Positions 1 to 64,000 of a stretch of 64,000 bases of DNA are shown in pieces. The stretch lies in NCBI GenBank assembly GCA_019359505.1, contig JAHHHD010000016.1, positions 1-64,000 of the forward strand, read 5' to 3'. The stretch is from Drouetiella hepatica Uher 2000/2452 (lineage in GTDB: Bacteria; Cyanobacteriota; Cyanobacteriia; Elainellales; Elainellaceae). A program made the translations under genes and the position numbers. Below the pieces are notes generated by a model, which was given only the letters and a program-made list of their open reading frames with translations, searched no databases and was not told the origin of the DNA. Position 1 is the stretch's first letter. Every line of letters starts with the position of its first letter.

Positions 1-201
1 CCGGTGGTTTGGTCATTAGAACAGGTACTGCACTGGTCACTTTGGCGCAGAACCCATCAAGCCACTGCTCGCTTCTTCCACTACAAAAGGCGATCGCACT
101 CCTCTACTTAAATACCACTGTAATACTGAATGAGCGATTCGACAAGCTGGAAGTTAATGGTTGTACTGTTCATAAATTTTCTCCTTGGTACATTTTAGGT
201 T
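1..201. other. Left edge, no gene seen
   Basis: This stretch lies downstream of the NACHT-WD40 gene and reaches the window edge. It holds no convincing reading frame, RNA or repeat; the short plus-strand frame here runs into the end of the NACHT-WD40 gene and has no recognisable features. Confidence 0.5.
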
Positions 202-3200
202 TTAATGCTCGATCGCTCCTAGTGCTTTCAGAGTGGCTTTTTCTGCTTCAGTCAAGCCTTTTACCCCTGTAATATTCATCCCTTCATAAGGTCTCTTAGG
301 TCTAAGCACTTGAAGACAAGTGTTGTTTTGCACATCCCATAGCCTAATAGTTCCATCTTCACTCCCACTTGTTAAAACTTGTCCATCCGGCTTAAAAGTA
401 ATAGATACTACCCAATTGCTATGTCCCTCTAGCGTTCTAAAGCAGTCACCAGTTTCGACATTCCATAGCTTTATCGTCCTGTCATGACCGCTACTGGCAA
501 GAATTTGACCATTCGGACTGAAAGCAACTGCTCTAACTTGATTGTCATGTCCTTGTAGAGTTTTAAGGCATTCGCCGCTTGTAATACTCCATAGTTTTAC
601 TGTTCCGTCAGCACTGGCGCTTGCTAGGCATTGGTTATCAGGGCTAAGAGCAATTGACCAAACTCGATCAAGGTGTCCCTCCATCGTGTTTAAGCACTGA
701 CCTGTAAGACAATCCCAAATTTTTAGTGTTTTATCATCACTACCACTGGCTAAAATTTTACCATCCGAACTAAAGGCAAGCGACTTTATCAACTCGGTAT
801 GACCTTGTAAAGACTTTAAACACATCCAAGTTTTGCTATTCCAAAGTTGAATTATAGCTTCAGAGCAAGTAGCAAGTATGCTATCGGAATTAAAAGCCAT
901 TGGCATTACCCAATTATGACCGCTCACTTCTAACGTTTTAAAGCATTCATTGGTTTTCAAATTCCAAAGCTTGATGCTTCTGTTAGAACTTCCACTCACT
1001 AAAACCTGTCCATCAGGGCTGAAAATCAAGTTTGATACCCAGTTTTCGCTTACTTTCAGAATCTGGAAACAGTTGTATGTATTGGTATCCCACAATCTAA
1101 GTGTTCCATCATCACTTCCGGTTGCTAATGTTTGACCATCTGGACTGAAGGCAACAGACAAAACAAGATGATGATAGCCTTGGATAATCCTGAAGCACTG
1201 TCCACTAGACTTATCCCACAGTCTTGCAGTTTGATCATCTCCACCACTGGCAATAATTTGGTTATTAGGAGAAAAGCAAATTGAGCGAACCCAATTAGAA
1301 TGCCCTCTCAAAATTTTCAGGCATTCACCTGTATCGACATCCCAGAGTCGTATGGTTTGGTCGAAGCCACCACTTGCCAGTAATGGACTATCTGAGCTAA
1401 AGGTTGCTGTGCGTACAGAAGCGGTGTGCCCTTCGAGAATATTCATGCATTCACCTGTATGAACCTGCCATAAACGCAATGTTCGGTCGTCATTGCTACC
1501 GCAGCTAACTAGCAGTTGACCATCAGGGCTGAATGCTACCGAAGTAACTGAATCAATATGTCCTTGCAAGACTCTTAAACACTTACCTGTATCGACATTC
1601 CAGAGTCGTATAGTTTGATCACCCCAACCGCCACAGCTAGCGAGTAGTTGACTGTCAGGGCTGAACGCAACGGATTGAACAGAAGCAGTATGTCCTTGCA
1701 AGGTTTTCAGACATTCACCTGTGTCAATATTCCACAGTTGAACCGTCTGATCTCCACCACTGCTGGCTAGAATTTGACTATCCGAACTAAAAGTTACTGC
1801 TCGGAGCCAATCAGAATGTCCTTGCAAGATTTTGAGGCACTTACCTGTGTGAATATTCCATAATCTGATTGTCCGATCGTTACTCCCGCTTGCTAGCAGT
1901 TGCCCACTGGGACTCAGTGAAATCGACCGTACCCAGTCAGTATGTCCCTTAAAAGTAGAGAGTCGTTCGCTGTCTTCTACTCGCCACAAGTGAATCTCTC
2001 CATTCGTGTCACCCGTAACCAAAATCTTTCCATCTACAGTAAATGCTACCGACAGCACGCTTCCCAAGCATTGAGTGAAGCTAGAATTTTTGAGATTTGC
2101 TTCAGCAAAGTTGACATCGCACAAATTAGCGCTTGTCAGGTCAGCGTCAATAATTATGGTACGAGAGAGGTTTTTGCCTACTAGACTTCCTTTATCAAGT
2201 TTAATTAGTAGTGTTGCCACATTACCACCAACATACTCAACCTCTGCTTCAGTTTTGTTCTGCGTTTCTTCAAGGATTTTAATTAAAGCATTTTGATTTG
2301 AGTGAACATTAGGAGCCAACACTGGCAACAGCAGATCCATCACTGCTTTTGATAATGGAATTTTTCCTATTCCTAGCCGTAATCTCTGCAAATCTTCACT
2401 CACGAAGTTCTTCAAAGGTGCGATCGCCACACTCCGTCCTGTCTCATCCAATGTTCGCTGAAAGTAAGCCGACCAGGTGTAATCTTGCGGTTCTGCACTG
2501 ACACCTACACAAGACTGCATTTGTGCCAACTCCAGAAAATCAGGCGCGACTGCCCCTAACTCAGCTGCAAACTTATAGGCAACAAAGAATTCTAAGAGCG
2601 ATCGATGGGCTGGCATATAATCCCCATCTGCATTGCGGATCAGCATTGTCTGCCCCATCATGTCGTAATGCCAATGATCCAGATCTTTTTCTTCTTGAAC
2701 CACAGACCCAAACAAGCGACGAATGCGATCGGGAAACTCGCGATAGTTGAGGCTCATCCGGTCAGTGGACAACATCTCCCACGACAACTCACATAAGAAA
2801 TAGAGCTTTTCTGCCAGTGAGGTAAACGTGCGCTCCTCCTTGATGTCTCGCTCCATCTTGCGTCGCACCGCATAAAGATACACCCGTGACATATCCACAG
2901 GCTTACCCGCCTCAATATCTGGTAGCGCTTCCAGAATCAACTCTGTCATTACTGGACGACGTGCCAGGTCTAGTAGCTGCGGATTGCCCATTACCTTTTC
3001 CACCGTAGCGGACTCCGCCTGCTGAGACATTACCTGCCGAATTTGCTCATCGTTAAATTTCTCCAGTTCTAGCACCTCAAACTGGGGCATTTCTCCCGTT
3101 AAGTTTGAGACTGATGCTTGCAATTGGGCGTTTAGCACATCCCGCCCTTCTCTAGCTTCTGGAAAATGCTCAGTCCGGCAAGTGAGAATGACCTTCGCCC

Positions 3201-4701
3201 CAGGTACCACCGCTTTCGCTAATTCCCAAAAGTTATTGATCATCTCCTGGCGATCGACCCGTGCTGCCATTTCATCAAACCCGTCGAAAATCAGCAGCAG
3301 TTTACCCATTCGATTCAGTTGCTCAAACGCAGAATAGGTGAGCGATCGCACCTCATGTTTGCGGAAGAAAAACTCTGAAAATAGCGACTCCACGCTCACT
3401 GCCTTAGCATAATCGCGTAGTGGAATCACTAAGGGCAAACGGGGACGCTCCACACCACGCTGCTGTGCCTCCCGGTAGCGTTTCAGAGCCTGACTGGCAT
3501 AGTGAAACGCAAACCAGGTTTTACCCGTGCCAAACTCACCCAAAACCGAAATATGCTCTTTTGCCGGATCGTCTAGCCACAGGTCAATGTAGCCATCAAT
3601 CCAGCCATCGCGATCGTCATAGCGGCTCATCCCCATCCGCTGCTTGGTGTCGGGGTCAATTTCCTCTTTGGTGCAGGCTAGCGGCACATACTTCTGCTCG
3701 ATGCCCCGGCGCTGAATTTCGGATTCCAGCCAGTCCAGATAGCCGCCAAAGTCTGCATCTTGATCTAGCAGTTCATCGAATGTGTAGCAGCCTAGGTCAT
3801 GATTCTCCTCCTTCTCAACCTCCTCTCGTGCCGCTCGACTGATGCGTCGCGCCGTTACCAGCCAGCCTTCATCTGCCCGCTGCACCTCTACCGACCGCCG
3901 CAACGCCTTGATGTCCTTCAGCCCCACCTCGCCATCGATGCCCCGTACCAGGATGCGATCGTACCGTCCCCGCCGTACAGGAATATCGATGATCCATTCA
4001 AAATAGTCATCTTGCCATACCTCATAGGACTCAAAGCGATAGCCTAAAGTCTCAAACCAACCCTTCATCTGCTGGGCGAGGGCAAAGGCTCGGCACTGGC
4101 TTTCCTGAAACTGGCGTTCTTGAATAGCTGCGGGAGTGGCGATCGCCCCAGGCAGTGCCGGGTAACTCTGAGCCGCAAGCCGCGCCATCTCTGTCCGCAT
4201 TCCTTCCAGTGTAGGCAGCCGATGCAGCCGCTCTTGAATATTGCCAATTTGCCGATGCAGAGATTCAAGTTTCTGATTCGCTAAAACTTCAGCAGGCGTG
4301 CGGGTGCGCTTGGCAATTTCTATAAAAACCGCTGCAAACTGATAAAACTCTTGTCGAGCATCAATACCAAGAGCCTGAATTTGATCACCCAACGTATGCC
4401 CGGAGAGAAAGGCTTCACCTTCCTTAAGCAGCAGACTTGGATTGTTTTGATCTAATGCCTTACGAAAAATTTCTTGAATCTCTGCTTGTCGGAACAATTC
4501 CAGCACCGGCTTAGGCTTACCGATGCCATATTCCACCAAGGTGTACTGATAGACTGCTGTAAAGTCGGCAGGGGGGTGATCTGGGTCAAGATTGAGTTGC
4601 TTCAGTAGCTTGATGACAACCTCACTCCGCTGGAGCTTATTTTGAACCACTGGACTGGCAAAACCAACAATAATGTCAATTAGCTTTACTAGCTCAAGCA
4701 C
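202..4701 (-). CDS. NACHT-WD40 NLR-like protein (STAND ATPase)
   Basis: A 1499-residue signal-transduction ATPase of the STAND/NLR type. Residues 1-190 are helical; 195-330 form a mixed segment (DRILVRG, then VGLKDIKAL and ADEGWLVTARR) that could be a degenerate restriction-endonuclease-like fold, but I cannot confirm it. The NACHT domain follows, with Walker A GEFGTGKT near 388-395, Walker B LLLIFDGFDE near 468-477 and a sensor TCRTEHF near 507. After a helical stretch and a few pentapeptide-like units come 14 WD40 repeats, enough for two seven-bladed propellers, and a short tail. By family knowledge such proteins sense a ligand with the repeats, oligomerise and activate the N-terminal domain, and several bacterial NACHT proteins defend against phage. 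Its place in a defence island fits that role; the trigger is unknown. The first ATG sits a short way upstream of the helical domain with no competing start. Confidence 0.85.
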   Translation of the reverse strand: MLELVKLIDIIVGFASPVVQNKLQRSEVVIKLLKQLNLDPDHPPADFTAVYQYTLVEYGIGKPKPVLELFRQAEIQEIFRKALDQNNPSLLLKEGEAFLSGHTLGDQIQALGIDARQEFYQFAAVFIEIAKRTRTPAEVLANQKLESLHRQIGNIQERLHRLPTLEGMRTEMARLAAQSYPALPGAIATPAAIQERQFQESQCRAFALAQQMKGWFETLGYRFESYEVWQDDYFEWIIDIPVRRGRYDRILVRGIDGEVGLKDIKALRRSVEVQRADEGWLVTARRISRAAREEVEKEENHDLGCYTFDELLDQDADFGGYLDWLESEIQRRGIEQKYVPLACTKEEIDPDTKQRMGMSRYDDRDGWIDGYIDLWLDDPAKEHISVLGEFGTGKTWFAFHYASQALKRYREAQQRGVERPRLPLVIPLRDYAKAVSVESLFSEFFFRKHEVRSLTYSAFEQLNRMGKLLLIFDGFDEMAARVDRQEMINNFWELAKAVVPGAKVILTCRTEHFPEAREGRDVLNAQLQASVSNLTGEMPQFEVLELEKFNDEQIRQVMSQQAESATVEKVMGNPQLLDLARRPVMTELILEALPDIEAGKPVDMSRVYLYAVRRKMERDIKEERTFTSLAEKLYFLCELSWEMLSTDRMSLNYREFPDRIRRLFGSVVQEEKDLDHWHYDMMGQTMLIRNADGDYMPAHRSLLEFFVAYKFAAELGAVAPDFLELAQMQSCVGVSAEPQDYTWSAYFQRTLDETGRSVAIAPLKNFVSEDLQRLRLGIGKIPLSKAVMDLLLPVLAPNVHSNQNALIKILEETQNKTEAEVEYVGGNVATLLIKLDKGSLVGKNLSRTIIIDADLTSANLCDVNFAEANLKNSSFTQCLGSVLSVAFTVDGKILVTGDTNGEIHLWRVEDSERLSTFKGHTDWVRSISLSPSGQLLASGSNDRTIRLWNIHTGKCLKILQGHSDWLRAVTFSSDSQILASSGGDQTVQLWNIDTGECLKTLQGHTASVQSVAFSPDSQLLASCGGWGDQTIRLWNVDTGKCLRVLQGHIDSVTSVAFSPDGQLLVSCGSNDDRTLRLWQVHTGECMNILEGHTASVRTATFSSDSPLLASGGFDQTIRLWDVDTGECLKILRGHSNWVRSICFSPNNQIIASGGDDQTARLWDKSSGQCFRIIQGYHHLVLSVAFSPDGQTLATGSDDGTLRLWDTNTYNCFQILKVSENWVSNLIFSPDGQVLVSGSSNRSIKLWNLKTNECFKTLEVSGHNWVMPMAFNSDSILATCSEAIIQLWNSKTWMCLKSLQGHTELIKSLAFSSDGKILASGSDDKTLKIWDCLTGQCLNTMEGHLDRVWSIALSPDNQCLASASADGTVKLWSITSGECLKTLQGHDNQVRAVAFSPNGQILASSGHDRTIKLWNVETGDCFRTLEGHSNWVVSITFKPDGQVLTSGSEDGTIRLWDVQNNTCLQVLRPKRPYEGMNITGVKGLTEAEKATLKALGAIEH

Positions 4702-4795
4702 AGCTTCTCTCCTCCTGATTCAGTGCAGTCCCATCAATCTTTAATCGCTATTATCCAAACCCTAGGGTAAAAATAGTTGAATTAGGCGGATTTGC

Positions 4796-6913
4796 TTAAT
4801 CTGAGTCTTGAACTTTCTCAGTCTTCTGACGACGCGCAGCCTGCACCAGCTTCACTCGATACAGATCGGCATCCTTGCGCCACACCACCCGATGCCCTTT
4901 CAACTCCGCACAGTGGTCTTCCAGGCATTTCTGCCAACCCCGACGATCGCCAATCTGTTTCCAATCATCTAGCAATCCCCAATCTGCTTCTTGCCGACTC
5001 AGCTTGGCGAACTTCTCGTGGAGCGGATAATCCGTCATTACCAGCAAATCCTTCTGATGTAGCACGGGCGGGTTGTCGCTATGGTCATAGTCTCGGTAGC
5101 TGACATGCAAATCCCGCAGGTCAACCTGCATACTGGTGTCTAGGGCAGGATGGGGATCAGCGTCAAAATCTGGATAGACCTGGTAAGAGATTTTGGGCTG
5201 ACGGAAATGAAACTTGATCACATTTGCCTCTTCAGGACGACCGATCGTGCGAGAGGCGCAACCTTCGTAAAGACGGAGCAGCGGATCAAGGGCTTCGATC
5301 GCCGACACATGCACCCAAAGCGAATTGGGTAGCTTCTTGCCAACAGCACTGTTTTGGCAGCGAGCGCCGATGATCTCTAGATTGCCGAGGCTTAACAGTA
5401 TCAAATCTGACGCTGTACAGGCTTGCTGATAGCCACCGAAGAGGGCTTTGATGTCGTTTTGCACGACTGAGGAAAACTCGCGCAGTTTGGGACGACGGCT
5501 GAAGTGGCTGAGGGCAAGATACACCAGCAAGTCCTGACGGCGCTTATCGGCGATCGCATCCCACTCCTGAACGTTGGTCGCCTGTAAAATCAGATGAAAT
5601 GCTTTACGAAGCGTGCCAAATTCTGTCTGGATCGATGCGAAATTTTGAGTTTCTTCGGCGATGGGCAAGCGTCCGCGATCGCTGACAAACGCCATTAGGG
5701 GAGCCAGAAGCTCCTGGTATTCCTCAAATCGCCGGACGCTGGCTTTGACTCTGGGGGTCGTGGTGCGCGATCGAAACCGGGAAGCCCGAAAGCTCTGTGC
5801 CTGTGCTTCATCCCGAAACACTAAGTAGATACCCAGGGCGATCGGAATCGCATCGACTCTCAACACCTGATCGATGTAACCCTTCAGTTCTTCCTGCTCA
5901 TAATTTTTCTGAAAGGTATTGCGACGCGTAATCACGCCATCGCCATAAATCACCGTGCCGCGAATGCGGTCTTCAACCAAAACCTGTGCGGCGACAATCA
6001 ACACTTTCTGAGTCAGCGCCCAAGCCTTGATCAACGCCTCTCGCCGTTCTGCTGGATTTTCGATCACATTGATGACATAACCCAAATTGATGACATCGGC
6101 AGAGACACAGGGAGTATCAGGCTGATAGTGCGGGTCCCAGCCTGAACCCGAAAAGCCCTGCTCTGCCATGCGCTGAACATCTCCACCCTGCCCACAGCCG
6201 TAATCAAAAAACGTGGTTTCCGGCGTGAACAACCCTGCTTCTAGGGCTAAGCGAACAGGCTTAGAAAGAGCGGTACGAACCAAGGCAGCTTTGTGGCGAT
6301 CGATCTTAGGCGGGCGATCGGCTCGGAGCGGACAAGCCAGCCGATGTCCATGCAGTTCAATTTGGTGAGCGTTCAATCGCTGCTGCCAGCCAAACCGAGT
6401 GCCAATCTCACGAGAGTTGTTGAGCAAACCCAAGCTAACCTGCTGTCGCGTTAGCTCAGCAAATTTGCTGTGGTGAGGATGGCTAGGCAAGAGAAAGGTT
6501 TCTTTGCGATGCAGCACGGGTGGATTGTCGGCATCTTGGTAATCACGACTGCTAACCTGTCCAGTACTCAGGTCTACTTGAATACTTTGCTGAAGGGCGG
6601 GATGGGCATCAGTCTCAAAGTTTGGGTAGAACAAATAAGAGAGTTTGGGCTGAGCCGTGCTGAATTTAATCAGCGTTGGAGCAATCGGCTGTGGAAGATA
6701 GCGTCGGGCAAGCTGCTCGTAACTTTGTAGTGTTGGGTCAAGATTTGGCAGAGCCGAAATGTGAATGTAAAATGCACCCAGTAGCCGTTTGCCGATCGCA
6801 CTTTGATTACAACACGCCACAATTTCAGCGAATTGCTGCTCGATCGCCTCTGAAGCAAACGCTACTTGCTCTAAGCTGTCCATGATGCTCACCCAGTTGC
6901 TTAAAACCAGCAT
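4796..6913 (-). CDS. DNA phosphorothioation-associated methyltransferase-like protein
   Basis: This 705-residue protein resembles the family annotated as DNA phosphorothioation-associated putative methyltransferase. The central part holds a Rossmann SAM-binding motif (FFDYGCGQGGDV, near 235-246) followed by GWDPHY and a NLGYVINVIE strand-helix, as in class I methyltransferases. The ends repeat each other: residues about 20-195 and about 500-695 share SAIGK(R/K)L, HVSA/HISA, PK(L/I)SY, DADPHPAL/TDAHPAL, YRDYD and DNPPVLH(R/Q)K. Such a duplicated module around the catalytic core may bind a substrate with two-fold symmetry, which is inference. No modification target has been shown to my knowledge. 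The start could also be the internal ATG at 6883. It is divergent from the PAPS-reductase-like gene at 7093 with a 179-base gap that probably holds both promoters. Confidence 0.8.
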   Translation of the reverse strand: MLVLSNWVSIMDSLEQVAFASEAIEQQFAEIVACCNQSAIGKRLLGAFYIHISALPNLDPTLQSYEQLARRYLPQPIAPTLIKFSTAQPKLSYLFYPNFETDAHPALQQSIQVDLSTGQVSSRDYQDADNPPVLHRKETFLLPSHPHHSKFAELTRQQVSLGLLNNSREIGTRFGWQQRLNAHQIELHGHRLACPLRADRPPKIDRHKAALVRTALSKPVRLALEAGLFTPETTFFDYGCGQGGDVQRMAEQGFSGSGWDPHYQPDTPCVSADVINLGYVINVIENPAERREALIKAWALTQKVLIVAAQVLVEDRIRGTVIYGDGVITRRNTFQKNYEQEELKGYIDQVLRVDAIPIALGIYLVFRDEAQAQSFRASRFRSRTTTPRVKASVRRFEEYQELLAPLMAFVSDRGRLPIAEETQNFASIQTEFGTLRKAFHLILQATNVQEWDAIADKRRQDLLVYLALSHFSRRPKLREFSSVVQNDIKALFGGYQQACTASDLILLSLGNLEIIGARCQNSAVGKKLPNSLWVHVSAIEALDPLLRLYEGCASRTIGRPEEANVIKFHFRQPKISYQVYPDFDADPHPALDTSMQVDLRDLHVSYRDYDHSDNPPVLHQKDLLVMTDYPLHEKFAKLSRQEADWGLLDDWKQIGDRRGWQKCLEDHCAELKGHRVVWRKDADLYRVKLVQAARRQKTEKVQDSD

Positions 6914-7092
6914 AGGGTATTGATCTAGATAAGGCAGAGAGAAAGAGTTTCAGTACGGTTATACTAAATCTAAGTAAATCTATCTTACCTAGTGCGTAAA
7001 ATAGCGCTTTGGCTTTTTTACCACCACATCTAGCGTGATCCTCAAAATTTCTGCTACTGTTAGGAGCCATTGGGAAGACAAGAAGGCAAGCC

Positions 7093-8331
7093 ATGAAGAC
7101 CCTGAGTCTATTTGAAGAGGAGCGCCTGACGTTGCCGAAAAGCATTGAGCTATCGGTGGAATCGTTGCGTCACTATGGCTCTTTCTACAAACACTGGGCG
7201 ATCGCCTTCTCTGGAGGAAAAGACTCTTCAGCTACCGTCACGCTCGTTGCCCATCTGATTGAAACAGGGCAGATTCCCAAGCCCGAAAGCCTGACGATCC
7301 TCTATGCCGACACTCGCCAAGAGCTACCGCCGCTCCACACGAGTGCGCTCAATATTTTGGATGCCCTGCGCGATCGCCTTCAGCCTCTCTTTAACAAAGG
7401 CAGTTTTGAAACTCGTGTCGTGCTGCCTGAATTGGATCACCGCTATTTTGTCTACATCCTGGGTCGGGGTGTGCCGCCGCCCTCAAATACGTTCCGCTGG
7501 TGTACGCCCAAGCTGAAAGTGATGAGCATGGAGCGGGAACTAGAGGCGTTACGCCAAGAGCGGGGCGAAAAGTTTCTGATGCTGACGGGAGTAAGGATTG
7601 GCGAAAGTGCTGCCCGTGACCAGCGGATCGCCGTGAGCTGTACCAAAGATGGTGGCGAATGCGGGCAAGGATGGTTTCAGCAATCTACGTCGAGTGCGAT
7701 CGCCGATACTTTAGCGCCGATCGTCCATTGGCGTGTTTGCCATGTATGGGACTGGCTGCTTCATGCGGATTTGGAACTGGGTTTCCCGACGTTAGAGATT
7801 GCGAAGGTTTATGGGCAGGACGTTAGCGATGGGGAAGAGCCTATCAATGCCAGAACGGGCTGTATTGGCTGTCCCCTTGTCCAGAAGGATGCTGCACTCG
7901 ATCGCGTTGTGGCCCAGCCGGAGTGGGCATACCTGAAACCCTTGGAAAAGCTTAGACCGTTGTATTGGGAAATTAAAAAGCCGCAGTATCGTCATCGTAA
8001 GCATGGAGAGATCAATAAAAACGGTTCTTTGGCAGCCAAACAGAACCGCTTGGGACCCCTTCATATAGATGCTCGTCGTTGGATGTTAGAGCAGGTTTTA
8101 GCGATTCAAGCAGAGGTAAATACGGCAGCAAAATTGCTGAGTAAACCAGAAATCAGCTTGATTAACGATGAAGAACTGTCGCGGATTGAAGAATTGATTG
8201 CTGCAAACACCTATCCTGAAAAGTGGGATGGGACTGAACACCGGGGTGATGAATGGCTTCCTGAAATTCTTCCCGATGGAAGCATTCAGAATCTTTTGTT
8301 TGATAATTCTGAATTTGATCCTGTTGGATGA
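7093..8331 (+). CDS. PAPS reductase-family ATP pyrophosphatase, DndC-like
   Basis: A 412-residue member of the PP-loop ATP pyrophosphatase (PAPS reductase/DndC) family. The PP-loop FSGGKDSS is intact at about 39-46. Later come FRWCTPKLK, where a DndC has FRWCTARLK, a GVRIGES segment like the GTRKAES of DndC, and a cysteine cluster (SCTKDGGECG, then TGCIGCPLVQKD) that could hold an iron-sulfur cluster. In DndC proteins this fold activates sulfur transfer onto DNA. It is distinct in sequence from the dndC remnant at 13081-14535, so it is not a recent copy. Because that dndC is broken, this protein might replace it; it may equally serve a separate modification with the divergent methyltransferase-like gene. 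Start ATG follows an AAGGCAAGCC stretch; no better start is seen. Confidence 0.85.
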   Translation: MKTLSLFEEERLTLPKSIELSVESLRHYGSFYKHWAIAFSGGKDSSATVTLVAHLIETGQIPKPESLTILYADTRQELPPLHTSALNILDALRDRLQPLFNKGSFETRVVLPELDHRYFVYILGRGVPPPSNTFRWCTPKLKVMSMERELEALRQERGEKFLMLTGVRIGESAARDQRIAVSCTKDGGECGQGWFQQSTSSAIADTLAPIVHWRVCHVWDWLLHADLELGFPTLEIAKVYGQDVSDGEEPINARTGCIGCPLVQKDAALDRVVAQPEWAYLKPLEKLRPLYWEIKKPQYRHRKHGEINKNGSLAAKQNRLGPLHIDARRWMLEQVLAIQAEVNTAAKLLSKPEISLINDEELSRIEELIAANTYPEKWDGTEHRGDEWLPEILPDGSIQNLLFDNSEFDPVG

Positions 8332-8560
8332 GTCTCCAGACAATGGCTCTAATGGAGCTTAGACGACAAGGTTTGGCGGCGCTGTGCAAGGAATCAGACT
8401 AGCATAGTGCGCTTTCTTCACCAGTTTGATGCCGGGAAGCGGTGACTATACAAAAGATCACCACCAGTGGCAAGATGGGCTGACTGTAGCGGATATAATG
8501 ACGCAGACTAAGGGACGTCGCAATCAAGTGTAATTTACTACAAAGTGTGAGAGGAGATTT
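8332..8560. other. Intergenic, promoter region of the small HARE-HTH gene
   Basis: The 229 bases between two plus-strand genes contain no frame I would call. A GAGAGGAGAT ribosome-binding sequence precedes the ATG at 8561. I saw no convincing terminator hairpin. Confidence 0.4.
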
Positions 8561-8806
8561 ATGGAGAAGCGAACCATTGCTGAGGCAGCGATCGAGGTAC
8601 TGAAGGAAGCAAAGCAGCCCATGACAGCAGCCGAAATTACCCAGGTAATCCTTAATAAGGGGCTTTACAGCTTCAATACAAAAGACCCAAGGGCCATGGT
8701 GCGTGGGGCGATCGAACGGCGATGTGAGGGTGTCGATCGTAAAAATTCAACTGGAATTAGATTATTTAAGAAGCTTCCTGATAACAAGTATCAGTTAAAG
8801 GCATGA
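8561..8806 (+). CDS. Stand-alone HARE-HTH winged-helix protein
   Basis: An 81-residue protein that consists of one HARE-HTH (HB1, ASXL, restriction endonuclease helix-turn-helix) domain. The pattern AAIEVLKEAKQPMTAAEITQ, then a YSFNT(K)DP turn and a final KKLPDNKYQL strand, is typical. These winged helices are found in RNA polymerase delta subunits, chromatin proteins and restriction enzymes and are thought to read DNA or its modification state. The same domain opens the convergent protein at 8821-9960, and the two copies align along their whole length (QPMTA, FNT-DP, IR-KC-G). A strong GGAG sits before the start. It may regulate or antagonise its larger relative; that is inference. Confidence 0.8.
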   Translation: MEKRTIAEAAIEVLKEAKQPMTAAEITQVILNKGLYSFNTKDPRAMVRGAIERRCEGVDRKNSTGIRLFKKLPDNKYQLKA

Positions 8807-8820
8807 TACGACGATCGGTA

Positions 8821-9960
8821 CTATCTCAATTGTTTATCTACCTCTCGAATGAAAGCAGTAACTTCTTTCAGTAGAAAATCAATGTCATTGCTGGTAATGT
8901 TTAGTGCGCTTCCATCTTTTCGCTTTCCATTTCTGTGAACAATATCATGTCGATTTAGTATTGCTTTGAAAACTATTGAAAGATTCTTTGGAAAGCTAAT
9001 ACCCAAAGTATGATGGTAAAGCTCCCTTACTTTATCTAGCCTGTGATAAACCAAATCCATTAAGTATATTTGAACTTCATCCTTCAAAGAGTCAAACCGC
9101 AGAAATATCTCACCTAAATTTAAGGTTCTGGCTCGTAATTCTGGTGCTTTCTCTACCAATTTCCTAACACTTTCTTCATTAGAGAGTACTGTAGTAATGA
9201 ATGCATCTGACAAATAACTTTCCATTGCCGTGATGATGTGACCATAGAGCATTCGATTAAGCGCTTGTTCTAATTCATCCTTCAAGTTTGGGGATTGCTT
9301 ACTTAACTTTTCTATACTCTTAACTGCCGCTTCAAAATTTTTATAGAACTCCGTGTTCAGATTTTCTATAAAGTACTCATCTATATCATCATCCTTGGGA
9401 ATTTTAGACCACTCTTTACAGGAAAAGTTATCTTCTATCTCTTTAGCAATCTTGAGAATAATAGCGGATGACAAAATGTCAGAAAATTCATTGTTTAGAA
9501 CATCTAACGCCTCGTAGGGACCATCTAGGACAGACACAGAGTTCCCCTCTACATTATTTGCGGGCTTATATTCTGATAAGAACCACTCTTTTAATGCTCT
9601 AACTTGATACTCTAAGTCGCCGTCAGCGATATCTTGCAATGACACTGGCTTAATGCTATCAAGTTTTGGAAGATAGTATTTTCTTTGAGTCTTGCCCTTG
9701 TTGTTTTGGATTCTTTCTGGTGGCTCTAAAAAATAATATCGGTTATCTTCAGTCGAGATGAAATGTTTTGTCCTAGAGTATGACTTCTGTTCAGGAATTC
9801 CTTTACAATGTTTTCTGATCTGACCATTTACGATGTGGACTGGATCAGCAGTGTTGAACTCATAAAAGTTGTTTTTCACGATTTGTTGATAAGCTTCCTT
9901 TGCGGTCATGGGCTGACCTTTGATTCTCATAACTTCTTTGATGGCTTCAATAATGATCAT
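8821..9960 (-). CDS. HARE-HTH and HEPN-like fusion protein
   Basis: A 379-residue protein with an N-terminal HARE-HTH domain (1-80: IKGQPMTAKEAYQQ, YEFNTADP, DNRYYFLE) and a long helical C-terminal half. Near the end it shows ILNRHDIVHRNG (about 334-345), which fits the RX4-6H motif (R337, H342) of HEPN domains, most like the RiboL-PSP-HEPN group. HEPN proteins are often RNases in toxin-antitoxin and abortive-infection systems. It lies 23 bases after dndE on the same strand, so it probably shares the dnd transcript. A DNA-reading head joined to an RNase-like tail next to a DNA-modification operon suggests an effector that responds to modification status. This is inference; a scaffolding role is also possible. 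Start ATG is at the frame's first methionine, just before the domain. Confidence 0.75.
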   Translation of the reverse strand: MIIIEAIKEVMRIKGQPMTAKEAYQQIVKNNFYEFNTADPVHIVNGQIRKHCKGIPEQKSYSRTKHFISTEDNRYYFLEPPERIQNNKGKTQRKYYLPKLDSIKPVSLQDIADGDLEYQVRALKEWFLSEYKPANNVEGNSVSVLDGPYEALDVLNNEFSDILSSAIILKIAKEIEDNFSCKEWSKIPKDDDIDEYFIENLNTEFYKNFEAAVKSIEKLSKQSPNLKDELEQALNRMLYGHIITAMESYLSDAFITTVLSNEESVRKLVEKAPELRARTLNLGEIFLRFDSLKDEVQIYLMDLVYHRLDKVRELYHHTLGISFPKNLSIVFKAILNRHDIVHRNGKRKDGSALNITSNDIDFLLKEVTAFIREVDKQLR

Positions 9961-9983
9961 GCCTAGTTCTTTTGAAGAATAAA

Positions 9984-10400
9984 TTAGGTGAGGTCTTCAT
10001 ACTGAATAATTTCAGTGGATTTAAGGACTGTTATTATTAAGTTTTCGCTACTTTTAATGCTTGAATCAGCTGCTAAGTATCCGATACCCCGATGGAGATG
10101 TAGTCGAAACTGAGTTGCTAATGCCTCTCGATCTGTATCAAAGCCATCTTCGTAGCATCGTTGTTTAAGTGCTATCGCCAGTGAATCTCCGATCGCCCCT
10201 CCAAACACTTGCCAAGTCATCTCCACATTGCTGTCAGTAGGGACTGCAACAGGTGACGGTGGGGCTGGTTCTGCTAAAGAGCGGCAAAATGCCCAGCGGC
10301 AAAGGATGTTCCATTGGTCAATTTTGGTGACGCGCTTGAGCTTGATTAGCTGATCCTTGGCGGATTGGGAAATGCGAACTCGATCGACAGGGGGTTCCAT
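9984..10400 (-). CDS. dndE: DNA sulfur modification protein DndE
   Basis: A 138-residue protein matching the DndE family: N-terminal VRISQSAKDQLIKLKR, WNILCRWAFCRSL, then EMTWQVFGG and a C-terminal LHRGIGYL segment. DndE is a small subunit of the DndCDE complex that replaces a non-bridging oxygen of the DNA backbone by sulfur; it has been described as binding nicked DNA. It lies 5 bases downstream of dndD and 23 bases upstream of the HARE/HEPN gene, all on the minus strand, so an operon is likely. Length and motifs look intact, unlike dndC of the same cluster. Confidence 0.88.
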   Translation of the reverse strand: MEPPVDRVRISQSAKDQLIKLKRVTKIDQWNILCRWAFCRSLAEPAPPSPVAVPTDSNVEMTWQVFGGAIGDSLAIALKQRCYEDGFDTDREALATQFRLHLHRGIGYLAADSSIKSSENLIITVLKSTEIIQYEDLT

Positions 10401-10405
10401 AGGAT

Positions 10406-12367
10406 TTACCAGAAGTAACCAGGCTTTACTTGAGTTTGATGCTTGGCGCGATCGTACTTCAGCAGATATTCACGGGCGATCGCACCATTCTCCCGCAACC
10501 GCTTCACCTCCGTCTTGCCAATCTCGGTATCAGTTGAGAGCAGCAGCACTTGGTGACTGGCTTGCGGAAAGTAGCGATCGACTAAATTATTGCGGTGGGA
10601 GGAATCAAGCCGACCCAAAGGGGTATCGATTGCCACAGGGAGTTGCCGACCAGAGGCACGGGCTAATCCCCACAGCAGTGAAATCGCCAATAGCTGCTTT
10701 TCACCAGCGGACAGCCGATGTTTGGGTACGGGCTGTCCCTCATAGTCAAAAAGGGAAAGGCTAAAGGTTTCAGTGTCAATTTGAACGCGCTGCACTAAGT
10801 TAGATTTGTGCAGCAAGTAGAGGAAGCACTCTGTCACTAGGGTTTCAAGCTGGTTGAGCTTGCGAAGCATTAGCTTTTGTTTGAACACTTTGAGCGTTTC
10901 TTGAACTTTGTCGATTGCGCTTAGAATATGCTCATCGTTCTTTTGGTCGATCGCCAACTTGCCATAGTCCATCAGTTCTTGTTGGGTACGAGCGATCGTC
11001 TGTTCTGCCTGTTCCAGAAGCCGCTGGCTCTGTTCACGATCGGCTTTGAGGCTCACAACATCCGTCTGCGCTTGCCGTACCTGCTGCACTAACTTGGCAT
11101 AGATTTCTGGGGAAGCGGCAGTTGCCAAGTAGCGTTCGATCGTCTCAATCTCCTCCTGGCAGGCCTGAAGCTGCTGTAGCTGTTCCGCTGCTACTTCAAA
11201 CTGATGAGGTAGGGCGTATTGCAGCGTGTGGGTGAGTTGATGCAGCGTGTCTACATCCACACCCAGCCAGTTTTCGACCGTTTCCTGGGCAACTGCTTTG
11301 TCCTGTTTCGCCAAAAACGATTGGATTTGCTTTACCTTCCTTGTCTCTAAGTCCAGCGACTTAACAAACTGGAGCAGCTTTTGACTCCGTTCTTCCAACA
11401 ACTCTTTGGCAACTGACCACTGCTGTTGTCGAACTTCCTTCTGAGCTTGAGCTTCCGCCTGTTGAAGTAATGGCTGAATCAGTGCCAAAGGCAATACTCC
11501 AGATGCGATTTCACGTAAGGCTGCACGATGAGCATTAGCGTTGTCTCTTACCTGCTGTAATTGGCTCTCTTGCTGAGTTTGCTCTGCCGCAATTTTCCCC
11601 CCTTCCGATAGAAATCGTTCTTCTGCCTGCCGCCGGTTCTCCTCTACTTTTTCCAATTTTTGTTGAACCGCTGCGGTTTTCTTTTTAAGGGTACGGCGTT
11701 CTTCCTCCTGAACTTCTAGGCGTTGCTCAATGTCTAATAGCTGCGCTTGCTCTTGAGCAGTTGCTATGGCTTTACGCTTGCGAGAAGTCAAGACATCGAG
11801 ATCGGCAGAGAGGCGATCGGGCAGTTCGAGTCCCAGTAGCGATCGAATGGCGCTGGTGACAGACTGTGGCAGTGTGTCCTGGTCAGCCAATTCGCCGACC
11901 TGCTCGCCATCAAATAGGAACAGGCGGGAGATTCCCAGGGGTAACAAATCCTCAATGCGCTCATCCCATTTCTGTGCAAGATCGGGGGCGATGTCTTCAT
12001 TGACGGTAATTCTTAGGATGTCTCGATGACTAATCTGCTCAGTCCAGGTACGGTAGATTCTAAATTCGGTGGGTTGCGCCTCGTTATTTAGCGTTTGCTG
12101 AAAGCCCAGTTCGATCGCGGCATCTTGTGCCTGCCGATTAATGCACTGTTTGAGGAATTCGGGGTAGCTGAGGTTGCTGCGAGTTGAACAGGAAGCGCGA
12201 TGCCCATAGAGTGCCAGACGGATAGCATCCATCAGCGTCGTTTTGCCACCGCCGTTCATGCCGCCGAATAGAATGATGCTTTGCTGATCCTTTCCAGGAC
12301 GCAAATTGAACACCCACCGCCCTTTGTAGGGACCAAAGTTTTCTAAAGTTAGTTCTTGAAAAATCAT
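10406..12367 (-). CDS. dndD: DNA sulfur modification protein DndD, SMC-like ATPase
   Basis: A 653-residue SMC/Rad50-like ATPase. The P-loop GMNGGGKTT lies at 36-44, an ABC signature LSAGEKQLLAIS at 552-563 and Walker B LPVAIDTPLGRLD near 576-588, with a D-loop. The region about 200-520 is glutamine- and glutamate-rich coiled coil. DndD powers or organises DNA sulfur modification with DndC and DndE. The start ATG overlaps the stop of the PIN toxin gene by 4 bases (12364-12367), so its translation is probably coupled to that gene. No frameshift or stop is present. The ATPase is therefore maintained although dndC upstream is broken. Confidence 0.92.
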   Translation of the reverse strand: MIFQELTLENFGPYKGRWVFNLRPGKDQQSIILFGGMNGGGKTTLMDAIRLALYGHRASCSTRSNLSYPEFLKQCINRQAQDAAIELGFQQTLNNEAQPTEFRIYRTWTEQISHRDILRITVNEDIAPDLAQKWDERIEDLLPLGISRLFLFDGEQVGELADQDTLPQSVTSAIRSLLGLELPDRLSADLDVLTSRKRKAIATAQEQAQLLDIEQRLEVQEEERRTLKKKTAAVQQKLEKVEENRRQAEERFLSEGGKIAAEQTQQESQLQQVRDNANAHRAALREIASGVLPLALIQPLLQQAEAQAQKEVRQQQWSVAKELLEERSQKLLQFVKSLDLETRKVKQIQSFLAKQDKAVAQETVENWLGVDVDTLHQLTHTLQYALPHQFEVAAEQLQQLQACQEEIETIERYLATAASPEIYAKLVQQVRQAQTDVVSLKADREQSQRLLEQAEQTIARTQQELMDYGKLAIDQKNDEHILSAIDKVQETLKVFKQKLMLRKLNQLETLVTECFLYLLHKSNLVQRVQIDTETFSLSLFDYEGQPVPKHRLSAGEKQLLAISLLWGLARASGRQLPVAIDTPLGRLDSSHRNNLVDRYFPQASHQVLLLSTDTEIGKTEVKRLRENGAIAREYLLKYDRAKHQTQVKPGYFW

Positions 12368-12834
12368 GTCGCCGCAACTAAAGGAATGACTGTGATTAAG
12401 TCGGAGAAGCGATCGAAATCTTTCACATTATGGGTCAATAGCCGATCAATCCCAGAGGTGAGCAGGGTGGCGACGATATTGGCATCATGAATTTGACGAC
12501 CGCCCATCGGGATAGTCTGGAGCAAATTTAATAATCTTGCCGTAACTTGGAAACTATCCTCAGCAATCTGAAAGCGTTGCTCAAAAAACTGAATCCTTTC
12601 AACAATGACTTCAGGCGGTTGAATATTCACAAAGGTTTGAGGACGCGTTAATGCAGCAATAAATTCGCGCAAAATTTGCCGACTGATCCATAAGTCTGCC
12701 CCTGAGTTATCCAGGTTTTGCAATCTTTCAATGGCGAGTTGATGATAGGGTGCAGAACTAACGTTGGCATAAATCAAAACATTCGTATCAACAAAAATAG
12801 CTCTATCGCCCGAAGTCACCATACATATCCTCAC
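12364..12834 (-). CDS. PIN-domain toxin, VapC-like
   Basis: A PIN-domain ribonuclease of 156 codons from the first start; ATG at 12822 (MVTSGDRAIFVDTN) is an equally good start. The acidic residues of the fold are visible: D in IFVDTNVLIY, E in LREFIAAL, D in IHDANIVAT and the C-terminal LLTHNVKDFDRF. VapC-type toxins cut tRNA or rRNA and are held by a co-transcribed antitoxin, here the gene at 12803-13027, which it overlaps. It lies between the dndC remnant and dndD on the same strand and overlaps dndD by 4 bases, so it is built into the dnd transcript. It could stabilise the cluster or act as its suicide arm. Confidence 0.85.
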   Translation of the reverse strand: MRICMVTSGDRAIFVDTNVLIYANVSSAPYHQLAIERLQNLDNSGADLWISRQILREFIAALTRPQTFVNIQPPEVIVERIQFFEQRFQIAEDSFQVTARLLNLLQTIPMGGRQIHDANIVATLLTSGIDRLLTHNVKDFDRFSDLITVIPLVAAT

Positions 12835-13027
12835 GTCTTAGTGAAAGATCAGTGGGCCAGGGGCCATAGTCATCCACTGGAAATTTGAAGGGTTGGCGTT
12901 GCTCCTGAGTAGGCTGTTCTTCCATAACTAAAACAATCTGGTAGTCTCCAGCAGGAATTTCTGGAGGAAGCTGAATTTTTAGTTCATGATCGGAAGTAAT
13001 TGTGGCTGTAATCTGTAGGGTTCGCAT
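12803..13027 (-). CDS. Antitoxin of the PIN toxin pair
   Basis: A 74-residue protein, MRTLQITATITSDHELKIQL, then PPEIPAGDYQIVLVMEE and a polar tail ending in RREDMYGDFGR. In cyanobacteria proteins of this shape commonly precede PIN toxins and are read as antitoxins; the N-terminal beta-rich part resembles AbrB/DUF104-like antitoxins and the tail would bind the toxin. It overlaps the first possible toxin start by 32 bases. It begins 53 bases after the end of the dndC remnant. The assignment rests mainly on its position beside the toxin. Confidence 0.75.
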   Translation of the reverse strand: MRTLQITATITSDHELKIQLPPEIPAGDYQIVLVMEEQPTQEQRQPFKFPVDDYGPWPTDLSLRREDMYGDFGR

Positions 13028-13080
13028 CGTTGGATGGCTCAGTGCTAACTTGTCTTTTCCAATTATGGACTCTCGCTGAT

Positions 13081-14535
13081 TCAGATTTCCTGACGGTTGC
13101 CGAATTTTAGGTTTGCCCAGGAAGGCGCTGGCTGAGTCTCTTGGGTCGAGGCTGTGCCATCGGTTAGCTGTTTGACGGTCTCTACATCTCCAGCTTTGGC
13201 AGCTTTTTTGATGTTCCAGTTGCGGTGGGCGTTGTCGATCGCCTCTTCTTTAGGACGAGAACTGGTGTCAAAGTGTTTTTCGAGGGCATCGATGATTCCA
13301 ACCCGCCGCGACATGGTTTGAAACTTGCGCTCGGTGCTGAGGAGCCGAGTCATGAGTTCAAAGTGCATGGGGTCATCGCAGATTTCCTCTAAGATGCTCC
13401 ATTCATCTAAGCCAAGTTGAGTGCTGCCAGCGTTGGGGCGGGGATCAATAAAGTCTTCCCCTGTCACCTCTTTGTAAATTGATGGCAGAACATCGTCGAA
13501 CTCGTGAAATTCCTCTAGCCAAATCCGGCGAATCTCGCTGATTTCATCGATCGCAATCAGTTCAATGTTTTGCATTAACGCAGGGGCATTTTCCCGCACT
13601 TCTGTTTGAGCCTGGAGTACTCGTCGCAGCCATTCTTCTCGCCATTGCTTGGTGTAGGGACCTGGAATATTAACAATTTCTTTGGCATTCAGACTGTCCA
13701 CATTGCGCTCGTACAGTTGAATTTGTCCTTGTCGCCGTCGAAAATCACGGCGATCGAGGTCATTCTCCATATCCAGTTCGTTTCGTAGATCGAGGAGCGG
13801 CTGCATCCACTCTTTTTCTTCATCATTTTGGATCATTGCCTCCATTGATTTGTCGGCGCTGACCAAAGTGCAGACCCAGCAGCCAAACCGAGAGCTACCG
13901 CAACTTGGCGTAGACGTGTCAACAACCAAGGGACATTCGTTGTCTGCCGTTGCACCTCGATACATGGCAAATAGGTCTTTGTTGTTATTGCCCCAAGGGT
14001 TTTGCCATTGCAGCAAATACAGCCAAACCTCATCGGTGCGCCAATCTTCGATTGGGGTATAGATGAGGGAGTTCGGGCGGCTGGGGTTGTAGTTGAGGTG
14101 AGAAAAGACACGCCAGTTGCGGTGCTTTTCCATCAGGGCTGCCCGCGATGCGCTCTCAGCCTTGCGGGTTCCCAGAACTAGAATAACTTCGCCACTTTCG
14201 CGGATTTTCTCGCAGATGTAGTTATCTGACGGTTTGATCTTGAGACGCGCGGTACACCAGCGAAATCCTTGCCGTGGCGCAGGATAGCCTTTGCCAATGA
14301 GATTTACCCAAAAGGTATCTTTGACGGCGGGTTTAAGCAGAATTGGCTCAATGGGCATATTTTTCTCTTTGGCAACCGCCCCCATCACGGTGAGCGATTT
14401 ATCGACCTAGGCAGAGACGACCAGATTTTTGACCATCGTATCGGTGGTGATGACATGAATGGTCTTGGTACGCTTTTCAGGGGGAAGGGCGGCGATCGCA
14501 TTCCACACTAGCTGAAGCACCGCTGTCGAATCTTT
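13081..14535 (-). pseudogene. dndC: Broken dndC, 5' truncated with an in-frame amber codon
   Basis: The C-terminal 435 codons (13081-14388) are clear DndC: VNLIGKGYPAPRQGFRWCTA, GTRKAESASRAALMEKH, and a cysteine set (NECPLV, SCGSSRFGCWVCTLV) for an iron-sulfur cluster. Homology continues upstream of 14388 in the same frame. The codons before it read ITTDTMVKNLVVSA, then TAG at 14409-14407 in place of the tryptophan expected in SAWVDKS, then VDKSLTV. Further up KDSTAVLQLVWNAIAALPPE begins at 14535, exactly inside the PP-loop SGGKDST. Before that lysine the frame reads TGT and then TGA, so the start and the SGG half of the active site are missing. Translation could restart at GTG 14388 or ATG 14385, but the product would lack the ATP-binding motif. 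I infer loss of DndC function. Confidence 0.9.
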
Positions 14536-14604
14536 ACATCAGAATAGTACAAATGAACTTCAAGTGCTATAATAAGTTTACGTAAATGTTCTTCAGGAAA
14601 GCAG

Positions 14605-15045
14605 ATGAGCGCACGGATCGAAAAATTCTATCCTTTGTTGCTTGGCTTCTTGGTAGGTATTGCAAGTCTTTATGCTGCAAAAATCTATGGAGTTTCTGAG
14701 AACTTTAAAGATATTTTCTCCGCCGTCATTAATATTTGTGGAATTACAATAGGATTCCTTGCTACTGTAATAACAATCATTCTTGCATTTAATGATCAAC
14801 ACGTTATCAAACAGCTTAAGAAGACTGGTAGTTATAAAAGAATCTTTAATTATTTTATAAGCTCAATTCAATGGTTCTTTACAATATTGTTGCTAAGTGC
14901 AATTGGCTTAGTCCTTGACTTCCGTACGAGTTCAGCTTGGCAGCCATATTTCATTGGCTTATGGTCATTTGCACTTGCTGCTGCTTTTCTCAGCTACTAC
15001 CGAGCAATTGATATCTTCACCGTTATTCTTCGTTCGCTAGATTAG
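14605..15045 (+). CDS. Unrecognised four-helix membrane protein
   Basis: A 146-residue protein with four predicted membrane helices, near 7-27, 35-60, 82-105 and 110-133, and a short basic loop (QHVIKQLKKTGSYKR) between helices 2 and 3. AGGAAA stands before the ATG and a TATAAT hexamer at 14568-14573 may be its -10 element. I do not recognise the family. Its end overlaps the end of the convergent gene at 15037 by 9 bases. It starts about 70 bases from the point where dndC is cut off, so its arrival may have removed the dndC start. Small multi-helix proteins in defence islands are often membrane-disrupting effectors, but nothing in the sequence proves that here. Confidence 0.65.
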   Translation: MSARIEKFYPLLLGFLVGIASLYAAKIYGVSENFKDIFSAVINICGITIGFLATVITIILAFNDQHVIKQLKKTGSYKRIFNYFISSIQWFFTILLLSAIGLVLDFRTSSAWQPYFIGLWSFALAAAFLSYYRAIDIFTVILRSLD

Positions 15046-15969
15046 TCTCTGGTTTACCTCCTTTAAACTAAAGATTTCGTCTTGTCGTCTCTGCCAAGCT
15101 CTACGAAGTGCATCACAACGTGAAGTGTATGGAATACTGCGCTCCTGCCCCATTTGCAAGCTTACAGTCTCTCTCATTGTTTCTTTGAGCAGATTTTTGA
15201 TATGGATAGCTTCATTATCCTCGTCTGCCCCTGAAATCCTTATTCTAGAGATTTCTCCTGGATGCTTGCCTTCCCATCTAAGTAAAGATTTCACTGTAGT
15301 TTGTGTGCTGCTTGTGTCCAAGGAATCATTTTTAAGATGTCCAATAGAAAACTTTAGACCGATACTTGGTGCTTTGTACTTATTCATCAAATCAATTTCT
15401 TGTTTCACACTCAAACCTTGATCTTGGAGAAATTCCATATTGTTTACTTCTGCAACTCGAAGTCGGTATTCGAATGTCCTAATACTCCTCAACCTCCCAA
15501 GTCGCTGCAAAGCATCTTTCACAATAATTGGATCTGCAAAAATCTGCGATTGAAAGAGGTTTAATACAGAGCATCCCAAAATTTCCAAGTATCTCAGAAA
15601 GGAAGGAATAGAAACTCCTACTTGAGTAGCGTGAAAAAGCAAAGTTTTAGTTGCAGAGTGATATAGAAAAGCTGTTTGTTCTCCTAAGCCCTTGTTCACT
15701 GGAAGATTCAAATCTTCGACTCCACCTTGCAAGCCCGCTATGAAAGGCAACCCACTCATGCGAATTCGCACTATTTCGCCTTCAAGAAATTTATTACCAA
15801 GATTTTCCACTTCTAATAGTCGATGTATGCGAACGGGTGCGGTGTTAACAGTCTGTGTTCTATCGTTCTCAGGTAAAGCATATATCTGTTTAAGGAAATC
15901 CTCAAAATTCAAGTTTGCATTTTCCGGCATTTCAATGGTGTAAAAATCTATCCTGGCAACCTTAGTCAT
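15037..15969 (-). CDS. Unrecognised 310-residue protein, possibly DUF6731-like
   Basis: A soluble protein beginning MTKVARIDFYTIEM, with EGEIVRIRMSGLP, QTAFLYHSATKTLLFHATQVG and SIGLKFSIGHLKNDS segments. The layout (short acidic N-terminus, a 'value cached as string and read back' type beta segment, a late KLEF-like strand) reminds me of DUF6731-type proteins; I am not sure. It faces the four-helix membrane protein tail to tail with a 9-base overlap. No signal peptide, membrane helix or catalytic motif is evident. As a two-gene unit inside a defence island the pair is a candidate sensor and membrane effector, which is inference. Confidence 0.6.
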   Translation of the reverse strand: MTKVARIDFYTIEMPENANLNFEDFLKQIYALPENDRTQTVNTAPVRIHRLLEVENLGNKFLEGEIVRIRMSGLPFIAGLQGGVEDLNLPVNKGLGEQTAFLYHSATKTLLFHATQVGVSIPSFLRYLEILGCSVLNLFQSQIFADPIIVKDALQRLGRLRSIRTFEYRLRVAEVNNMEFLQDQGLSVKQEIDLMNKYKAPSIGLKFSIGHLKNDSLDTSSTQTTVKSLLRWEGKHPGEISRIRISGADEDNEAIHIKNLLKETMRETVSLQMGQERSIPYTSRCDALRRAWQRRQDEIFSLKEVNQRLI

Positions 15970-16066
15970 TAGTACAGAGTAGTTAGGTGAAACACAACAT
16001 TGCGCTAAAGATAGCGTGATCTTAACTTATGCTCACCAAAAATAACTACATCTGTACTATTTTCTG

Positions 16067-16321
16067 CTACTCTACTTGAATTCTTCGGCTAGCAACGCTA
16101 ATAAACTCCCCTGTATTTTTAATTTCAACAGGATGGCTCCACTCGCTACCCGCGATGATATTGCGGTTGTGCAATAACAGAATCATGCGATCGACGGCTT
16201 GACGGGAAGCAGTGAGCGTCATTTTTACAGGTTCATCATTTGGGGAAAATCGAACAAAACTGTCCATAGGCGGTTGGTCAGAATCGCCTGAAGAGCCTCT
16301 ATCAACGAACATTTTAAGCAC
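16067..16321 (-). CDS. Small hypothetical protein
   Basis: An 84-residue protein of unknown family (FVRFSPNDEPVKMTLTASRQ, AVDRMILLLHNRNIIAGSEW, ending in a basic RRIQVE). It resembles nothing I can name. It is divergent from the XRE regulator, and the space between them holds two copies of a palindromic operator, so both genes are probably under that regulator. It is not a shadow of another gene, and its codon use is normal for the region. Confidence 0.55.
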   Translation of the reverse strand: MLKMFVDRGSSGDSDQPPMDSFVRFSPNDEPVKMTLTASRQAVDRMILLLHNRNIIAGSEWSHPVEIKNTGEFISVASRRIQVE

Positions 16322-16360
16322 TCCTTAAGCTACAAAGAGAAACTGTCACACTAAATTGTC

Positions 16361-16406
16361 ACAGTCCATTTAGTCTTTATAGATTATCACAGTCCATTTG
16401 GACTGT
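16361..16406. promoter_or_regulatory. Paired operator between divergent genes
   Basis: A perfect 8-bp inverted repeat with a 2-base spacer, ACAGTCCATTTGGACTGT, lies at 16389-16406. A second, imperfect copy starts with the same ACAGTCCATT at 16361 and decays in its right half (TAGTCTTT). TGTCAC precedes the first copy and ATCAC the second. Spacing of 28 bases places the copies nearly on one face of the helix. The site sits between the small gene at 16067-16321 and the XRE gene, as expected for an autoregulated operator. Confidence 0.7.
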
Positions 16407-16455
16407 ATACGAGAATGCAAACCTCTGACACGATTGATTATGCTTCAGTCAAATT

Positions 16456-16701
16456 GTGCAATTTAGAGGTATGGGTAAGGCAGGAAGAGTTCTGAAAGCG
16501 GTTATGGAAAAGTACGGCATCAGTCAAGGAAAGCTTGCTGCCGTAATGAATATTGGCTCTTCTAATGTCTATCGTTGGGCGAATGAAGTGAGAGATCCGA
16601 CATCAGAAACTGTCATTGCCATTATCAAAGCACTAGAGGCAATTAATCCTGATGCAGCAGCAGAATTTAGAAGTCGGTATGTTGATGATTCGGAAGCTTA
16701 G
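16456..16701 (+). CDS. XRE-family helix-turn-helix regulator
   Basis: An 81-residue protein made of one HTH_XRE domain: GRVLKAVMEKYGISQGKLAA, SSNVYRWANEVRDPTSETV, IIKALEAINPDAAAEF. The GTG at 16456 opens the frame; ATG at 16471 (MGKAGRVLK) is an alternative, though AGAGG lies only one base before it. The protein most likely binds the ACAGTCCA palindromes at 16361-16406. Its stop codon overlaps that of the convergent SBD-HNH gene (16698-16701). It may control entry of the PT-dependent nuclease locus, or belong with the small divergent gene as a control unit; the target set is inference. Confidence 0.82.
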   Translation: MQFRGMGKAGRVLKAVMEKYGISQGKLAAVMNIGSSNVYRWANEVRDPTSETVIAIIKALEAINPDAAAEFRSRYVDDSEA

Positions 16702-17654
16702 GCGATATTCCAGCGTTGACGATGCCAATCCAGTGATTCAAGTCTTGGATAGTGAGTGGCTTGAGTCGGTAAATTGATTAGCTCTCCATCAAAATCCTTC
16801 ATCGATCTTGTGTCTTGGGGAGATTCTTCAGTAAAGCGATCGTGCGGAATGATAATCCGGTAATCTTCGTTGATGCCGAACCATCCGCGATCGAATGCCC
16901 AATGATGATTTTTGCAGAGCGCTAGACCGTTATCAAAGCGATCGTCTCTAAATTCAGAGAATGGTTTAATGTGCGCTCCGTCCACAATATTCTGACTATC
17001 CAAACTAATGATTCTCAGTCTACAAAACGCGCAGCGCTGACCGTACAAGGAGACAACTATTTTTCTAAAGGCTGCATCCCTAACAACGGTTTTTGCTTCG
17101 TCTGCTAGATCCTCGACGCTGTAGGTTTCACCGCCTTTCTCAAAAAGCCGTAACTGAAATTCCTGAAAAGCATCAACCTGATACAGGGTTTGGAACTCTC
17201 TTTCCCATTCAGAAAACCATTCTTGGACTATGGCAGTTATTAAATAACTTCTTGATTCTGAATCATATAAAAGATTAAATAGATCGTCATCTAAAAAAGC
17301 ATAGTTGACTGCATTTCTCAAAGCCGTCAAGCTTTTGAGTTTAACTTTGGCAGCGATCGTAGACTCAAATCCAGGATTAGGCGACAAATGCCAAAAACCA
17401 TCGCCAGTTAAATGATAAAATGGTAAGGCGATATCTGAGCGATGAATATCTGAACCTAAATGAGTCCAGTATTTCAGGAACGTAGAAATCAACTCAGCCG
17501 ATAGAAAAATCTGATTTTGTTGAATTTCGCCTTGCTGAAGTAACTCAATTACAGACAACAGTAAGATCGGTTTATGAGGTGCAACGCTACCATGAGCGCG
17601 ATCGACTCGTAATTTAGAAAACTTTTTCACGTAAAAGCTGAGATCTTTAGTCAT
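16698..17654 (-). CDS. Phosphorothioated-DNA-binding HNH endonuclease
   Basis: A 318-residue type IV-like restriction enzyme. The N-terminal half (1-150: LRVDRAHGSVAPHKPILLLS, HRSDIALPFYHL, GFWHLSPNPGFE) is a sulfur-binding domain as in ScoMcrA. The C-terminal half has an HNH nuclease with CAFCRLR, DGAHIKPFSEFRDD and GLALCKNHHWAFD. By family knowledge it recognises a phosphorothioate in DNA and cuts nearby. Such an enzyme is dangerous to a cell that makes phosphorothioates in the recognised sequence, so an intact copy beside a broken dndC is consistent with a host that no longer modifies its DNA. It shares a short downstream gap of 6 bases with the SBD-only gene upstream, suggesting one transcript. 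Confidence 0.88.
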   Translation of the reverse strand: MTKDLSFYVKKFSKLRVDRAHGSVAPHKPILLLSVIELLQQGEIQQNQIFLSAELISTFLKYWTHLGSDIHRSDIALPFYHLTGDGFWHLSPNPGFESTIAAKVKLKSLTALRNAVNYAFLDDDLFNLLYDSESRSYLITAIVQEWFSEWEREFQTLYQVDAFQEFQLRLFEKGGETYSVEDLADEAKTVVRDAAFRKIVVSLYGQRCAFCRLRIISLDSQNIVDGAHIKPFSEFRDDRFDNGLALCKNHHWAFDRGWFGINEDYRIIIPHDRFTEESPQDTRSMKDFDGELINLPTQATHYPRLESLDWHRQRWNIA

Positions 17655-17660
17655 CTTGGA

Positions 17661-18161
17661 TCACGCCTCATCAATAATCTGCTGAATTTCCTCAAATCTG
17701 CCAGGAAACCATCGAGCGATGAGAACTGTCATTAAGCTACTTCTGGAAAGTGGATCTTGTAGGAACTCAAATAAATCCTCATCTAAATGAGCGTATTTTA
17801 TTGCTTGTTTAACTTCTGATAATGTTTTTAACTTAATCTTAGAGGAGATGAGATTTTCAAAACCTGGGTTAGCCCATAAGTGCCAAAACTTACCGCTTCT
17901 CATGTGAAAAAATGGACGAGAAATATCTGGGTTATGTTGCTCTGAGCCTAGAAAATTCCAATATTTATGGAATGTGTCGCTTAGTTCAGAAGACAAATAA
18001 ATCTCATTTATGCTTATGGTTTCTCTCCTAATTAAGTCAATGACAGATAGCAGCAGAATTGGCTTATGCGGTGCAACTCCATGAGCGCGATCGACTCGCA
18101 ACCGTTGAAACTTCTTAGCATAGTAGCTTAGAGCTTCTATCTTGGCTACTTCATCTCTCAT
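17661..18161 (-). CDS. Stand-alone sulfur-binding domain, SBD paralogue
   Basis: A 166-residue protein that matches the first half of the neighbouring SBD-HNH protein: YAKKFQRLRVDRAHGVAPHK, NPDISRPFFHM, GKFWHLWANPGFE, KLKTL and ARWF. It then ends where the other continues into the nuclease. Residues around the histidine and the RVDRAHG loop that contact phosphorothioate in the family appear kept. It lies 6 bases upstream of the SBD-HNH gene, so this is a tandem duplication. It may be a cut-down copy, or a reader that competes for or delivers phosphorothioate sites. No separate start is better than ATG at 18161. Confidence 0.82.
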   Translation of the reverse strand: MRDEVAKIEALSYYAKKFQRLRVDRAHGVAPHKPILLLSVIDLIRRETISINEIYLSSELSDTFHKYWNFLGSEQHNPDISRPFFHMRSGKFWHLWANPGFENLISSKIKLKTLSEVKQAIKYAHLDEDLFEFLQDPLSRSSLMTVLIARWFPGRFEEIQQIIDEA

Positions 18162-18188
18162 TAAATGACTGCACTGTGATCCGTACTT

Positions 18189-19325
18189 TCAAACTTTATC
18201 AGAACACCCACAATAAAGCTGAGTCGAAAGAAGTCCCTGCCAAGACCGCACATTCTCAAACGCCAGTACAGGCGCTAACCCAAACTTTTGACACTCCCGC
18301 GCCCACTGCTTCACCAAATGCCGATATGGATAAACGATTAGCAACGACTGAAGCTGGATTTCCTCATAGAGTTCCGCCGCGATCGCCAGTGCCGTAATGG
18401 TTTTCCCGCTCCCGGTTGCCATCTTCAGCGTGCCTTGCCCCTTGTTGGTAAACCAGTTGGCGATCGCTTCCTGCTGATAAGGACGCAGGGTTAACCAAGC
18501 TGGAGTCACCGGATAAAAAGACGGAGTGTTAGATGGCTCTGAAGGGGAGATAGAATAATCGCCCTGCGGCTCCTGACTTTTAATTGCAGGCTGCTCCGTC
18601 ACCGGAAATTGAGTCGGGCACAGCCGCAAGAGCGATCGCCTTGCCGCTTCAGGAAATTCTAAAATCTCCAGCGTTGGAGTCTGGTTTTCCCAGAGGCGTT
18701 GAAAGTCCTCAAGTTTCTCAGTAACCCGCTCATCATCCCCCGATCGCCATGAACGAAACACATCTACACACTCAAAATTATCGATCAGCCCGCTAGCACT
18801 CTCATTTGCTGATCCTGTGAAGACAACGACATTGCCATCTGCGTCTCTAAAAATTCCCAACTTTTCATGGTAAATACCGCGCTGATAGGGGTCTTGATGC
18901 ACCGCTAGCTTGATTTCCAACAGCCCCTTGCTCAGTAGCCATGCCAGATAGCCCAGACGATCGTTGGCAGTTGATTCTGGCTGCTCCAGTTCTTGCAGCA
19001 AAGAGACTGTGATCACCGCTTCTCGCTGCTTTAGACCTTGGGCGATCGCCTCGGCATCGTCCTGGGATAGGTGAGGAGAGGCAATCAGCCGCATTTTACC
19101 GCCTGACTGAATCAGCGCCGTAACGCCCTTGGCTGCTGCCGCCAAGGAAGAACTGGAAAAGAAGCCGACCGCGCGATCGTAGGTAAGCGATCGCTCTAAG
19201 CAAGGAATGTAAAAATCTTCCAGTAGGCTGTGGCGGTCACTACGATATTGATTGCGTAGATCGAGATGCTTCAAACTCAATGAGACTGCCCCCAACTGTT
19301 CTGTCTCTAGTCTGCCCCACTCCAC
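18189..19325 (-). pseudogene. Truncated PLD-helicase, phosphorothioation restriction type
   Basis: A 378-codon frame resembling the cyanobacterial DNA phosphorothioation system restriction enzyme. Residues about 20-210 form a phospholipase D-like nuclease with one HxK motif, YHEKLGIF, followed by FTGSANES. Residues about 285-370 start a superfamily 2 helicase with Q-motif-like LRPYQQEAIANW and Walker A MATGSGKT. The frame ends 60 residues later (LLSTQLY then CGCSDKV, stop at 18189), before the DEAH box and the second RecA domain. The SBD gene begins 27 bases on, so the missing part was deleted. A free PLD nuclease is still possible, but the helicase cannot be complete. It overlaps the MazG-like gene by 19 bases. 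Confidence 0.8.
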
Positions 19326-19651
19326 AGCAATCGGATACGACGACTAAAGCCGCCGCGCTCAGTCTGTCTCCGCTTCTGTTCTGCTAACACTGCCTCGTGG
19401 TCAATGTTATGGGCTGCCATAAGTGCATTCATTACTTCACATAGATCGGCTAACTCGGCAACCAACTCTGTAGAAGCTGCTGCTGAAGCTTCTTGGGCTT
19501 CTTCCATCAGTTTTGCCCGTAGTGCTTGGTGAAATTCCTCCTTACTCATGACTTCTACCGCACACCTCTGTCCTGTCGCCTGAATAATTTCGGGGATGCG
19601 ATCGCGTACTAACTTGTTATAGACCTTTCTCATTTGCTTGTATTGATTCAA
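19307..19651 (-). CDS. MazG-like nucleotide pyrophosphohydrolase
   Basis: A 114-residue protein of the all-alpha NTP pyrophosphohydrolase group. It shows KVYNKLVRDRIPEII, then EEFHQALRAKLMEEAQEASAA and ELVAELADLCEVMNALM, with the E-EE-x-E and E-x-x-D metal-binding pattern. The ATG at 19633 (MRKVYNKL) is an alternative start. It overlaps the truncated restriction gene start, so the two were one transcript. MazG-like enzymes are common in defence clusters and hydrolyse modified or signal nucleotides; the substrate here is unknown. Confidence 0.8.
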   Translation of the reverse strand: MNQYKQMRKVYNKLVRDRIPEIIQATGQRCAVEVMSKEEFHQALRAKLMEEAQEASAAASTELVAELADLCEVMNALMAAHNIDHEAVLAEQKRRQTERGGFSRRIRLLWSGAD

Positions 19652-19737
19652 TAGTTCTAAGTGATGGTATCAGTTTGGGCTACCTCATTGGGCTGCTTGT
19701 CCTTGCTACACTGAATCTAAAGCACCCAGAGACAGCA

Positions 19738-20097
19738 ATGCAGATTACACTGGAAATCCCTGACGACTTGGCTTCCCAGATAGGATCTTTAGAAGACCAA
19801 CTCCCTCAGATCCTACAGTTGGGACTACGGGAATTGCACGCAGGTGCTCAGGTCGGTTTTACTGGAGCAGCAGAAGTACTGGAGTTTCTGGCTGCATTGC
19901 CGTCTCCAGAGGAAATTATCTCATTGCAACCCTCTGAAACCCTTCAGGCTCAAATCAACAGCTTGCTGGAGAAAAATCGTACACAGACGCTAACAGTAGA
20001 CGAAGAGCAAACCTGGCAACAATACCAATACCTTGAGCATCTCGTTCGGATTGCAAAAGCTCAAGCACTGATCAAGCTAAAACAGCGTGCTTTGTGA
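19738..20097 (+). CDS. Hypothetical protein paired with an HNH nuclease
   Basis: I start this at ATG 19738 (MQITLEIPDDLASQIGSLED), because the 21 codons before it lack any ribosome-binding site and read as a promoter region. The 119-residue protein has an antitoxin-like beginning (IPDDLASQI, as in many UPF0175-type proteins), a glutamine-rich middle and a helical tail HLVRIAKAQALIKLKQRAL. Its stop overlaps the GTG start of the HNH gene by 4 bases, so the two are translationally coupled. It may regulate or shield the nuclease, which is inference from position alone. Confidence 0.7.
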   Translation: MQITLEIPDDLASQIGSLEDQLPQILQLGLRELHAGAQVGFTGAAEVLEFLAALPSPEEIISLQPSETLQAQINSLLEKNRTQTLTVDEEQTWQQYQYLEHLVRIAKAQALIKLKQRAL

Positions 20098-20522
20098 GTA
20101 GCTATATCCCCGCCGCATTGCGTCGTTTAATATACGACCGGGCCAAGGGCTGCTGTGAATACTGTTTTACGCCCGAAATCGCTTCGTTTGCTTCTCACGA
20201 GGTTGACCACATCATTGCGGAGAAGCATGGTGGGCTGACGCAGGAAGATAACCTAGCTTTATCCTGCACCCTTTGTAACAAGCACAAGGGATCTGATCTC
20301 GCTTCGATCGACCCCCAAACGGGAGAAATTACACCTCTATATCATCCTCGACGCGAGTACTGGCTTGAGCATTTTTGCCTTGTAGGGGCAGAATTTACTC
20401 CTTTGACTCCAGTGGGTCGAGTGACTGTTCGCCTACTACAACTGAATCGGAGCGATCGCGTCAAGGAACGCCAGCTATTTATCAAAGCAGGTGTGTTAGA
20501 TTTACCCTCTGCAAAAAGCTAA
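20094..20522 (+). CDS. HNH endonuclease
   Basis: A 142-residue HNH nuclease starting at GTG 20094, which forms a GTGA overlap with the gene before. It has CCEYCFT with two zinc cysteines, the core EVDHIIAEKHGG, and NLALSCTLCNKHKGSD with the second cysteine pair. The rest reads as a short alpha-beta tail (HPRREYWLEHF, RSDRVKERQ). Such nucleases nick or cut DNA in mobile elements and restriction systems. It lies last before the tRNA-Phe fragment, so it is at the boundary of the island. Confidence 0.88.
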   Translation: MSSYIPAALRRLIYDRAKGCCEYCFTPEIASFASHEVDHIIAEKHGGLTQEDNLALSCTLCNKHKGSDLASIDPQTGEITPLYHPRREYWLEHFCLVGAEFTPLTPVGRVTVRLLQLNRSDRVKERQLFIKAGVLDLPSAKS

Positions 20523-20698
20523 AAGCTATTTCAATCTTTTGAGGGCGATCGCCGAAGTAGTTTGCAATTTCGCCCCATCCCCACTGAATTCAAATGACCT
20601 AACTTGCACCAAAGTGACCCAAAGTTTTATTGATTGGGGGAAAATTGGGGGAATTTATTAACAAAAAGCTTGAAAGCCTAATCTTTGCGTTGTTTTAC
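20523..20698. other. Boundary region with G-rich direct repeats
   Basis: Between the HNH gene and the tRNA fragment this stretch contains a pair TTGGGGGAA (20635-20645 and 20649-20656 region) and an A/T-rich run. It could include integrase arm-binding sites, but no integrase is in the window. Confidence 0.3.
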
Positions 20699-20745
20699 GA
20701 GGACTGAAAATCCTCGTGTCACCAGTTCAAGTCTGGTTCCTGGCA
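20699..20745 (+). other. 3' fragment of tRNA-Phe(GAA), att-site remnant
   Basis: The sequence folds as the anticodon arm (GAGGA, loop CTGAAAA, TCCTC; anticodon GAA), a five-base variable region GTGTC, a T arm (ACCAG, loop TTCAAGT, CTGGT), the 3' acceptor strand TCCTGGC and a discriminator A. The 5' acceptor strand and D arm are absent; the bases before it do not fit. Elements that integrate into tRNA genes leave just such a 3' segment at one end. The intact tRNA-Phe would then lie to the left, beyond position 1. Confidence 0.85.
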
Positions 20746-21279
20746 TATAAGTAAATCAATGTACGGCCGCACGATAAATGTCGCTGATCGCAAGTGTGAC
20801 TGTGCATGTAAAGTGGCGCAATTTTCAGGTCTATGCGTTGATCTTCCGCTTCCTGTCGTTGGATGTATTGTCGCACCGTTGCTTCTTCGCGTCCCACCGT
20901 TGAGACGTAATACCCCCGCGCCCAGAAATGTTACCCCCACAAAGTTCTTTCGCTTTCCTCCATAGTTGCGCGCGATTGCATAGAGCTTCTCTCCGCCAAA
21001 AGCGTAGGCACTCTTGCCCTTGAAAAATCCTACCACTTGAGATACCGAGTGCTTTGGTGGAATTGAGATCAGCATATGTACATGATCCGAGCACAAATTC
21101 CCTTCTTCAATCCGGCACTCTTTCTGCCGCGCTAATTCATAGAACACTTCTCTTAGATACTGCCGTAGCTCTTTGTACATCGCTTTGCACCGATACTTTG
21201 GGATGAACACCACCGGGTATTTGCACTCCCATTTTGTATGACTTAAACTGCCTGCGTCTTTCATAAGTCTTCTTTGCAC
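20719..21279 (-). pseudogene. tnpA: Frameshifted IS200-type transposase (TnpA)
   Basis: The first 115 codons match the IS200/IS605 TnpA: MKDAGSLSHTKWECKYPVVF (from ATG at 21264), YRCKAMYKELRQYLREVFYE, CSDHVHMLISIPPKHSVSQV and GKRKNFVG. The catalytic HVH of the HUH pair is there. After NFVG a one-base shift near 20923-20935 puts the rest out of frame. In the next frame FWARGYYVSTVGREEATVRQ continues the family, so the tyrosine that does the strand transfer is split from the start. The shifted frame continues without stop through the tRNA fragment, so the right end is also disturbed. No tnpB is present. Confidence 0.88.
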
Positions 21280-21370
21280 CTACCCTTCCTTGATAAGTGG
21301 TAAAGAGACTCTTTCCTACACTTACATCTCTGTCAAACTGTGACTCCTGGAACCGTCAAACTTTGCGAGT

Positions 21371-21390
21371 TCCCCAGCAGAGCTGAGGGT
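21371..21390. repeat. Possible IS200 left-end hairpin
   Basis: TCCCCAGCAGAGCTGAGGGT can form a short bulged stem between CCCCAGC and GCTGAGGG. IS200-group elements have subterminal hairpins in their left end, upstream of tnpA, which is where this lies. The element end itself is not defined. Confidence 0.45.
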
Positions 21391-21578
21391 TTACCCGATT
21401 AAGTTAAAGACACTCTTGCTTAGCAGCAGAAGTACCTGCATGGGTACTAGGCGATCGCTGACGCAACACCTGAGAATGGGTGCAACGGCGTTCTGTTAGA
21501 GATAGTAGCTCAGAAAAATTAGAGGTTAAACTGCTCACGCCACAAAGGTTTAGGAACAGCGGCATATAGGAGACAAGC

Positions 21579-22154
21579 ATGGCAGCTACCTTAAGAATCA
21601 GGAGCATCACCTGTATTCCTTGTTTGAGAAATAAAAAGCTTAGGATATGCGTTCAAAACGCGCCTCAGTCAGGGCAATGTAAAACAATTACACTTTGCCC
21701 AAACGGGAACTCTCAGCCCATTAATCTTTCCTTTCGGGTCGAGGGTAAAATCTGCTTCTACCAAATCGGTGAGTCTGAGCCAATTTACACGAGCTATCCT
21801 TCCGTTAGCCCGCTTCAGAGCGACAACAGAACCATAACTTTGCAGGCTACTATCCAACAGGCTGGAGGCTGTGAATTGAGATTATCTTATAGGGTTACCC
21901 CGAACCAGAATGTACTAGCTTTTGCATTAGATTTTGTGGTTCTCTCCGCGACCACCCTGATTCGCTACATAGGAGATTTCCTCTCTACCCTCTTTGTCCT
22001 CTTGTTTAGCCGATCGCAACTAGAGGAACAAGATCCACTCATCGAGGACACCGTAACGCCACCTGAAGAACCGTCTACTGAAATCCCAACAGAGACTTCT
22101 ACCGAGCAAACTCCTCCGCCAGAAGACTCTTCTCCAAAAGACAGCGATCTATGA
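21579..22154 (+). CDS. Hypothetical protein linked to a surface protein
   Basis: A 191-residue protein of no family I recognise. The first third holds several cysteines (SITCIPCLRN, GQCKTITLCPNG), the middle is beta-rich (INLSFRVEGKICFYQIG), residues about 118-147 form hydrophobic helices, and the tail is acidic with Pro, Thr and Glu. GGAG precedes the ATG. The last four bases overlap the ATG of the haemagglutinin-type gene (ATGA at 22151-22154), so the products are probably made together. A membrane-bound partner of the surface protein is a fair guess only. Confidence 0.7.
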   Translation: MAATLRIRSITCIPCLRNKKLRICVQNAPQSGQCKTITLCPNGNSQPINLSFRVEGKICFYQIGESEPIYTSYPSVSPLQSDNRTITLQATIQQAGGCELRLSYRVTPNQNVLAFALDFVVLSATTLIRYIGDFLSTLFVLLFSRSQLEEQDPLIEDTVTPPEEPSTEIPTETSTEQTPPPEDSSPKDSDL

Positions 22155-23923
22155 CCAGCAAAGGGCGATCGCAAGTTTCAAAGCTCAATATTGGTACTTC
22201 GATCGCACTGGGTCTGATTCTGGCGTTTAGTCGTGCGACCCAAGCAACGGCACAGCAGATACCCGATCAAACCCTGGGACGCGAACGCTCACGAGTTCAG
22301 CAAAATGTTGAAGTTCGAGGCAGACAAGGCACACAAATTGGGGGCGGTGCTATCCGAGACACCAATTTGTTTCATAGCTTTCGCCGCTTCGATGTGCAAG
22401 CTGGACAGCGCATCTATTTTACAAATCCATCGGGTATCAACAGTATTCTGGTACGGGTGACGGGCAGCTCGGCTTCTACAATTAACGGCGTACTCGGTGT
22501 CGCGGGAGATGCCAGCCTATTTTTGCTTAACTCCAACGGCATTCTATTTGGAGAAAACGCCCGATTAGATATCAGAGGAGCCTTTGTTGCTACGACGGCG
22601 GCTGCCATCCACTTTGCCGACCAGGGCAGCTTTAGTGCCACTGATCCTGATGCCAATTTACCCCTGCTAACCGTTCAACCATCGGCTTTGCTCTTCAACA
22701 CGCAACCTCAACCGATCGTGACCCAGCAGGCACAGCTAGAGAGTAGGACTGGCTTAGCCTTGTTGGGCGGGAGAGTGCAGGTGAACGGCGGTCTACTTCA
22801 ATCAGAAGGGCAGATTGCGCTGGGAGGACTGGCAGAATCAGGGCAGATTGCGATCGCCCATGAAGCAAACCGCTGGCAAATCGACTTTCCTACGCAAGCT
22901 AGACGATCTGATGTAGTAATCGATGGTCGTCGGAGTATCCCCAGTACAGCCAGTCTTAAAGGCAATCAGTTAACCATCCATGCAAACCAGATTCAGCTCG
23001 ATCGCGCCAGTCTAAGAGCAACCCCAAGCGCTTCTGGTACACCTGGCAGCATTCAACTGGAAGCTCAAGGGGCGATCGAGCTAAATGAAAGTGGACTCAG
23101 TAGCGTTAGCTTTAGTCAATTGAACGCTTCCGGTAATGTTGGGTTAAAAGCGAATGGCAATGTAACTCTACAATCCAGTACGATCGATAGCTCGACCTTC
23201 GGCAGTGACGATGGCGGTAGCCTCGTCATTCGCGCTCATGCCCTCGCGCTCAACGATAGTTCTGCCTTATTGACCGTCACTACAGGTGCTGGCAATGCAG
23301 GAAATATTTTTGTTTACACCGATACAGATATTACCCTACGGGACAGCAGTCATGTCTCTGCTGCGACCGATGCCAATCCAACTCTGGGACTGGGTGATGG
23401 AGGAGAGGTGATTTTCTTGTTTGGCGGTACACTCTCCTTGTTAGATGATAGCTATGTCACGGCGATCAGCCGTGATCAGGGAGAGAGCGGCACGGTGCTT
23501 CTTACCCAGACCAACCCAACTCGGAGCGCTACTGAACCGCTGACTGTCCTGGATGCTCAGCTCATCGATCGCGCCTGTAGCACTGCTGACACTCACCTGA
23601 ATAAGTTTGTCATCACGGGTCGTGGGGGGATATCGCCTAACCCCACAGATTCCCGCAGCCTTGAGGCGGCGATCGTAGACTGGGCAAGTTTGCCAACAGA
23701 ACCGAGGCAGGAGCAGCCGATTTCACGGCAGAATAGCCGAGTAGCTGACCGTCGAGCAATGCGGACTCCAGCCCCATCCCAGATTACCGAGGCTCAGGGC
23801 TGGATTAGGGATAAAAACAATACCATTACTCTGGTAACGCAAGCCTTGGCGATCGCGCCCCAATCTGGTGGGTTAGGTAGCCTGAGCTGCAATCCACCCC
23901 AAGCTACTGAAGTTGGGGAGTAA
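22151..23923 (+). CDS. Filamentous haemagglutinin N-terminal domain surface protein
   Basis: A 590-residue exported protein. A signal peptide is visible (LGLILAFSRATQATAQQ), then the TPS domain of two-partner secretion (AIRDTNLFHSFRRFDVQAG, QRIYFTNPSGINSILVRVTG, LFLLNSNGILFGENARLD) and beta-helix repeats to about 480. It ends with a cysteine-bearing tail common in cyanobacterial proteins of this type (IDRACSTADTHLNKFVITG). TPS domains steer a protein to an outer-membrane pore (TpsB), which is not in the window. It is shorter than many family members, which often exceed 1000 residues. Confidence 0.88.
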   Translation: MTSKGRSQVSKLNIGTSIALGLILAFSRATQATAQQIPDQTLGRERSRVQQNVEVRGRQGTQIGGGAIRDTNLFHSFRRFDVQAGQRIYFTNPSGINSILVRVTGSSASTINGVLGVAGDASLFLLNSNGILFGENARLDIRGAFVATTAAAIHFADQGSFSATDPDANLPLLTVQPSALLFNTQPQPIVTQQAQLESRTGLALLGGRVQVNGGLLQSEGQIALGGLAESGQIAIAHEANRWQIDFPTQARRSDVVIDGRRSIPSTASLKGNQLTIHANQIQLDRASLRATPSASGTPGSIQLEAQGAIELNESGLSSVSFSQLNASGNVGLKANGNVTLQSSTIDSSTFGSDDGGSLVIRAHALALNDSSALLTVTTGAGNAGNIFVYTDTDITLRDSSHVSAATDANPTLGLGDGGEVIFLFGGTLSLLDDSYVTAISRDQGESGTVLLTQTNPTRSATEPLTVLDAQLIDRACSTADTHLNKFVITGRGGISPNPTDSRSLEAAIVDWASLPTEPRQEQPISRQNSRVADRRAMRTPAPSQITEAQGWIRDKNNTITLVTQALAIAPQSGGLGSLSCNPPQATEVGE

Positions 23924-23950
23924 AGCGATCGCTTTACCCAGAATCAGGAG

Positions 23951-24075
23951 ATCGCAAAGTCTTCCTATTTTTCCTAAAAGCTGGATTTCAAAAGCGCTCC
24001 GCGCTTTTGAAATCCAGCTTTTAGGGTTTTGTGGCGCGCTCCGCGCGCCACAAAACCCTAATTTGAGATCTACTG
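23951..24075. repeat. Two-hairpin composite repeat, copy 1
   Basis: Two perfect palindromes lie back to back. The first (23974-24024) has 24-base arms and a TCC loop, the second (24021-24061) 19-base arms and a TCC loop, sharing four bases. The flanks ATCGCAAAGTC and AATTTGAGATCT continue the similarity to the copy at 32981-33095, which lies in the opposite orientation. No protein is associated, so it is a MITE-like or REP-like element. Confidence 0.85.
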
Positions 24076-24151
24076 AGAATGCGCAGGTTACTATTGTGCC
24101 TCCGGAGAGCGTCTGGGTGTAGTGTAAAGAGGTTGCTCATAGTTAGAAGCA

Positions 24152-25603
24152 ATGCATTTCTCCAATAAGTTAGAAGCTACGATTAGCCGCAACTCCAGTC
24201 TTCTGATCGTTGGACTTGACCCTAATCCAGAGATGATGCCTGCTGGCTATGGCGATCGCTCCAGCCAGGATGCGCTCATTGAGAGCCTGCGGGCTTGGTT
24301 GCAATGGACTATTGCTCAAACAAAAGATTTAGTCTGTGCTTACAAACCTACGCTGGGTTTTTATCAAGCTTTGGGCAGTGCGGGAATGGAATTGCTTCAA
24401 GATATTCTTCATTCCATTCCCTCCCATATTCCCGTCATTCTGGATGCCAAGCACAGCGACTTAAATACCAGCAGTTTGATTGCCCAAACGGTTTTTATCG
24501 AGTGGCAAGTTGATGCAATCACACTTAGCGCTTACCCTGGGCAGGATTTGGTTGCTCCCTTTTTGGTTTATCCCGGCAAGGCAGTATTTGTGCTGTGTCG
24601 TACTGCTAACGCATCTGCTGCCAAATTACAGGAAGACCCAACATCTGAATCTCCTTTCTATCTCCATGTCGTTCAGGAATCCAAGAATTGGGGCACGACC
24701 GATCAACTGGGATTAGAGATTGGGACAACGACACCAGATGTACTAGAGAAAGTGAGGGCGATCGCTCCAGAGCGGCTGATTCTGGTGCGGAGTATCTGGC
24801 AGGAAGAGGTGAGCCTGCCTCAAATCTTGGCAGCGGGATTGAACCACAACGGAGAAGGGCTGCTGATTCCGATCCCCCAAGACTGGATGAGCCAGGAAAA
24901 TTTAGCTGAGCAGGTGCGATCGCTGCGAGAGCAGGTTAATCAGGTCAGAACGCAGACGGTTCAAGAAAACTTAAGCTGCGATGTATGGTTCTCTAATGTC
25001 TGCACCCTGAAGCAGCACCCACACCTGGATTTGATTTTGCAATTGTATGATGTGGGCTGCATTCTTTTTGGCGACTTTGTTCAAGCCTCTGGAGCCACTT
25101 TTCCCTACTACATTGATCTGCGCAAGATTATTTCTAACCCACAGCTTTTCCAACAGGTGTTGAGCGCTTATGCAGAAATTCTTAAAGACTTGAGCTTCGA
25201 TCGCATTGCCGGGATTCCCTATGGAGCTTTGCCCACTGCGACCGGACTGGCGTTGCAGATGAATCGTCCGATGATCTTTCCTCGTAAAGAAGTCAAGGCT
25301 CACGGGACGCGCCGCATGGTTGAAGGCAATTTTGAGCCGGGAGAAACGGCTGTGGTGGTAGATGACATTTTGATCAGCGGCAATAGCGCAATGGAAGGAG
25401 CCGCCAAGCTTCAATCTGTAGGACTGAAGGTGCTGGATATTGTAGTGTTTTTAGATCACGAACAGGATGTTAAAGATAGGCTACGAACCAATGGGTATCA
25501 GCCACACTCGGTGCTTACAATTTCGGAGGTGATCGAGACACTCCAGCAGGCAGGTCGCATCAGTGAAGCAGAAATGGGAAGGTTTAAGTCGGAGATGCAT
25601 TAG
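24152..25603 (+). CDS. pyrFE: Fused orotidine-5'-phosphate decarboxylase / orotate phosphoribosyltransferase
   Basis: A 483-residue enzyme for the last two steps of UMP synthesis. The N-terminal decarboxylase (about 1-275) has the catalytic set ILDAKHSDLN (D98, K100, D103) and GLDPNPEMMP. The C-terminal phosphoribosyltransferase (about 290-483) has the PRPP loop VVVDDILISGNS (near 401-412) and the lysine segment FPRKEVKAHG. Order and fusion are usual in cyanobacteria and differ from the eukaryotic UMP synthase, which has the transferase first. There is no sign of truncation. Confidence 0.93.
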   Translation: MHFSNKLEATISRNSSLLIVGLDPNPEMMPAGYGDRSSQDALIESLRAWLQWTIAQTKDLVCAYKPTLGFYQALGSAGMELLQDILHSIPSHIPVILDAKHSDLNTSSLIAQTVFIEWQVDAITLSAYPGQDLVAPFLVYPGKAVFVLCRTANASAAKLQEDPTSESPFYLHVVQESKNWGTTDQLGLEIGTTTPDVLEKVRAIAPERLILVRSIWQEEVSLPQILAAGLNHNGEGLLIPIPQDWMSQENLAEQVRSLREQVNQVRTQTVQENLSCDVWFSNVCTLKQHPHLDLILQLYDVGCILFGDFVQASGATFPYYIDLRKIISNPQLFQQVLSAYAEILKDLSFDRIAGIPYGALPTATGLALQMNRPMIFPRKEVKAHGTRRMVEGNFEPGETAVVVDDILISGNSAMEGAAKLQSVGLKVLDIVVFLDHEQDVKDRLRTNGYQPHSVLTISEVIETLQQAGRISEAEMGRFKSEMH

Positions 25604-26090
25604 AAATTATCTGACACAACGATCTAATCCTATAAGTTCGCCTTGAGAAATAGGACTACCAATTTGTAGGGTTAAGCGCGATCGCTCCTTCAATGAAGTT
25701 TGTAGCAGAATGACTGCTCAAGCGAGACAAACGGCAAATCTGCGGGGGCAAGATACTTGGCATAACAAGACAGCCAGAACCCCTTTTTCAAAATAACTCT
25801 TCTGCCTCTTCAAGAATTTCGGTTTCAGAATCCTCAGAACTCATACTGGTTTTGGCGTTGCTGATTTTAGCTATGAAATTTATTTTGAGAGGTGCGCGGA
25901 GCGCACCTCTCAAAATAAATTTCATAGCCGGATTAAGCAATGCCCTGGTTTTCTCTGTAGATGAGTAGGGGGAAAATAGCCCGTATTGTGATACGTGAGT
26001 TTCCACACACCCTGCACTCATAGGCCCTCTGAGCAGCTCGTTCGCTGCAACTCTAAATTTAGACGAGTAAGATAGGCGAAGACAAGCAAT
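25604..26090. other. Intergenic space with one palindrome
   Basis: Apart from the palindrome at 25871-25927 nothing stands out. The 77-codon minus-strand frame over it contains the palindrome and has no recognisable features, so I do not call it. Confidence 0.5.
25871..25927. repeat. Perfect palindrome with GGA loop
   Basis: Arms of 27 bases (25871-25897 and 25901-25927) surround a GGA loop; the centre reads GTGCGC-GGA-GCGCAC. Outside the perfect part a weaker match continues on both sides (GGCGTTGCTGATTTTAGC against GGCATTGCTTAATCCGGC). Confidence 0.9.
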
Positions 26091-27914
26091 GTGGGTAGGG
26101 TAGCCAGCGTGAACCGTTTTCGCTTCTCTCAGCAGTCATCAGAACCGCCAGAGGCACCTTTGGGTGGGCGGTATCAGCTCATTGAAAAATTGGGGAGCGG
26201 TGGATTTGGTCAAACCTTTTTGGCTCAAGATCTACACTTACCCGGAAATCCTCGCTGCGTCATTAAGCGTCTCCAGCCTCAAATTACGGATGCCGCCAGT
26301 CTGCAAACTGCAAAACGGTTGTTTGACACTGAAGCAGAAGTGCTTTATCAGCTAGGTAGCCATGATCAGATCCCTCACTTGCTGGCACACTTCGAGCATC
26401 AGCAAGAGTTTTACTTGGCGCAGGAATTAATTGTTGGGCAAACGCTGATTCCTGAACTGATGGCGGTTCAACCTTGGACAGAAGATCAGACGATCGCGTT
26501 TTTACGAGATCTTCTGGGTGTCCTAAACTTTGTCCATCAGCAGAATGTCATTCATCGGGATATCAAACCGGCTAATTTAGTTCGCCGTGAGCGAGATAGA
26601 AAAATTGTCCTAATTGATTTTGGGGCGGTCAAACAAGTTAGCACTTCTCTCACTCATGCTAATGGTGTATCACAGACGATCGCGATCGGTACCCAGGGCT
26701 ACATGCCCAGTGAGCAACTCGCAGGAATGCCTCGCTTCAGTAGCGACATCTATGCGGTCGGCATGGTTGCCATTCAAACGCTAACGGGCATGTCACCGCA
26801 ATCCTTCAGACCTGATCCTCAGACTCACGAAATTCAGTGGCAACATCTCGCTCCGCAGGTGAGTCCAGCCCTGATAGCTGTTTTGGATAGAATGATCCGC
26901 TACGATTTTCGCGCCCGCTATCCCTCAGCGGCGGTAGCCCTAGCCGCGATCGAGCAGCTTATTGATGGCTCTGCGGCTACTCATGCTCTTGATCAAACGT
27001 CATTTCCGATAGAAAAATCGGTTCCACCACCATCGCTAGATGCATCTACTACTCTACCTTGGAAAAACAACCTACTCCCCCCACCCCCTAACGCACTCAG
27101 TCAGGCAATAACTCAGCCGCTGCTGGCTCCTGATAAACCGATCGAATCAGCCCCAATGAAGCTAAAGGGTTGGCTATCAATGTTGACCACGCTAGGTCAG
27201 GGGCAGACTCTGAGGCGGGTGCTGGTAAGCATAGCTGCCCTTGGCGTTGTGGCGACGGTGATTCAGGTTGCATCCTCCCTACAGCCGATTGCTCAATTAC
27301 CCGCTCAATCTCCGAGTCCCTCAGCTTCCCCCAGTCCAGATCCAGTGGCTCAAGCGTCTGCACTGCTAGCTCAAGCCGATCAGTTGCGATCGCAAAGCCA
27401 ATTTCAGCAGGCAATCGAGCGTTACCAGCAAGCGAGTGCACTTAACCCCAAATTACCAGAAGCCCACTGGGGAAGGTGTTACAGCCTGAATACTCTCGAA
27501 AAGTTTACTGAGGCAATCACGGCCTGTGACGCTGCCCTAAAGATCAAGCCCACCTATGCAGAAGCCTGGTGGAGCAAGGGATATGCTCTGGATCGACAAC
27601 AGCAAGACCCGCAGGCGCTGGAGTCGTATGAACAGGCGATCGCCTTGAAACCTGACTTTGCAGAAGCCTGGAGCAATAAAGGCACTGCGCTGTTGCAACT
27701 CGACCGCTCTACTGAAGCAATCGCCGCATTTGACCAAGCCACCCGTTTGAAGCCCAACTTTGCAGAAGCCTGGAGCAATCGCGGAGCTGCGCTGTGGAGC
27801 CTACAGCGATTTGATGAGGCGATCGTCTCTGTCGATCGAGCGCTGCAAGTTCAACCGGACTACAAAGATGCCCTGAGCCTACGACAGCAGATGCGCCAGC
27901 GGTTAGGACGCTAA
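26091..27914 (+). CDS. Serine/threonine protein kinase with TPR repeats
   Basis: A 607-residue membrane kinase of the bacterial PknB type. The catalytic domain (about 25-295) has the glycine loop LGSGGFGQTF, lysine in CVIKRLQ, catalytic VIHRDIKPAN and DFG in LIDFGAVK, and an activation segment GTQGYMPSEQ. A proline-rich linker follows, one membrane helix near 378-398, then a serine/proline stretch and about four tetratricopeptide repeats (AEAWWSKGYALD, AEAWSNKGTALL, AEAWSNRGAALW) that would sit outside the membrane. Its targets are unknown. The GTG at 26091 opens the frame, and GTG at 26109 (MNRFRFSQQ) is equally possible; no strong ribosome-binding site decides. Confidence 0.9.
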   Translation: MGRVASVNRFRFSQQSSEPPEAPLGGRYQLIEKLGSGGFGQTFLAQDLHLPGNPRCVIKRLQPQITDAASLQTAKRLFDTEAEVLYQLGSHDQIPHLLAHFEHQQEFYLAQELIVGQTLIPELMAVQPWTEDQTIAFLRDLLGVLNFVHQQNVIHRDIKPANLVRRERDRKIVLIDFGAVKQVSTSLTHANGVSQTIAIGTQGYMPSEQLAGMPRFSSDIYAVGMVAIQTLTGMSPQSFRPDPQTHEIQWQHLAPQVSPALIAVLDRMIRYDFRARYPSAAVALAAIEQLIDGSAATHALDQTSFPIEKSVPPPSLDASTTLPWKNNLLPPPPNALSQAITQPLLAPDKPIESAPMKLKGWLSMLTTLGQGQTLRRVLVSIAALGVVATVIQVASSLQPIAQLPAQSPSPSASPSPDPVAQASALLAQADQLRSQSQFQQAIERYQQASALNPKLPEAHWGRCYSLNTLEKFTEAITACDAALKIKPTYAEAWWSKGYALDRQQQDPQALESYEQAIALKPDFAEAWSNKGTALLQLDRSTEAIAAFDQATRLKPNFAEAWSNRGAALWSLQRFDEAIVSVDRALQVQPDYKDALSLRQQMRQRLGR

Positions 27915-28016
27915 ACCATTGACCACTCAAAAGCGCAATCAAAGCCCCAATCGACTTGAATGCCGAAACTTTGAGCAGGGCTGTCGGCATCAAGCTGCAC
28001 GACTACTTATCGAGAA

Positions 28017-28223
28017 GTGATGATTGCGATTGAACCCGAACAATGGATGGTTTTTCAGTCTTTGCCTTTTATTAAAGCCCGCTTGTATGCAGCAGGAACG
28101 AAATGGAAAGAACGGGGTGCTGCCCTTGTTTTGAGTCTACGGACGTTAAGTTATTCCCAAGGTCGTTGGCAGCAGTTTTGGTCAAAAATTGATCAGTATG
28201 GCTTTAACTTAGCAGAAGGGTAA
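28017..28223 (+). pseudogene. Possible transposase tail fragment
   Basis: A 68-codon frame (KARLYAAGTKWKERGAALVL, then WQQFWSKIDQYGF) that reads like the C-terminal tail of a cyanobacterial transposase. No catalytic residues are present and no inverted repeats were found. I cannot name the family, and it may be noise. Confidence 0.3.
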
Positions 28224-28324
28224 CATCAGATTTTGGTCACACCCTCGGCAATAATGTCTTAAATGTCTTAACCATAATGGCTACAGCTGTAATTCCGACG
28301 CGATCGTAAGCAATGCGCGGCTTT

Positions 28325-28439
28325 ATCCTGTATAGCGCTACGCGCTTAGATCCAATGAGTTATTTTTTGAGAGCCGCGCGGAGCGCGGCTCTCAAAAAAT
28401 AACTCGTCCTAACTCAATTACGTAATGCTATACCAGGAT
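28325..28439. repeat. Nested palindrome with GGA loop
   Basis: A perfect inner palindrome (28357-28405, 23-base arms around GGA, centre CCGCGC-GGA-GCGCGG) lies in a longer imperfect one. The outer ends TATCCTGTATAGC and the reverse complement of GCTATACCAGGATA match apart from a base. The arms share TTTTTTGAGAGCC with the element at 41224-41335. Confidence 0.85.
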
Positions 28440-28443
28440 ATTC

Positions 28444-29067
28444 TCAACTCTCCAAGGCGACAGTTCGGTTGTTGTAAAGACTCATAGCTTTAGGAAAGCC
28501 CTGCTTGAAGCTCAGCTCCACGGCATCTACGACAAGCTTCAGAACTTCAGCCATTAACCGATTTTCTGCCTGTGAGAATCGACCTAGCACATGGGAAATC
28601 ACCTCTCCCTCGGTGCCTTTGTCTTGAGGAATGCCAATACCAATCCGCAGCCGGGAAAAATCTTGGCTATTGAGATGGGCGATCGCCGATTTCATGCCGT
28701 TGTGTCCGCCTGCCGAACCCGACTGACGTAAACGGACTTTGCCGATCGGCAGATCCATATCGTCATAAATAACCAGCACTTCCGCCGGGGTAATTTTGTA
28801 CCAATCGGCAACCGCCCGAATGGACTGTCCAGATAGGTTCATAAAAGTCGTAGGCTTCAGTAGGCAAACCTTCGCGCCCTTCACCGCTACCCCTTCACCA
28901 AACCAGCCCTGAAATTTGCGATGTTCGGCAAGCCGAATCTGCCAAGTTTGCGCCAGAGTATCGATCGCTGCAAAGCCAATATTATGACGTGTGTGGTCAT
29001 ACTTAGCGCCGGGATTGCCCAACCCGACAATCAGGCGTGGCATTGGGGCTTCATCCGTATCAGCCAT
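28444..29067 (-). CDS. pth: Peptidyl-tRNA hydrolase
   Basis: A 207-residue enzyme that frees tRNA from peptidyl-tRNA dropped by the ribosome. It has LIVGLGNPGAKYDHTRHNIGF with the catalytic histidine, PTTFMNLSGQSI, VIYDDMDLPIGK and GSAGGHNGMKS. The first ATG adds eight residues before MPRLIVGLGN (ATG at 29043), which is the more usual start. It overlaps the end of tatA by eight bases and follows it on the same strand, so they share a transcript. No oddity seen. Confidence 0.95.
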   Translation of the reverse strand: MADTDEAPMPRLIVGLGNPGAKYDHTRHNIGFAAIDTLAQTWQIRLAEHRKFQGWFGEGVAVKGAKVCLLKPTTFMNLSGQSIRAVADWYKITPAEVLVIYDDMDLPIGKVRLRQSGSAGGHNGMKSAIAHLNSQDFSRLRIGIGIPQDKGTEGEVISHVLGRFSQAENRLMAEVLKLVVDAVELSFKQGFPKAMSLYNNRTVALES

Positions 29068-29410
29068 GGTCTACAGGGGCGATCGCTTCTTCAGGATTAG
29101 CTTCAGGCTGGTCTTCAGTCTCATACCCAGCATCCAAATCCGCAGATGCCAGGGCTTTGAGTTCGGGGGGTTCTAAAGTTGCCTTCATAGGTTCGCTCTG
29201 AGGCTCCTTTTTAGGTTCGCTCACCGTTTTTTCGATGCGCTCTGCTTCTTTCTTAAACTCATTTTCAAATTCCTTGGAGGCTTCCTGAAAGCCCCGAATC
29301 GCCTTGCCCATGCTACGACCGATTTCGGGGAGCTTTTTAGGACCAAAAACCAGCAGTGCTAACGTCATAATCACCGCCATTTCTGGCAAACCAACTCCAA
29401 AAATATTCAT
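29060..29410 (-). CDS. tatA: Twin-arginine translocase subunit TatA/E
   Basis: A 116-residue protein with one N-terminal membrane helix (GLPEMAVIMTLALLVFGPKK), the FGPKKLPEIGRSMGKAIRGF amphipathic helix and an acidic C-terminal tail, as in TatA. It forms the pore or membrane-thinning part of the Tat pathway for folded proteins. A second TatA-type gene lies at 61481-61669. The window's Tat-type signal (MBL-fold protein at 43710) is a possible client. It lies directly upstream of pth. Confidence 0.9.
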   Translation of the reverse strand: MNIFGVGLPEMAVIMTLALLVFGPKKLPEIGRSMGKAIRGFQEASKEFENEFKKEAERIEKTVSEPKKEPQSEPMKATLEPPELKALASADLDAGYETEDQPEANPEEAIAPVDHG

Positions 29411-29660
29411 AGCATTCTCCTGAAAGCGATCGCGTAGTACCTAGACCGAGAGCCACAGAATAGATGCAGCATACCTGTCCTACAGCCTTACTTCCCTACT
29501 TTAATACGAATAGCGTGCATCGACCGGATGCAGACAGGCTCACCGTGATGAAAGCCATAGCGCCAGACCTCATGCAGAAAAAATCCCCAGCCGAGCCAGG
29601 GAAAAAGCTTAAGTTTGCGAGAGTCTCAAGCAAGCCCAGAACGAGCTTGCTGTTCAGACC

Positions 29661-29864
29661 CTACTTTCCGAGCGTAGACCAATCCACATTCACACCTTCC
29701 AAAATCAGGGAAGAGTTGTAGATTTGCAAAATAATCAACAAGAAAATGAGAAATAACCCCATAAAAACGCCCATCAACGGCGTTGTGCCCCAACCGGGCG
29801 CAACCTTACCGTACTCAGAGTTTAGGGGCTTGAGGATGTCTCCCAACCGAGTCTGCTGTGCCAT
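29661..29864 (-). CDS. psbH: Photosystem II protein H
   Basis: A 67-residue single-pass thylakoid protein: [20 protein letters not shown], then [20 protein letters not shown] and a lumenal tail. It is the usual length for cyanobacterial PsbH and stabilises the QB site and CP47 region. psbN stands divergent 97 bases away, the common cyanobacterial pairing. Confidence 0.95.
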
Positions 29865-29961
29865 GAGTGACCCTTATCGCTATCTAAAGATTTTAACGAT
29901 CCGTAATACTATAAGAATAATACTTGTCGTCGTCATTTCAACATACGTTATTAATCAACAC

Positions 29962-30129
29962 ATGGTACCTGCAATAGTTCTTAGCGTTATCGATACTTCA
30001 GAGCCTGCAACCTACATCAGCTGGGCGATCGCATTTTTTGTGGTGCTGCTCACGGGCATTACGGTCTACCTCTCCTTTGGGCCGCCCTCTAAGCAGCTTG
30101 CTGACCCTTTTGAAGATCACGAAGATTAG
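29962..30129 (+). CDS. psbN: PsbN with an extended N-terminus
   Basis: The last 42 codons (EPATYISWAIAFFVVLLTGI, then FGPPSKQLADPFEDHED) are PsbN, a single-helix protein needed for photosystem II assembly. Usually methionine directly precedes this segment, but here the codon is TCA. The nearest upstream start in frame is ATG at 29962, which adds 12 residues and gives 55. No Shine-Dalgarno sequence stands before it, so an unusual start is also possible. It is divergent from psbH. Confidence 0.8.
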   Translation: MVPAIVLSVIDTSEPATYISWAIAFFVVLLTGITVYLSFGPPSKQLADPFEDHED

Positions 30130-30198
30130 TCAACTTTCGAGCTTTGGATTTCAGACTGAATTCAAAAGCTATAGCTGTATTCACCTAGGTTAGGACGG

Positions 30199-30241
30199 GG
30201 ACATTTTAGTTGGCGCGCAGAGCGCGCCAACCAAAATGTCC
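30199..30241. repeat. Near-perfect palindrome with AGA loop
   Basis: Arms of 20 bases around AGA, with one mismatch; the centre is GGCGCGC-AGA-GCGCGCC. Outer sequences GTATTCA on both sides (AGCTGTATTCA and the reverse complement of TGAATACGGCTGT) extend it as an imperfect repeat. Confidence 0.85.
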
Positions 30242-30335
30242 TAAAGAAATTGAATACGGCTGTAAAACCCAAAGTTCTGAGCCACGCACCAGCGCATATT
30301 ACCCTGGGCTGCAAACTCTCAAGAGTTACGAGCGG

Positions 30336-30902
30336 TCAAGAATTACGAACGGTTCCGTCGGGCATGAGGGTTTGAAAAAAGATTGCATTCCGTAAATCGG
30401 TGCAAGATAAATTAGCGCTTCTCAAGTCTGCCCCAGTGAGATCAGCTCCAATCAGTGTGGCATCGCTGAGATTAGCAGCCACGAGGCAAGCATTTCTGAG
30501 AATGGCATGGCTGAGGTTAGCACGGCACAAATCAGCACCGCTTAAATTCGCTGAGCATAAATTAGCGGCTGCCAGATCTGCCATGCGGAGTTGCGCCTGA
30601 GTAAAGTTACAGCCCTGCAAATTCGCTTGAGTTAAGCCAATTTGGAAAAGGCAGGCACGGCTCAGGTTGGCTTCTTCTAAACTGGGAGCCACAATATGCA
30701 ATCCGCTTCCCCTTAAAACAGCGCGGGTAAATGTTCTTTTACCTTTTGCATACTCCTGCAGCAGGAGAGCGGCTCTTTCTTGCGCAAAGCTACTGGCTTG
30801 CATCAGGCTACCGGGAATAAAACTGCTTTGAGAAGATTCGCTATAAGAGTTTTGAAAGCTTTTCATCGCAGACCGGGAAGTGAAGAACACTCCATCATTC
30901 AA
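30336..30902 (-). CDS. Pentapeptide-repeat protein
   Basis: A 188-residue protein whose second half is a pentapeptide beta-helix (A(N/D)LSxA units such as [42 protein letters not shown]). The first 60 residues are polar and helical (FAQERAALLLQEYAKGKRTF). Such helices often mediate protein contacts; the function in cyanobacteria is mostly unknown. The start at 30902 could be replaced by an internal ATG (MKSFQNSY). No signal peptide is seen. Confidence 0.85.
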   Translation of the reverse strand: MNDGVFFTSRSAMKSFQNSYSESSQSSFIPGSLMQASSFAQERAALLLQEYAKGKRTFTRAVLRGSGLHIVAPSLEEANLSRACLFQIGLTQANLQGCNFTQAQLRMADLAAANLCSANLSGADLCRANLSHAILRNACLVAANLSDATLIGADLTGADLRSANLSCTDLRNAIFFQTLMPDGTVRNS

Positions 30903-31011
30903 TCTAGGTCTGGGAAATCCGGTGCCACTCTCTGGGCTGAAACACGGAACTTTGCCCCTACCTTGGGATTTGACAAGAGAAGATTCAGTATTCTTACAGA
31001 GGACAAGCTAT

Positions 31012-31371
31012 TTAGCTGGCAATGCCTCTGTGTACACTTTCTAGCGCCTGCTCTTCAGTGCCAAAAATCTCGAATACAGAATCCATCATAGTGACTTCAA
31101 AAACTAACTTTGCTTCGGGATGGACATTACAAATCCGAAAGCTGCCGTTCACTTTATCAGCATCCCGCATTCCAGCTACAAGCGAGGTCAAGCCAGAGCT
31201 ATCGATAAAATTGACTTGGCTCAGGTTAACCACAATATACGGGCTAATTTTGGCAATGCATTCCTGTAGCTTGAGGCGAAATTGCCAAGCAGTCGTGATG
31301 TCTAGCCGCCCAGTGGGAGCCAGAACAACGACAGTTTTGCCGTCTTGAGTGGTATGAATCTTCTGCTCCAT
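31012..31371 (-). CDS. STAS-domain anti-sigma factor antagonist
   Basis: A 119-residue protein of the SpoIIAA/RsbV type. It has VVVLAPTGRLDITTAWQFR, IVVNLSQVNFIDSSGLTSLV with the phosphorylatable serine in DSSG, and the usual helical end. Such proteins bind an anti-sigma kinase and release sigma activity when dephosphorylated, or work in partner-switching signalling. No kinase or phosphatase partner lies next to it. Confidence 0.92.
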   Translation of the reverse strand: MEQKIHTTQDGKTVVVLAPTGRLDITTAWQFRLKLQECIAKISPYIVVNLSQVNFIDSSGLTSLVAGMRDADKVNGSFRICNVHPEAKLVFEVTMMDSVFEIFGTEEQALESVHRGIAS

Positions 31372-31683
31372 TGGAATTTTTGCCCTTCTCTAGAAACGTA
31401 GTCGATCGATGTACCCATTCACAGAAGCACTGAAAGTAGTAGGCTCGAAGATCTCGAAGCCAAAAATAGAGTGAGAAACCCGCAGCAGATCTTAGCGGAC
31501 CTTCGACAGAGATGTCTGATGACAGAAATATCTGACGGGAAGGATAGTTCCTGTTTCTATTGACTCAACGAGTTCGGTACAGCCTACCCAATATTACCCA
31601 GGGTGCCCCAGGAAAGTCATAATCTCTACACCCGATCGCATGATTCCCAGAGAAGTTGATTGGCTCAGCTTGAGTTCAAAGAT
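31372..31683. other. Intergenic, nothing recognised
   Basis: About 310 bases between the STAS gene and hemF. It is A/T-moderate without a gene, repeat or strong hairpin that I can support. Confidence 0.4.
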
Positions 31684-32742
31684 TTAGAACCCCCCGCCCA
31701 ACCAATCTTGTGACTTAAGAAAAGTTTCGTAGAGTTGAGCTTCAGGAGAGTTAGGTTCAGGTTGATAGCTATACTCCCACCGCACGAGGGGCGGCAGAGA
31801 CATGAGGATCGACTCAGTGCGCCCATTGGTTTGCAGCCCAAAAATGGTGCCGCGATCGTAAACCAGATTAAATTCTACATAGCGTCCGCGTCGGTAGAGC
31901 TGGAAATCGCGCTGGCGATCGCCCCATTCCAAGCCCTGTCGGCGATCGATGATGGGCAAATAGGCAGGCAGGAACGCGTTGCCGCAGCCTTGCACAAAAG
32001 CAAAGATTTCTTCCCAGCTTCGAGGAGAGATTTCTCCGACAGCATCGCTATATTGAGCCGCAGTGCCCGTGGGGTTGGAAGAAGTTTTGGGATTAGGGCC
32101 GTGATAGAGCTTGCTGCGAGTGCCATCTTGATAGTCGAAGAAGATCCCGCCTACGCCCCGCGTTTCTTGACGGTGCTTGAGATAGAAATATTCGTCACAC
32201 CAACGCTTGAAGGTGGGGTAATACTCTTTGTGGTGGCGATCGCAGGCATCTTTTAGGGTCTGGTGAAAATGCACCACATCTTCGGTAAAGGGATAGTAAG
32301 GCGTGAGATCGATGCCGCCGCCAAACCACCAAACGGGGCCTGCCTCAAAGTAGCGATAGTTGAGGTGAACCGTAGGAATGTAAGGGCTGTGAGGATGGAG
32401 AACCATAGAGGTTCCCGTCGCGTAAAACCCGTGTCCGGCCGCCTCTGGACGCTGCACCAAAATAGAAGGAGGAAGTTCCTGTCCCCAAACTTCTGAAAAG
32501 TTGACTCCACCCTGCTCAAAAACGCCGCCTGATTTGAGAACCCGCGATCGCCCACCGCCGCCTTCTTCTCTCTTCCAGCTGTCTTCCTGAAAAGTTCCCT
32601 GTCCGTCCGCAGCTTCTAGCCCTGTGCAAATGTGATCCTGCAACTGCTGAAGAAATGCGCTAACGCGCTGCCGTGAATCAGAAGGAGGCGCAGAAGCGCC
32701 AGAGAAGCCTGAAGCTGTGCCGGAGACTGGAGATTTCACCAT
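31684..32742 (-). CDS. hemF: Oxygen-dependent coproporphyrinogen III oxidase
   Basis: A 352-residue enzyme that decarboxylates coproporphyrinogen III to protoporphyrinogen IX on the way to haem and chlorophyll. It shows [52 protein letters not shown] and [16 protein letters not shown]. The N-terminal 22 residues ([12 protein letters not shown]) are variable and the start may lie further in. It stands alone between non-related genes, with a repeat cluster upstream. Confidence 0.95.
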
Positions 32743-32980
32743 AGCAATAAGAGATTCAAACGATAATGAAGCAAAATTGATGACGCGATCGAAGGCTGTT
32801 TGGGAGAGACAAGTGACGTAAAACTCACCCTGCCCTGTAGGTCAAACCTTCCTGTTAATCTAGCCTATACCGATGTGTGGCACTCTAGCGCAGCATTACG
32901 TTAATGAATGTAACGAATATGGGGCTGGGGTAGGCATAGAATTCAGGCTGGCAGCCCTCTCAATACACGTAGAACTAGCA

Positions 32981-33095
32981 GATCGCAAATTAGGGTTTTG
33001 TGGCGCGCGCCACAAAACCCTAAAAGCTGGATTTCAAAGGCGCGGAGAGCCTTTGAAATCCAGCTTTTAGAAAAATTAGGAGGACTTTGCGATTG
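32981..33095. repeat. Two-hairpin composite repeat, copy 2
   Basis: This is the reverse complement of the copy at 23951-24075. The first hairpin (32990-33023) is a perfect 34-base palindrome that has lost its central GGA. The second (33020-33070) has 22-base arms with loop GCGGAGA; the arm bases AAAGGC/GCCTTT replace AAAAGC/GCTTTT of the other copy on both sides, so pairing is kept. Confidence 0.85.
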
Positions 33096-33107
33096 ACTGA
33101 AGATGGC

Positions 33108-33191
33108 AAATTAACGCAGTGTGCAACTTGATCTAAAAGTCTTATAGGACGAGCAAGAGCTTTAGAGAAAGAGTCACACATTGCGTAAATT
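33108..33191. repeat. MITE-like repeat B, copy 1
   Basis: Imperfect terminal inverted repeats (AATTAACGCAGTGTGCAACTT at the left, reverse complement AATTTACGCAATGTGTGACTC at the right) enclose about 40 bases with CTAAAAGTCTT and GAGCTTTAGAGAAAGAGTC. The same sequence, 106 bases long, recurs at 42153-42258. No coding content. Confidence 0.8.
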
Positions 33192-33204
33192 AGCTGGCTC
33201 GTAA

Positions 33205-33251
33205 TCGTTTATTGGAAGTGTCGCGCTCCGCGCGACACTTCCAATAAACGA
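33205..33251. repeat. Perfect palindrome with TCC loop
   Basis: Arms of 22 bases (33205-33226 and 33230-33251) around TCC, with the centre GTCGCGC-TCC-GCGCGAC. It lies at the end of a run of three different repeats in the hemF upstream region. Confidence 0.9.
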
Positions 33252-33419
33252 TAGTGGTATATAGGTAAGGACTACCCCAAAAACTATTGGGTTTTATCTT
33301 GTACGTGATCCTTAGCAAACTGCGCTGATTTATTCTAGAGCGATAAGCTGATAGAGATGCAGCATCAGTGGGAGAATCTTGATGCTATTTTGCTGCGAGA
33401 CCGATAGAGGGAAATCGTC

Positions 33420-34010
33420 ATGCTAGGTTTCTGGTTAAAAATTGTTCGTCTGGTGCGACGAAGCTGGAGGGAATTTTCGCCCCTAGTTGTGACCTATCAG
33501 GTCTTGAGTTCAGCCTCAGTGGATGACTTGTGGCAAAAAGTAGTTGATTTGGCAGATGTGTCCTGGCATCCGCTGCTGGCAAAAACGGATGTGCCTCGCG
33601 GTCAGATTCCTAAGCCGGGATTAATTTATCAGGCTGTTAGCCGTCTGTTTCCAATGCCCATCCAAATCTTTGTGGAACGGGTGCTGCCCCAAGAGCTGTT
33701 GAGCGTCAGAATTTTCGCGTTGCCCGGAGTGGAAGAGCGCGTTACCTACCGAGTAGAATCCACAGTTTGCGGCACCTACGTTTCCTATTCGGTGACCCTC
33801 AAGGGTTGGCTGTCGCCGTTAGTTTGGTCGGTGATTCGCCCCTATGCGGCAAAGGTGGCGAGTGAGCTAGCGCAGACCGTAGAGCGAGAGCTATTGACTA
33901 ACACAACCCGGCGGCAAAAGTTTGCTAAACCAGATGGCTTAGATTTTTTGGGTTGGGTGCTGCTGCTGGGTGCTAGTCAAGCGATCGTCTCCCCCTCTTA
34001 CTTCTGCTAA
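33420..34010 (+). CDS. SRPBCC-family protein
   Basis: A 196-residue protein with the shape of a START/SRPBCC ligand-binding fold: VTYQVLSSASVDDLWQKVVD, then a variable loop, FVERVLPQELLSVRIFALPG, GVEERVTYRVES and a C-terminal amphipathic helix (AKVASELAQTVERELL). The first 20 residues are basic and hydrophobic. Such domains hold lipids or cofactors; the ligand cannot be read from the sequence. The C-terminal LDFLGWVLLLGAS could anchor it to a membrane. Confidence 0.8.
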   Translation: MLGFWLKIVRLVRRSWREFSPLVVTYQVLSSASVDDLWQKVVDLADVSWHPLLAKTDVPRGQIPKPGLIYQAVSRLFPMPIQIFVERVLPQELLSVRIFALPGVEERVTYRVESTVCGTYVSYSVTLKGWLSPLVWSVIRPYAAKVASELAQTVERELLTNTTRRQKFAKPDGLDFLGWVLLLGASQAIVSPSYFC

Positions 34011-34136
34011 TCTGCCTTCTACCAATTTGTTCGGTTAACCCGTTCTGCCTAACGGTAGAATGAGGCATTGAGAGCGAGCTGTTTCCTGTTTAAGCTGTTT
34101 GCTGTTTAGATTGAGGTAGCTCTAGCGATCGCTGCT

Positions 34137-35231
34137 ATGGTGGAGAACACGGTGAAGAATATAACGTCTGATATTAATGCCAACGCCATTCTGGAAGCGC
34201 TGCGTCCGGTTCAAGATCCTGAGCTTCGCAAGAGCTTGGTTGAGCTGAACATGATTCGTAACGTCCGGGTAGAGGAGGGCAATGTCAGTTTTACGCTGGT
34301 GCTGACAACTCCTGCCTGTCCATTGCGGCAATTTATAGTGGAAGACTGCGAACGGGCAATCAAAGCTCTGCCGGGAATACAGAGTGTCTCAGTAGAGGTG
34401 ACTGCGGAAACGCCTCAGCAAAAGGCTTTGCCCGATCGCACGGGCATTTCTGGAGTCAAGAATATTCTGGCAGTTTCCAGCGGCAAGGGTGGCGTAGGCA
34501 AGAGTACGGTGGCTGTGAACGTTGCGGTGGCTCTGGCGCAGATGGGGGCAAAGGTAGGGCTGATCGATGCCGATATCTATGGTCCCAACGCGCCGACAAT
34601 GCTGGGCTTAGCTCACACCAAAATTCAGGTGCAGCAAGATGAAAAGGGCGAATTTATTGAGCCTGCTTTCAACTATGGGGTGAAGCTGGTGTCGATGGGC
34701 TTTTTGATTGACCCCGATCAGCCCGTGATTTGGCGAGGGCCGATGCTCAACGGCATTATCCGCCAGTTTCTTTACCAAACGCGCTGGGGCGATCTAGATT
34801 ACCTGATTGTAGATATGCCGCCCGGTACTGGAGATGCCCAGTTAACTCTAGCGCAGGCGGTGCCCATGGCAGGTGCCGTGATTGTCACCACTCCGCAGGC
34901 TGTGGCGCTAATGGATGCCCGTCGGGGTCTGCGAATGTTTCAGCAGTTGCAGGTGCAGGTGTTGGGCATTGTCGAGAACATGAGCTACTTTATTCCGCCC
35001 GATCTGCCCGATCGCCAATACGATATTTTTGGCTCTGGTGGCGGCGAAAGGACTTCTAAAGAGCTGGGGCTGCCTTTGCTGGGCTGTGTGCCACTAGAGA
35101 TGCCTGTGCGGGAAGGGGGCGATCGCGGTATTCCTATCGTCATTGACCTGCCGGATTCGGCATCGGCTCAGGCTTTGAAGGCGATCGCTCAGCAAATTGC
35201 CGCCCGTGTCTCGATCGCTGCGTTAGCTTGA
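34137..35231 (+). CDS. mrp: Mrp/NBP35-type iron-sulfur carrier ATPase
   Basis: A 364-residue P-loop ATPase. The N-terminal MIP18-type domain (ILEALRPVQDPELRKSLVEL, 1-90) is followed by the deviant Walker A SSGKGGVGKSTVAVN (about 114-128), ADIYGPNAPTM, the switch motif LIVDMPPGTGDAQ and a C-terminal region with MSYF. In some family members CxxC binds the cluster; here the MSY segment lacks such a pair, so cluster binding should not be assumed. By family knowledge it delivers iron-sulfur clusters. It precedes rodA on the same strand. Confidence 0.92.
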   Translation: MVENTVKNITSDINANAILEALRPVQDPELRKSLVELNMIRNVRVEEGNVSFTLVLTTPACPLRQFIVEDCERAIKALPGIQSVSVEVTAETPQQKALPDRTGISGVKNILAVSSGKGGVGKSTVAVNVAVALAQMGAKVGLIDADIYGPNAPTMLGLAHTKIQVQQDEKGEFIEPAFNYGVKLVSMGFLIDPDQPVIWRGPMLNGIIRQFLYQTRWGDLDYLIVDMPPGTGDAQLTLAQAVPMAGAVIVTTPQAVALMDARRGLRMFQQLQVQVLGIVENMSYFIPPDLPDRQYDIFGSGGGERTSKELGLPLLGCVPLEMPVREGGDRGIPIVIDLPDSASAQALKAIAQQIAARVSIAALA

Positions 35232-35295
35232 CGTAGAGGAGTAGAAGGGTAGATGAGTGAATGGGTAAAGGGGTAGATTCGGACACTCTCATCAT

Positions 35296-35343
35296 CCATC
35301 CACCCCTCTACCCCGTCACCCATCCACCCCTTTATCCCATCAC
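35296..35343. repeat. 24-bp tandem repeat between mrp and rodA
   Basis: Two copies of a 24-base unit beginning CCATCCACCCCT, with three substitutions, and the start of a third. A similar but inverted pattern (GGGTAGATGAGTGAATGGGT) lies just to its left. Confidence 0.75.
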
Positions 35344-35381
35344 CCATCCGTTCTCCAAGTTCTTGACCTACCGCCAAACCC

Positions 35382-36644
35382 ATGCTGCAAAAATCCCTGT
35401 TTAGCCGCATTAGTTGGAAATCTTTGCTCCAGCCTTGGCAAGAAGTAGATTGGCTTTTAATCTTGCTTAGCGTTGGGTTGACCCTGTTGGGTGGCGTAGC
35501 GATTCACAGCACGGTCATGCATACAGAGCTGGCAAACTATGGGTGGCAGCATAATCTGACGGGCGGCGTGGGGCTGCTCGCAACGCTAATGATTGCCCGC
35601 TGGCGCTATGAAAACCTAATGCAGTGGCGCTGGATTATCTATGGCATTACCAACGTAGTTCTGTTGGTCATTATTTTCATCGGCACGACCGCTAACGGAG
35701 CACAGAGCTGGGTAGGTGTGGGAGAATTCTTCATCCAACCTTCCGAATTTGCCAAGGTGGGCGTGATCATTGTCTTGGCTTCGCTGCTGCAAGAACAGGG
35801 GGCATCCAGTATCCCGATCGTCCTTAAAGCTTTGGCTATTACAGTTCTGCCCTGGATATTAATCCTGCTACAGCCCGATTTGGGCACCTCGCTGGTGTTT
35901 GGGGCAATTTTGCTGGGAATGCTCTACTGGGCAAATGCTAAGCCGGGTTGGCTACTGCTGATGGTTTCGCCGCTGGTGTCTGCTATCTGTTTTGGGCTGT
36001 TTCTACCGGGATGGCTGGTGTGGATTGGGGTAGTGGGTGCGATCGCCTGGAGAACGCTGCCCTGGGCGTGGATTGGGACGTTTTTCTTTACGGTGATCAA
36101 TCTGGTGGCGGGAGGGCTAGGCAACTTTGCCTGGGAGCATGTGCTGAAATCGTATCAGCGCGATCGCCTTACCCTATTTCTTGATCCCGACAAAGATCCG
36201 TTGCGGGGCGGCTATCACCTGATCCAGTCGCGTATTGCCATTGGTGCTGGAGAACTGATGGGGCGAGGGCTAAACCAGGGCACCCAAACGCGGCTTAACT
36301 TCATTCCAGAGCAGCATACCGACTTTATTTTTTCGGCGATCGGTGAAGAGATGGGTTTTGTCGGGTGTATTTTAGTGCTGCTGCTGTTTTGGTTGGTGTG
36401 TTTGCGGCTGGTAATTATTGCCCAAAATGCCAAAGATAATTTTGGATCTCTGCTAGCGATCGGCGTGCTGTCGATGATTGTGTTTCAGGTGCTGATCAAT
36501 ATTGGCATGACGATCGGGCTGGCTCCCGTGACCGGAATTCCGTTACCCTGGCTCAGCTATGGACGATCGGCACTGTTGACCAATTTCATAGCGCTGGGCA
36601 TTGTGGAATCGGTCAATAATCATCGCCATCGGCTGAAGTTTTAG
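35382..36644 (+). CDS. rodA: RodA-type SEDS peptidoglycan polymerase
   Basis: A 420-residue membrane protein of the FtsW/RodA/SpoVE (SEDS) family with about ten helices. Visible features: QPSEFAKVGVIIVLA, QPDLGTSLVFG, GYHLIQSRIAIGAGELMGRG, the loop FIPEQHTDFIFSAIGEEMGF and GIPLPWLSYGRSALL. SEDS proteins polymerise glycan strands and RodA drives side-wall growth. The aspartate of the family catalytic site is in QHTDFIFS. Its partner PBP is not in the window. Confidence 0.92.
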   Translation: MLQKSLFSRISWKSLLQPWQEVDWLLILLSVGLTLLGGVAIHSTVMHTELANYGWQHNLTGGVGLLATLMIARWRYENLMQWRWIIYGITNVVLLVIIFIGTTANGAQSWVGVGEFFIQPSEFAKVGVIIVLASLLQEQGASSIPIVLKALAITVLPWILILLQPDLGTSLVFGAILLGMLYWANAKPGWLLLMVSPLVSAICFGLFLPGWLVWIGVVGAIAWRTLPWAWIGTFFFTVINLVAGGLGNFAWEHVLKSYQRDRLTLFLDPDKDPLRGGYHLIQSRIAIGAGELMGRGLNQGTQTRLNFIPEQHTDFIFSAIGEEMGFVGCILVLLLFWLVCLRLVIIAQNAKDNFGSLLAIGVLSMIVFQVLINIGMTIGLAPVTGIPLPWLSYGRSALLTNFIALGIVESVNNHRHRLKF

Positions 36645-36683
36645 TCTCAATCAGCACCATTATGCAACGCGGGAATTAAAAGA

Positions 36684-38558
36684 TTGGCAACGACTAAAGG
36701 GGATAACATAGAGAGCCATAAAGCAAAGAGCCATAAAGCATCTGAACAGCCTTTGGTGCGGCTGTTGCAATATGGGCAGACTTATCGATCGCAGTTTTGG
36801 CTAGCGACTCTCTTCTCTGTCCTCAACAAGTTTTTTGACCTAGCCCCCCCTGTGCTCATCGGGGTGGCAGTAGATACGATCGTACAGCGCCAGAATTCTT
36901 TGATCGCCCAGTTCGGCGTTCAAGATGTCAGGCAACAATTTCTGATTCTGGCGGCTTTTACAGTCTTAGTTTGGGTTTTGGAGTCGGTATTTGAGTATGC
37001 CTACGCGCGGCTGTGGCGCAATCTAGCACAAAAAATTCAGCATAACCTGCGGCTGGATGCCTATCGGCATGTGCAGGATCTGGAGCTAGAGTATTTTGAG
37101 GCGCGTAGCACAGGCGGGCTGATGTCGATCCTCAATGATGATGTCAATCAGCTAGAGCGATTTCTAGACTTTGGTGCCAATGAAGTGATCCAGGTGATCA
37201 CGACCGTGCTGCTAGTGGGCGGCGGCTTCTTTCTGGTGGCGCCCAGCGTTGCCTGGATGGCGATGTTGCCGATGCCGTTTATTTTGTGGGGTTCGATCGC
37301 CTTTCAAAAGCTGCTGGCGCCTCGCTATGCGGATGTGCGCGAGAAGGTCGGTTTACTCAGCGGTCGTTTGTCTAATAACCTAAGCGGCATTGTCACGATC
37401 AAAAGCTTTGTCACCGAAAATTACGAAGTCGAGCGGCTGCGGCTAGAAAGTGAAGCCTATCGCCATAGCAACCGTCAGGCGATCGCCCTCAGCGCTGCTT
37501 TTGTGCCGCTGATTCGCATGATTATTTTGGTGGGTTTTACGGCGCTGCTGGTATATGGCGGATTGCAGGCAGTCGAGGGCAAGATGGCGGTGGGCACCTA
37601 CAGCACGCTGACTGTGATGATTCAGCGATTGCTGTGGCCGCTGACTCGGCTGGGCGAAACGTTGGATCAGTATCAGCGGGCAATGGCATCGACAAATCGC
37701 GTCATGAATTTGCTGGATACACCGATCGCCATTCGTTCAGGACACAAGCTTCTGGGAGACAATTTGTTGGGAGACAATTTGTTGGGAGACAATTTGTTGG
37801 GCAACGGGCGATCGATCCGGGGCGAAATTGTTTTTAAGGACGTGACATTTGCCTACCGCGATCGCGCTCCTGTGGTCGAGCATCTGTCACTCCACATTCC
37901 TGCGGGAAAGACAACGGCGATCGTGGGTTCTACGGGTTCGGGCAAGAGCACGCTGGTGAAGCTGCTGCTGCGGTTTTACGAAATTCAGTCGGGTAGCATT
38001 ACGGTAGATGGCATTGAGCTGCGTGATTTGGAGCTACACAGCTTGCGGAGCGCCATCGGGCTAGTGAGTCAGGACGTGTTTTTGTTTCACGGCACGGTGC
38101 TAGAAAACATTATCTATGGCAGCCCATCGGCAACGCTGGCTGAGGCAATGGCAGCGGCAGAAGTTGCCGAAGCCCAAGAGTTTATCGATCAGTTGCCCCA
38201 AGGCTACGACACAATCGTGGGGGAAAGAGGACAAAAGCTCTCAGGGGGACAGCGCCAAAGGTTGGCGATCGCCAGGGCAGTGCTGAAAAATCCGCCGATT
38301 CTGATCTTGGACGAAGCCACTTCTGCTGTAGATAACGAGACGGAAGCCGCAATTCAGCGATCGCTAGAGCGCATTACCCAAAACCGGACCACCATTGCGA
38401 TCGCCCACCGTTTATCCACCATTCGCAATGCCGATCGGATTTATGTGATGGAGCAGGGCAAACTGGTGGAGCAGGGCAACCATGACGATCTGCTAGAGCA
38501 GCGAGGCATTTATACCAATCTCTGGCGCGTCCAGATGGGCGTACGGAGTGGGGGGTAA
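36684..38558 (+). CDS. ABC exporter, fused membrane and ATPase domains
   Basis: A 624-residue half-transporter. The membrane domain (about 20-320) has six helices and the coupling segment [20 protein letters not shown]. The ATPase domain has Walker [13 protein letters not shown]-loop GLVSQDVF, signature [14 protein letters not shown], Walker [13 protein letters not shown] and H-loop IAHRLST, all intact. A three-copy LLGDN repeat (37751-37795) lies in the linker between domains. The TTG at 36684 is the first possible start; no ribosome-binding site makes it firm. The substrate is unknown, with lipid or multidrug export likely from family type. Confidence 0.9.
37751..37795 (+). repeat. 15-bp coding tandem repeat
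   Basis: Three copies of a 15-base unit (TTGGGAGACAATTTG register) encode [15 protein letters not shown], followed by a broken fourth (LLGNG). The copies are nearly identical, so the expansion is recent. It lengthens the linker of the ABC protein without disturbing the frame. Confidence 0.9.
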
Positions 38559-38577
38559 TGGCTACAGCCTGAGTAAC

Positions 38578-38937
38578 CTACTCCAGGGAATTAGCTGCCT
38601 GAGATAGCAAAGCCCCTAGCTGCCTGACTTTTTCTATCAATTCGCCATCCGCCACTTCGCCATCCGCCGATTCGCTAGCTAAGCTGTCTGCAAATTGAAT
38701 CGTGTCTTGACCCAGATCGGCAATGGCGGCTGCGATCGAAGCATCCGTGACCCCCATCAATGCTAATTTCAGCCGCTCTAGGTCTTCGTCTAGAGTCGTG
38801 CTAGAAATGTTTGCCCTAATCTGCTGCTTCCAGCTTTCAACGAGCTTCAGGGCATCCTCAGAAGAGATAGAATTTAGACCCTGTTGAAGAATAGAAATAG
38901 TGTTGTCCAGATCAGCAGTTTGCATAATATCAGCCAT
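38578..38937 (-). CDS. Hypothetical helical protein
   Basis: A 119-residue helical, acidic protein (ISSEDALKLVESWKQQIRAN, TLDEDLERLKLALMGVTDAS) with an ESADGEVADGE tract. I do not recognise the family. Clear conservation of frame with good codon use and a plausible ATG are the reasons to call it. It is convergent with the ABC gene. Confidence 0.65.
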   Translation of the reverse strand: MADIMQTADLDNTISILQQGLNSISSEDALKLVESWKQQIRANISSTTLDEDLERLKLALMGVTDASIAAAIADLGQDTIQFADSLASESADGEVADGELIEKVRQLGALLSQAANSLE

Positions 38938-39082
38938 AAAGTTCTTGAATTAGGCGCAGACTCCTCAAAGATTACTAGAAAACTGGCTCCAGGAAACTGG
39001 TTGGGCTAAAGCTGCGATCGTCTCCCCAGAAATCGCCTCCCCAGAGGATGAGCCGTTCTGCTTCCAGTTGCTATTTACCAGC

Positions 39083-39397
39083 CTAATCCTGAGAGCTAGC
39101 TTGAGACTTCAGCTCTGAGAGATGCACAATAAATTTCTCACCCATAACCGCAATGCGATCGCCCTCCATCAGCTTGCGTCCGCGACGAGTCTCCATTTTG
39201 CCGTTGACTTTGACCTCGCCACTCTGAATCAGCAGCTTTGCCTCACCCCCCGTCTGCACTGCCCCTGACCATTTCAAAAATTGATCTAGCTTAATCGCGG
39301 GGCTTGAAGCAGCACTCGAAGCGTTTGGCAGTTCATCCAGTGAGCTATCCAATGAACTCTCTGGCAAATTATCTTGTGAATGATCCGGCATTGTCAT
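39083..39397 (-). CDS. S4-domain RNA-binding protein
   Basis: A 104-residue protein with a serine-rich start and an S4 domain: IKLDQFLKWSGAVQTGGEAK, LIQSGEVKVNGKMETRRGRK and GDRIAVMGEKFIV. This matches the small YaaA/YbcJ-like S4 proteins. S4 domains bind structured RNA; the partner is unknown. It stands divergent from the Anbu gene, 61 bases apart. Confidence 0.88.
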   Translation of the reverse strand: MTMPDHSQDNLPESSLDSSLDELPNASSAASSPAIKLDQFLKWSGAVQTGGEAKLLIQSGEVKVNGKMETRRGRKLMEGDRIAVMGEKFIVHLSELKSQASSQD

Positions 39398-39458
39398 AGG
39401 GCTGTGGAAGCGGAGAGATTAAAATCTTTAGACACATCATATTATCCCAACTTGCTTC

Positions 39459-40226
39459 ATGACCTATTGCCTAGGTATCATCACCCGTCATGGATTGGTT
39501 CTTGCGGCTGACTCTCGCACGAATGCAGGGGTAGATCACATTTCTACCTACCAAAAGCTGTTCAACTTTTCTGATGCCGGACAGCGCGTTATTTTGATCG
39601 CAGCTTCAGGGAATTTGTCAATTACTCAGGCGGTGATCAATGACCTGAATCAAGACCTAAAGCTGAAGGGCGAAAACCTGCATTCTCTGCCAACGCTCTA
39701 TGACGTAGCGCAATACATTGGCGGCAAGGTTCGCCAAATTCAGAGTCAAGAGCGCCCTTGGCTGGAGAAAGACCGCATTGACTACCACTCGACTTTGCTG
39801 CTAGCGGGGCAGATGCCTGACGAAGCCCCCGGACTGTTCATGATTTATAGTCAGGGCAATTTTATTCAGGCAACCCCCGAAACGCCGTTTCTTCAGATTG
39901 GTGAAACCAAGTATGGCAAGCCTATTCTCGATCGCACTCTCACCTACGACACGCCGCTAGAAGAAGCTGCCAAGTCAGCGCTGCTATCCATCGACTCTAC
40001 AATGAAGTCCAATATCTCGGTAGGGCCGCCGATCGATCTGGTGATGTATGAAACTGATAGCTTCTACCTACGGCATCAATTGCGACTACGATCGAGCGAT
40101 TCCTATTTGGTGAAAATGCGCCAGCTCTGGGAGATCTCGCTCCGGCAAGCTTTTGAGCAGATGCCCAATATTGAGTGGGAATATGTGGGGAATGAGGAGG
40201 CAGGGAGCGAGGAAGTGGGGGAGTGA
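39459..40226 (+). CDS. Anbu-type proteasome-like peptidase
   Basis: A 255-residue Ntn-hydrolase (ancestral beta-subunit, COG3484-like). It begins MTYCLGIITRHGLVLAADSR, so after loss of methionine the nucleophile is Thr-1. TNAGVDHISTYQKL, VILIAASGNLS and RPWLEKDRIDYHSTLLLAGQ follow, with lysine K32-region residues typical of the fold. Anbu forms rings or helices in other bacteria; its substrate is unclear. The convergent transglutaminase-like gene at 40234 is a known neighbour of the Anbu family, though the ATP-grasp and alpha-E genes usually present are absent here. Confidence 0.88.
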   Translation: MTYCLGIITRHGLVLAADSRTNAGVDHISTYQKLFNFSDAGQRVILIAASGNLSITQAVINDLNQDLKLKGENLHSLPTLYDVAQYIGGKVRQIQSQERPWLEKDRIDYHSTLLLAGQMPDEAPGLFMIYSQGNFIQATPETPFLQIGETKYGKPILDRTLTYDTPLEEAAKSALLSIDSTMKSNISVGPPIDLVMYETDSFYLRHQLRLRSSDSYLVKMRQLWEISLRQAFEQMPNIEWEYVGNEEAGSEEVGE

Positions 40227-40233
40227 GGGGATG

Positions 40234-41106
40234 CTAGTCCTGTATGAGTTTGATGAACAGCTCGTACCGCATGGATGAATTTACGCCCAGCGTTTTGAGC
40301 TTGCCGCTGACGGGAGCCGTGTCTTCTGCGCTAGCGCTGGCAATGAGGGGAATATGGCGATCGCTCACGACCAGCCCATGGGTAGGATCGTAGCCCCGCC
40401 ATCCGGCTCCGGGTAGATACACCTCTGCCCAAGCGTGCAGATGACGATCGCTGCTGTCAGGATCGCCTTCTTGGTAGCCGCTGACAAACCGAGAGGCAAT
40501 GCCCACGGCTCGGCAGACTTCCATAAATAGCACAGCATAGTCGCGGCAGGAGCCTTGCTTGCTCCGCCAAGTGATGCCGGGAGGCAGCGGCGATCCGGTT
40601 TCGCGCATTCCGTAACCGCAGTTTTTATAGATACGCTGATTCAGTTCATTCAGAAAAGCAGTCGTGCTATTTGTGGCTTGCCAAATGTCTTGCGCTAGCA
40701 TCATGGCTTCTGGATCGATCGCACCTTGGGAAAACGGATTGCTCCAGTAAGGCTGTAAGTAGCTCTGCAAGCGGCTCAGGATAGAGCTGGGATAGTCCAT
40801 AGGCAGACTCACAGCCCAAGGTTCCATCATATAGACGAAAGGGTTGTGGCAAAGAGTTTCGACCTCAGAAATTGCCTCAAGGGTAAATTGGGCGATCGGT
40901 TCCTCAGTAAACCAGGCCTTGAGGATGGCGTTGCCGTCCAAGTCAACGTTCTCTGACATTTGCTTAGGCGGCGGATCAAGCTGGAGCGAAAATGAGTGCA
41001 GCTTTTGCTGAACGTCGCAGCGAGGGCGCAGCCGGATGATGTGAGGCGAGAGGAGAACAGGGCGATCGTAGCTATAGAAGGTGGTGTGAGTAATTTGATA
41101 ACGCAC
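40234..41106 (-). CDS. Transglutaminase-like cysteine protease
   Basis: A 290-residue protein with the bacterial transglutaminase N-terminal domain (MRYQITHTTFYSYDRPVLLS) and a core with the catalytic triad: KQGSCRDYAVLFMEVCRAVG (Cys), RHLHAWAEVYLPGAGW (His) and YDPTHGLVV (Asp). Such proteins are proteases or amidases in bacteria. It lies 7 bases from the Anbu gene, tail to tail, a link known from other genomes. Confidence 0.9.
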   Translation of the reverse strand: MRYQITHTTFYSYDRPVLLSPHIIRLRPRCDVQQKLHSFSLQLDPPPKQMSENVDLDGNAILKAWFTEEPIAQFTLEAISEVETLCHNPFVYMMEPWAVSLPMDYPSSILSRLQSYLQPYWSNPFSQGAIDPEAMMLAQDIWQATNSTTAFLNELNQRIYKNCGYGMRETGSPLPPGITWRSKQGSCRDYAVLFMEVCRAVGIASRFVSGYQEGDPDSSDRHLHAWAEVYLPGAGWRGYDPTHGLVVSDRHIPLIASASAEDTAPVSGKLKTLGVNSSMRYELFIKLIQD

Positions 41107-41223
41107 AAGGGTTAAACACTAGGGAATACTAGGGAGGCTTGAAATCGTTCGATGACCTAGCGCAGTAATAGTCTATCGTGCCTAACTTTGAGCTGAATAT
41201 GGTTCATTCTAACCTTGCGCCCT

Positions 41224-41335
41224 GTGCAATTCTTATACCAATTTAAATTTTTGAGAGCCGCGCGGAGTGAGGCTCTCAAAAATCATCTGCCCTGTTTGGG
41301 TCTTAACCTGTTTGGGTCTTAAATTGGCATTGCAC
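41224..41335. repeat. Nested inverted repeat with 16-bp tandem copy
   Basis: Outer arms GTGCAAT and CCAATTTAA (41224-41246) pair with 41319-41335. Inside lies the palindrome 41247-41283 (13-base arms, loop GCGCGGAGTGA), close to the one at 28357-28405, and two identical copies of CCTGTTTGGGTCTTAA (41291-41306, 41307-41322). Confidence 0.8.
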
Positions 41336-41423
41336 TTTGCGTCAAGTAGCCCAACAAGAAGGGAGCAATATTTATCTATCGCTCCCCTTAATCTAGTTCA
41401 ACGATCGATCGCTGCTAAATTGC

Positions 41424-41921
41424 TTATTCTTCTAGAGATTTGGCGGCTTTCTTAAAAGCGCGTCCCAAGGTGTGAAGCTTGGTCTTGTAGCCGCGATCAG
41501 CATTATTTGCCGATTCGTCAACCTGCTCACCCAGATGAGTTAGCAATTCGGCAAGATCTTCTGCTTTAGCTTTGCCGCTGGAGAGCGACTTACTCAGCTT
41601 CTTAAGGCTGCTGCCGATTGCCTTGAGTTCAGACTCTTTGGATTCGCTCAACGTCTCTTGCCACTCTTCAATCATTTCGGTGGCTTGCTCTAGGTCGATC
41701 GCGGTCAGATCGCCTTCTTCAAAAGCATCTAGCAGGGCATCTAAATCTTCTGAATCATCATCTTCAACCTCGGCAGCCGCTTTGGAAGACTTAGAGTCTG
41801 TAGACGCAGTATCGTCAGACTTGCTGCTGGTCTTGCCGCCTTTGCTGGCTGCTGCCTTGCGCTTGTCTTCATCCATTGATGCAAAACCTTGCTTGCCCTT
41901 AGTCTCTTCCTTGCTTGCCAT
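41424..41921 (-). CDS. Acidic KGG-motif protein
   Basis: I start at ATG 41921 (MASKEETKGKQGFASMDEDK), since the 26 codons before it lack support. The 165-residue protein begins with a KGG-type motif (RKAAASKGGK) of stress-induced proteins, continues in a long acidic helix with DDDSEDLDALLDAFEEGDL, and ends lysine-rich. The function is not known. Charge bias and repeats of SK and DE are strong. Confidence 0.75.
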   Translation of the reverse strand: MASKEETKGKQGFASMDEDKRKAAASKGGKTSSKSDDTASTDSKSSKAAAEVEDDDSEDLDALLDAFEEGDLTAIDLEQATEMIEEWQETLSESKESELKAIGSSLKKLSKSLSSGKAKAEDLAELLTHLGEQVDESANNADRGYKTKLHTLGRAFKKAAKSLEE

Positions 41922-42152
41922 TGAATTAAACCTTTGGTGTGCGAACAGATGTACAAGGGTTAGCTTACAAAGCTGGCTAGCTAGATCACTCCGTCGCAAG
42001 GGTAAACCTGCGATCGCGCCCTTGTCCCTCCTGTGAGATAGACAAGATCAGGCTTCATGCCGATCTTTATTGAACCTCTTGCAAATGTAGGTTTGGTAAG
42101 AGCCTTGCCCCTACAAAACCTAAGCTCCCAACCTATCCAATTTGAAAATCTT
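41922..42152. other. Intergenic space before a MITE
   Basis: This stretch has no gene of its own. Beyond it lies the repeat B copy (42153-42258) before the pepP end. Confidence 0.4.
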
Positions 42153-42258
42153 AATTTACGCGATGTACAACTTGGTCTAAAAGCCTTGTGGGATGGGCAT
42201 CTTGCTTGCCCCACGTAGATCAAGAGCTTTAGAGAAAGAGTCGCACGTCGCGTTAATT
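42153..42258. repeat. MITE-like repeat B, copy 2
   Basis: The counterpart of 33108-33191. Ends AATTTACGCGATGTACAACTT and its reverse-complement partner AATTAACGCGACGTGCGACTC form the terminal inverted repeats; the inside carries the extra hairpin GTGGG-ATGGGCATCTTGCTTGC-CCCAC that copy 1 lacks. Confidence 0.8.
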
Positions 42259-42304
42259 TGCAAGAGGTCTCAAGAGGTCTATTGTAGTTTGTGTATTTTC
42301 AGCG

Positions 42305-43651
42305 TCAGCGCTCCATTTCTGCTACAGACTTGGGCACACCTGCCGTTAAGATTTCGGAGCCTGTAGAGGTTACCAGAACATCGTCCTCAATCCGAATACC
42401 AATGCCATGCCAGCGCGGATCAACTTCTGGCTGACCTTCTACAGGCTTGATATAGGGCGAAATATAGATTCCCGGTTCGACAGTTAGTATCTGTCCCGGC
42501 TCAAGATTATGGGGGGTTTCTCCATGCTGGTAAACACCCGCATCATGAACATCTAAACCAAGCCAATGCCCAGTTTTGTGCATGTAGAAAGGCTTGTATT
42601 TCTCTTCTTTGATAATCTCTTCAATGTCGCCTTGCAATAGCCCCAACTCCATCAGACCTTCGACAATGACGCGCACAGCCACATCGTGGGTTTGCTTGTA
42701 GGGGTTTCCAGGCTGAACTTGGGCGATCGACTGCATCTGAGCCTCCAGCACAATCTCGTAGATCGTCTTTTGCTCTGGGGTAAACTTGCCGCTGAGGGGG
42801 AAGGTGCGCGTAATGTCAGAGTTGTAGTATTCGTAGGCGGCTCCGGCATCAATCAGCAGCAGCTCGTTGTCCTGCATCCGACGATTGTTTTCGGTGTAGT
42901 GCAGCACACAAGCATTGGCGCCCGAAGCCACAATTGAGGGATAGGCAGCCAGTGCGCCCTCTAGCCGAAAAGTATGTTCGATCTCAGCCTGGACTTCATA
43001 TTCATAGCGTCCGGGGCGGGCAAACTCGCGGGCGCGGTTATGGGCATCAGCCGCGATCGCCGCCGCTTTCCGCATCAAGTCAATCTCAGCCGCGCTTTTG
43101 ATCTGGCGCATTGGGTGCAAAATTGAAGCCGGATCTTCAAGGGCTGTTGGAGCAAATCCCTTGCGCTGATAGGTTGCCAGCAGCTTCTGCCAATGGGTGA
43201 GAAGCGTTTCATTGAAAGCGCGATCGCGTCCTAGCCGATAGTAGATGCGATCGGCTTTTTCCAGGTACTGCGGCAGCTTCTCGTCTAGTTCGGCGATCGG
43301 ATAGACAATATCTGCACCATATTGCTCTTTGGCAGCCTCTACGCCCACTCTATAGCCCGTCCAGGTTTCCTTTTCTAGATCCTTAGGCTGCACAAATAGA
43401 ATAAACCGATGCTCCTCATGGTGGGGTGCAAACACCGCTACGGCTTCCGCCTCGTTGAAACCTGTCAGGTAAAAAAAGTCGCTGTCCTGCCGGAAGTTAT
43501 ACTCCACGTCATTATGCATCACCGCCATGGGCGCACTGCGAAAAACCGCAGAGCCTTTGCCGATGCTAGTCATGAGTTTTGCGCGACGCTGAGCATATTC
43601 TGTTTGCATGACTGGCGTTTGCATAGCTAGAGCGATATGAGGGGTAGACAA
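42305..43651 (-). CDS. pepP: Aminopeptidase P (Xaa-Pro aminopeptidase)
   Basis: A 448-residue metallopeptidase that removes an N-terminal residue before proline. The N-terminal domain has YNFRQDSDFFYLTGFNE and the C-terminal pita-bread domain shows LLIDAGAAYEYYNSDITRTF (two Asp ligands), KTGHWLGLDVHDAG (His), LTVEPGIYIS (Glu) and GIRIEDDVLVT (Glu). All five metal ligands are present. Starts at 43651 or 43609 (MQTEYAQRR) are both possible. It is upstream of nothing on the same strand within 50 bases. Confidence 0.93.
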   Translation of the reverse strand: MSTPHIALAMQTPVMQTEYAQRRAKLMTSIGKGSAVFRSAPMAVMHNDVEYNFRQDSDFFYLTGFNEAEAVAVFAPHHEEHRFILFVQPKDLEKETWTGYRVGVEAAKEQYGADIVYPIAELDEKLPQYLEKADRIYYRLGRDRAFNETLLTHWQKLLATYQRKGFAPTALEDPASILHPMRQIKSAAEIDLMRKAAAIAADAHNRAREFARPGRYEYEVQAEIEHTFRLEGALAAYPSIVASGANACVLHYTENNRRMQDNELLLIDAGAAYEYYNSDITRTFPLSGKFTPEQKTIYEIVLEAQMQSIAQVQPGNPYKQTHDVAVRVIVEGLMELGLLQGDIEEIIKEEKYKPFYMHKTGHWLGLDVHDAGVYQHGETPHNLEPGQILTVEPGIYISPYIKPVEGQPEVDPRWHGIGIRIEDDVLVTSTGSEILTAGVPKSVAEMER

Positions 43652-43709
43652 TTCTTATTGTTGTACCCAGACCCTAGAAAAGGCAACTTTTAATCGCTCT
43701 AAGACAGTC

Positions 43710-44471
43710 CTAGAAAGCGTAGCTTAGAACCTTAATTTGACTGCCTGAACTAGGCAGATCGGCGTTGCCCAGCGAAATTGTGTCGCCTACCTGATCCACA
43801 GGCGTTCCTGACATCAGCGACAGAAAATTATCCAACGGCAAAATATCGCAAGTTGCAGCATCAGCGGCCTGAGTGCGGTATTGCGTCGGGATAATCAGCT
43901 TCGGGTTCAGCGCCAGAGCTGCCGCCTTCGCTGCTTCGGGCGTGTATGCCTTGACACCATTCCCTACCGGAATCAGCAGAATATCGGGGCGACCCATGAG
44001 AATCTGCTGCTCGACTGTGATAGGAGCCGCCGCACCGCCCAAGTGCAGGATGTTAACTCCACCTTGGTTCCAGCGCCAAACCACATTTGTGCCAAACTGC
44101 TTGCCTTGGCGGGTGTCGTGATCGGTGCCAATGCCCTGCACCTGCATGCCGCTAAACTCGTAGACTCCCGGCTCATCCAGAATTCGAGGAGTGCCCGGTA
44201 ATCCCTCAATGACCCCTTCGTCAAAGAGCCGACTGCTAATCATCACCAAGTCGGCCCCGACGCGAGGCGCGCGATAGCCTGCCGTGCAGCCGATCGGTCG
44301 AAAAGGATTGACCAGAATCCGCCGTCCGTCGCCGCTAAATAAAAAGCACATATGCCCTAGCGACTGGATGCTAACAGCGCTGCTCTGGGCTTGAGCCGAT
44401 CGCCCCACAATACCGCTCAAAGATAGAGCAAGACCAGCCCCGGCGTATTGAATCAGCTGTCGTCGTTTCAT
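43710..44471 (-). CDS. MBL-fold-like exported protein, metal site degenerate
   Basis: I start at ATG 44471 (MKRRQLIQYAGAGLALSLSG), giving a signal peptide with twin arginine-like RR and an AQA cleavage site. The rest resembles UlaG/MBL-fold hydrolases (SLGHMCFLFSGDGRRILVNP, GTDHDTRQGKQFGTNV, ILHLGGAAAPITVEQQILMG). The HxHxDH metal motif is not found: the place reads ISSRLFDEGVIEG. So the enzyme may be inactive as a hydrolase or use a different site. Export by Tat is inference. Confidence 0.78.
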   Translation of the reverse strand: MKRRQLIQYAGAGLALSLSGIVGRSAQAQSSAVSIQSLGHMCFLFSGDGRRILVNPFRPIGCTAGYRAPRVGADLVMISSRLFDEGVIEGLPGTPRILDEPGVYEFSGMQVQGIGTDHDTRQGKQFGTNVVWRWNQGGVNILHLGGAAAPITVEQQILMGRPDILLIPVGNGVKAYTPEAAKAAALALNPKLIIPTQYRTQAADAATCDILPLDNFLSLMSGTPVDQVGDTISLGNADLPSSGSQIKVLSYAF

Positions 44472-44607
44472 AGTCTCCTCCCACAGTTTACGATCCCCGC
44501 AAGTGTAATGGGCTTCAGCCACCCAACAATTGCAATTACCTAGCTTACAGGGATTAGGGGCAGTATTTGAGAAGCGATGTGCATGGCTTATGTATTTTCA
44601 GAACTGT

Positions 44608-45204
44608 CTACTCAGGGTTAATAGCAACCAAGAAATTTCTCAAAAGCTGCTTACCCGACTGAGTGAGTACGCTTTCAGGATGAAACTGAACGCCTTGAAT
44701 GTGGGGATAGTCGCGGTGGCGAACCCCCATAATCGTGCCATCTTCTACCCAAGCAGTAATCTCCAGATCCGCTGGACAGGTTTGGCGATCGATCACTAGA
44801 CTGTGATATCGAGTTGCCGTCAAAGGATTCTCCAACCCCGTAAATACGCCTGTGCCCTTGTGGTAAATCGGTGAGGTTTTGCCATGCATTAGCTCAGATG
44901 CCACCGTAATTTTGCCGCCAAACATATGCCCGATCGCCTGATGCCCCAGACAGACACCCAAAACGGGCGTGTTCACACCCAAGAGCCGAATCACATCTAG
45001 AGAGATCCCCGACTCATCAGGATGTCCCGGTCCCGGCGATATCACAATCCCATCAGGCTGCATTTGCTGAATCTGCTCTAGCGTAATCTGGTCATTGCGA
45101 TAGACCACGACCTCAGAGGCAATTGCCAGCTCTGCCCCTAGCTCTCCCAAATACTGAACGATGTTGTAGGTGAAGCTATCGTAGTTGTCGATGACCAGAA
45201 TCAT
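44608..45204 (-). CDS. trpG: Glutamine amidotransferase for anthranilate/PABA synthesis
   Basis: The start is ATG 45204 (MILVIDNYDSFTYNIVQYLG), which matches the family; the upstream 41 codons belong to the preceding gap. The 198-residue protein has the class I triad: GVCLGHQAIGHMFG (Cys), and HPESVLTQSGKQLL (His, Glu). It gives ammonia to a chorismate enzyme, making anthranilate or aminodeoxychorismate; in cyanobacteria one subunit may serve both. Its large partner is not in the window. Confidence 0.9.
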   Translation of the reverse strand: MILVIDNYDSFTYNIVQYLGELGAELAIASEVVVYRNDQITLEQIQQMQPDGIVISPGPGHPDESGISLDVIRLLGVNTPVLGVCLGHQAIGHMFGGKITVASELMHGKTSPIYHKGTGVFTGLENPLTATRYHSLVIDRQTCPADLEITAWVEDGTIMGVRHRDYPHIQGVQFHPESVLTQSGKQLLRNFLVAINPE

Positions 45205-45268
45205 AGGAGCGATTTTAAGGAAGCGAGAGGTTATGGAAAAGCGAGAGGATAGGGGCGTAGAAGAGGAC

Positions 45269-45724
45269 TTAAAAAAAGTTGACCTGTAAACGATCGAGCA
45301 AGGGAGGCAACAGCAGCGACCCGGCAACGATCACGGCGGCTAGGGAAGAGACCAAGACAGCCCCAGCGGCGCAATCCTTGGCGATTTTTGCCAGCTCATG
45401 ATAGGTCTGCCGGACGGTGAGATCCACCACCGATTCTAGTGCCGTGTTGAGTAGCTCCATGGTCAACACGGCGCCAATGGTTAACCCAATGATGGCAACT
45501 TCAACGCGAGTGACCTGTAAATAGATGCCGAGGGCGATCGCCAAACTGCCGACCGTGACGTGAATGCGGAAATTTCTCTGAGTCAAAAACGTGTAGCTCA
45601 GCCCTGCCCAAGCATACTTAAAACTGACAAACAAATTGGAGGCAACCCGCCAAGAAAGCGCCCTGTTATTTTCAACGGTAGGGCGCAGCGGAGTCTCTGT
45701 CGGGACTTCTGGAGTCATAGTCAT
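45269..45724 (-). CDS. dgkA: Diacylglycerol kinase (DgkA type)
   Basis: A 151-residue inner-membrane enzyme started at ATG 45724. It has RVASNLFVSFKYAWAGLSYT, QRNFRIHVTVGSLAIALGIY, the catalytic TMELLNTALESVVDLTV with the conserved ELLNTAIE glutamates, and KDCAAGAVLVSSLAAVIVAG. It phosphorylates diacylglycerol or undecaprenol at the membrane. It lies upstream of trpG with a 64-base gap on the same strand. Confidence 0.93.
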   Translation of the reverse strand: MTMTPEVPTETPLRPTVENNRALSWRVASNLFVSFKYAWAGLSYTFLTQRNFRIHVTVGSLAIALGIYLQVTRVEVAIIGLTIGAVLTMELLNTALESVVDLTVRQTYHELAKIAKDCAAGAVLVSSLAAVIVAGSLLLPPLLDRLQVNFF

Positions 45725-45892
45725 AAGCAACTTAAACAGGTGCGAGGTGGGGTGTAAACCAATCAACAGTTAGGAACTGTATAACCACAGGCTATTATTG
45801 CAACTTTCTTATGAACTTTAATTAGGCGATCGCCAGGTAAATTAATGTTAAAGTTCACGGTTTCTGACCCGGCGTAGTCAGGCGCTCCTGTT

Positions 45893-46480
45893 TTACGCCT
45901 TGGGATGTGCTTCATGATAATAACTCTGGAGTCTCTCTGTCTGTAGCCCCACGAGCTGTAATAGCCTCTCTTGTTGCTTCAGCATCAGCATCAGGTTTTC
46001 CTCATCTGGATGATCCCATCCCAGTAAATGCAGTAAGGCATGAGCGCCTAGCCACGCCAATTCATGCCGCAGAGGGTGCTGCTGAGCCTGAGTTTGGGCA
46101 GTTTCTACCGAAATCACGATATCGCCTAGGTAAAGCGGCTGCTCCGCCATGTCCTCAAGCTGAGGATAGTCTGTCTCTAGCGCCGCAAATGCCAGCACAT
46201 CGGTCGGCTGGTCTTTGTGGCGATACTGAGCATTGAGCAACTGAATTTCAGCATCATTGGTCAGACGCAAGCTCAGCTCATATTCTTGATGCTCTGCAAC
46301 GCCGGGATACCCTTCAAAAATAGGGCTTTGTAGGAAGTTGGGCGCTAGAGCCTTGAGCCACTGCTGAAACCAAATTTGCCACTCTGCTTCAGACACTGGA
46401 GCATCCAGCCCTGCCGCCTCAAAAAAACAGTCCTGTACAGCCACTTCGACTTGCACAGGTAAGGATTCCAACATTCGCAA
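45893..46480 (-). CDS. ybeY: Endoribonuclease YbeY
   Basis: A 195-residue metalloprotein for 16S rRNA maturation and ribosome quality control. The zinc motif HALLHLLGWDH (HxxxHxxxxxH) is complete, preceded by NAQYRHKDQPTDVLAFA and YLGDIVISVETA. The first 60 residues are longer than in E. coli, as is usual for cyanobacteria. It follows the small DUF3285 gene by 5 bases, so the two probably share a transcript. Confidence 0.94.
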   Translation of the reverse strand: MRMLESLPVQVEVAVQDCFFEAAGLDAPVSEAEWQIWFQQWLKALAPNFLQSPIFEGYPGVAEHQEYELSLRLTNDAEIQLLNAQYRHKDQPTDVLAFAALETDYPQLEDMAEQPLYLGDIVISVETAQTQAQQHPLRHELAWLGAHALLHLLGWDHPDEENLMLMLKQQERLLQLVGLQTERLQSYYHEAHPKA

Positions 46481-46485
46481 TTCCT

Positions 46486-46704
46486 CTAGCGAGTCAGGTA
46501 GGCAAGACCCACCAGCACCCCTAGTAGAGCGATCGTGCTGAGGGCAAAGTGGTAAAGCGATGTGCCCCGTTTGCGTACCATGTTGCGCATGGCTAGCTTG
46601 ACGTAGCTGGGGGGTGCAGTCGCCTTCTCTGGGACAGAAGCCTCACCACCTGATGATTCAGTTGGCTTGGAAGCAGGATCAGAAGCGGTTTGGGGCTGGC
46701 TCAT
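46486..46704 (-). CDS. DUF3285 small membrane protein
   Basis: A 72-residue cyanobacterial protein with a polar N-terminus rich in Ser, Pro and Glu and the DUF3285-type end PPSYVKLAMRNMVRKRGTSL, YHFALSTIALLGVLVGLAYL, one membrane helix. The function is not known. It lies directly upstream of ybeY, as in many cyanobacteria. Confidence 0.88.
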   Translation of the reverse strand: MSQPQTASDPASKPTESSGGEASVPEKATAPPSYVKLAMRNMVRKRGTSLYHFALSTIALLGVLVGLAYLTR

Positions 46705-46834
46705 GGAGCGATCGCTCTCAATCAGTACAAGATTCTACTCCGACTGTAGCACTCAGTTACAAAGAAGGTTAGTCAATATAGCCATCTTTTATCAATTAGT
46801 TCGCCCTTGAAACTCGCGGGCAGTTGTACTGGCA

Positions 46835-47398
46835 TCAAAAACGGGCATTCATTAAGAACTGCGATCGAATTTGCCAACGCTGACCGTCATGGAGCAACAG
46901 AGTAAGGCGATCGCTCACATATTCAAATTCCACCTGCCGTAGCTGTAGCTCAGACCAGGCTTGCTGAAACGTAGCCAGAGTCAGATTGCGGGAGGCAAGG
47001 GTGATATGGGGCGAAAAAGCTCGGTGCTGGACAATTGGATCGAAAATGCCATGGGTTTCAAGCTGTGCCATGAGGCGAGCTTGCAGCGCCAACAGTTCGG
47101 GAGTTTTGAGCACGTTGATATACAGCACTCGCGGCGCAAAGCTGCCAAAGCCGCTGAGCTTGACCGGGACGGCAGATTGGTTTTGGGTAAACTGGCTGAG
47201 GCAGCTTTCTAGCCGCGAGAGATTTGTCATTTGCCAGAGAAAAGGAGCCTGTAGGGTAATGTGTGGGGGCGATGGAGAGGTGCGCGTGTGATAGCGATCG
47301 CCCAGCTCCTGAATCACGCTGTTGGCATAATTCTGAATCTCAATAGGTGGAATCAACGCAATGAAAAAACGCGCCTCATCTGGAGCGACTGAAGCCAT
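46835..47398 (-). CDS. 2'-5' RNA ligase-like phosphoesterase (2H)
   Basis: A 187-residue protein of the 2H phosphoesterase superfamily with two HxT-type motifs: PHITLQAPF (about 42-50) and PHITLASRN (about 138-146). It starts ARFFIALIPPIEIQN. Members hydrolyse cyclic nucleotide phosphates or seal RNA; the substrate here is unknown. Codon use is normal and it stands alone. Confidence 0.88.
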   Translation of the reverse strand: MASVAPDEARFFIALIPPIEIQNYANSVIQELGDRYHTRTSPSPPHITLQAPFLWQMTNLSRLESCLSQFTQNQSAVPVKLSGFGSFAPRVLYINVLKTPELLALQARLMAQLETHGIFDPIVQHRAFSPHITLASRNLTLATFQQAWSELQLRQVEFEYVSDRLTLLLHDGQRWQIRSQFLMNARF

Positions 47399-47637
47399 AA
47401 TATTGAAATGTCAAGATATGGAAGTACCAAGATATTGAAATGTCAAGCTGAAATCATAATGAATGATAGAGGGTAAAGTTCTTCAATATTGCTTGGGCAG
47501 AATACCAACAGGGAAAACATCAGTAGAGTCATAAATCCACAATCAAGGATTTAGGGCACTATATATAGAGCTTTATTCTTTTTTCTAGTTTATCTCTACA
47601 AAACTGTAACTCTCTTCTGACCTCATGGTTGTGACCT

Positions 47638-48432
47638 ATGAAACCCCGTATCTTCTCACTTCTGGCTCTGTCACTTTGTCTGGCAACACCCGTAAAGGCT
47701 GAAAACATCCAGCATACTCAGCAGCTGATGAGCACCAAACGCTGCGAAAGCTGTGATTTGAGCGGCGCAGGGCTGACCTATGCCAATCTGTCAGGTGCAG
47801 ACTTGAGTAAAGCTAATCTGAGTCAGGCAAATCTCAGCCGAATTAATTTGAGCAGCGCAAATCTGCGGGGGGCAAATCTATCGGGAGCGGTTTTATTTAA
47901 CGCCAACTTGAGCGGGGCAGACCTAAGCGGAGCAGATTTGAGCGGAGCAGACCTGCGGGGAGCAACTGTGACAGGCGCAACCTGGACAGAAACCAATCTT
48001 ACTTCAGCCAATTTGATGGGAGCCGTGGGCTTGCCCACAGAAATTGCCACACCCGATCGCCTCTATGCCTGGGGATTGGCGGAAGCAGAGCGCGGTAATT
48101 TTCGGGATGCCATTAATAACTATAATCAGGCTTTGAGTCAGCAGCCTGACTTTGCCCATGCCATTCTGGCTAGAGGGGTGGCGCGGTTTCGATTGGGCGA
48201 TCGCCCTGGGGCAATGGCAGACGCTCAGGCGGCTGAGGAGATCTACACGGCACAGGGCAACAGTCAGGGGCTGCAAATCTCCACTCAGTTCACCGAGGGC
48301 ATGGTGGCCATGCAAGAGGCAGAAGATAAGCAGAAGCGCCGCGAACGGGTCGGGGGCGGCGGCGGTAGCTTCCTGGGCTTCCTAGGGTCGATCGCCAGCC
48401 TGTTACTGCAATTTGTCACGCCGGGTCTTTGA
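47638..48432 (+). CDS. Exported pentapeptide-repeat and TPR protein
   Basis: A 264-residue protein with a signal peptide ([18 protein letters not shown]), a CESCDLSG turn, then a 12-unit pentapeptide helix ([20 protein letters not shown] and onwards) and a TPR-type region ([20 protein letters not shown]). It ends with a glycine-rich hydrophobic tail ([20 protein letters not shown]). The last 17 bases overlap the end of the convergent BtuF-like gene. Function unknown. Confidence 0.87.
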
Positions 48433-49360
48433 ATTCTCTGACGCGCCTCCAGCCTGAGCCTTCGTAACCAAAATTAAAGCGATCGGGGTGCAAAATCTCT
48501 GCCAAGATTTCCAGAGAGTCCACCAGCCGGGTACCCGGACGATTGAAATATTGATTGCCATCCGTTACGTAGACCTGTCCAGTCTTTACGGCTGACAAAT
48601 TCGCCCATTCTGGATGGGTAGGCAGCGATCGCGCCTCTTGGGTTGTCCGCGTCAAATCAAATCCGCAGGGCATGAGAATAATGAGGTCTGGATTGGCAAT
48701 CGTCAGCGCCTCCCACTGAAGCCAGGGTGAATGCTGACCCACCTCACCAAACAGCGATCGTCCCCCTGCTAGCTCGACCAGTTCTGGAATCCAGTTTCCG
48801 GCAGCCATCAGAGGCTCAATCCATTCGATACAGGCGACTCTGGGGCGATCGGCTATCAGGCTTGAACCTTGGGCACAGGTTTCGACTCGCTGCTGAAGGA
48901 AGTCAATTACAGGCTGGCTTTCAACGCCCAGCGCGGCAGCAACCTGTTCAATATCTGTCCACAGATCTGCCAAGACATTCGGCTGAAGCGAAATAATCTG
49001 AGGTTGGCTATGGGTCAGGCAATCGACTGCCTGCTCAACCTCTCCCAAACTCACGGCGCAGACCTCACATTGGGCTTGCGTCAAAATATGGGTAGGCTGA
49101 AGCTGCTCTAAAACCTCAGTTTTGACACGATAAACGCTCAACGCCGATTGCAGCAGATCAGTGACACGATCGTGAATTTCAGCGCTTGTCCCTTCTGGAT
49201 CAAACTTGGGTTCTGTACAAATCGGCAAACTCACCACCGAAGGCGGATAATCGCATTCGTGCGATCGACCCACCAAGCAATCAGCCAGACCCAGAGCCGC
49301 CACAATCTCTGTGGCGCTAGGAATCAGGGAAACAATTCTAGGTGGAGGCAAGGGAGGCAT
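48416..49360 (-). CDS. Cobalamin-binding (BtuF-like) protein
   Basis: A 314-residue protein of the helical backbone metal receptor group: [53 protein letters not shown] and [20 protein letters not shown]. It resembles BtuF-like cobalamin-binding proteins from cyanobacteria that lack a signal peptide; none is visible here, so it may be cytosolic or use an atypical route. No permease gene adjoins it. Start ATG 49360. Confidence 0.85.
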
Positions 49361-49387
49361 ATGTTGTCTTTGGAGGAACCCTGTACT

Positions 49388-50860
49388 CTACGCGATCGCT
49401 AGAAAGCGCTCAGGAGTAAAGCTGCCGTGCAGTCCGTAGGGCACATGGTGCTTAAGGGATAGCTTTGCCAGAGGTTTGCGGATGTCGCGGGCATCGTGGA
49501 TGACCAGCTGCGATCGCTCCAATTCGCCGTTAAAAATCAGCGTCAGCAGCCACCCGTCATCTTCCGCCTGTCCGTTGGGGCGCGGCACAAAGATGGGTTC
49601 ACCCGCAAAGCCGTGCGGGGCAGCACTCCAGAGCTGGCGATCGCCTGTGCCAACATCAATTTTTAGCACAGCTTGCAGGGGCGCGTTGCCCGTTGCCGCA
49701 TCTGCCGCGCCCATGTAGGCATAGCGATAGGGACGACCGACGCGATCGGGATGCACGACCGGAAACTCGCAACAGCGGCTTTCAATTAACGCTCGCTCAA
49801 CGGTTTGAGTTTTTAGGTCAAATCGGAAGCGCCAGAGCTGACCAGGAGCCAGAGCCGAAAACTTGACCTCTCGATAGTCCTGAGCGGGATCGATCGTCGG
49901 GAAATCGGCATAGCAAATGGAGTCAACGCAGAGTAGACCCTCTTGTTCGAAAGCGTTGGCGTGGTGGAAGACAAACCCAGCATCCACAGGAATAATCTGT
50001 ATTGGCGCTGAGCCATGTCTAGGAATAATGATCACCTGAGTTGGCTTATTAGGCTGAATCTTGAGACACTGACCCGCGCCTTTCATCCCCAGCAAAAAGG
50101 GTAGCGGGTTAAAGCTCATGGGTGCCTGGAAGAAAACACAGTAGTTGGGCGTAATTGCAAAATCATGCATGAAGGCAAACCCTGGCACAGAATGAGTCTG
50201 CTGCTGCACCAGCTTGCCAGAAGGATTGAACTCGTAGAGGGTGATGCTGGTCGAGAGTCCCGGCTTGATGGCAAAGTTAACCAGGCGAGGTTCGCCATCG
50301 CAGTTGGGATCAATCCGAGGATGTGCCGCAAACGCAGAACCCGTCTTCAATACGCCATCTAGGTACTCCAGACCGATCGTTTCTAGAGTTGCCGGATCGA
50401 GCCGATGGGGTTCAGCCGCTTCCCACAGTGCCAGCAGCTTCTCGCCCCAGTAGAGAATGTTGGTATTGGCAATATTTTTGAGCTTTAGATCGAAGGCATT
50501 TGCCAGCCAGCCCCCCGATTTCTGAGTGCCAAATACGCCGCGGTAGAGGATTTTGCCAGCTTTCTCTTCTTCGACAAATGCCTGAGTTCGCACAAATCGA
50601 TTGCGGAAATGGACGCGCCCCTCGCCAAAAGTGAAGGCACAGACCATGCCATCACCATCAAACGGGTGATGGAAGGGATGACCATTGATATCTAGCAAAC
50701 CAGGGCCATTACGAAACAATGTGCCGCTTAGCTCAGCAGGAACCTGTCCCTCAATTTCATCGATCCAATAGTCGCGTTCTTCAAGCAGCGATCGATATCC
50801 CTTTTGCCACTCTTGCAGGTCGTAAGAGGCGGAGTAGTCTTGCTCAAGCTGAATCTGCAT
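49388..50860 (-). CDS. Carotenoid oxygenase
   Basis: A 490-residue seven-bladed propeller dioxygenase like the cyanobacterial apocarotenal oxygenases. The iron ligands look complete: histidines in FAAHPRIDPN, FMHDFAITPN, FHHANAFEQEG and the C-terminal YGLHGSFTPE. The N-terminus has DINGHPFHHPFDGDG, also typical. It cleaves a carotenoid or apocarotenoid, perhaps to retinal. It follows the transporter gene at 50920 by 59 bases on the same strand, so a shared transcript is likely. Confidence 0.93.
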   Translation of the reverse strand: MQIQLEQDYSASYDLQEWQKGYRSLLEERDYWIDEIEGQVPAELSGTLFRNGPGLLDINGHPFHHPFDGDGMVCAFTFGEGRVHFRNRFVRTQAFVEEEKAGKILYRGVFGTQKSGGWLANAFDLKLKNIANTNILYWGEKLLALWEAAEPHRLDPATLETIGLEYLDGVLKTGSAFAAHPRIDPNCDGEPRLVNFAIKPGLSTSITLYEFNPSGKLVQQQTHSVPGFAFMHDFAITPNYCVFFQAPMSFNPLPFLLGMKGAGQCLKIQPNKPTQVIIIPRHGSAPIQIIPVDAGFVFHHANAFEQEGLLCVDSICYADFPTIDPAQDYREVKFSALAPGQLWRFRFDLKTQTVERALIESRCCEFPVVHPDRVGRPYRYAYMGAADAATGNAPLQAVLKIDVGTGDRQLWSAAPHGFAGEPIFVPRPNGQAEDDGWLLTLIFNGELERSQLVIHDARDIRKPLAKLSLKHHVPYGLHGSFTPERFLAIA

Positions 50861-50919
50861 AGGTGCCTATAGATGCCTTATGGTATCGGTGATTTATTTG
50901 TGGTTTTGAAGAAATGCTG

Positions 50920-52323
50920 CTACTTGCCGATTTCTGTAACTAGCTCTGAGTCTGCAAGAGCAACCACCCCCTCTAGCGGTAGAACCTCCAGAGGTACTAC
51001 GGTGGTAGAGTGCTGAGATGACCCTTCCTGCGCAGGTAGCCAGCTCAGAAGTGGCAACGGCAGCAGCGTGGTCAGATTGGTGATCACTACCAAAAACCAT
51101 AGCTTGTCAAAATTTGACTCATTGATGCCCAACCCATGCATCAGCCAAGCTCCTAGCTCGTAGGAAAGAAATCCTGCCAGGTTATAAATAGACATCAGCA
51201 GCGCAAATAGCGTCGCCTCAACGCCAGGAGGACAAAGCCGCGCTGCCAAAATTAGAACAGGCATAAAGGCAATTTGACCCATCACCGTCAACACGATGCT
51301 ATCGCCTAGGCTAAACCAGTGATCGTCAATGCCGATCGCCCGATTGGTATGAGTGACCAGCAGCAGCATCGTCATCCCCAGCGCCGCAGAGATTACCGTA
51401 CTCCAGCCAAACATCACCCGCATGGGAATGCCCTTGAGAAAACGCTGGAACACCCAAATGCCGAGCAATGCCGCTAAGCTCGTGACCAGCCGAACCCTTC
51501 CCAAAAACTCAGGCTGAAATCCCAGCTCGTTGGTGGTGAAGAAAAAGAAAGCTGAATCTGCGGTCGGAGTTGCCTGCCATAGAAAGATGAATGCGGTTGG
51601 CATCCAGATTGATTTCTGTGTAATGGCTCCCTTAAGCTGCTTCACCTGATCCCAAATGGCCGACCAGTTGCTGGCTTCCGTCACGCGCGACTCGGCAATC
51701 AGCCATGCCACCCCTGAAACGATGAGGGGAAAAACTGCCGTAACGCCAAACACTGCACGGTTGGTGAAGTGCTCTAGCAAGAACCCACTGAAGTAGGCAG
51801 TCAGCAACCCGCCTAATGCAGAAGCGCCCCAGGTAAGAGATTGCAGCGATCCGGCATCCTTCACCTCTTCGCTGCGCGCCCGTTCCACCACCAGCGAATC
51901 CACGATCACATCGCTCAGCGCTACGGAGAGGGAGCCAAGGGCGATCGCCAAAGTCGCAGCCCAGGGCGTATGAACTACGGTCGCCATTGCCACCCAAGCC
52001 CCAGCTCCCAGAAAGCCCGACAGGATTAAGTAAGGACGACGGCGATAGCCAAACAGCGGTAGACCATCCGAGATGAACCCAAACAGCGGCTTCACCATCC
52101 AGGGCAACGCTGCAATGCCCATTAGAGCCGAAACCTGCACTGGACCCAGCCCCAATTCATCTTTTAGGAAAAAGCTGACGGCTAGACGCGCGAGTCCCAC
52201 AACGCCCTGAACAAAGTAGACCATTAAGATGGCAATGAGTTCAGGGGTTGGCTCGTTACCAAAGAACAGCTTTTCCGTCAAAAATGGCTTGAGCTTATTA
52301 GAACCAGGCAGTGAAATTGTCAT
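50920..52323 (-). CDS. Folate-biopterin transporter (FBT) family
   Basis: A 467-residue membrane protein with about 12 helices. The family pattern is clear: MVYFVQGVVGLARLAVSFFL, KDELGLGPVQVSALMGIAAL, PWMVKPLFGFISDGLPLFGY, and LSDVIVDSLVVERARS. By family knowledge cyanobacterial members carry folates; the substrate here is not fixed. It precedes the carotenoid oxygenase gene. The acidic C-terminal tail is polar and variable. Confidence 0.9.
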   Translation of the reverse strand: MTISLPGSNKLKPFLTEKLFFGNEPTPELIAILMVYFVQGVVGLARLAVSFFLKDELGLGPVQVSALMGIAALPWMVKPLFGFISDGLPLFGYRRRPYLILSGFLGAGAWVAMATVVHTPWAATLAIALGSLSVALSDVIVDSLVVERARSEEVKDAGSLQSLTWGASALGGLLTAYFSGFLLEHFTNRAVFGVTAVFPLIVSGVAWLIAESRVTEASNWSAIWDQVKQLKGAITQKSIWMPTAFIFLWQATPTADSAFFFFTTNELGFQPEFLGRVRLVTSLAALLGIWVFQRFLKGIPMRVMFGWSTVISAALGMTMLLLVTHTNRAIGIDDHWFSLGDSIVLTVMGQIAFMPVLILAARLCPPGVEATLFALLMSIYNLAGFLSYELGAWLMHGLGINESNFDKLWFLVVITNLTTLLPLPLLSWLPAQEGSSQHSTTVVPLEVLPLEGVVALADSELVTEIGK

Positions 52324-52457
52324 TCAGTAAGATAAGGATTCCAACAGAATCGTTAAGAAATATCACGCTGCCTACTATGATAGCGTTCTGCATCCTTCTG
52401 TCCAGTTTGGGAGTATCTAGTTTGAGAGGGCTATAGAGTTGGCCCTAGGCTCTAGCA

Positions 52458-54122
52458 CTAGGCTCTAGTAAAATCCGCTGACGTGATGGTGGTGGAATTA
52501 ATTCCTTCCAGTACCGCAATGACATCGTTGCCCACTTTAACGAGTGTATTGCCACTACTTTGAGTAACTCTCAAATCGCTAAACTGTAGCTGCTCAGATA
52601 GTTTCAGGAGATCGCTTTTGCTCTTGAAGTCTTTGATCACGTCTCCTCCAGAGGCTTGCCCAATGACAAAAATATCATTGCCGCCACCACCTGTTAGCGT
52701 ATCTCTGCCGCCGTCTCCATACAAGATGTCGTTACCGCTACCGCCCTCTAACCCATCGCGATCGGCTCCTCCCATTAGCGTATCGTTGCCAGCACCGCCA
52801 GATAGACGATCGCTGTCATTGCCTCCCAACAGCCAGTCGTTGCCGCCGTAGCCCTGGAGGGTATCATTGCCACCATAGCCGTAAATCTTTTCATTCATTG
52901 AAGCGCCCCGCAGCCTGTCGTTTTCTCTGGTACCTTCAATAGTTCCTGGGGGGGGTGGCACAGCCGCCACGTAGCGCTGAGCAGCAATATCGGTGTCGGC
53001 TCTCTGACTGTTCGTGACCCAACCCACCACAAAATCGCCATTTGCTGCCATGCCGATCGCCGGATCGGTTTGGGCGTTATTTTGAATTCTGTTAATCCGA
53101 AACTCGCTGCCAGAGCGCTTTCCATCCAGGTTGTAACGCTGAGCATAGATATCAAATCCGCTGCCCTGTCCATTACTTGCCCAGGTGATTATAAATCCTC
53201 CTTCTGCATCCATACCGAGCGATGGCGTGGTTTGAGTGCCGCCGCTTGTGGAATTGACCTGAAACTCTCGACCTCGCGAATTGCCGTTGGCGCTATACCT
53301 TTGCGCATAAATTCCTGAATTATCGCTATCCTGGCTCCTCCAGGCAATCACAAAATTTCCGGCTGCATCAATGCCTACCGTCGGCTGATCTTGGTTTCCC
53401 GTTGCCGTGCTGTTAACCTGAAACTCAGAGCCGACGCGCCGACCATTGCTTTCGTATATTTGAGCGTAAATGCCCTTGCCGTCATCCTGCCCACTACTCT
53501 CCCAGACAATCACAAAGTTGCCCGAAGAGTTCATAGCGATCGTCGAGTTTGCCTGATCACCACTTGTAACGGAATTAACGCGGAATTCTCGATCGATCGC
53601 CCTACCGTTAGCCGTAAAGCGCTGAGCATAGACTCCTGTACCGCTGTTGTCTTTACCCTTTGTGCTTGCATTAGGCTGACCGTTGCTTGTCCAGGTGACA
53701 ACGAAGCTGCCGCTCAAATCCATCGCTACGGTCGGAACGGTCTGATTGCCAGCCGTTGAGGAATTGACTAAAATTTCTCCGCCAATGCGCTGCCCCGTTG
53801 AGCTAATCCGCTGAGCATATACATTCGTGCTGCCATCCTGGGTGGTGCTTGCCCAAACGACCACAGAGTTCCCCAGCCCATCGATCGCCACAGCGGGGTC
53901 AGTTTGACTGTTTGCAGCCTGATTGACCCTAAATTCTGAACTTAAACTTCCTCCATCCGATCGGTACAAACGCTGGTATATGTCTAAATCTCCGCTCTGG
54001 CTTTGGCTTTGCCAGACGATCGCAAATTCACCTGAAGAGCTGAAAGCAATTTCTGGATGTTCCTGATTGTTAACCGTGATTGTGTTAGCGCTAAACTCAG
54101 AGCCAGTCGGTTGAACGGTCAT
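52458..54122 (-). CDS. RTX calcium-binding protein
   Basis: A 554-residue protein with about eight repeats of 45-50 residues (GNFVIVWESSGQDDGKGIYA, QRYSANGNSRGREFQVNS and so on) that resemble beta-propeller-like surface repeats. A region of RTX nonapeptides (GGNDTLQGYGG, GGAGNDTLMGGADR, GGSGNDILYGDGG) covers about 410-485, then a C-terminal domain that is likely the type I secretion signal. No N-terminal signal peptide is seen, in line with type I export. No hlyB or hlyD genes are near. Confidence 0.9.
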   Translation of the reverse strand: MTVQPTGSEFSANTITVNNQEHPEIAFSSSGEFAIVWQSQSQSGDLDIYQRLYRSDGGSLSSEFRVNQAANSQTDPAVAIDGLGNSVVVWASTTQDGSTNVYAQRISSTGQRIGGEILVNSSTAGNQTVPTVAMDLSGSFVVTWTSNGQPNASTKGKDNSGTGVYAQRFTANGRAIDREFRVNSVTSGDQANSTIAMNSSGNFVIVWESSGQDDGKGIYAQIYESNGRRVGSEFQVNSTATGNQDQPTVGIDAAGNFVIAWRSQDSDNSGIYAQRYSANGNSRGREFQVNSTSGGTQTTPSLGMDAEGGFIITWASNGQGSGFDIYAQRYNLDGKRSGSEFRINRIQNNAQTDPAIGMAANGDFVVGWVTNSQRADTDIAAQRYVAAVPPPPGTIEGTRENDRLRGASMNEKIYGYGGNDTLQGYGGNDWLLGGNDSDRLSGGAGNDTLMGGADRDGLEGGSGNDILYGDGGRDTLTGGGGNDIFVIGQASGGDVIKDFKSKSDLLKLSEQLQFSDLRVTQSSGNTLVKVGNDVIAVLEGINSTTITSADFTRA

Positions 54123-54554
54123 ATAATTTTTTTCCTATCATGGCACCATGACTGAATTACGCTACAGGTAGAGGTAGAACTGTCTTTGAGGCAAATTTAA
54201 CGCTTTATACGGATAAAACCACGCGGGCTTATCACTCACGTAGCGCTAAATGTAATACTGCTGAGCAAATTTTTCAATAGCCTACATATGTCATAACCAC
54301 TCTGATTTTTTGAGAGAGTTTTTTAGAGACACCCGCGATCGACGCGAAACCTAGTCGTTTCTGAATTCGATCGGGTGAAGCTAGTTTAATCAGCTTCATC
54401 CCGGTTCAAGATCTCGTGAGCAAATGCTGAATTAGATATTACAACTCTGTAAGTTTTTGTAACAATAGGCTTAGGACGGTATCTTTAGGGCTGAAGAAGA
54501 TTCTTAAGTACACGTCCGCGAAGGTGGTATTTAACCGCAACCTTCGTCAATCAG
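54123..54554. other. Intergenic between RTX gene and clpS
   Basis: This stretch holds the promoters of the divergent RTX and clpS genes. AT-rich parts are visible, but no regulatory site can be named. It leads into the tandem repeat upstream of clpS. Confidence 0.4.
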
Positions 54555-54620
54555 TCTGAAGTCTACTTGGTTCTGAAGTTTACTTGGTTCTGAAGTTTAC
54601 TTAGTCTGAAGTCTACAAAG
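54555..54620. repeat. Tandem repeat in the clpS leader
   Basis: Four copies of a 16- to 17-base unit (TCTGAAGTCTACTTGGT, with TTTAC variants). The last runs into AAAGAGG, the ribosome-binding region of clpS. Copy differences are few, so it is young; it could affect the transcript leader. Confidence 0.88.
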
Positions 54621-54631
54621 AGGATAGACCT

Positions 54632-54919
54632 GTGGCAGTCGAAACAATTCAACAACAGTCAACGTCAACCGTTCGCAAACATGCGCCCCGTTATAAGGTG
54701 TTGCTTCACAACGACGACTTTAACTCTATGGAGCATGTAGTACAGGCTCTGATGAAAAGCGTCAGTAGCCTCACCATGCCCCAGGCAGTCAGTATTATGA
54801 TGGAAGCACATACCAACGGCATTGCTTTAGTCATTACCTGTGAGCAAGAACACGCCGAGTTCTACTGTGAAATGTTAAAAAATCACGGTTTGATTAGCAC
54901 GATCGAACCTGAAGATTAG
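54632..54919 (+). CDS. clpS: ClpS adaptor of the Clp protease
   Basis: A 95-residue adaptor that brings N-degron substrates to ClpAP/ClpCP. It has HAPRYKVLLHNDDFNSMEHV, EAHTNGIALVITCEQEHAEF and EMLKNHGL, as expected. The GTG at 54632 has AAAGAGG about ten bases upstream. It stands directly before a CPBP protease gene. Cyanobacteria usually have two clpS paralogues; which one this is I cannot tell. Confidence 0.93.
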   Translation: MAVETIQQQSTSTVRKHAPRYKVLLHNDDFNSMEHVVQALMKSVSSLTMPQAVSIMMEAHTNGIALVITCEQEHAEFYCEMLKNHGLISTIEPED

Positions 54920-54992
54920 CCCGGAAACCCTCTCACAGTCTTGGGCAATTTCTTTGGGGCAGCTGGTGAAGATTGTTATTTGAGACCGTAAT

Positions 54993-55871
54993 TTGAAATC
55001 CCTACTTGCCAATCTAGCCTGCTATCCTGCACCCATCCGCATTATGGGTCTACTGGCTGTCCTGGTGGCTTGCTGGCTGCCGATCGCCGCTCCCATCGCT
55101 TTCTGGGTTAAAGATCCCAACACGGTGACTTTAACCACAATGCCGCTGCTGTTTGTGGGATTTCTGCTGCTGATTGGGCGCTGGGGCAAATGGCTCTACC
55201 GCGATCGCCGCATCTTCAATACCTATGGGCTAATTGCCACTCGCCAAAATGGTAAAGAGCTGTTGCAGGGGATGGCGATCGGTCTGTTCAGTCTTCTGGG
55301 TCTATTTAGCATTCAGGAGCGGCTGGGCTGGCTCAATTGGCAGATTTCGCCCTCAGTTCTGTTGCTCAAAACCATTCTGGAGGGTTTGGCGATCGGATTA
55401 GGCACTGGGTTTGCCGAAGAGCTAGTGTTTCGAGGATGGATTCTGGATGAGCTACAGCGAGATTATGGAGACAAAATTTCTCTGTGGGGCAGCAGCTTGC
55501 TGTTTGCTTTACTGCATTTCATTAAGCCATTGTCAGAGGCATTCCGAACTTTTCCTCAGTTTCCGGGGCTGCTGCTGCTGGGCTTGACTTTAGTTTGGGC
55601 AAAGCGATCGACTCGGAGGCAAGCGCAGCCCGTGAGTGCTGTTCATCAGGGGCGATTGGGTTTGCCCTTGGGGCTTCATGCCGGATTGATTTGGGGATAC
55701 TACATTGTCAATGTCGGACAACTTGCCCAATATTCAGGGCGAGTGCCAGAATGGCTAACTGGAATTGATAAGAATCCTCTAGCCGGGGGGGCTGGACTTC
55801 TATTTCTGGCAGGGCTAGCGGTCTACATGGGCAGGCGATCGCACCCTAGCGCCTGGAAACAGTCTTCCTGA
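54993..55871 (+). CDS. CPBP intramembrane glutamic endopeptidase
   Basis: A 292-residue membrane protein (Abi/CAAX protease family) with about eight helices. The catalytic motif EELVFRGWILDELQRDYG and the later LLFALLHFI and GLHAGLIWGYYIVN with histidines are present. It begins ACWLPIAAPIAFWV. The TTG at 54993 is taken as start because the frame before it lacks others; ATG at 55044 (MGLLAVL) is an alternative. The partner protein at 60577 shares almost the whole layout. Substrate unknown. Confidence 0.88.
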   Translation: MKSLLANLACYPAPIRIMGLLAVLVACWLPIAAPIAFWVKDPNTVTLTTMPLLFVGFLLLIGRWGKWLYRDRRIFNTYGLIATRQNGKELLQGMAIGLFSLLGLFSIQERLGWLNWQISPSVLLLKTILEGLAIGLGTGFAEELVFRGWILDELQRDYGDKISLWGSSLLFALLHFIKPLSEAFRTFPQFPGLLLLGLTLVWAKRSTRRQAQPVSAVHQGRLGLPLGLHAGLIWGYYIVNVGQLAQYSGRVPEWLTGIDKNPLAGGAGLLFLAGLAVYMGRRSHPSAWKQSS

Positions 55872-55913
55872 TGGGATGCTGGCGCAACTTCATGCGCGGG
55901 CACTGTGGGCATA

Positions 55914-55953
55914 AATTTTTTGAAAGGGTTACAAAGCGCCCTTTCAAAAAATT
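55914..55953. repeat. Palindrome with longer loop
   Basis: Perfect 15-base arms (AATTTTTTGAAAGGG) enclose the loop TTACAAAGCG. Weaker matching (GCGCG, GTGGGC) continues outward. It lacks the GGA loop and may be a degraded member of the palindrome group. Confidence 0.75.
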
Positions 55954-56075
55954 CGTACCTTAAAGTTAGGAACGCCCACTCGCGCAAATCTACTGGTATG
56001 AGCACAACGATTCTGCTATGGTACGCTTGGGCACATTCGCAGCATTCTGTTCCTTAAGTTCTTTTGGCAAAAATT

Positions 56076-56678
56076 ATGACCAATCGATCGGAATCCTATT
56101 CTGTCCCTGCTGCCGTCAAGCGCGTTGCCGGAGCTTTTTGGCTTACAGGTTGGGCGAGTTTTTGGGTGCAAATTATTCTGGCGTTTGTCTCGGCGCTCGT
56201 TTTGCTGTTTGCGGCTTCTGGGTTGGGCGTTAATTCGGCGGGCGGAACACAGGTTCCGGGGCAGACTCCAATTGCCAGTGCAGAAACGGGGATCGGACTG
56301 GTGCTGGCTATCCTGGGGCTGCTATGCCTTTTTGTGGGTGCTTTTTGGGCTTTCCGCTACACGCGCCTCTCTCGCAAGCTAAAAACACCTGACTCCCAGA
56401 CTCGCCCTAAGCCGAAAGATTTGGTGCAATCTTTGCGCATAGGTCTGTTCATCAATTTAATTGGGATGCTGCTCACTATCTTTGGCGCTCAGGCGATCGT
56501 TGGTTCTCTGGTGGGCAAATCCTTCTCCCAGGGCTTTGCCGTATTCTCCGGTAATTCTCTTCGCTTCATCACGCCGCTGGATATTTTCTTGGTGCAGTCC
56601 AATACCAACACCATCATGGCGCACTTTGTGGGGCTGATCGCCACGCTATGGCTGCTGCAATGCATGAATCGCCAGTAG
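56076..56678 (+). CDS. DUF3611 membrane protein
   Basis: A 200-residue protein of the cyanobacterial and plastid DUF3611 family with four membrane helices: AFWLTGWASFWVQIILAFVS, TGIGLVLAILGLLCLFVGAF, RIGLFINLIGMLLTIFGAQA and NTIMAHFVGLIATLWLLQCM. The ATG at 56076 is taken as start, since the TTG 12 bases earlier adds nothing recognised. Function is unknown. It is convergent with recQ. Confidence 0.88.
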   Translation: MTNRSESYSVPAAVKRVAGAFWLTGWASFWVQIILAFVSALVLLFAASGLGVNSAGGTQVPGQTPIASAETGIGLVLAILGLLCLFVGAFWAFRYTRLSRKLKTPDSQTRPKPKDLVQSLRIGLFINLIGMLLTIFGAQAIVGSLVGKSFSQGFAVFSGNSLRFITPLDIFLVQSNTNTIMAHFVGLIATLWLLQCMNRQ

Positions 56679-56679
56679 G

Positions 56680-58152
56680 TTAACTTCGGCTTTTGGTGCG
56701 ACAGCGATCGCAGTGCTGACACCCTTTGATCTTCAAGTCTTCCGCCTCTTGGGCAAAGCCAAAGGCTTGAAGCAGAAAACTCCAGCGGCATTCTTTAATC
56801 GTCAGATATTTTGCCATCTGCTGCGTGGCTTGAGATTGATTTAAGACCTGTGATTTGACAGCGCGATCGATCCGGTAATGAAATGGATCTTCCCACTCTA
56901 GCTGTCCGGTACTGTGGAGTAGAGACAGGGCGATCGCACTATCTTTGAACTGTCGCGTCACGGCACTAATTTCTCCTCGATCGGGAAGCTGCCGCATAAG
57001 CTTTTGGGCGGTTTGCTGCTGTTTGTGCGTCTGATTTTGGAAGAACTGCTGGCGCTGTTTGTCAGCAGAATCGAGCCATCCCGTGGGTTCACTAATCAGG
57101 GTAAGGGCCTGCGATCGCTTGCCGTCTCGACCACCTCTCCCGACCTCCTGCACATATTCTGACAGCAGCAGCGGCGCATGAAAATGCACAACCCACCGGA
57201 CGTTTGGCTTATCGATCCCCATGCCGAAGGCGCTTGTGCAAACGACAAATTGCAGGGTTCCGGCGATCCAGGCGGATTCCATTTGGCGACGCTCTGCTGG
57301 ACTGAGTCCGGCATGATAGGCTGCGGTCTGAAACCCCTGCTGCCTTAGCCAAACGGCAAGCTCTTCGCCATCGCGACGGGTGCGGACATAGACTAATCCC
57401 GACTGGCGATCGCCCCATTGAATAAACCGCAAAAGCTTTTGCCGTCGATCTCTGGGAGTCCAGGCAACCTGCACAGACAGATCTAGATTAGCTCGGTAGG
57501 GACTTTGTAGAAAAATTTGCGGCTTTTGCAGCTGCAAAACTTGTCGAATCGTTTGCTGGGCATCAGGATCGGCAGTAGCGGTGAAGGCGGCGATCGCCAT
57601 TCTGCCTCCGGGTTTGGCTTGCAGCAGCGCCGATCGCACTGCCCCCAGCCGCCGATATGCCGGACGGAATGTGTCCCCCCACTGCACTAGACAATGCGCC
57701 TCATCGAGGATTAGCCCATTAATCTGCACTTCCGGTCGGATCAGCCGCTCCCAAACAGGGGCGCTCAGCAGCGTTTCTGGAGAAAGGTAAAGCAACCGCA
57801 GCTTTTGATGCTCGATCGCCCAGAGGGTTTGCTTGCGATCGCGGCTAGACAATTCGCTATGCAGCAGCGCAGCGGAAAAACGGCGCTGCTTTAGCTCCTG
57901 CACCTGATTCTCCATTAGGGCAACTAGGGGCGAAACCACAAGGGTAAGTCCTTGACTCAACAAAGCGGGAAGCTGAAAGCAAATGGACTTGCCGCCGCCC
58001 GTCGGCATGATTACCAGGGCATCTTGATGGCTTAGCAGCGCTTGGATAATCTCACCTTGAGGCGATCGAAAATCCTCATAACCCCAGATTTCTTTGAAGC
58101 GCTGACGAACGGTATACCAATCTACAGGTTGTTTAGGAAAGGGCAGATGCAT
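56680..58152 (-). CDS. recQ: RecQ-family DNA helicase
   Basis: I start at ATG 58152 (MHLPFPKQPVDWYTVRQRFK), because the 54 codons before it do not look like a family member. The 490-residue protein has Walker A IMPTGGGKSICFQLPAL, DEAH in LILDEAHCLVQWG, motif VVCTSAFGMGIDKPNVRWVVH, QEVGRGGRDGK, and a C-terminal cluster CQHCDRC for zinc. The HRDC domain of long RecQ enzymes is missing, as in many short forms. It unwinds DNA during repair. Confidence 0.93.
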   Translation of the reverse strand: MHLPFPKQPVDWYTVRQRFKEIWGYEDFRSPQGEIIQALLSHQDALVIMPTGGGKSICFQLPALLSQGLTLVVSPLVALMENQVQELKQRRFSAALLHSELSSRDRKQTLWAIEHQKLRLLYLSPETLLSAPVWERLIRPEVQINGLILDEAHCLVQWGDTFRPAYRRLGAVRSALLQAKPGGRMAIAAFTATADPDAQQTIRQVLQLQKPQIFLQSPYRANLDLSVQVAWTPRDRRQKLLRFIQWGDRQSGLVYVRTRRDGEELAVWLRQQGFQTAAYHAGLSPAERRQMESAWIAGTLQFVVCTSAFGMGIDKPNVRWVVHFHAPLLLSEYVQEVGRGGRDGKRSQALTLISEPTGWLDSADKQRQQFFQNQTHKQQQTAQKLMRQLPDRGEISAVTRQFKDSAIALSLLHSTGQLEWEDPFHYRIDRAVKSQVLNQSQATQQMAKYLTIKECRWSFLLQAFGFAQEAEDLKIKGCQHCDRCRTKSRS

Positions 58153-58879
58153 CCCTGATTCATTGCAAAGCACTGCACTTAAGATGCCCAGGATTTGACC
58201 GGGCAGCACAGGGCTCACCTGAACGGCCACAAAAGTATATTGCGAAATGTGTCCGGAATCTCGCTCGCTACCTTCGTAGGCTGAAGGGATACGCATTGTA
58301 ACGAAATTTTGCAAAAGCTGATGGTTCAGACTTTCAATTTATGACTACTTTTGTGACGGAAGTTACAGCGATCGTGAGGTCAATAAAGTATCGAATCGCC
58401 TGAAACATCCATGTCTAGGAGGTAAGCCACACTTCATGTTGTGAAATGTTGGCTAAAAAACAACAGATTATCTCAATGTAAGTTTATTTAACTTAACATT
58501 GGGGGTATGCTAGTAGAGCACAAATAACTAGGTACATTTTCCTACCGACACATCAGCTATCGATCTCAAGCCATGGCTTGATTTGTCCCTAACTGATTAT
58601 TTTGTGGAATAGGTGCAAAGGTCACGCCTGATCTCAGGATTTCTAGCCTCAGGACTCATTGCCCTCAGACTACTGCCCGATTAACAGGTTTAGCGACGTC
58701 GCACTTTGTTCGCATCTTGCTTGACTCAAGCATGTGTTCAAACAAGTCCGAGAATGTTCAGCATCTGACCTCCTCTTCAAGGTGGGTACACCTCTTCTAC
58801 AGGGCACTGCTTCTCAAGCATCTCGCTCAGCAGACTGAACTCTCTACATCAACCAAACTTTATTGGGTAGGCTCCCACT
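58153..58879. other. Long spacer upstream of ndhD
   Basis: About 730 bases between the recQ and ndhD starts. No frame fits; a plus-strand frame that overlaps the start of ndhD is out of its frame and lacks features. A long untranslated leader for ndhD is possible. I see no hairpin that stands out. Confidence 0.4.
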
Positions 58880-60484
58880 ATGACTGCACAGTTTCCTTGG
58901 CTTACGGTTCTCGTCCTCTTTCCACTACTGGCATCTTTGGCGATTCCCATCCTGCCGGACAAGTATGGAAAGACGGTTCGCTCCTATGCGCTGGGAGTAG
59001 GTTTAACAGAGTTTGCCCTCATTATCTACACCTTTTGGAAGCACTACACACTAGGCGATGCCGACTTCCAACTGGTTGAGAACTATGCCTGGATTCCGCA
59101 AATTGGGCTGAACTGGTCTTTGGCGGTCGATGGTCTTTCGATGCCGCTCGTGATTCTGTCAGGATTGGTGACGACGCTGGCGATCTTCGCCTCCTGGAAA
59201 ATCACCTACAGACCTCGCCTGTTCTACTTTCTGATGCTGACGATGTACAGCGCTCAGATTGGGGTATTTCTGGCACAAGACCTGCTGCTGTTTTTCATTC
59301 TCTGGGAGCTAGAGCTGGTTCCGGTTTATCTGCTGATTGCCACTTGGGGCGGACAGCGCAGACAGTACGCGGCAACCAAGTTTATTCTGTACACGGCGAT
59401 CGCCTCAGTGTTTATCTTGGTAGCAGCTCTGGCAATGGCGTTCTACGGCGATACGGTTACGTTTAACATGCAGGAATTGGGAATGAAGGACTACTCCCTT
59501 TCCTTCGAGCTGCTGATGTATGCTGCATTCCTGATTGCCTTTGGCGTCAAGCTGCCTATCTTCCCGTTCCACACCTGGTTGCCCGACGCCCACAGTGAAG
59601 CTCCTGCACCCGTGTCGATGATTTTGGCGGGTGTGCTGCTAAAGATGGGTGGCTATGCACTCATTCGTATCAATATTGAGATGCTGTCTAACGCTCATGT
59701 TTATTTCGCTCCCGTCTTAGCGGTTTTGGGTGCAGTGAGCGTTGTCTATGCCTCTCTGACGGCATTTGCTCAAACGAACTTGAAGCGGCGACTGGCTTAC
59801 TCCTCGATCGCCCACATGGGTTTTGTGCTGATTGGCATCTCTGCCTTTACGGAGCTGGGTTTGAGCGGTGCAGTATTGCAAATGGTTTCCCATGGCCTAA
59901 TTGCCGCAACGCTGTTCTTCCTGGCGGGTGTTGCCTACGATCGCACTCACACGCTGATGATGGACGAGATGGGCGGCATGGCAAAACAAATGCCGACCGT
60001 GTTTGCGCTGTTTACCGCAGGGTCAATGGCTTCTCTGGCGCTACCTGGCATGAGTGGTTTTGTTAGCGAAATTTCTGTGTTCCTGGGCTTCGCCACTAGC
60101 GATGCCTACAGCACAACCTTCAAGGTGGCGATCGTCTCCTTGGCGGCAGTGGGCGTAATTCTCTCTTCGATTTATCTGCTCTCAATGCTGCGAACCGTTT
60201 TCTACGGCGAAGAAAATGCTGCATTGTCCAATCTGACGCTGACCGATGCTAACCCACGGGAAGCGTTTATTGCCCTCTGCCTGCTGATTCCCATCATTGG
60301 TATCGGTGTCTATCCCAAGCTAGCAACCCAAACCTATGATGCTAAAACGGTCGAGGTTGCCGCTCAGGTGCGTCAAGTGCTGCCCGTGCTGGCAGAGCAG
60401 CCGCTGGATCAGTTCAAGCGCTCTGTGATTGCCTCCCCGGCGATCGGGGCAGATGTAAGAAATTTGATTAGTGCGGTAGACTAA
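58880..60484 (+). CDS. ndhD: NAD(P)H-quinone oxidoreductase subunit 4 (NdhD)
   Basis: A 534-residue proton-pumping membrane subunit of NDH-1. It has LDTE-like [40 protein letters not shown] with the conserved lysines and histidine, and [20 protein letters not shown]. Fourteen or so helices match the length of NdhD1/D2 forms. Its paralogues split between respiratory and CO2-uptake complexes; no cup genes are adjacent, so the respiratory type is likely. The ATG at 58880 stands behind the AGGCTC region. Confidence 0.93.
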
Positions 60485-60576
60485 CGCCCCTTGAGTGAGC
60501 TGGATCTATTTGAATTTCTTAGGGGGCGTGGCAGTACCATGCCCCCTAGAATCTTTAAAGCACTATTTTTAATTCG

Positions 60577-61470
60577 ATGGCGTTGAATGTGTCTTTTCTT
60601 CAGGACTTCTGGACTCAGAGCGCTCTGTTTTGGAACAATGCGTCCTCCCTGCTAAAAGTGCTGCTGTTTTTTGCGGTCTGGCTAGGATGCTGGCTCCCGA
60701 TCGCCTTGCCCATCGCCATAGCCGTAAAATGGCAACCGGCACAGCCCATCACACTTTCCCAAAAACTGCCGCTGCTGGCCTCTCTGTACCTGATTGCGCC
60801 TTTGCTCATAGGAGGAAGTTCAGCTCTAACCGGGGAAACCTTTGCACATTTAGGTTTGCCTTGGCAGATTGGCGTCATGCGATCGCTAGGATTAGGGCTA
60901 GGCATAGGGGCGATCGGGTTACTGAGCGCGTTTGCGCTGCAAAGGTGCTGGGGCTGGCTAGAGGCTTCTGCTCCCCTATCCCTAAAGACAGCCCGTACGG
61001 TATTTCTGACCCTGCTGTTGGGGTTAGGGGTTGGCGGCGTGGAGGAGCTGGTCTTCCGGGGCTTTTTGCTCAATCAGCTACGGCAAGACTATTCGATTGG
61101 GTGGGCTGGGGCGATCGCCAGCCTCATTTTTGCCCTACTACATCTTGTCTGGGAAGGTCGGCAAAACCTGCCTCAGATGCCCGGACTCTGGCTAATGGGC
61201 ATAGCTCTGGTGCTGGCTCGCAGCGTGGATGGCGGCAATCTCGGTCTAGCCTGGGGGCTGCACGCTGGCTGGATCTGGGCAATCGCTAGTCTAGACAGTT
61301 TGCAAGTCCTTCGCTACACAGGACGGGTGCCTGAGTGGATAACGGGTTGGGGAGGGCAGCCCTTGGCAGGAGCGATCGGCGTGGTCTTTATGGGTCTAGT
61401 GGCGACAGTTATGACCCTACTGCTCCAAAGCTCCACAGAGTTCCGTATATTTGAAGGGGGTTCACTGTAG
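60577..61470 (+). CDS. CPBP intramembrane glutamic endopeptidase, second copy
   Basis: A 297-residue paralogue of the protein at 54993. It shares GCWLPIALPIAIAV, GLGVGGVEELVFRGFLLNQL, LIFALLHLVW, WGLHAGWIWAI and YTGRVPEWITG. The acid EE, R and H residues of the family site are present. It follows ndhD by 92 bases and is followed by a TatA-type gene that overlaps its last 20 bases in a different frame if the longest frame is used. Substrate unknown. Confidence 0.88.
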   Translation: MALNVSFLQDFWTQSALFWNNASSLLKVLLFFAVWLGCWLPIALPIAIAVKWQPAQPITLSQKLPLLASLYLIAPLLIGGSSALTGETFAHLGLPWQIGVMRSLGLGLGIGAIGLLSAFALQRCWGWLEASAPLSLKTARTVFLTLLLGLGVGGVEELVFRGFLLNQLRQDYSIGWAGAIASLIFALLHLVWEGRQNLPQMPGLWLMGIALVLARSVDGGNLGLAWGLHAGWIWAIASLDSLQVLRYTGRVPEWITGWGGQPLAGAIGVVFMGLVATVMTLLLQSSTEFRIFEGGSL

Positions 61471-61480
61471 GAGACTGCCG

Positions 61481-61669
61481 ATGTTTGGTTTAGGTTGGCC
61501 GGAATTGGGTCTGATTGCGATCGCTGCCGTTTTGGTTTTTGGTCCTAAAAAAATTCCAGAGCTAGGCAATGCTCTGGGTAAGACTTTGCGGGGGTTTAAG
61601 GAAGAAATGAATAAGCCTGACGAGGAAACGGCGAAGCTTGACGGGCAGGAGGATGAGAATAAAAGCTAG
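61481..61669 (+). CDS. tatA: Twin-arginine translocase subunit TatA/E, second copy
   Basis: The ATG at 61481 has TAGGAGACT before it; it gives a 62-residue protein MFGLGWPELGLIAIAAVLVF, GPKKIPELGNALGKTLRGFK and a short acidic tail. It is much shorter than the copy at 29060-29410. The start excludes the 20-base overlap with the CPBP gene. A TatA and a TatB-like role cannot be told apart from sequence. Confidence 0.88.
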   Translation: MFGLGWPELGLIAIAAVLVFGPKKIPELGNALGKTLRGFKEEMNKPDEETAKLDGQEDENKS

Positions 61670-61673
61670 AAGC

Positions 61674-61729
<56 letters not shown>

Positions 61730-64000
61730 CTAACCCCCTGACTGAGCGTAAGATTCCACATTCACAGACGACACACCCACAGAGCCATTGCCGTTTTCCA
61801 TCATCAGGCTTTGGGGCTGAACGTTGGCAGGTAGGTTGAGATCATCCTGAGGATTGCGGGCTTTGATGAGGTCGATCGCCCGATTGACGCTTTCAGGGAA
61901 AATCACGACCAGGCTGCCTTGGGGAGCTTGATCCAGCGCTATGTTGACTGCCTCAGTCTCATCCAATATCGTTTCATAGCGAGCGGCGCTGCCCGCCGAT
62001 TCAATGCCTTCAATAATCAATCGGGAAGCGTCTCCCCTAGGGCGACCTCGATTGTCATAATCTTCTTTGACAATGATGCGATCGAAAATTCCGGCAGAGA
62101 GCTTGCCCAAGGTGACAAAGTCCTCATCGCGTCGATCGCCCGGTCCACCCACCACACCAATGCGATCGCCTGTCCAGTTGCGGATAAATTCGCCCAGCGC
62201 CTCATAGCTGTGGGGATTATGAGCATAATCCACCATGGCGTGAAACTGCCCCAAATTAAATAGGTTCATCCGCCCTGGGGTCTGACCGACCGAAGCCTGG
62301 AAGGTTGCCAGCGCTGTGCGGATGTACTCAATCTTCACGCCATGGGCAAAGGCTGCCAGACTGGCTGCTAAAGCATTGGCAATCATAAAGGGAGCGCGTC
62401 CACCCATGGTTAGCGGCACGTTTACCGCCTGCTCAATCCGCAGCGTCCAGTCGCCCTTCAGGATAGACAGGTAGCCATTTTCGTAGACGGCTGCCAGTCC
62501 GCCCTGCTGAGTATGGCTACGAATCAATTCGCTATCAGGGTTCATTGAGAAGTAGGCGACTTGTGCCTGTACCCGTGCCGCCATCGCTGCCACCAGCGGA
62601 TCGTCAGCATTGAGGATAGCGTAACCGTTGGGTCGGGTGCTCTCTACTACGATGCTCTTGAGGTGCGCCAAGTCTTCCACCGTATCAATGTCGCCAATGC
62701 CCAAGTGATCGGCAGCAACGTTTAGGACAATGCCAATATCGCACTGGTCAAAGCCCAAGCCCGATCGCAGAATCCCCCCTCTTGCCGTCTCTAGCACCGC
62801 TACCTCAACCGTTGGGTCATTGAGAATTACCTGAGCGCTTTGAGGTCCGGTCGTGTCGCCTTGCTCGACCAGATAGCCGCCAATATAGATGCCATCTGTC
62901 GTGGTATAGCCGACAATCTGCCCCGTCCGCTTCATGATGTGCGCCAGCAGCCGCGTCGTCGTAGTTTTGCCATTGGTGCCCGTGAGCGCCAGAATCGGAA
63001 TTCGGGTGGGGGTACCCGGTGGAAACAGCATGTCTAGCACGGGTTCTGCCACGTTGCGCGGAATGCCTTCACTGGGGCAAAAGTGCATTCGGAAGCCGGG
63101 AGCCGCATTTACCTCCACGATGACACCGTTGGTATCTCGCAGGGGTCGAGAGATATCTTCAGTGACAACATCAATTCCGGCAATATCCAGCCCCATAATT
63201 TTACCGATTCGCTGAAACAGCCAGATATTCTCTGGGTGAACTTCATCGGTGCGATCGATCGCAATCCCGCCTGTACTAAGGTTTGCAGTCGCCTTGAGAT
63301 AACAAATGTCTCCCTTGCCGAGCACAGTGTCTAGAGCATAGCCTTGGCGATCGAGCAGTTCCCAGGACGTGCGATCGAGTTCGATACGGGTCAGGATATT
63401 CTCATGTCCGTCACCCCGGCGCGGGTCGCGATTCGTTTCTTCAATGAGCTGATCGATCGTCGAGATCCCATCCCCAACCACATGAGCCGGAACCCTCTCC
63501 GCAACTGCCACCAACTTGCCGTTGACCACCAGCACCCGATGATCTTGCCCCGTGTAGAAGCGCTCGACAATAACGCCTTTAGACACTTCTCTGGCGGCAT
63601 CGTAAGCCTCTTCCGCCAGCTCTAGATGATTGATGTTAATGGTAATGCCACGTCCGTGGTTGCCGTCTAGAGGCTTAATGACAATCGGGTATCCGCCCAC
63701 ATCTTCGATCGCCTGCTCCAGCTCATCTAGGTAGTGAATCACCGTCCCTTTGGGCACCGGAACGCCTGCATCTCCTAAAACTCGCTTCGTTCCTTCTTTA
63801 TCGGAAGCCAGCTCAACGCCCAAAATGCTTGTCTTGCTGCTAAGAGTTGCTTGAATCCGCTTTTGATAAATACCGTGACCCATCTGAATAATTGCTCTGG
63901 CACTGAGCTGCGACCACGGAATACCGCGGATTTCCGCCTCTCTGACGATGCATTCTGTACTGGGGCCTAGGGAAGCCTGGGCACCAAAGTCACGCAGGTC
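61730..64000 (-). CDS. cphA: Cyanophycin synthetase, 5' end beyond the window
   Basis: The C-terminal and central parts of CphA. The frame continues to the edge without stop (through ECIVREAEIRGIPWSQLSAR), so the start lies outside. It has an ATP-grasp domain (GNHGRGITINI, VPAHVVGDG, EVNAAPGFRMHF) and a Mur ligase-type domain (LTGTNGKTTTTRLLAHIMKR, GRMNLFNLGQFHAMVDYAHN, GGPGDRRDEDF). It joins aspartate and arginine into cyanophycin, a nitrogen store. The expected cphB cyanophycinase gene would lie to the right. Confidence 0.95.
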   Translation of the reverse strand, partial: DLRDFGAQASLGPSTECIVREAEIRGIPWSQLSARAIIQMGHGIYQKRIQATLSSKTSILGVELASDKEGTKRVLGDAGVPVPKGTVIHYLDELEQAIEDVGGYPIVIKPLDGNHGRGITININHLELAEEAYDAAREVSKGVIVERFYTGQDHRVLVVNGKLVAVAERVPAHVVGDGISTIDQLIEETNRDPRRGDGHENILTRIELDRTSWELLDRQGYALDTVLGKGDICYLKATANLSTGGIAIDRTDEVHPENIWLFQRIGKIMGLDIAGIDVVTEDISRPLRDTNGVIVEVNAAPGFRMHFCPSEGIPRNVAEPVLDMLFPPGTPTRIPILALTGTNGKTTTTRLLAHIMKRTGQIVGYTTTDGIYIGGYLVEQGDTTGPQSAQVILNDPTVEVAVLETARGGILRSGLGFDQCDIGIVLNVAADHLGIGDIDTVEDLAHLKSIVVESTRPNGYAILNADDPLVAAMAARVQAQVAYFSMNPDSELIRSHTQQGGLAAVYENGYLSILKGDWTLRIEQAVNVPLTMGGRAPFMIANALAASLAAFAHGVKIEYIRTALATFQASVGQTPGRMNLFNLGQFHAMVDYAHNPHSYEALGEFIRNWTGDRIGVVGGPGDRRDEDFVTLGKLSAGIFDRIIVKEDYDNRGRPRGDASRLIIEGIESAGSAARYETILDETEAVNIALDQAPQGSLVVIFPESVNRAIDLIKARNPQDDLNLPANVQPQSLMMENGNGSVGVSSVNVESYAQSGG

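What the first reader, a model, noticed from the sequence alone, without database searches (positions are those of the whole stretch)
8561..9960. HARE-HTH reader fused to a HEPN-like tail at the end of the dnd operon, with a stand-alone HARE partner
The 379-residue protein has a modification- or DNA-reading HARE-HTH head and an RHDIVH motif (R337, H342) at its HEPN-like end. It lies 23 bases behind dndE. A lone HARE-HTH protein runs towards it, with 14 bases between. This looks like an effector with a truncated relative as regulator, possibly an abortive arm tied to phosphorothioation. I know of no described system with this pair.
Basis: partly seen in the sequence, partly recalled or inferred. 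Interest (0 to 1): 0.72.

Follow-up and report, generated by a model that had tools for sequence, protein, structure and literature searches.

The report
RNase effector linked to DNA-sulfur genes
A cyanobacterial gene at the end of a (here broken) DNA-sulfur-modification operon encodes a DNA-binding head joined to a predicted RNA-cutting tail, most likely a swappable back-up defence weapon, while the small look-alike gene beside it belongs to a neighbouring sulfur-transferase gene and not to this weapon.

Summary
The tail is a real HEPN domain: relatives match Pfam PF18735, the orthologue L150 passes the cut-off, E247/H306/R337/H342 are invariant in 35 sequences, and the model resembles solved HEPN toxins (best Z 10.9). 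Between head and tail is a HEPN/RES-NTD1-like segment.

The pairing is wrong. In 11 of 12 cyanobacterial dnd loci the lone HARE sits behind a second DndC-like PAPS-reductase gene (DndC2), mostly without a HEPN; once HARE is fused to DndC2. In a tree, the HEPN's HARE head groups with HARE heads of Mrr-type restriction enzymes from dnd loci, apart from the lone HAREs. So HARE-HEPN is the RNase-armed version of a known HARE-nuclease theme. All three full copies found lie in dnd loci, at two different places; the gene is AT-rich and recently exchanged.

In this genome dndC is destroyed and dndB was not found, so the effector is unlikely to be restrained by the host's own phosphorothioate mark. Best reading: a mobile, dnd-linked, single-gene abortive RNase effector.

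The parts
8821..9960 (-). HARE-HEPN protein, 379 aa (single-gene effector)
   Evidence: ORF; 95% identical protein in L007 at the same place, 49% in L150; dN/dS 0.10
9721..9960 (-). HARE-HTH head (residues 1-80)
   Evidence: PF05066 residues 1-63, 24.3 bits, 1.6 bits under cut-off; E 3.4e-9 to the lone HARE; groups with HARE heads of Mrr REases (95/91)
9403..9630 (-). HEPN/RES-NTD1-like middle segment (residues about 111-186)
   Evidence: aligned by tblastn, together with the HEPN, to plasmid, phage and viral relatives over residues 111/117-379; those relatives hit PF18870, mostly below cut-off
8824..9375 (-). HEPN domain (residues 196-379)
   Evidence: relatives hit PF18735; model pLDDT about 90 here, best structural matches are HEPN toxins, Z 10.9
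8935..8952 (-). HEPN RX4H motif R337-HDIV-H342
   Evidence: invariant in A1 (11 seqs), A4 and A5 (35 seqs)
8561..8806 (+). lone HARE-HTH protein, 81 aa: partner of DndC2, not of the HEPN
   Evidence: PF05066 49.5 bits; behind DndC2 in 11 of 12 cyanobacterial dnd loci, fused to it in L234
7093..8331 (+). DndC2: second DndC-like PP-loop/PAPS-reductase gene
   Evidence: PF01507 E 1.7e-8; TIGR03183 141 bits, below the 290.4 cut-off for true DndC
9984..10400 (-). dndE
   Evidence: TIGR03184 E 5.3e-36, above cut-off
10406..12367 (-). dndD
   Evidence: TIGR03185 646 bits, above cut-off
13081..14535 (-). dndC pseudogene: starts inside the SGGKDS PP-loop and carries an in-frame TAG
4796..6913 (-). DNA phosphorothioation-associated putative methyltransferase
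   Evidence: TIGR04096 868 bits
8793..9992 (.). recently exchanged AT-rich segment (92-97% identical to L007 in nearly all 100-nt bins, flanks mostly 70-89%)
   Evidence: dS 0.23 against about 1.0-1.3 for dndE, dndD, DndC2 and the methyltransferase

Best explanation
The large protein is a single-gene, dnd-linked accessory effector. Its HARE-HTH head binds DNA and sits on DNA or the DndDE complex. The HEPN/RES-NTD1-like segment passes on the signal, and the HEPN tail (R337/H342, probably as a dimer) cuts RNA when invading DNA in the wrong modification state is met, giving abortive defence. It is the RNase-armed version of the HARE-Mrr restriction enzymes found in the same kind of locus, and it travels as a swappable cargo gene in a variable slot behind dndE. 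The lone HARE next to it is a different part: the partner of the DndC-like gene DndC2. Shown here: domain make-up, motif conservation, fold, dnd linkage at two positions, recent exchange, purifying selection, separate grouping of the two HARE domains. Inferred: DNA reading, RNase activity, trigger, abortive outcome.
For: HEPN identity. Linkage: every full HARE-HEPN found lies in a dnd locus (window and L007 behind dndE; L150 overlapping the end of the methyltransferase gene at the other side of the locus), whereas HARE-less relatives do not (G231, dndE 1.47 Mb away; G030 and G197, dndE on other contigs; L231, no dnd gene in 10.5 kb). HARE-bearing proteins in dnd loci carry different partners: Mrr (L232, L233), GmrSD_N/DUF262 (L237), HEPN (window, L007, L150), DndC2 itself (L234). 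Head tree: HEPN heads group with Mrr heads, 95/91. Slot: L148 has DUF4365 plus a 488-aa protein, L149 a membrane protein plus a DndB-like one, L236 a methyltransferase-like plus a HATPase protein in the same place. Cargo: GC 0.36 against 0.50 around it, 0.353 against 0.49 in L150; dS 0.23 against about 1.1. Literature: PMC10853773 reports HEPN and PIN endoRNases at the edges of dnd loci as predicted suicide back-ups, and HARE-REase fusions as modification-reading effectors.
Against: No activity is shown. Only three full copies are known. HARE and HEPN were absent from 95 other cyanobacterial dnd loci drawn in an even sample, so the part is optional. The gene persists where dndC is destroyed, so a function that needs the host's own phosphorothioation is doubtful here. 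HARE as a modification reader is itself a prediction (PMC11037411).
Confidence: 0.6

Rival explanations
1. A generic mobile HEPN defence gene that landed in a defence-rich slot and works independently of the dnd machinery, for example by sensing phage DNA or proteins.
For: HARE-less members of the same HEPN family are single genes on plasmids and prophages without dnd; AT-rich, recently exchanged; kept intact although dndC is dead.
Against: The HARE-headed version is found only in dnd loci, at two different places, and its head belongs to a HARE group that arms other nucleases in dnd loci.
Confidence: 0.27
2. One reading: toxin (HARE-HEPN) and antitoxin or regulator (lone HARE), the small one being a truncated copy of the large one's head.
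For: Adjacent, convergent, 14 nt apart, both with HARE, in two genomes; 38-40% identity.
Against: The lone HARE occurs without a HEPN in L148, L149, L235, L236, L246, L247, L248 and the Pseudanabaena loci, always with a PAPS-reductase gene in the locus; in L150 the two genes are far apart; heads fall in different tree groups. Convergent genes are not co-transcribed.
Confidence: 0.06
3. The host's own phosphorothioate mark keeps the effector silent, and loss of the mark triggers suicide (self/non-self check).
For: Position behind dndE; theme of modification-reading effectors (PMC10853773).
Against: In the window genome dndC is destroyed and no other dndC was found, yet the HARE-HEPN gene is intact and constrained; such a state should be lethal unless the gene is silent or DndC2 supplies the mark.
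Confidence: 0.05

Closest known systems
HARE-REase (Mrr) effectors of dnd loci (PMC10853773; here L232, L233)
   Same: HARE head of the same tree group (95/91), same dnd setting, one-gene effector
   Different: Tail is a HEPN (predicted RNase) with a HEPN/RES-NTD1-like segment, not a PD-(D/E)XK DNase
HEPN MAE_18760/MAE_28990 families with HEPN/RES-NTD1 or HEPN/Toprim-NTD1 (PMC3710099; Pfam PF18735, PF18870, PF18871)
   Same: HEPN domain, R-HDxVH motif, RES-NTD1-like segment; single genes on plasmids and prophages
   Different: An extra HARE-HTH head and dnd linkage; the 2013 HEPN survey text does not mention HARE
Dnd-associated HEPN/PIN endoRNases as predicted back-up suicide effectors (PMC10853773)
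   Same: Endo-RNase fold gene at the edge of a dnd locus
   Different: There described as stand-alone endoRNases; here the RNase is fused to a HARE head
HepT/MntA (HEPN-MNT) toxin-antitoxin
   Same: HEPN fold and RX4-6H motif (structural match Z 10.9)
   Different: No MNT antitoxin beside it; large N-terminal extension

Membership tests
HEPN superfamily | R-X4-6-H catalytic motif | tested here: met
   R337-X4-H342, invariant in 35 aligned sequences
HEPN superfamily | four-to-five-helix bundle fold | tested here: met
   Model pLDDT about 90 over the domain; the top nine structural matches are HEPN/HepT proteins (Z 9.3-10.9), followed by LsoA and Csm6; Foldseek alone gave no significant match, and helical bundles can score high by chance
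HEPN superfamily | RNase activity | not testable with these tools
   needs an assay
Pfam PF18735 RiboL-PSP-HEPN | score above the gathering cut-off | tested here: inconclusive
   Window protein: no hit; orthologue L150: 29.0 vs 28.4; 24 of 35 aligned sequences hit at E<=1e-3
HARE-HTH (PF05066), lone protein | score above the gathering cut-off | tested here: met
   49.5 vs 25.9 bits
HARE-HTH (PF05066), large protein | score above the gathering cut-off | tested here: inconclusive
   24.3 vs 25.9 bits, E 4.3e-5; alike to the lone HARE at E 3.4e-9
HEPN/RES-NTD1 (PF18870) | profile match in the middle segment | tested here: inconclusive
   No hit in the window protein; relatives aligned over this part hit PF18870, mostly below cut-off
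Functional Dnd phosphorothioation system | intact dndC, dndD, dndE | tested here: not met
   dndD and dndE intact, dndC truncated in the PP-loop with an in-frame stop, no second dndC
Toxin-antitoxin pair with the lone HARE | conserved adjacency of the two genes | tested here: not met
   Lone HARE without HEPN in most loci; apart in L150
Dnd-associated accessory effector | encoded at the edge of a dnd locus in independent positions | tested here: met
   3 of 3 full copies, two positions

The most novel reading that the evidence does not exclude
HARE is the shared address domain of cyanobacterial dnd loci. The DndC2-HARE pair lays down or guides a second, as yet unknown sulfur-based DNA mark, and HARE-headed effectors (Mrr, GmrSD-like, HEPN) read that mark or its absence. 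The HEPN version would be a modification-reading RNase: DNA read-out coupled to RNA destruction in one protein.
Probability: 0.18. Interest if true: 0.75.

Novelty: new variant of a known kind. Interest (0 to 1): 0.47.

Why it matters
It turns a general prediction (dnd loci carry back-up RNases) into a concrete, testable protein whose DNA-reading head and RNA-cutting tail are in one chain. It also shows that the HARE domain recurs in cyanobacterial dnd loci in five settings (alone behind DndC2, fused to DndC2, or as the head of Mrr, GmrSD-like or HEPN proteins), which points to DndC2-HARE as an overlooked second sulfur-transfer module.

Tried and rejected
Lone HARE as antitoxin or truncated copy: rejected by neighbourhoods and tree. 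Chance adjacency: in 36 genomes of the order, dndE is in 6 and HARE in 4, all four among the six and in the same locus. Sequence relatives in PDB: nothing better than E 0.26 for the HEPN alignment and nothing for the HARE alignment. Foldseek on PDB: no significant match; only the VIA re-alignment showed the HEPN matches. PADLOC: no model for this HEPN family. Viral contigs: no full HARE-HEPN and no lone HARE, but 54 relatives of the HEPN part. Flanking repeats that could mark a mobile cassette: nothing convincing. Promoter/terminator scan: no more promoter-like sites than shuffles, terminator-like sites within about 1 sd. The even phylum sample made HARE look unique to this genome; a class-wide sample with the three-copy profile found 23 genomes with HARE, so the first samples were misleading.

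Full report
Observation. The two ORFs, their lengths, the 23-nt and 14-nt gaps, the HARE-HTH heads and the RHDIVH motif are all as described. The ORF at 8821-9960 (-) encodes 379 residues; the ORF at 8561-8806 (+) encodes 81. The coding status of both is supported by a second genome, Lyngbya sp. HA4199-MV5 (L007), with the same arrangement and dN/dS of 0.10 and 0.09.

The tail is a HEPN domain. The window protein alone does not hit a HEPN model in Pfam. A tblastn search found 162 plasmid records (best E values to 2e-28), several annotated by NCBI as HEPN domain proteins, and 54 viral contigs encode relatives. Of 35 aligned sequences, 24 hit PF18735, and the 49%-identical orthologue in genome G398 (L150) passes the cut-off. 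E247, H306, R337 and H342 are invariant. An AlphaFold2 model from that alignment has pLDDT about 90 over the domain; re-alignment to PDB chains gives HepT/HEPN toxins and the HEPN protein AF0298 at Z 9.3-10.9, then LsoA and Csm6. Foldseek alone found nothing significant, so the fold match is supporting rather than decisive. Residues about 111-186 align with the HEPN/RES-NTD1-type segment of relatives. PMC3710099 describes this HEPN group with HEPN/RES-NTD1, HEPN/Toprim-NTD1 and Schlafen heads and gives no HARE. The model's first 80 residues are low in confidence, so the HARE head rests on sequence only.

The lone HARE belongs to DndC2. Relatives of the lone HARE were followed into their loci. 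In the dnd loci of G410, G393 and G398 (L148-L150) and of L235, L236, L239, L246, L247 and L248, as in the window and L007, it stands directly behind a second DndC-like PAPS-reductase gene; in L248 that gene is split between frames, and in L239 the contig ends before any dndE. L233 is the exception: lone HARE between dndC and dndD, with DndC2 about 5 kb away. In L234 a HARE domain is fused to the C-terminus of DndC2 (called by the session's own HARE profile, E 2.5e-14; Pfam did not call HARE there). In eight Pseudanabaena-type genomes the HARE gene lies directly before a shorter PAPS-reductase gene, in several next to DUF4007 and the dnd-related methyltransferase. Most of these loci have no HEPN. 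A maximum-likelihood tree of 23 HARE domains places the HEPN heads with the heads of Mrr restriction enzymes and the DndC2-fused HARE (95/91), and the lone HAREs with the Pseudanabaena ones on the other side; three long branches in it, including the DndC2 fusion, are of uncertain place.

HARE-headed effectors are a series. In dnd loci the HARE head carries an Mrr nuclease (L232 facing dndE, L233 between dndC and dndD), a GmrSD_N/DUF262 domain (L237, behind DndC2), or the HEPN (window, L007, L150). PMC10853773 describes HARE-REase fusions behind dnd genes and HEPN or PIN endoRNases at the edges of dnd loci, and proposes modification reading for the first and suicide back-up for the second. HARE-HEPN joins both in one chain; its main text, as searched here, does not name this fusion. 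That reading of the literature is limited to the held open-access papers, and supplements were not available.

Linkage and mobility. In a class-wide sample of 390 genomes, 25 matched: 23 have HARE matches, 15 of them in dnd-type loci and 8 in Pseudanabaena-type loci, and the other two match in the HEPN part only. Three carry full HARE-HEPN, all in dnd loci; G465 is, by its contig length and coordinates, the genome of L007, placed in another family than the window genome. HEPN relatives without HARE are not near dnd. The slot between dndE and the lone HARE holds different genes in L148, L149, L150, L236 and L246. The HARE-HEPN gene is 36% GC in 50% GC surroundings, in L150 35% in 49%. Between window and L007 its dS is 0.23, against 0.96-1.28 for dndE, dndD, DndC2 and the methyltransferase, and the sharp rise in identity matches the gene's limits. 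So it was exchanged recently and separately from the rest of the locus.

The operon here is broken. Homology to the intact DndC of L007 starts at residue 54, inside the SGGKDS PP-loop, a TAG follows in frame, and neither another dndC nor a dndB was found in the genome. A model in which the host's phosphorothioation keeps the HEPN silent is hard to reconcile with an intact effector in such a strain, unless the gene is not expressed or DndC2 provides the mark.

Mechanism. Most likely the HARE head places the protein on DNA or on the DndDE scanner, the NTD transmits, and the HEPN cuts RNA on invasion. Domain content, linkage and exchange are shown; DNA reading, RNA cutting and the trigger are inferred.

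Limits. Three full copies are few; genome samples are drawn, not exhaustive, and the first even samples were misleading about how rare HARE is; no expression or activity data exist.

Noticed in passing
13081-14535 (-): dndC is a pseudogene: 5' end lost within the SGGKDS PP-loop, in-frame TAG; no dndB or other dndC was found in the genome.
   Followed up: yes
12364-13027 (-): A PIN/VapC-like toxin gene with a small ORF in front (12803-13027, antitoxin-like by position) sits between the dndC remnant and dndD; L235 has a related PIN gene at the same place.
   Followed up: partly
8332-8560; L007 9401-10087: Between DndC2 and the lone HARE lies what looks like a decayed toxin-antitoxin remnant; the L007 copy is about 450 nt longer.
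   Followed up: no
202-4701 (-); L007 14255-16551; L148 411-4028: A 1499-aa protein with NACHT-associated domains (NNH5, NA-iREase1) and WD40 repeats stands next to the dnd methyltransferase, with counterparts beside the dnd loci of L007 and L148: possibly a linked NLR-like defence gene.
   Followed up: partly
L234 7139-8614: DndC2 fused to a C-terminal HARE domain, strong support for DndC2 and HARE acting together.
   Followed up: yes
L218-L219, L238, L240-L245, L249: Pseudanabaena-type loci: HARE gene, PAPS reductase, in several DUF4007 proteins, an FtsK protein (L218) and the dnd-related methyltransferase; looks like a separate sulfur-linked defence system.
   Followed up: partly
L148 10274-13089: In the slot where the window has HARE-HEPN, a DUF4365 protein and a 488-aa protein of unknown family (not identified by Pfam).
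   Followed up: partly
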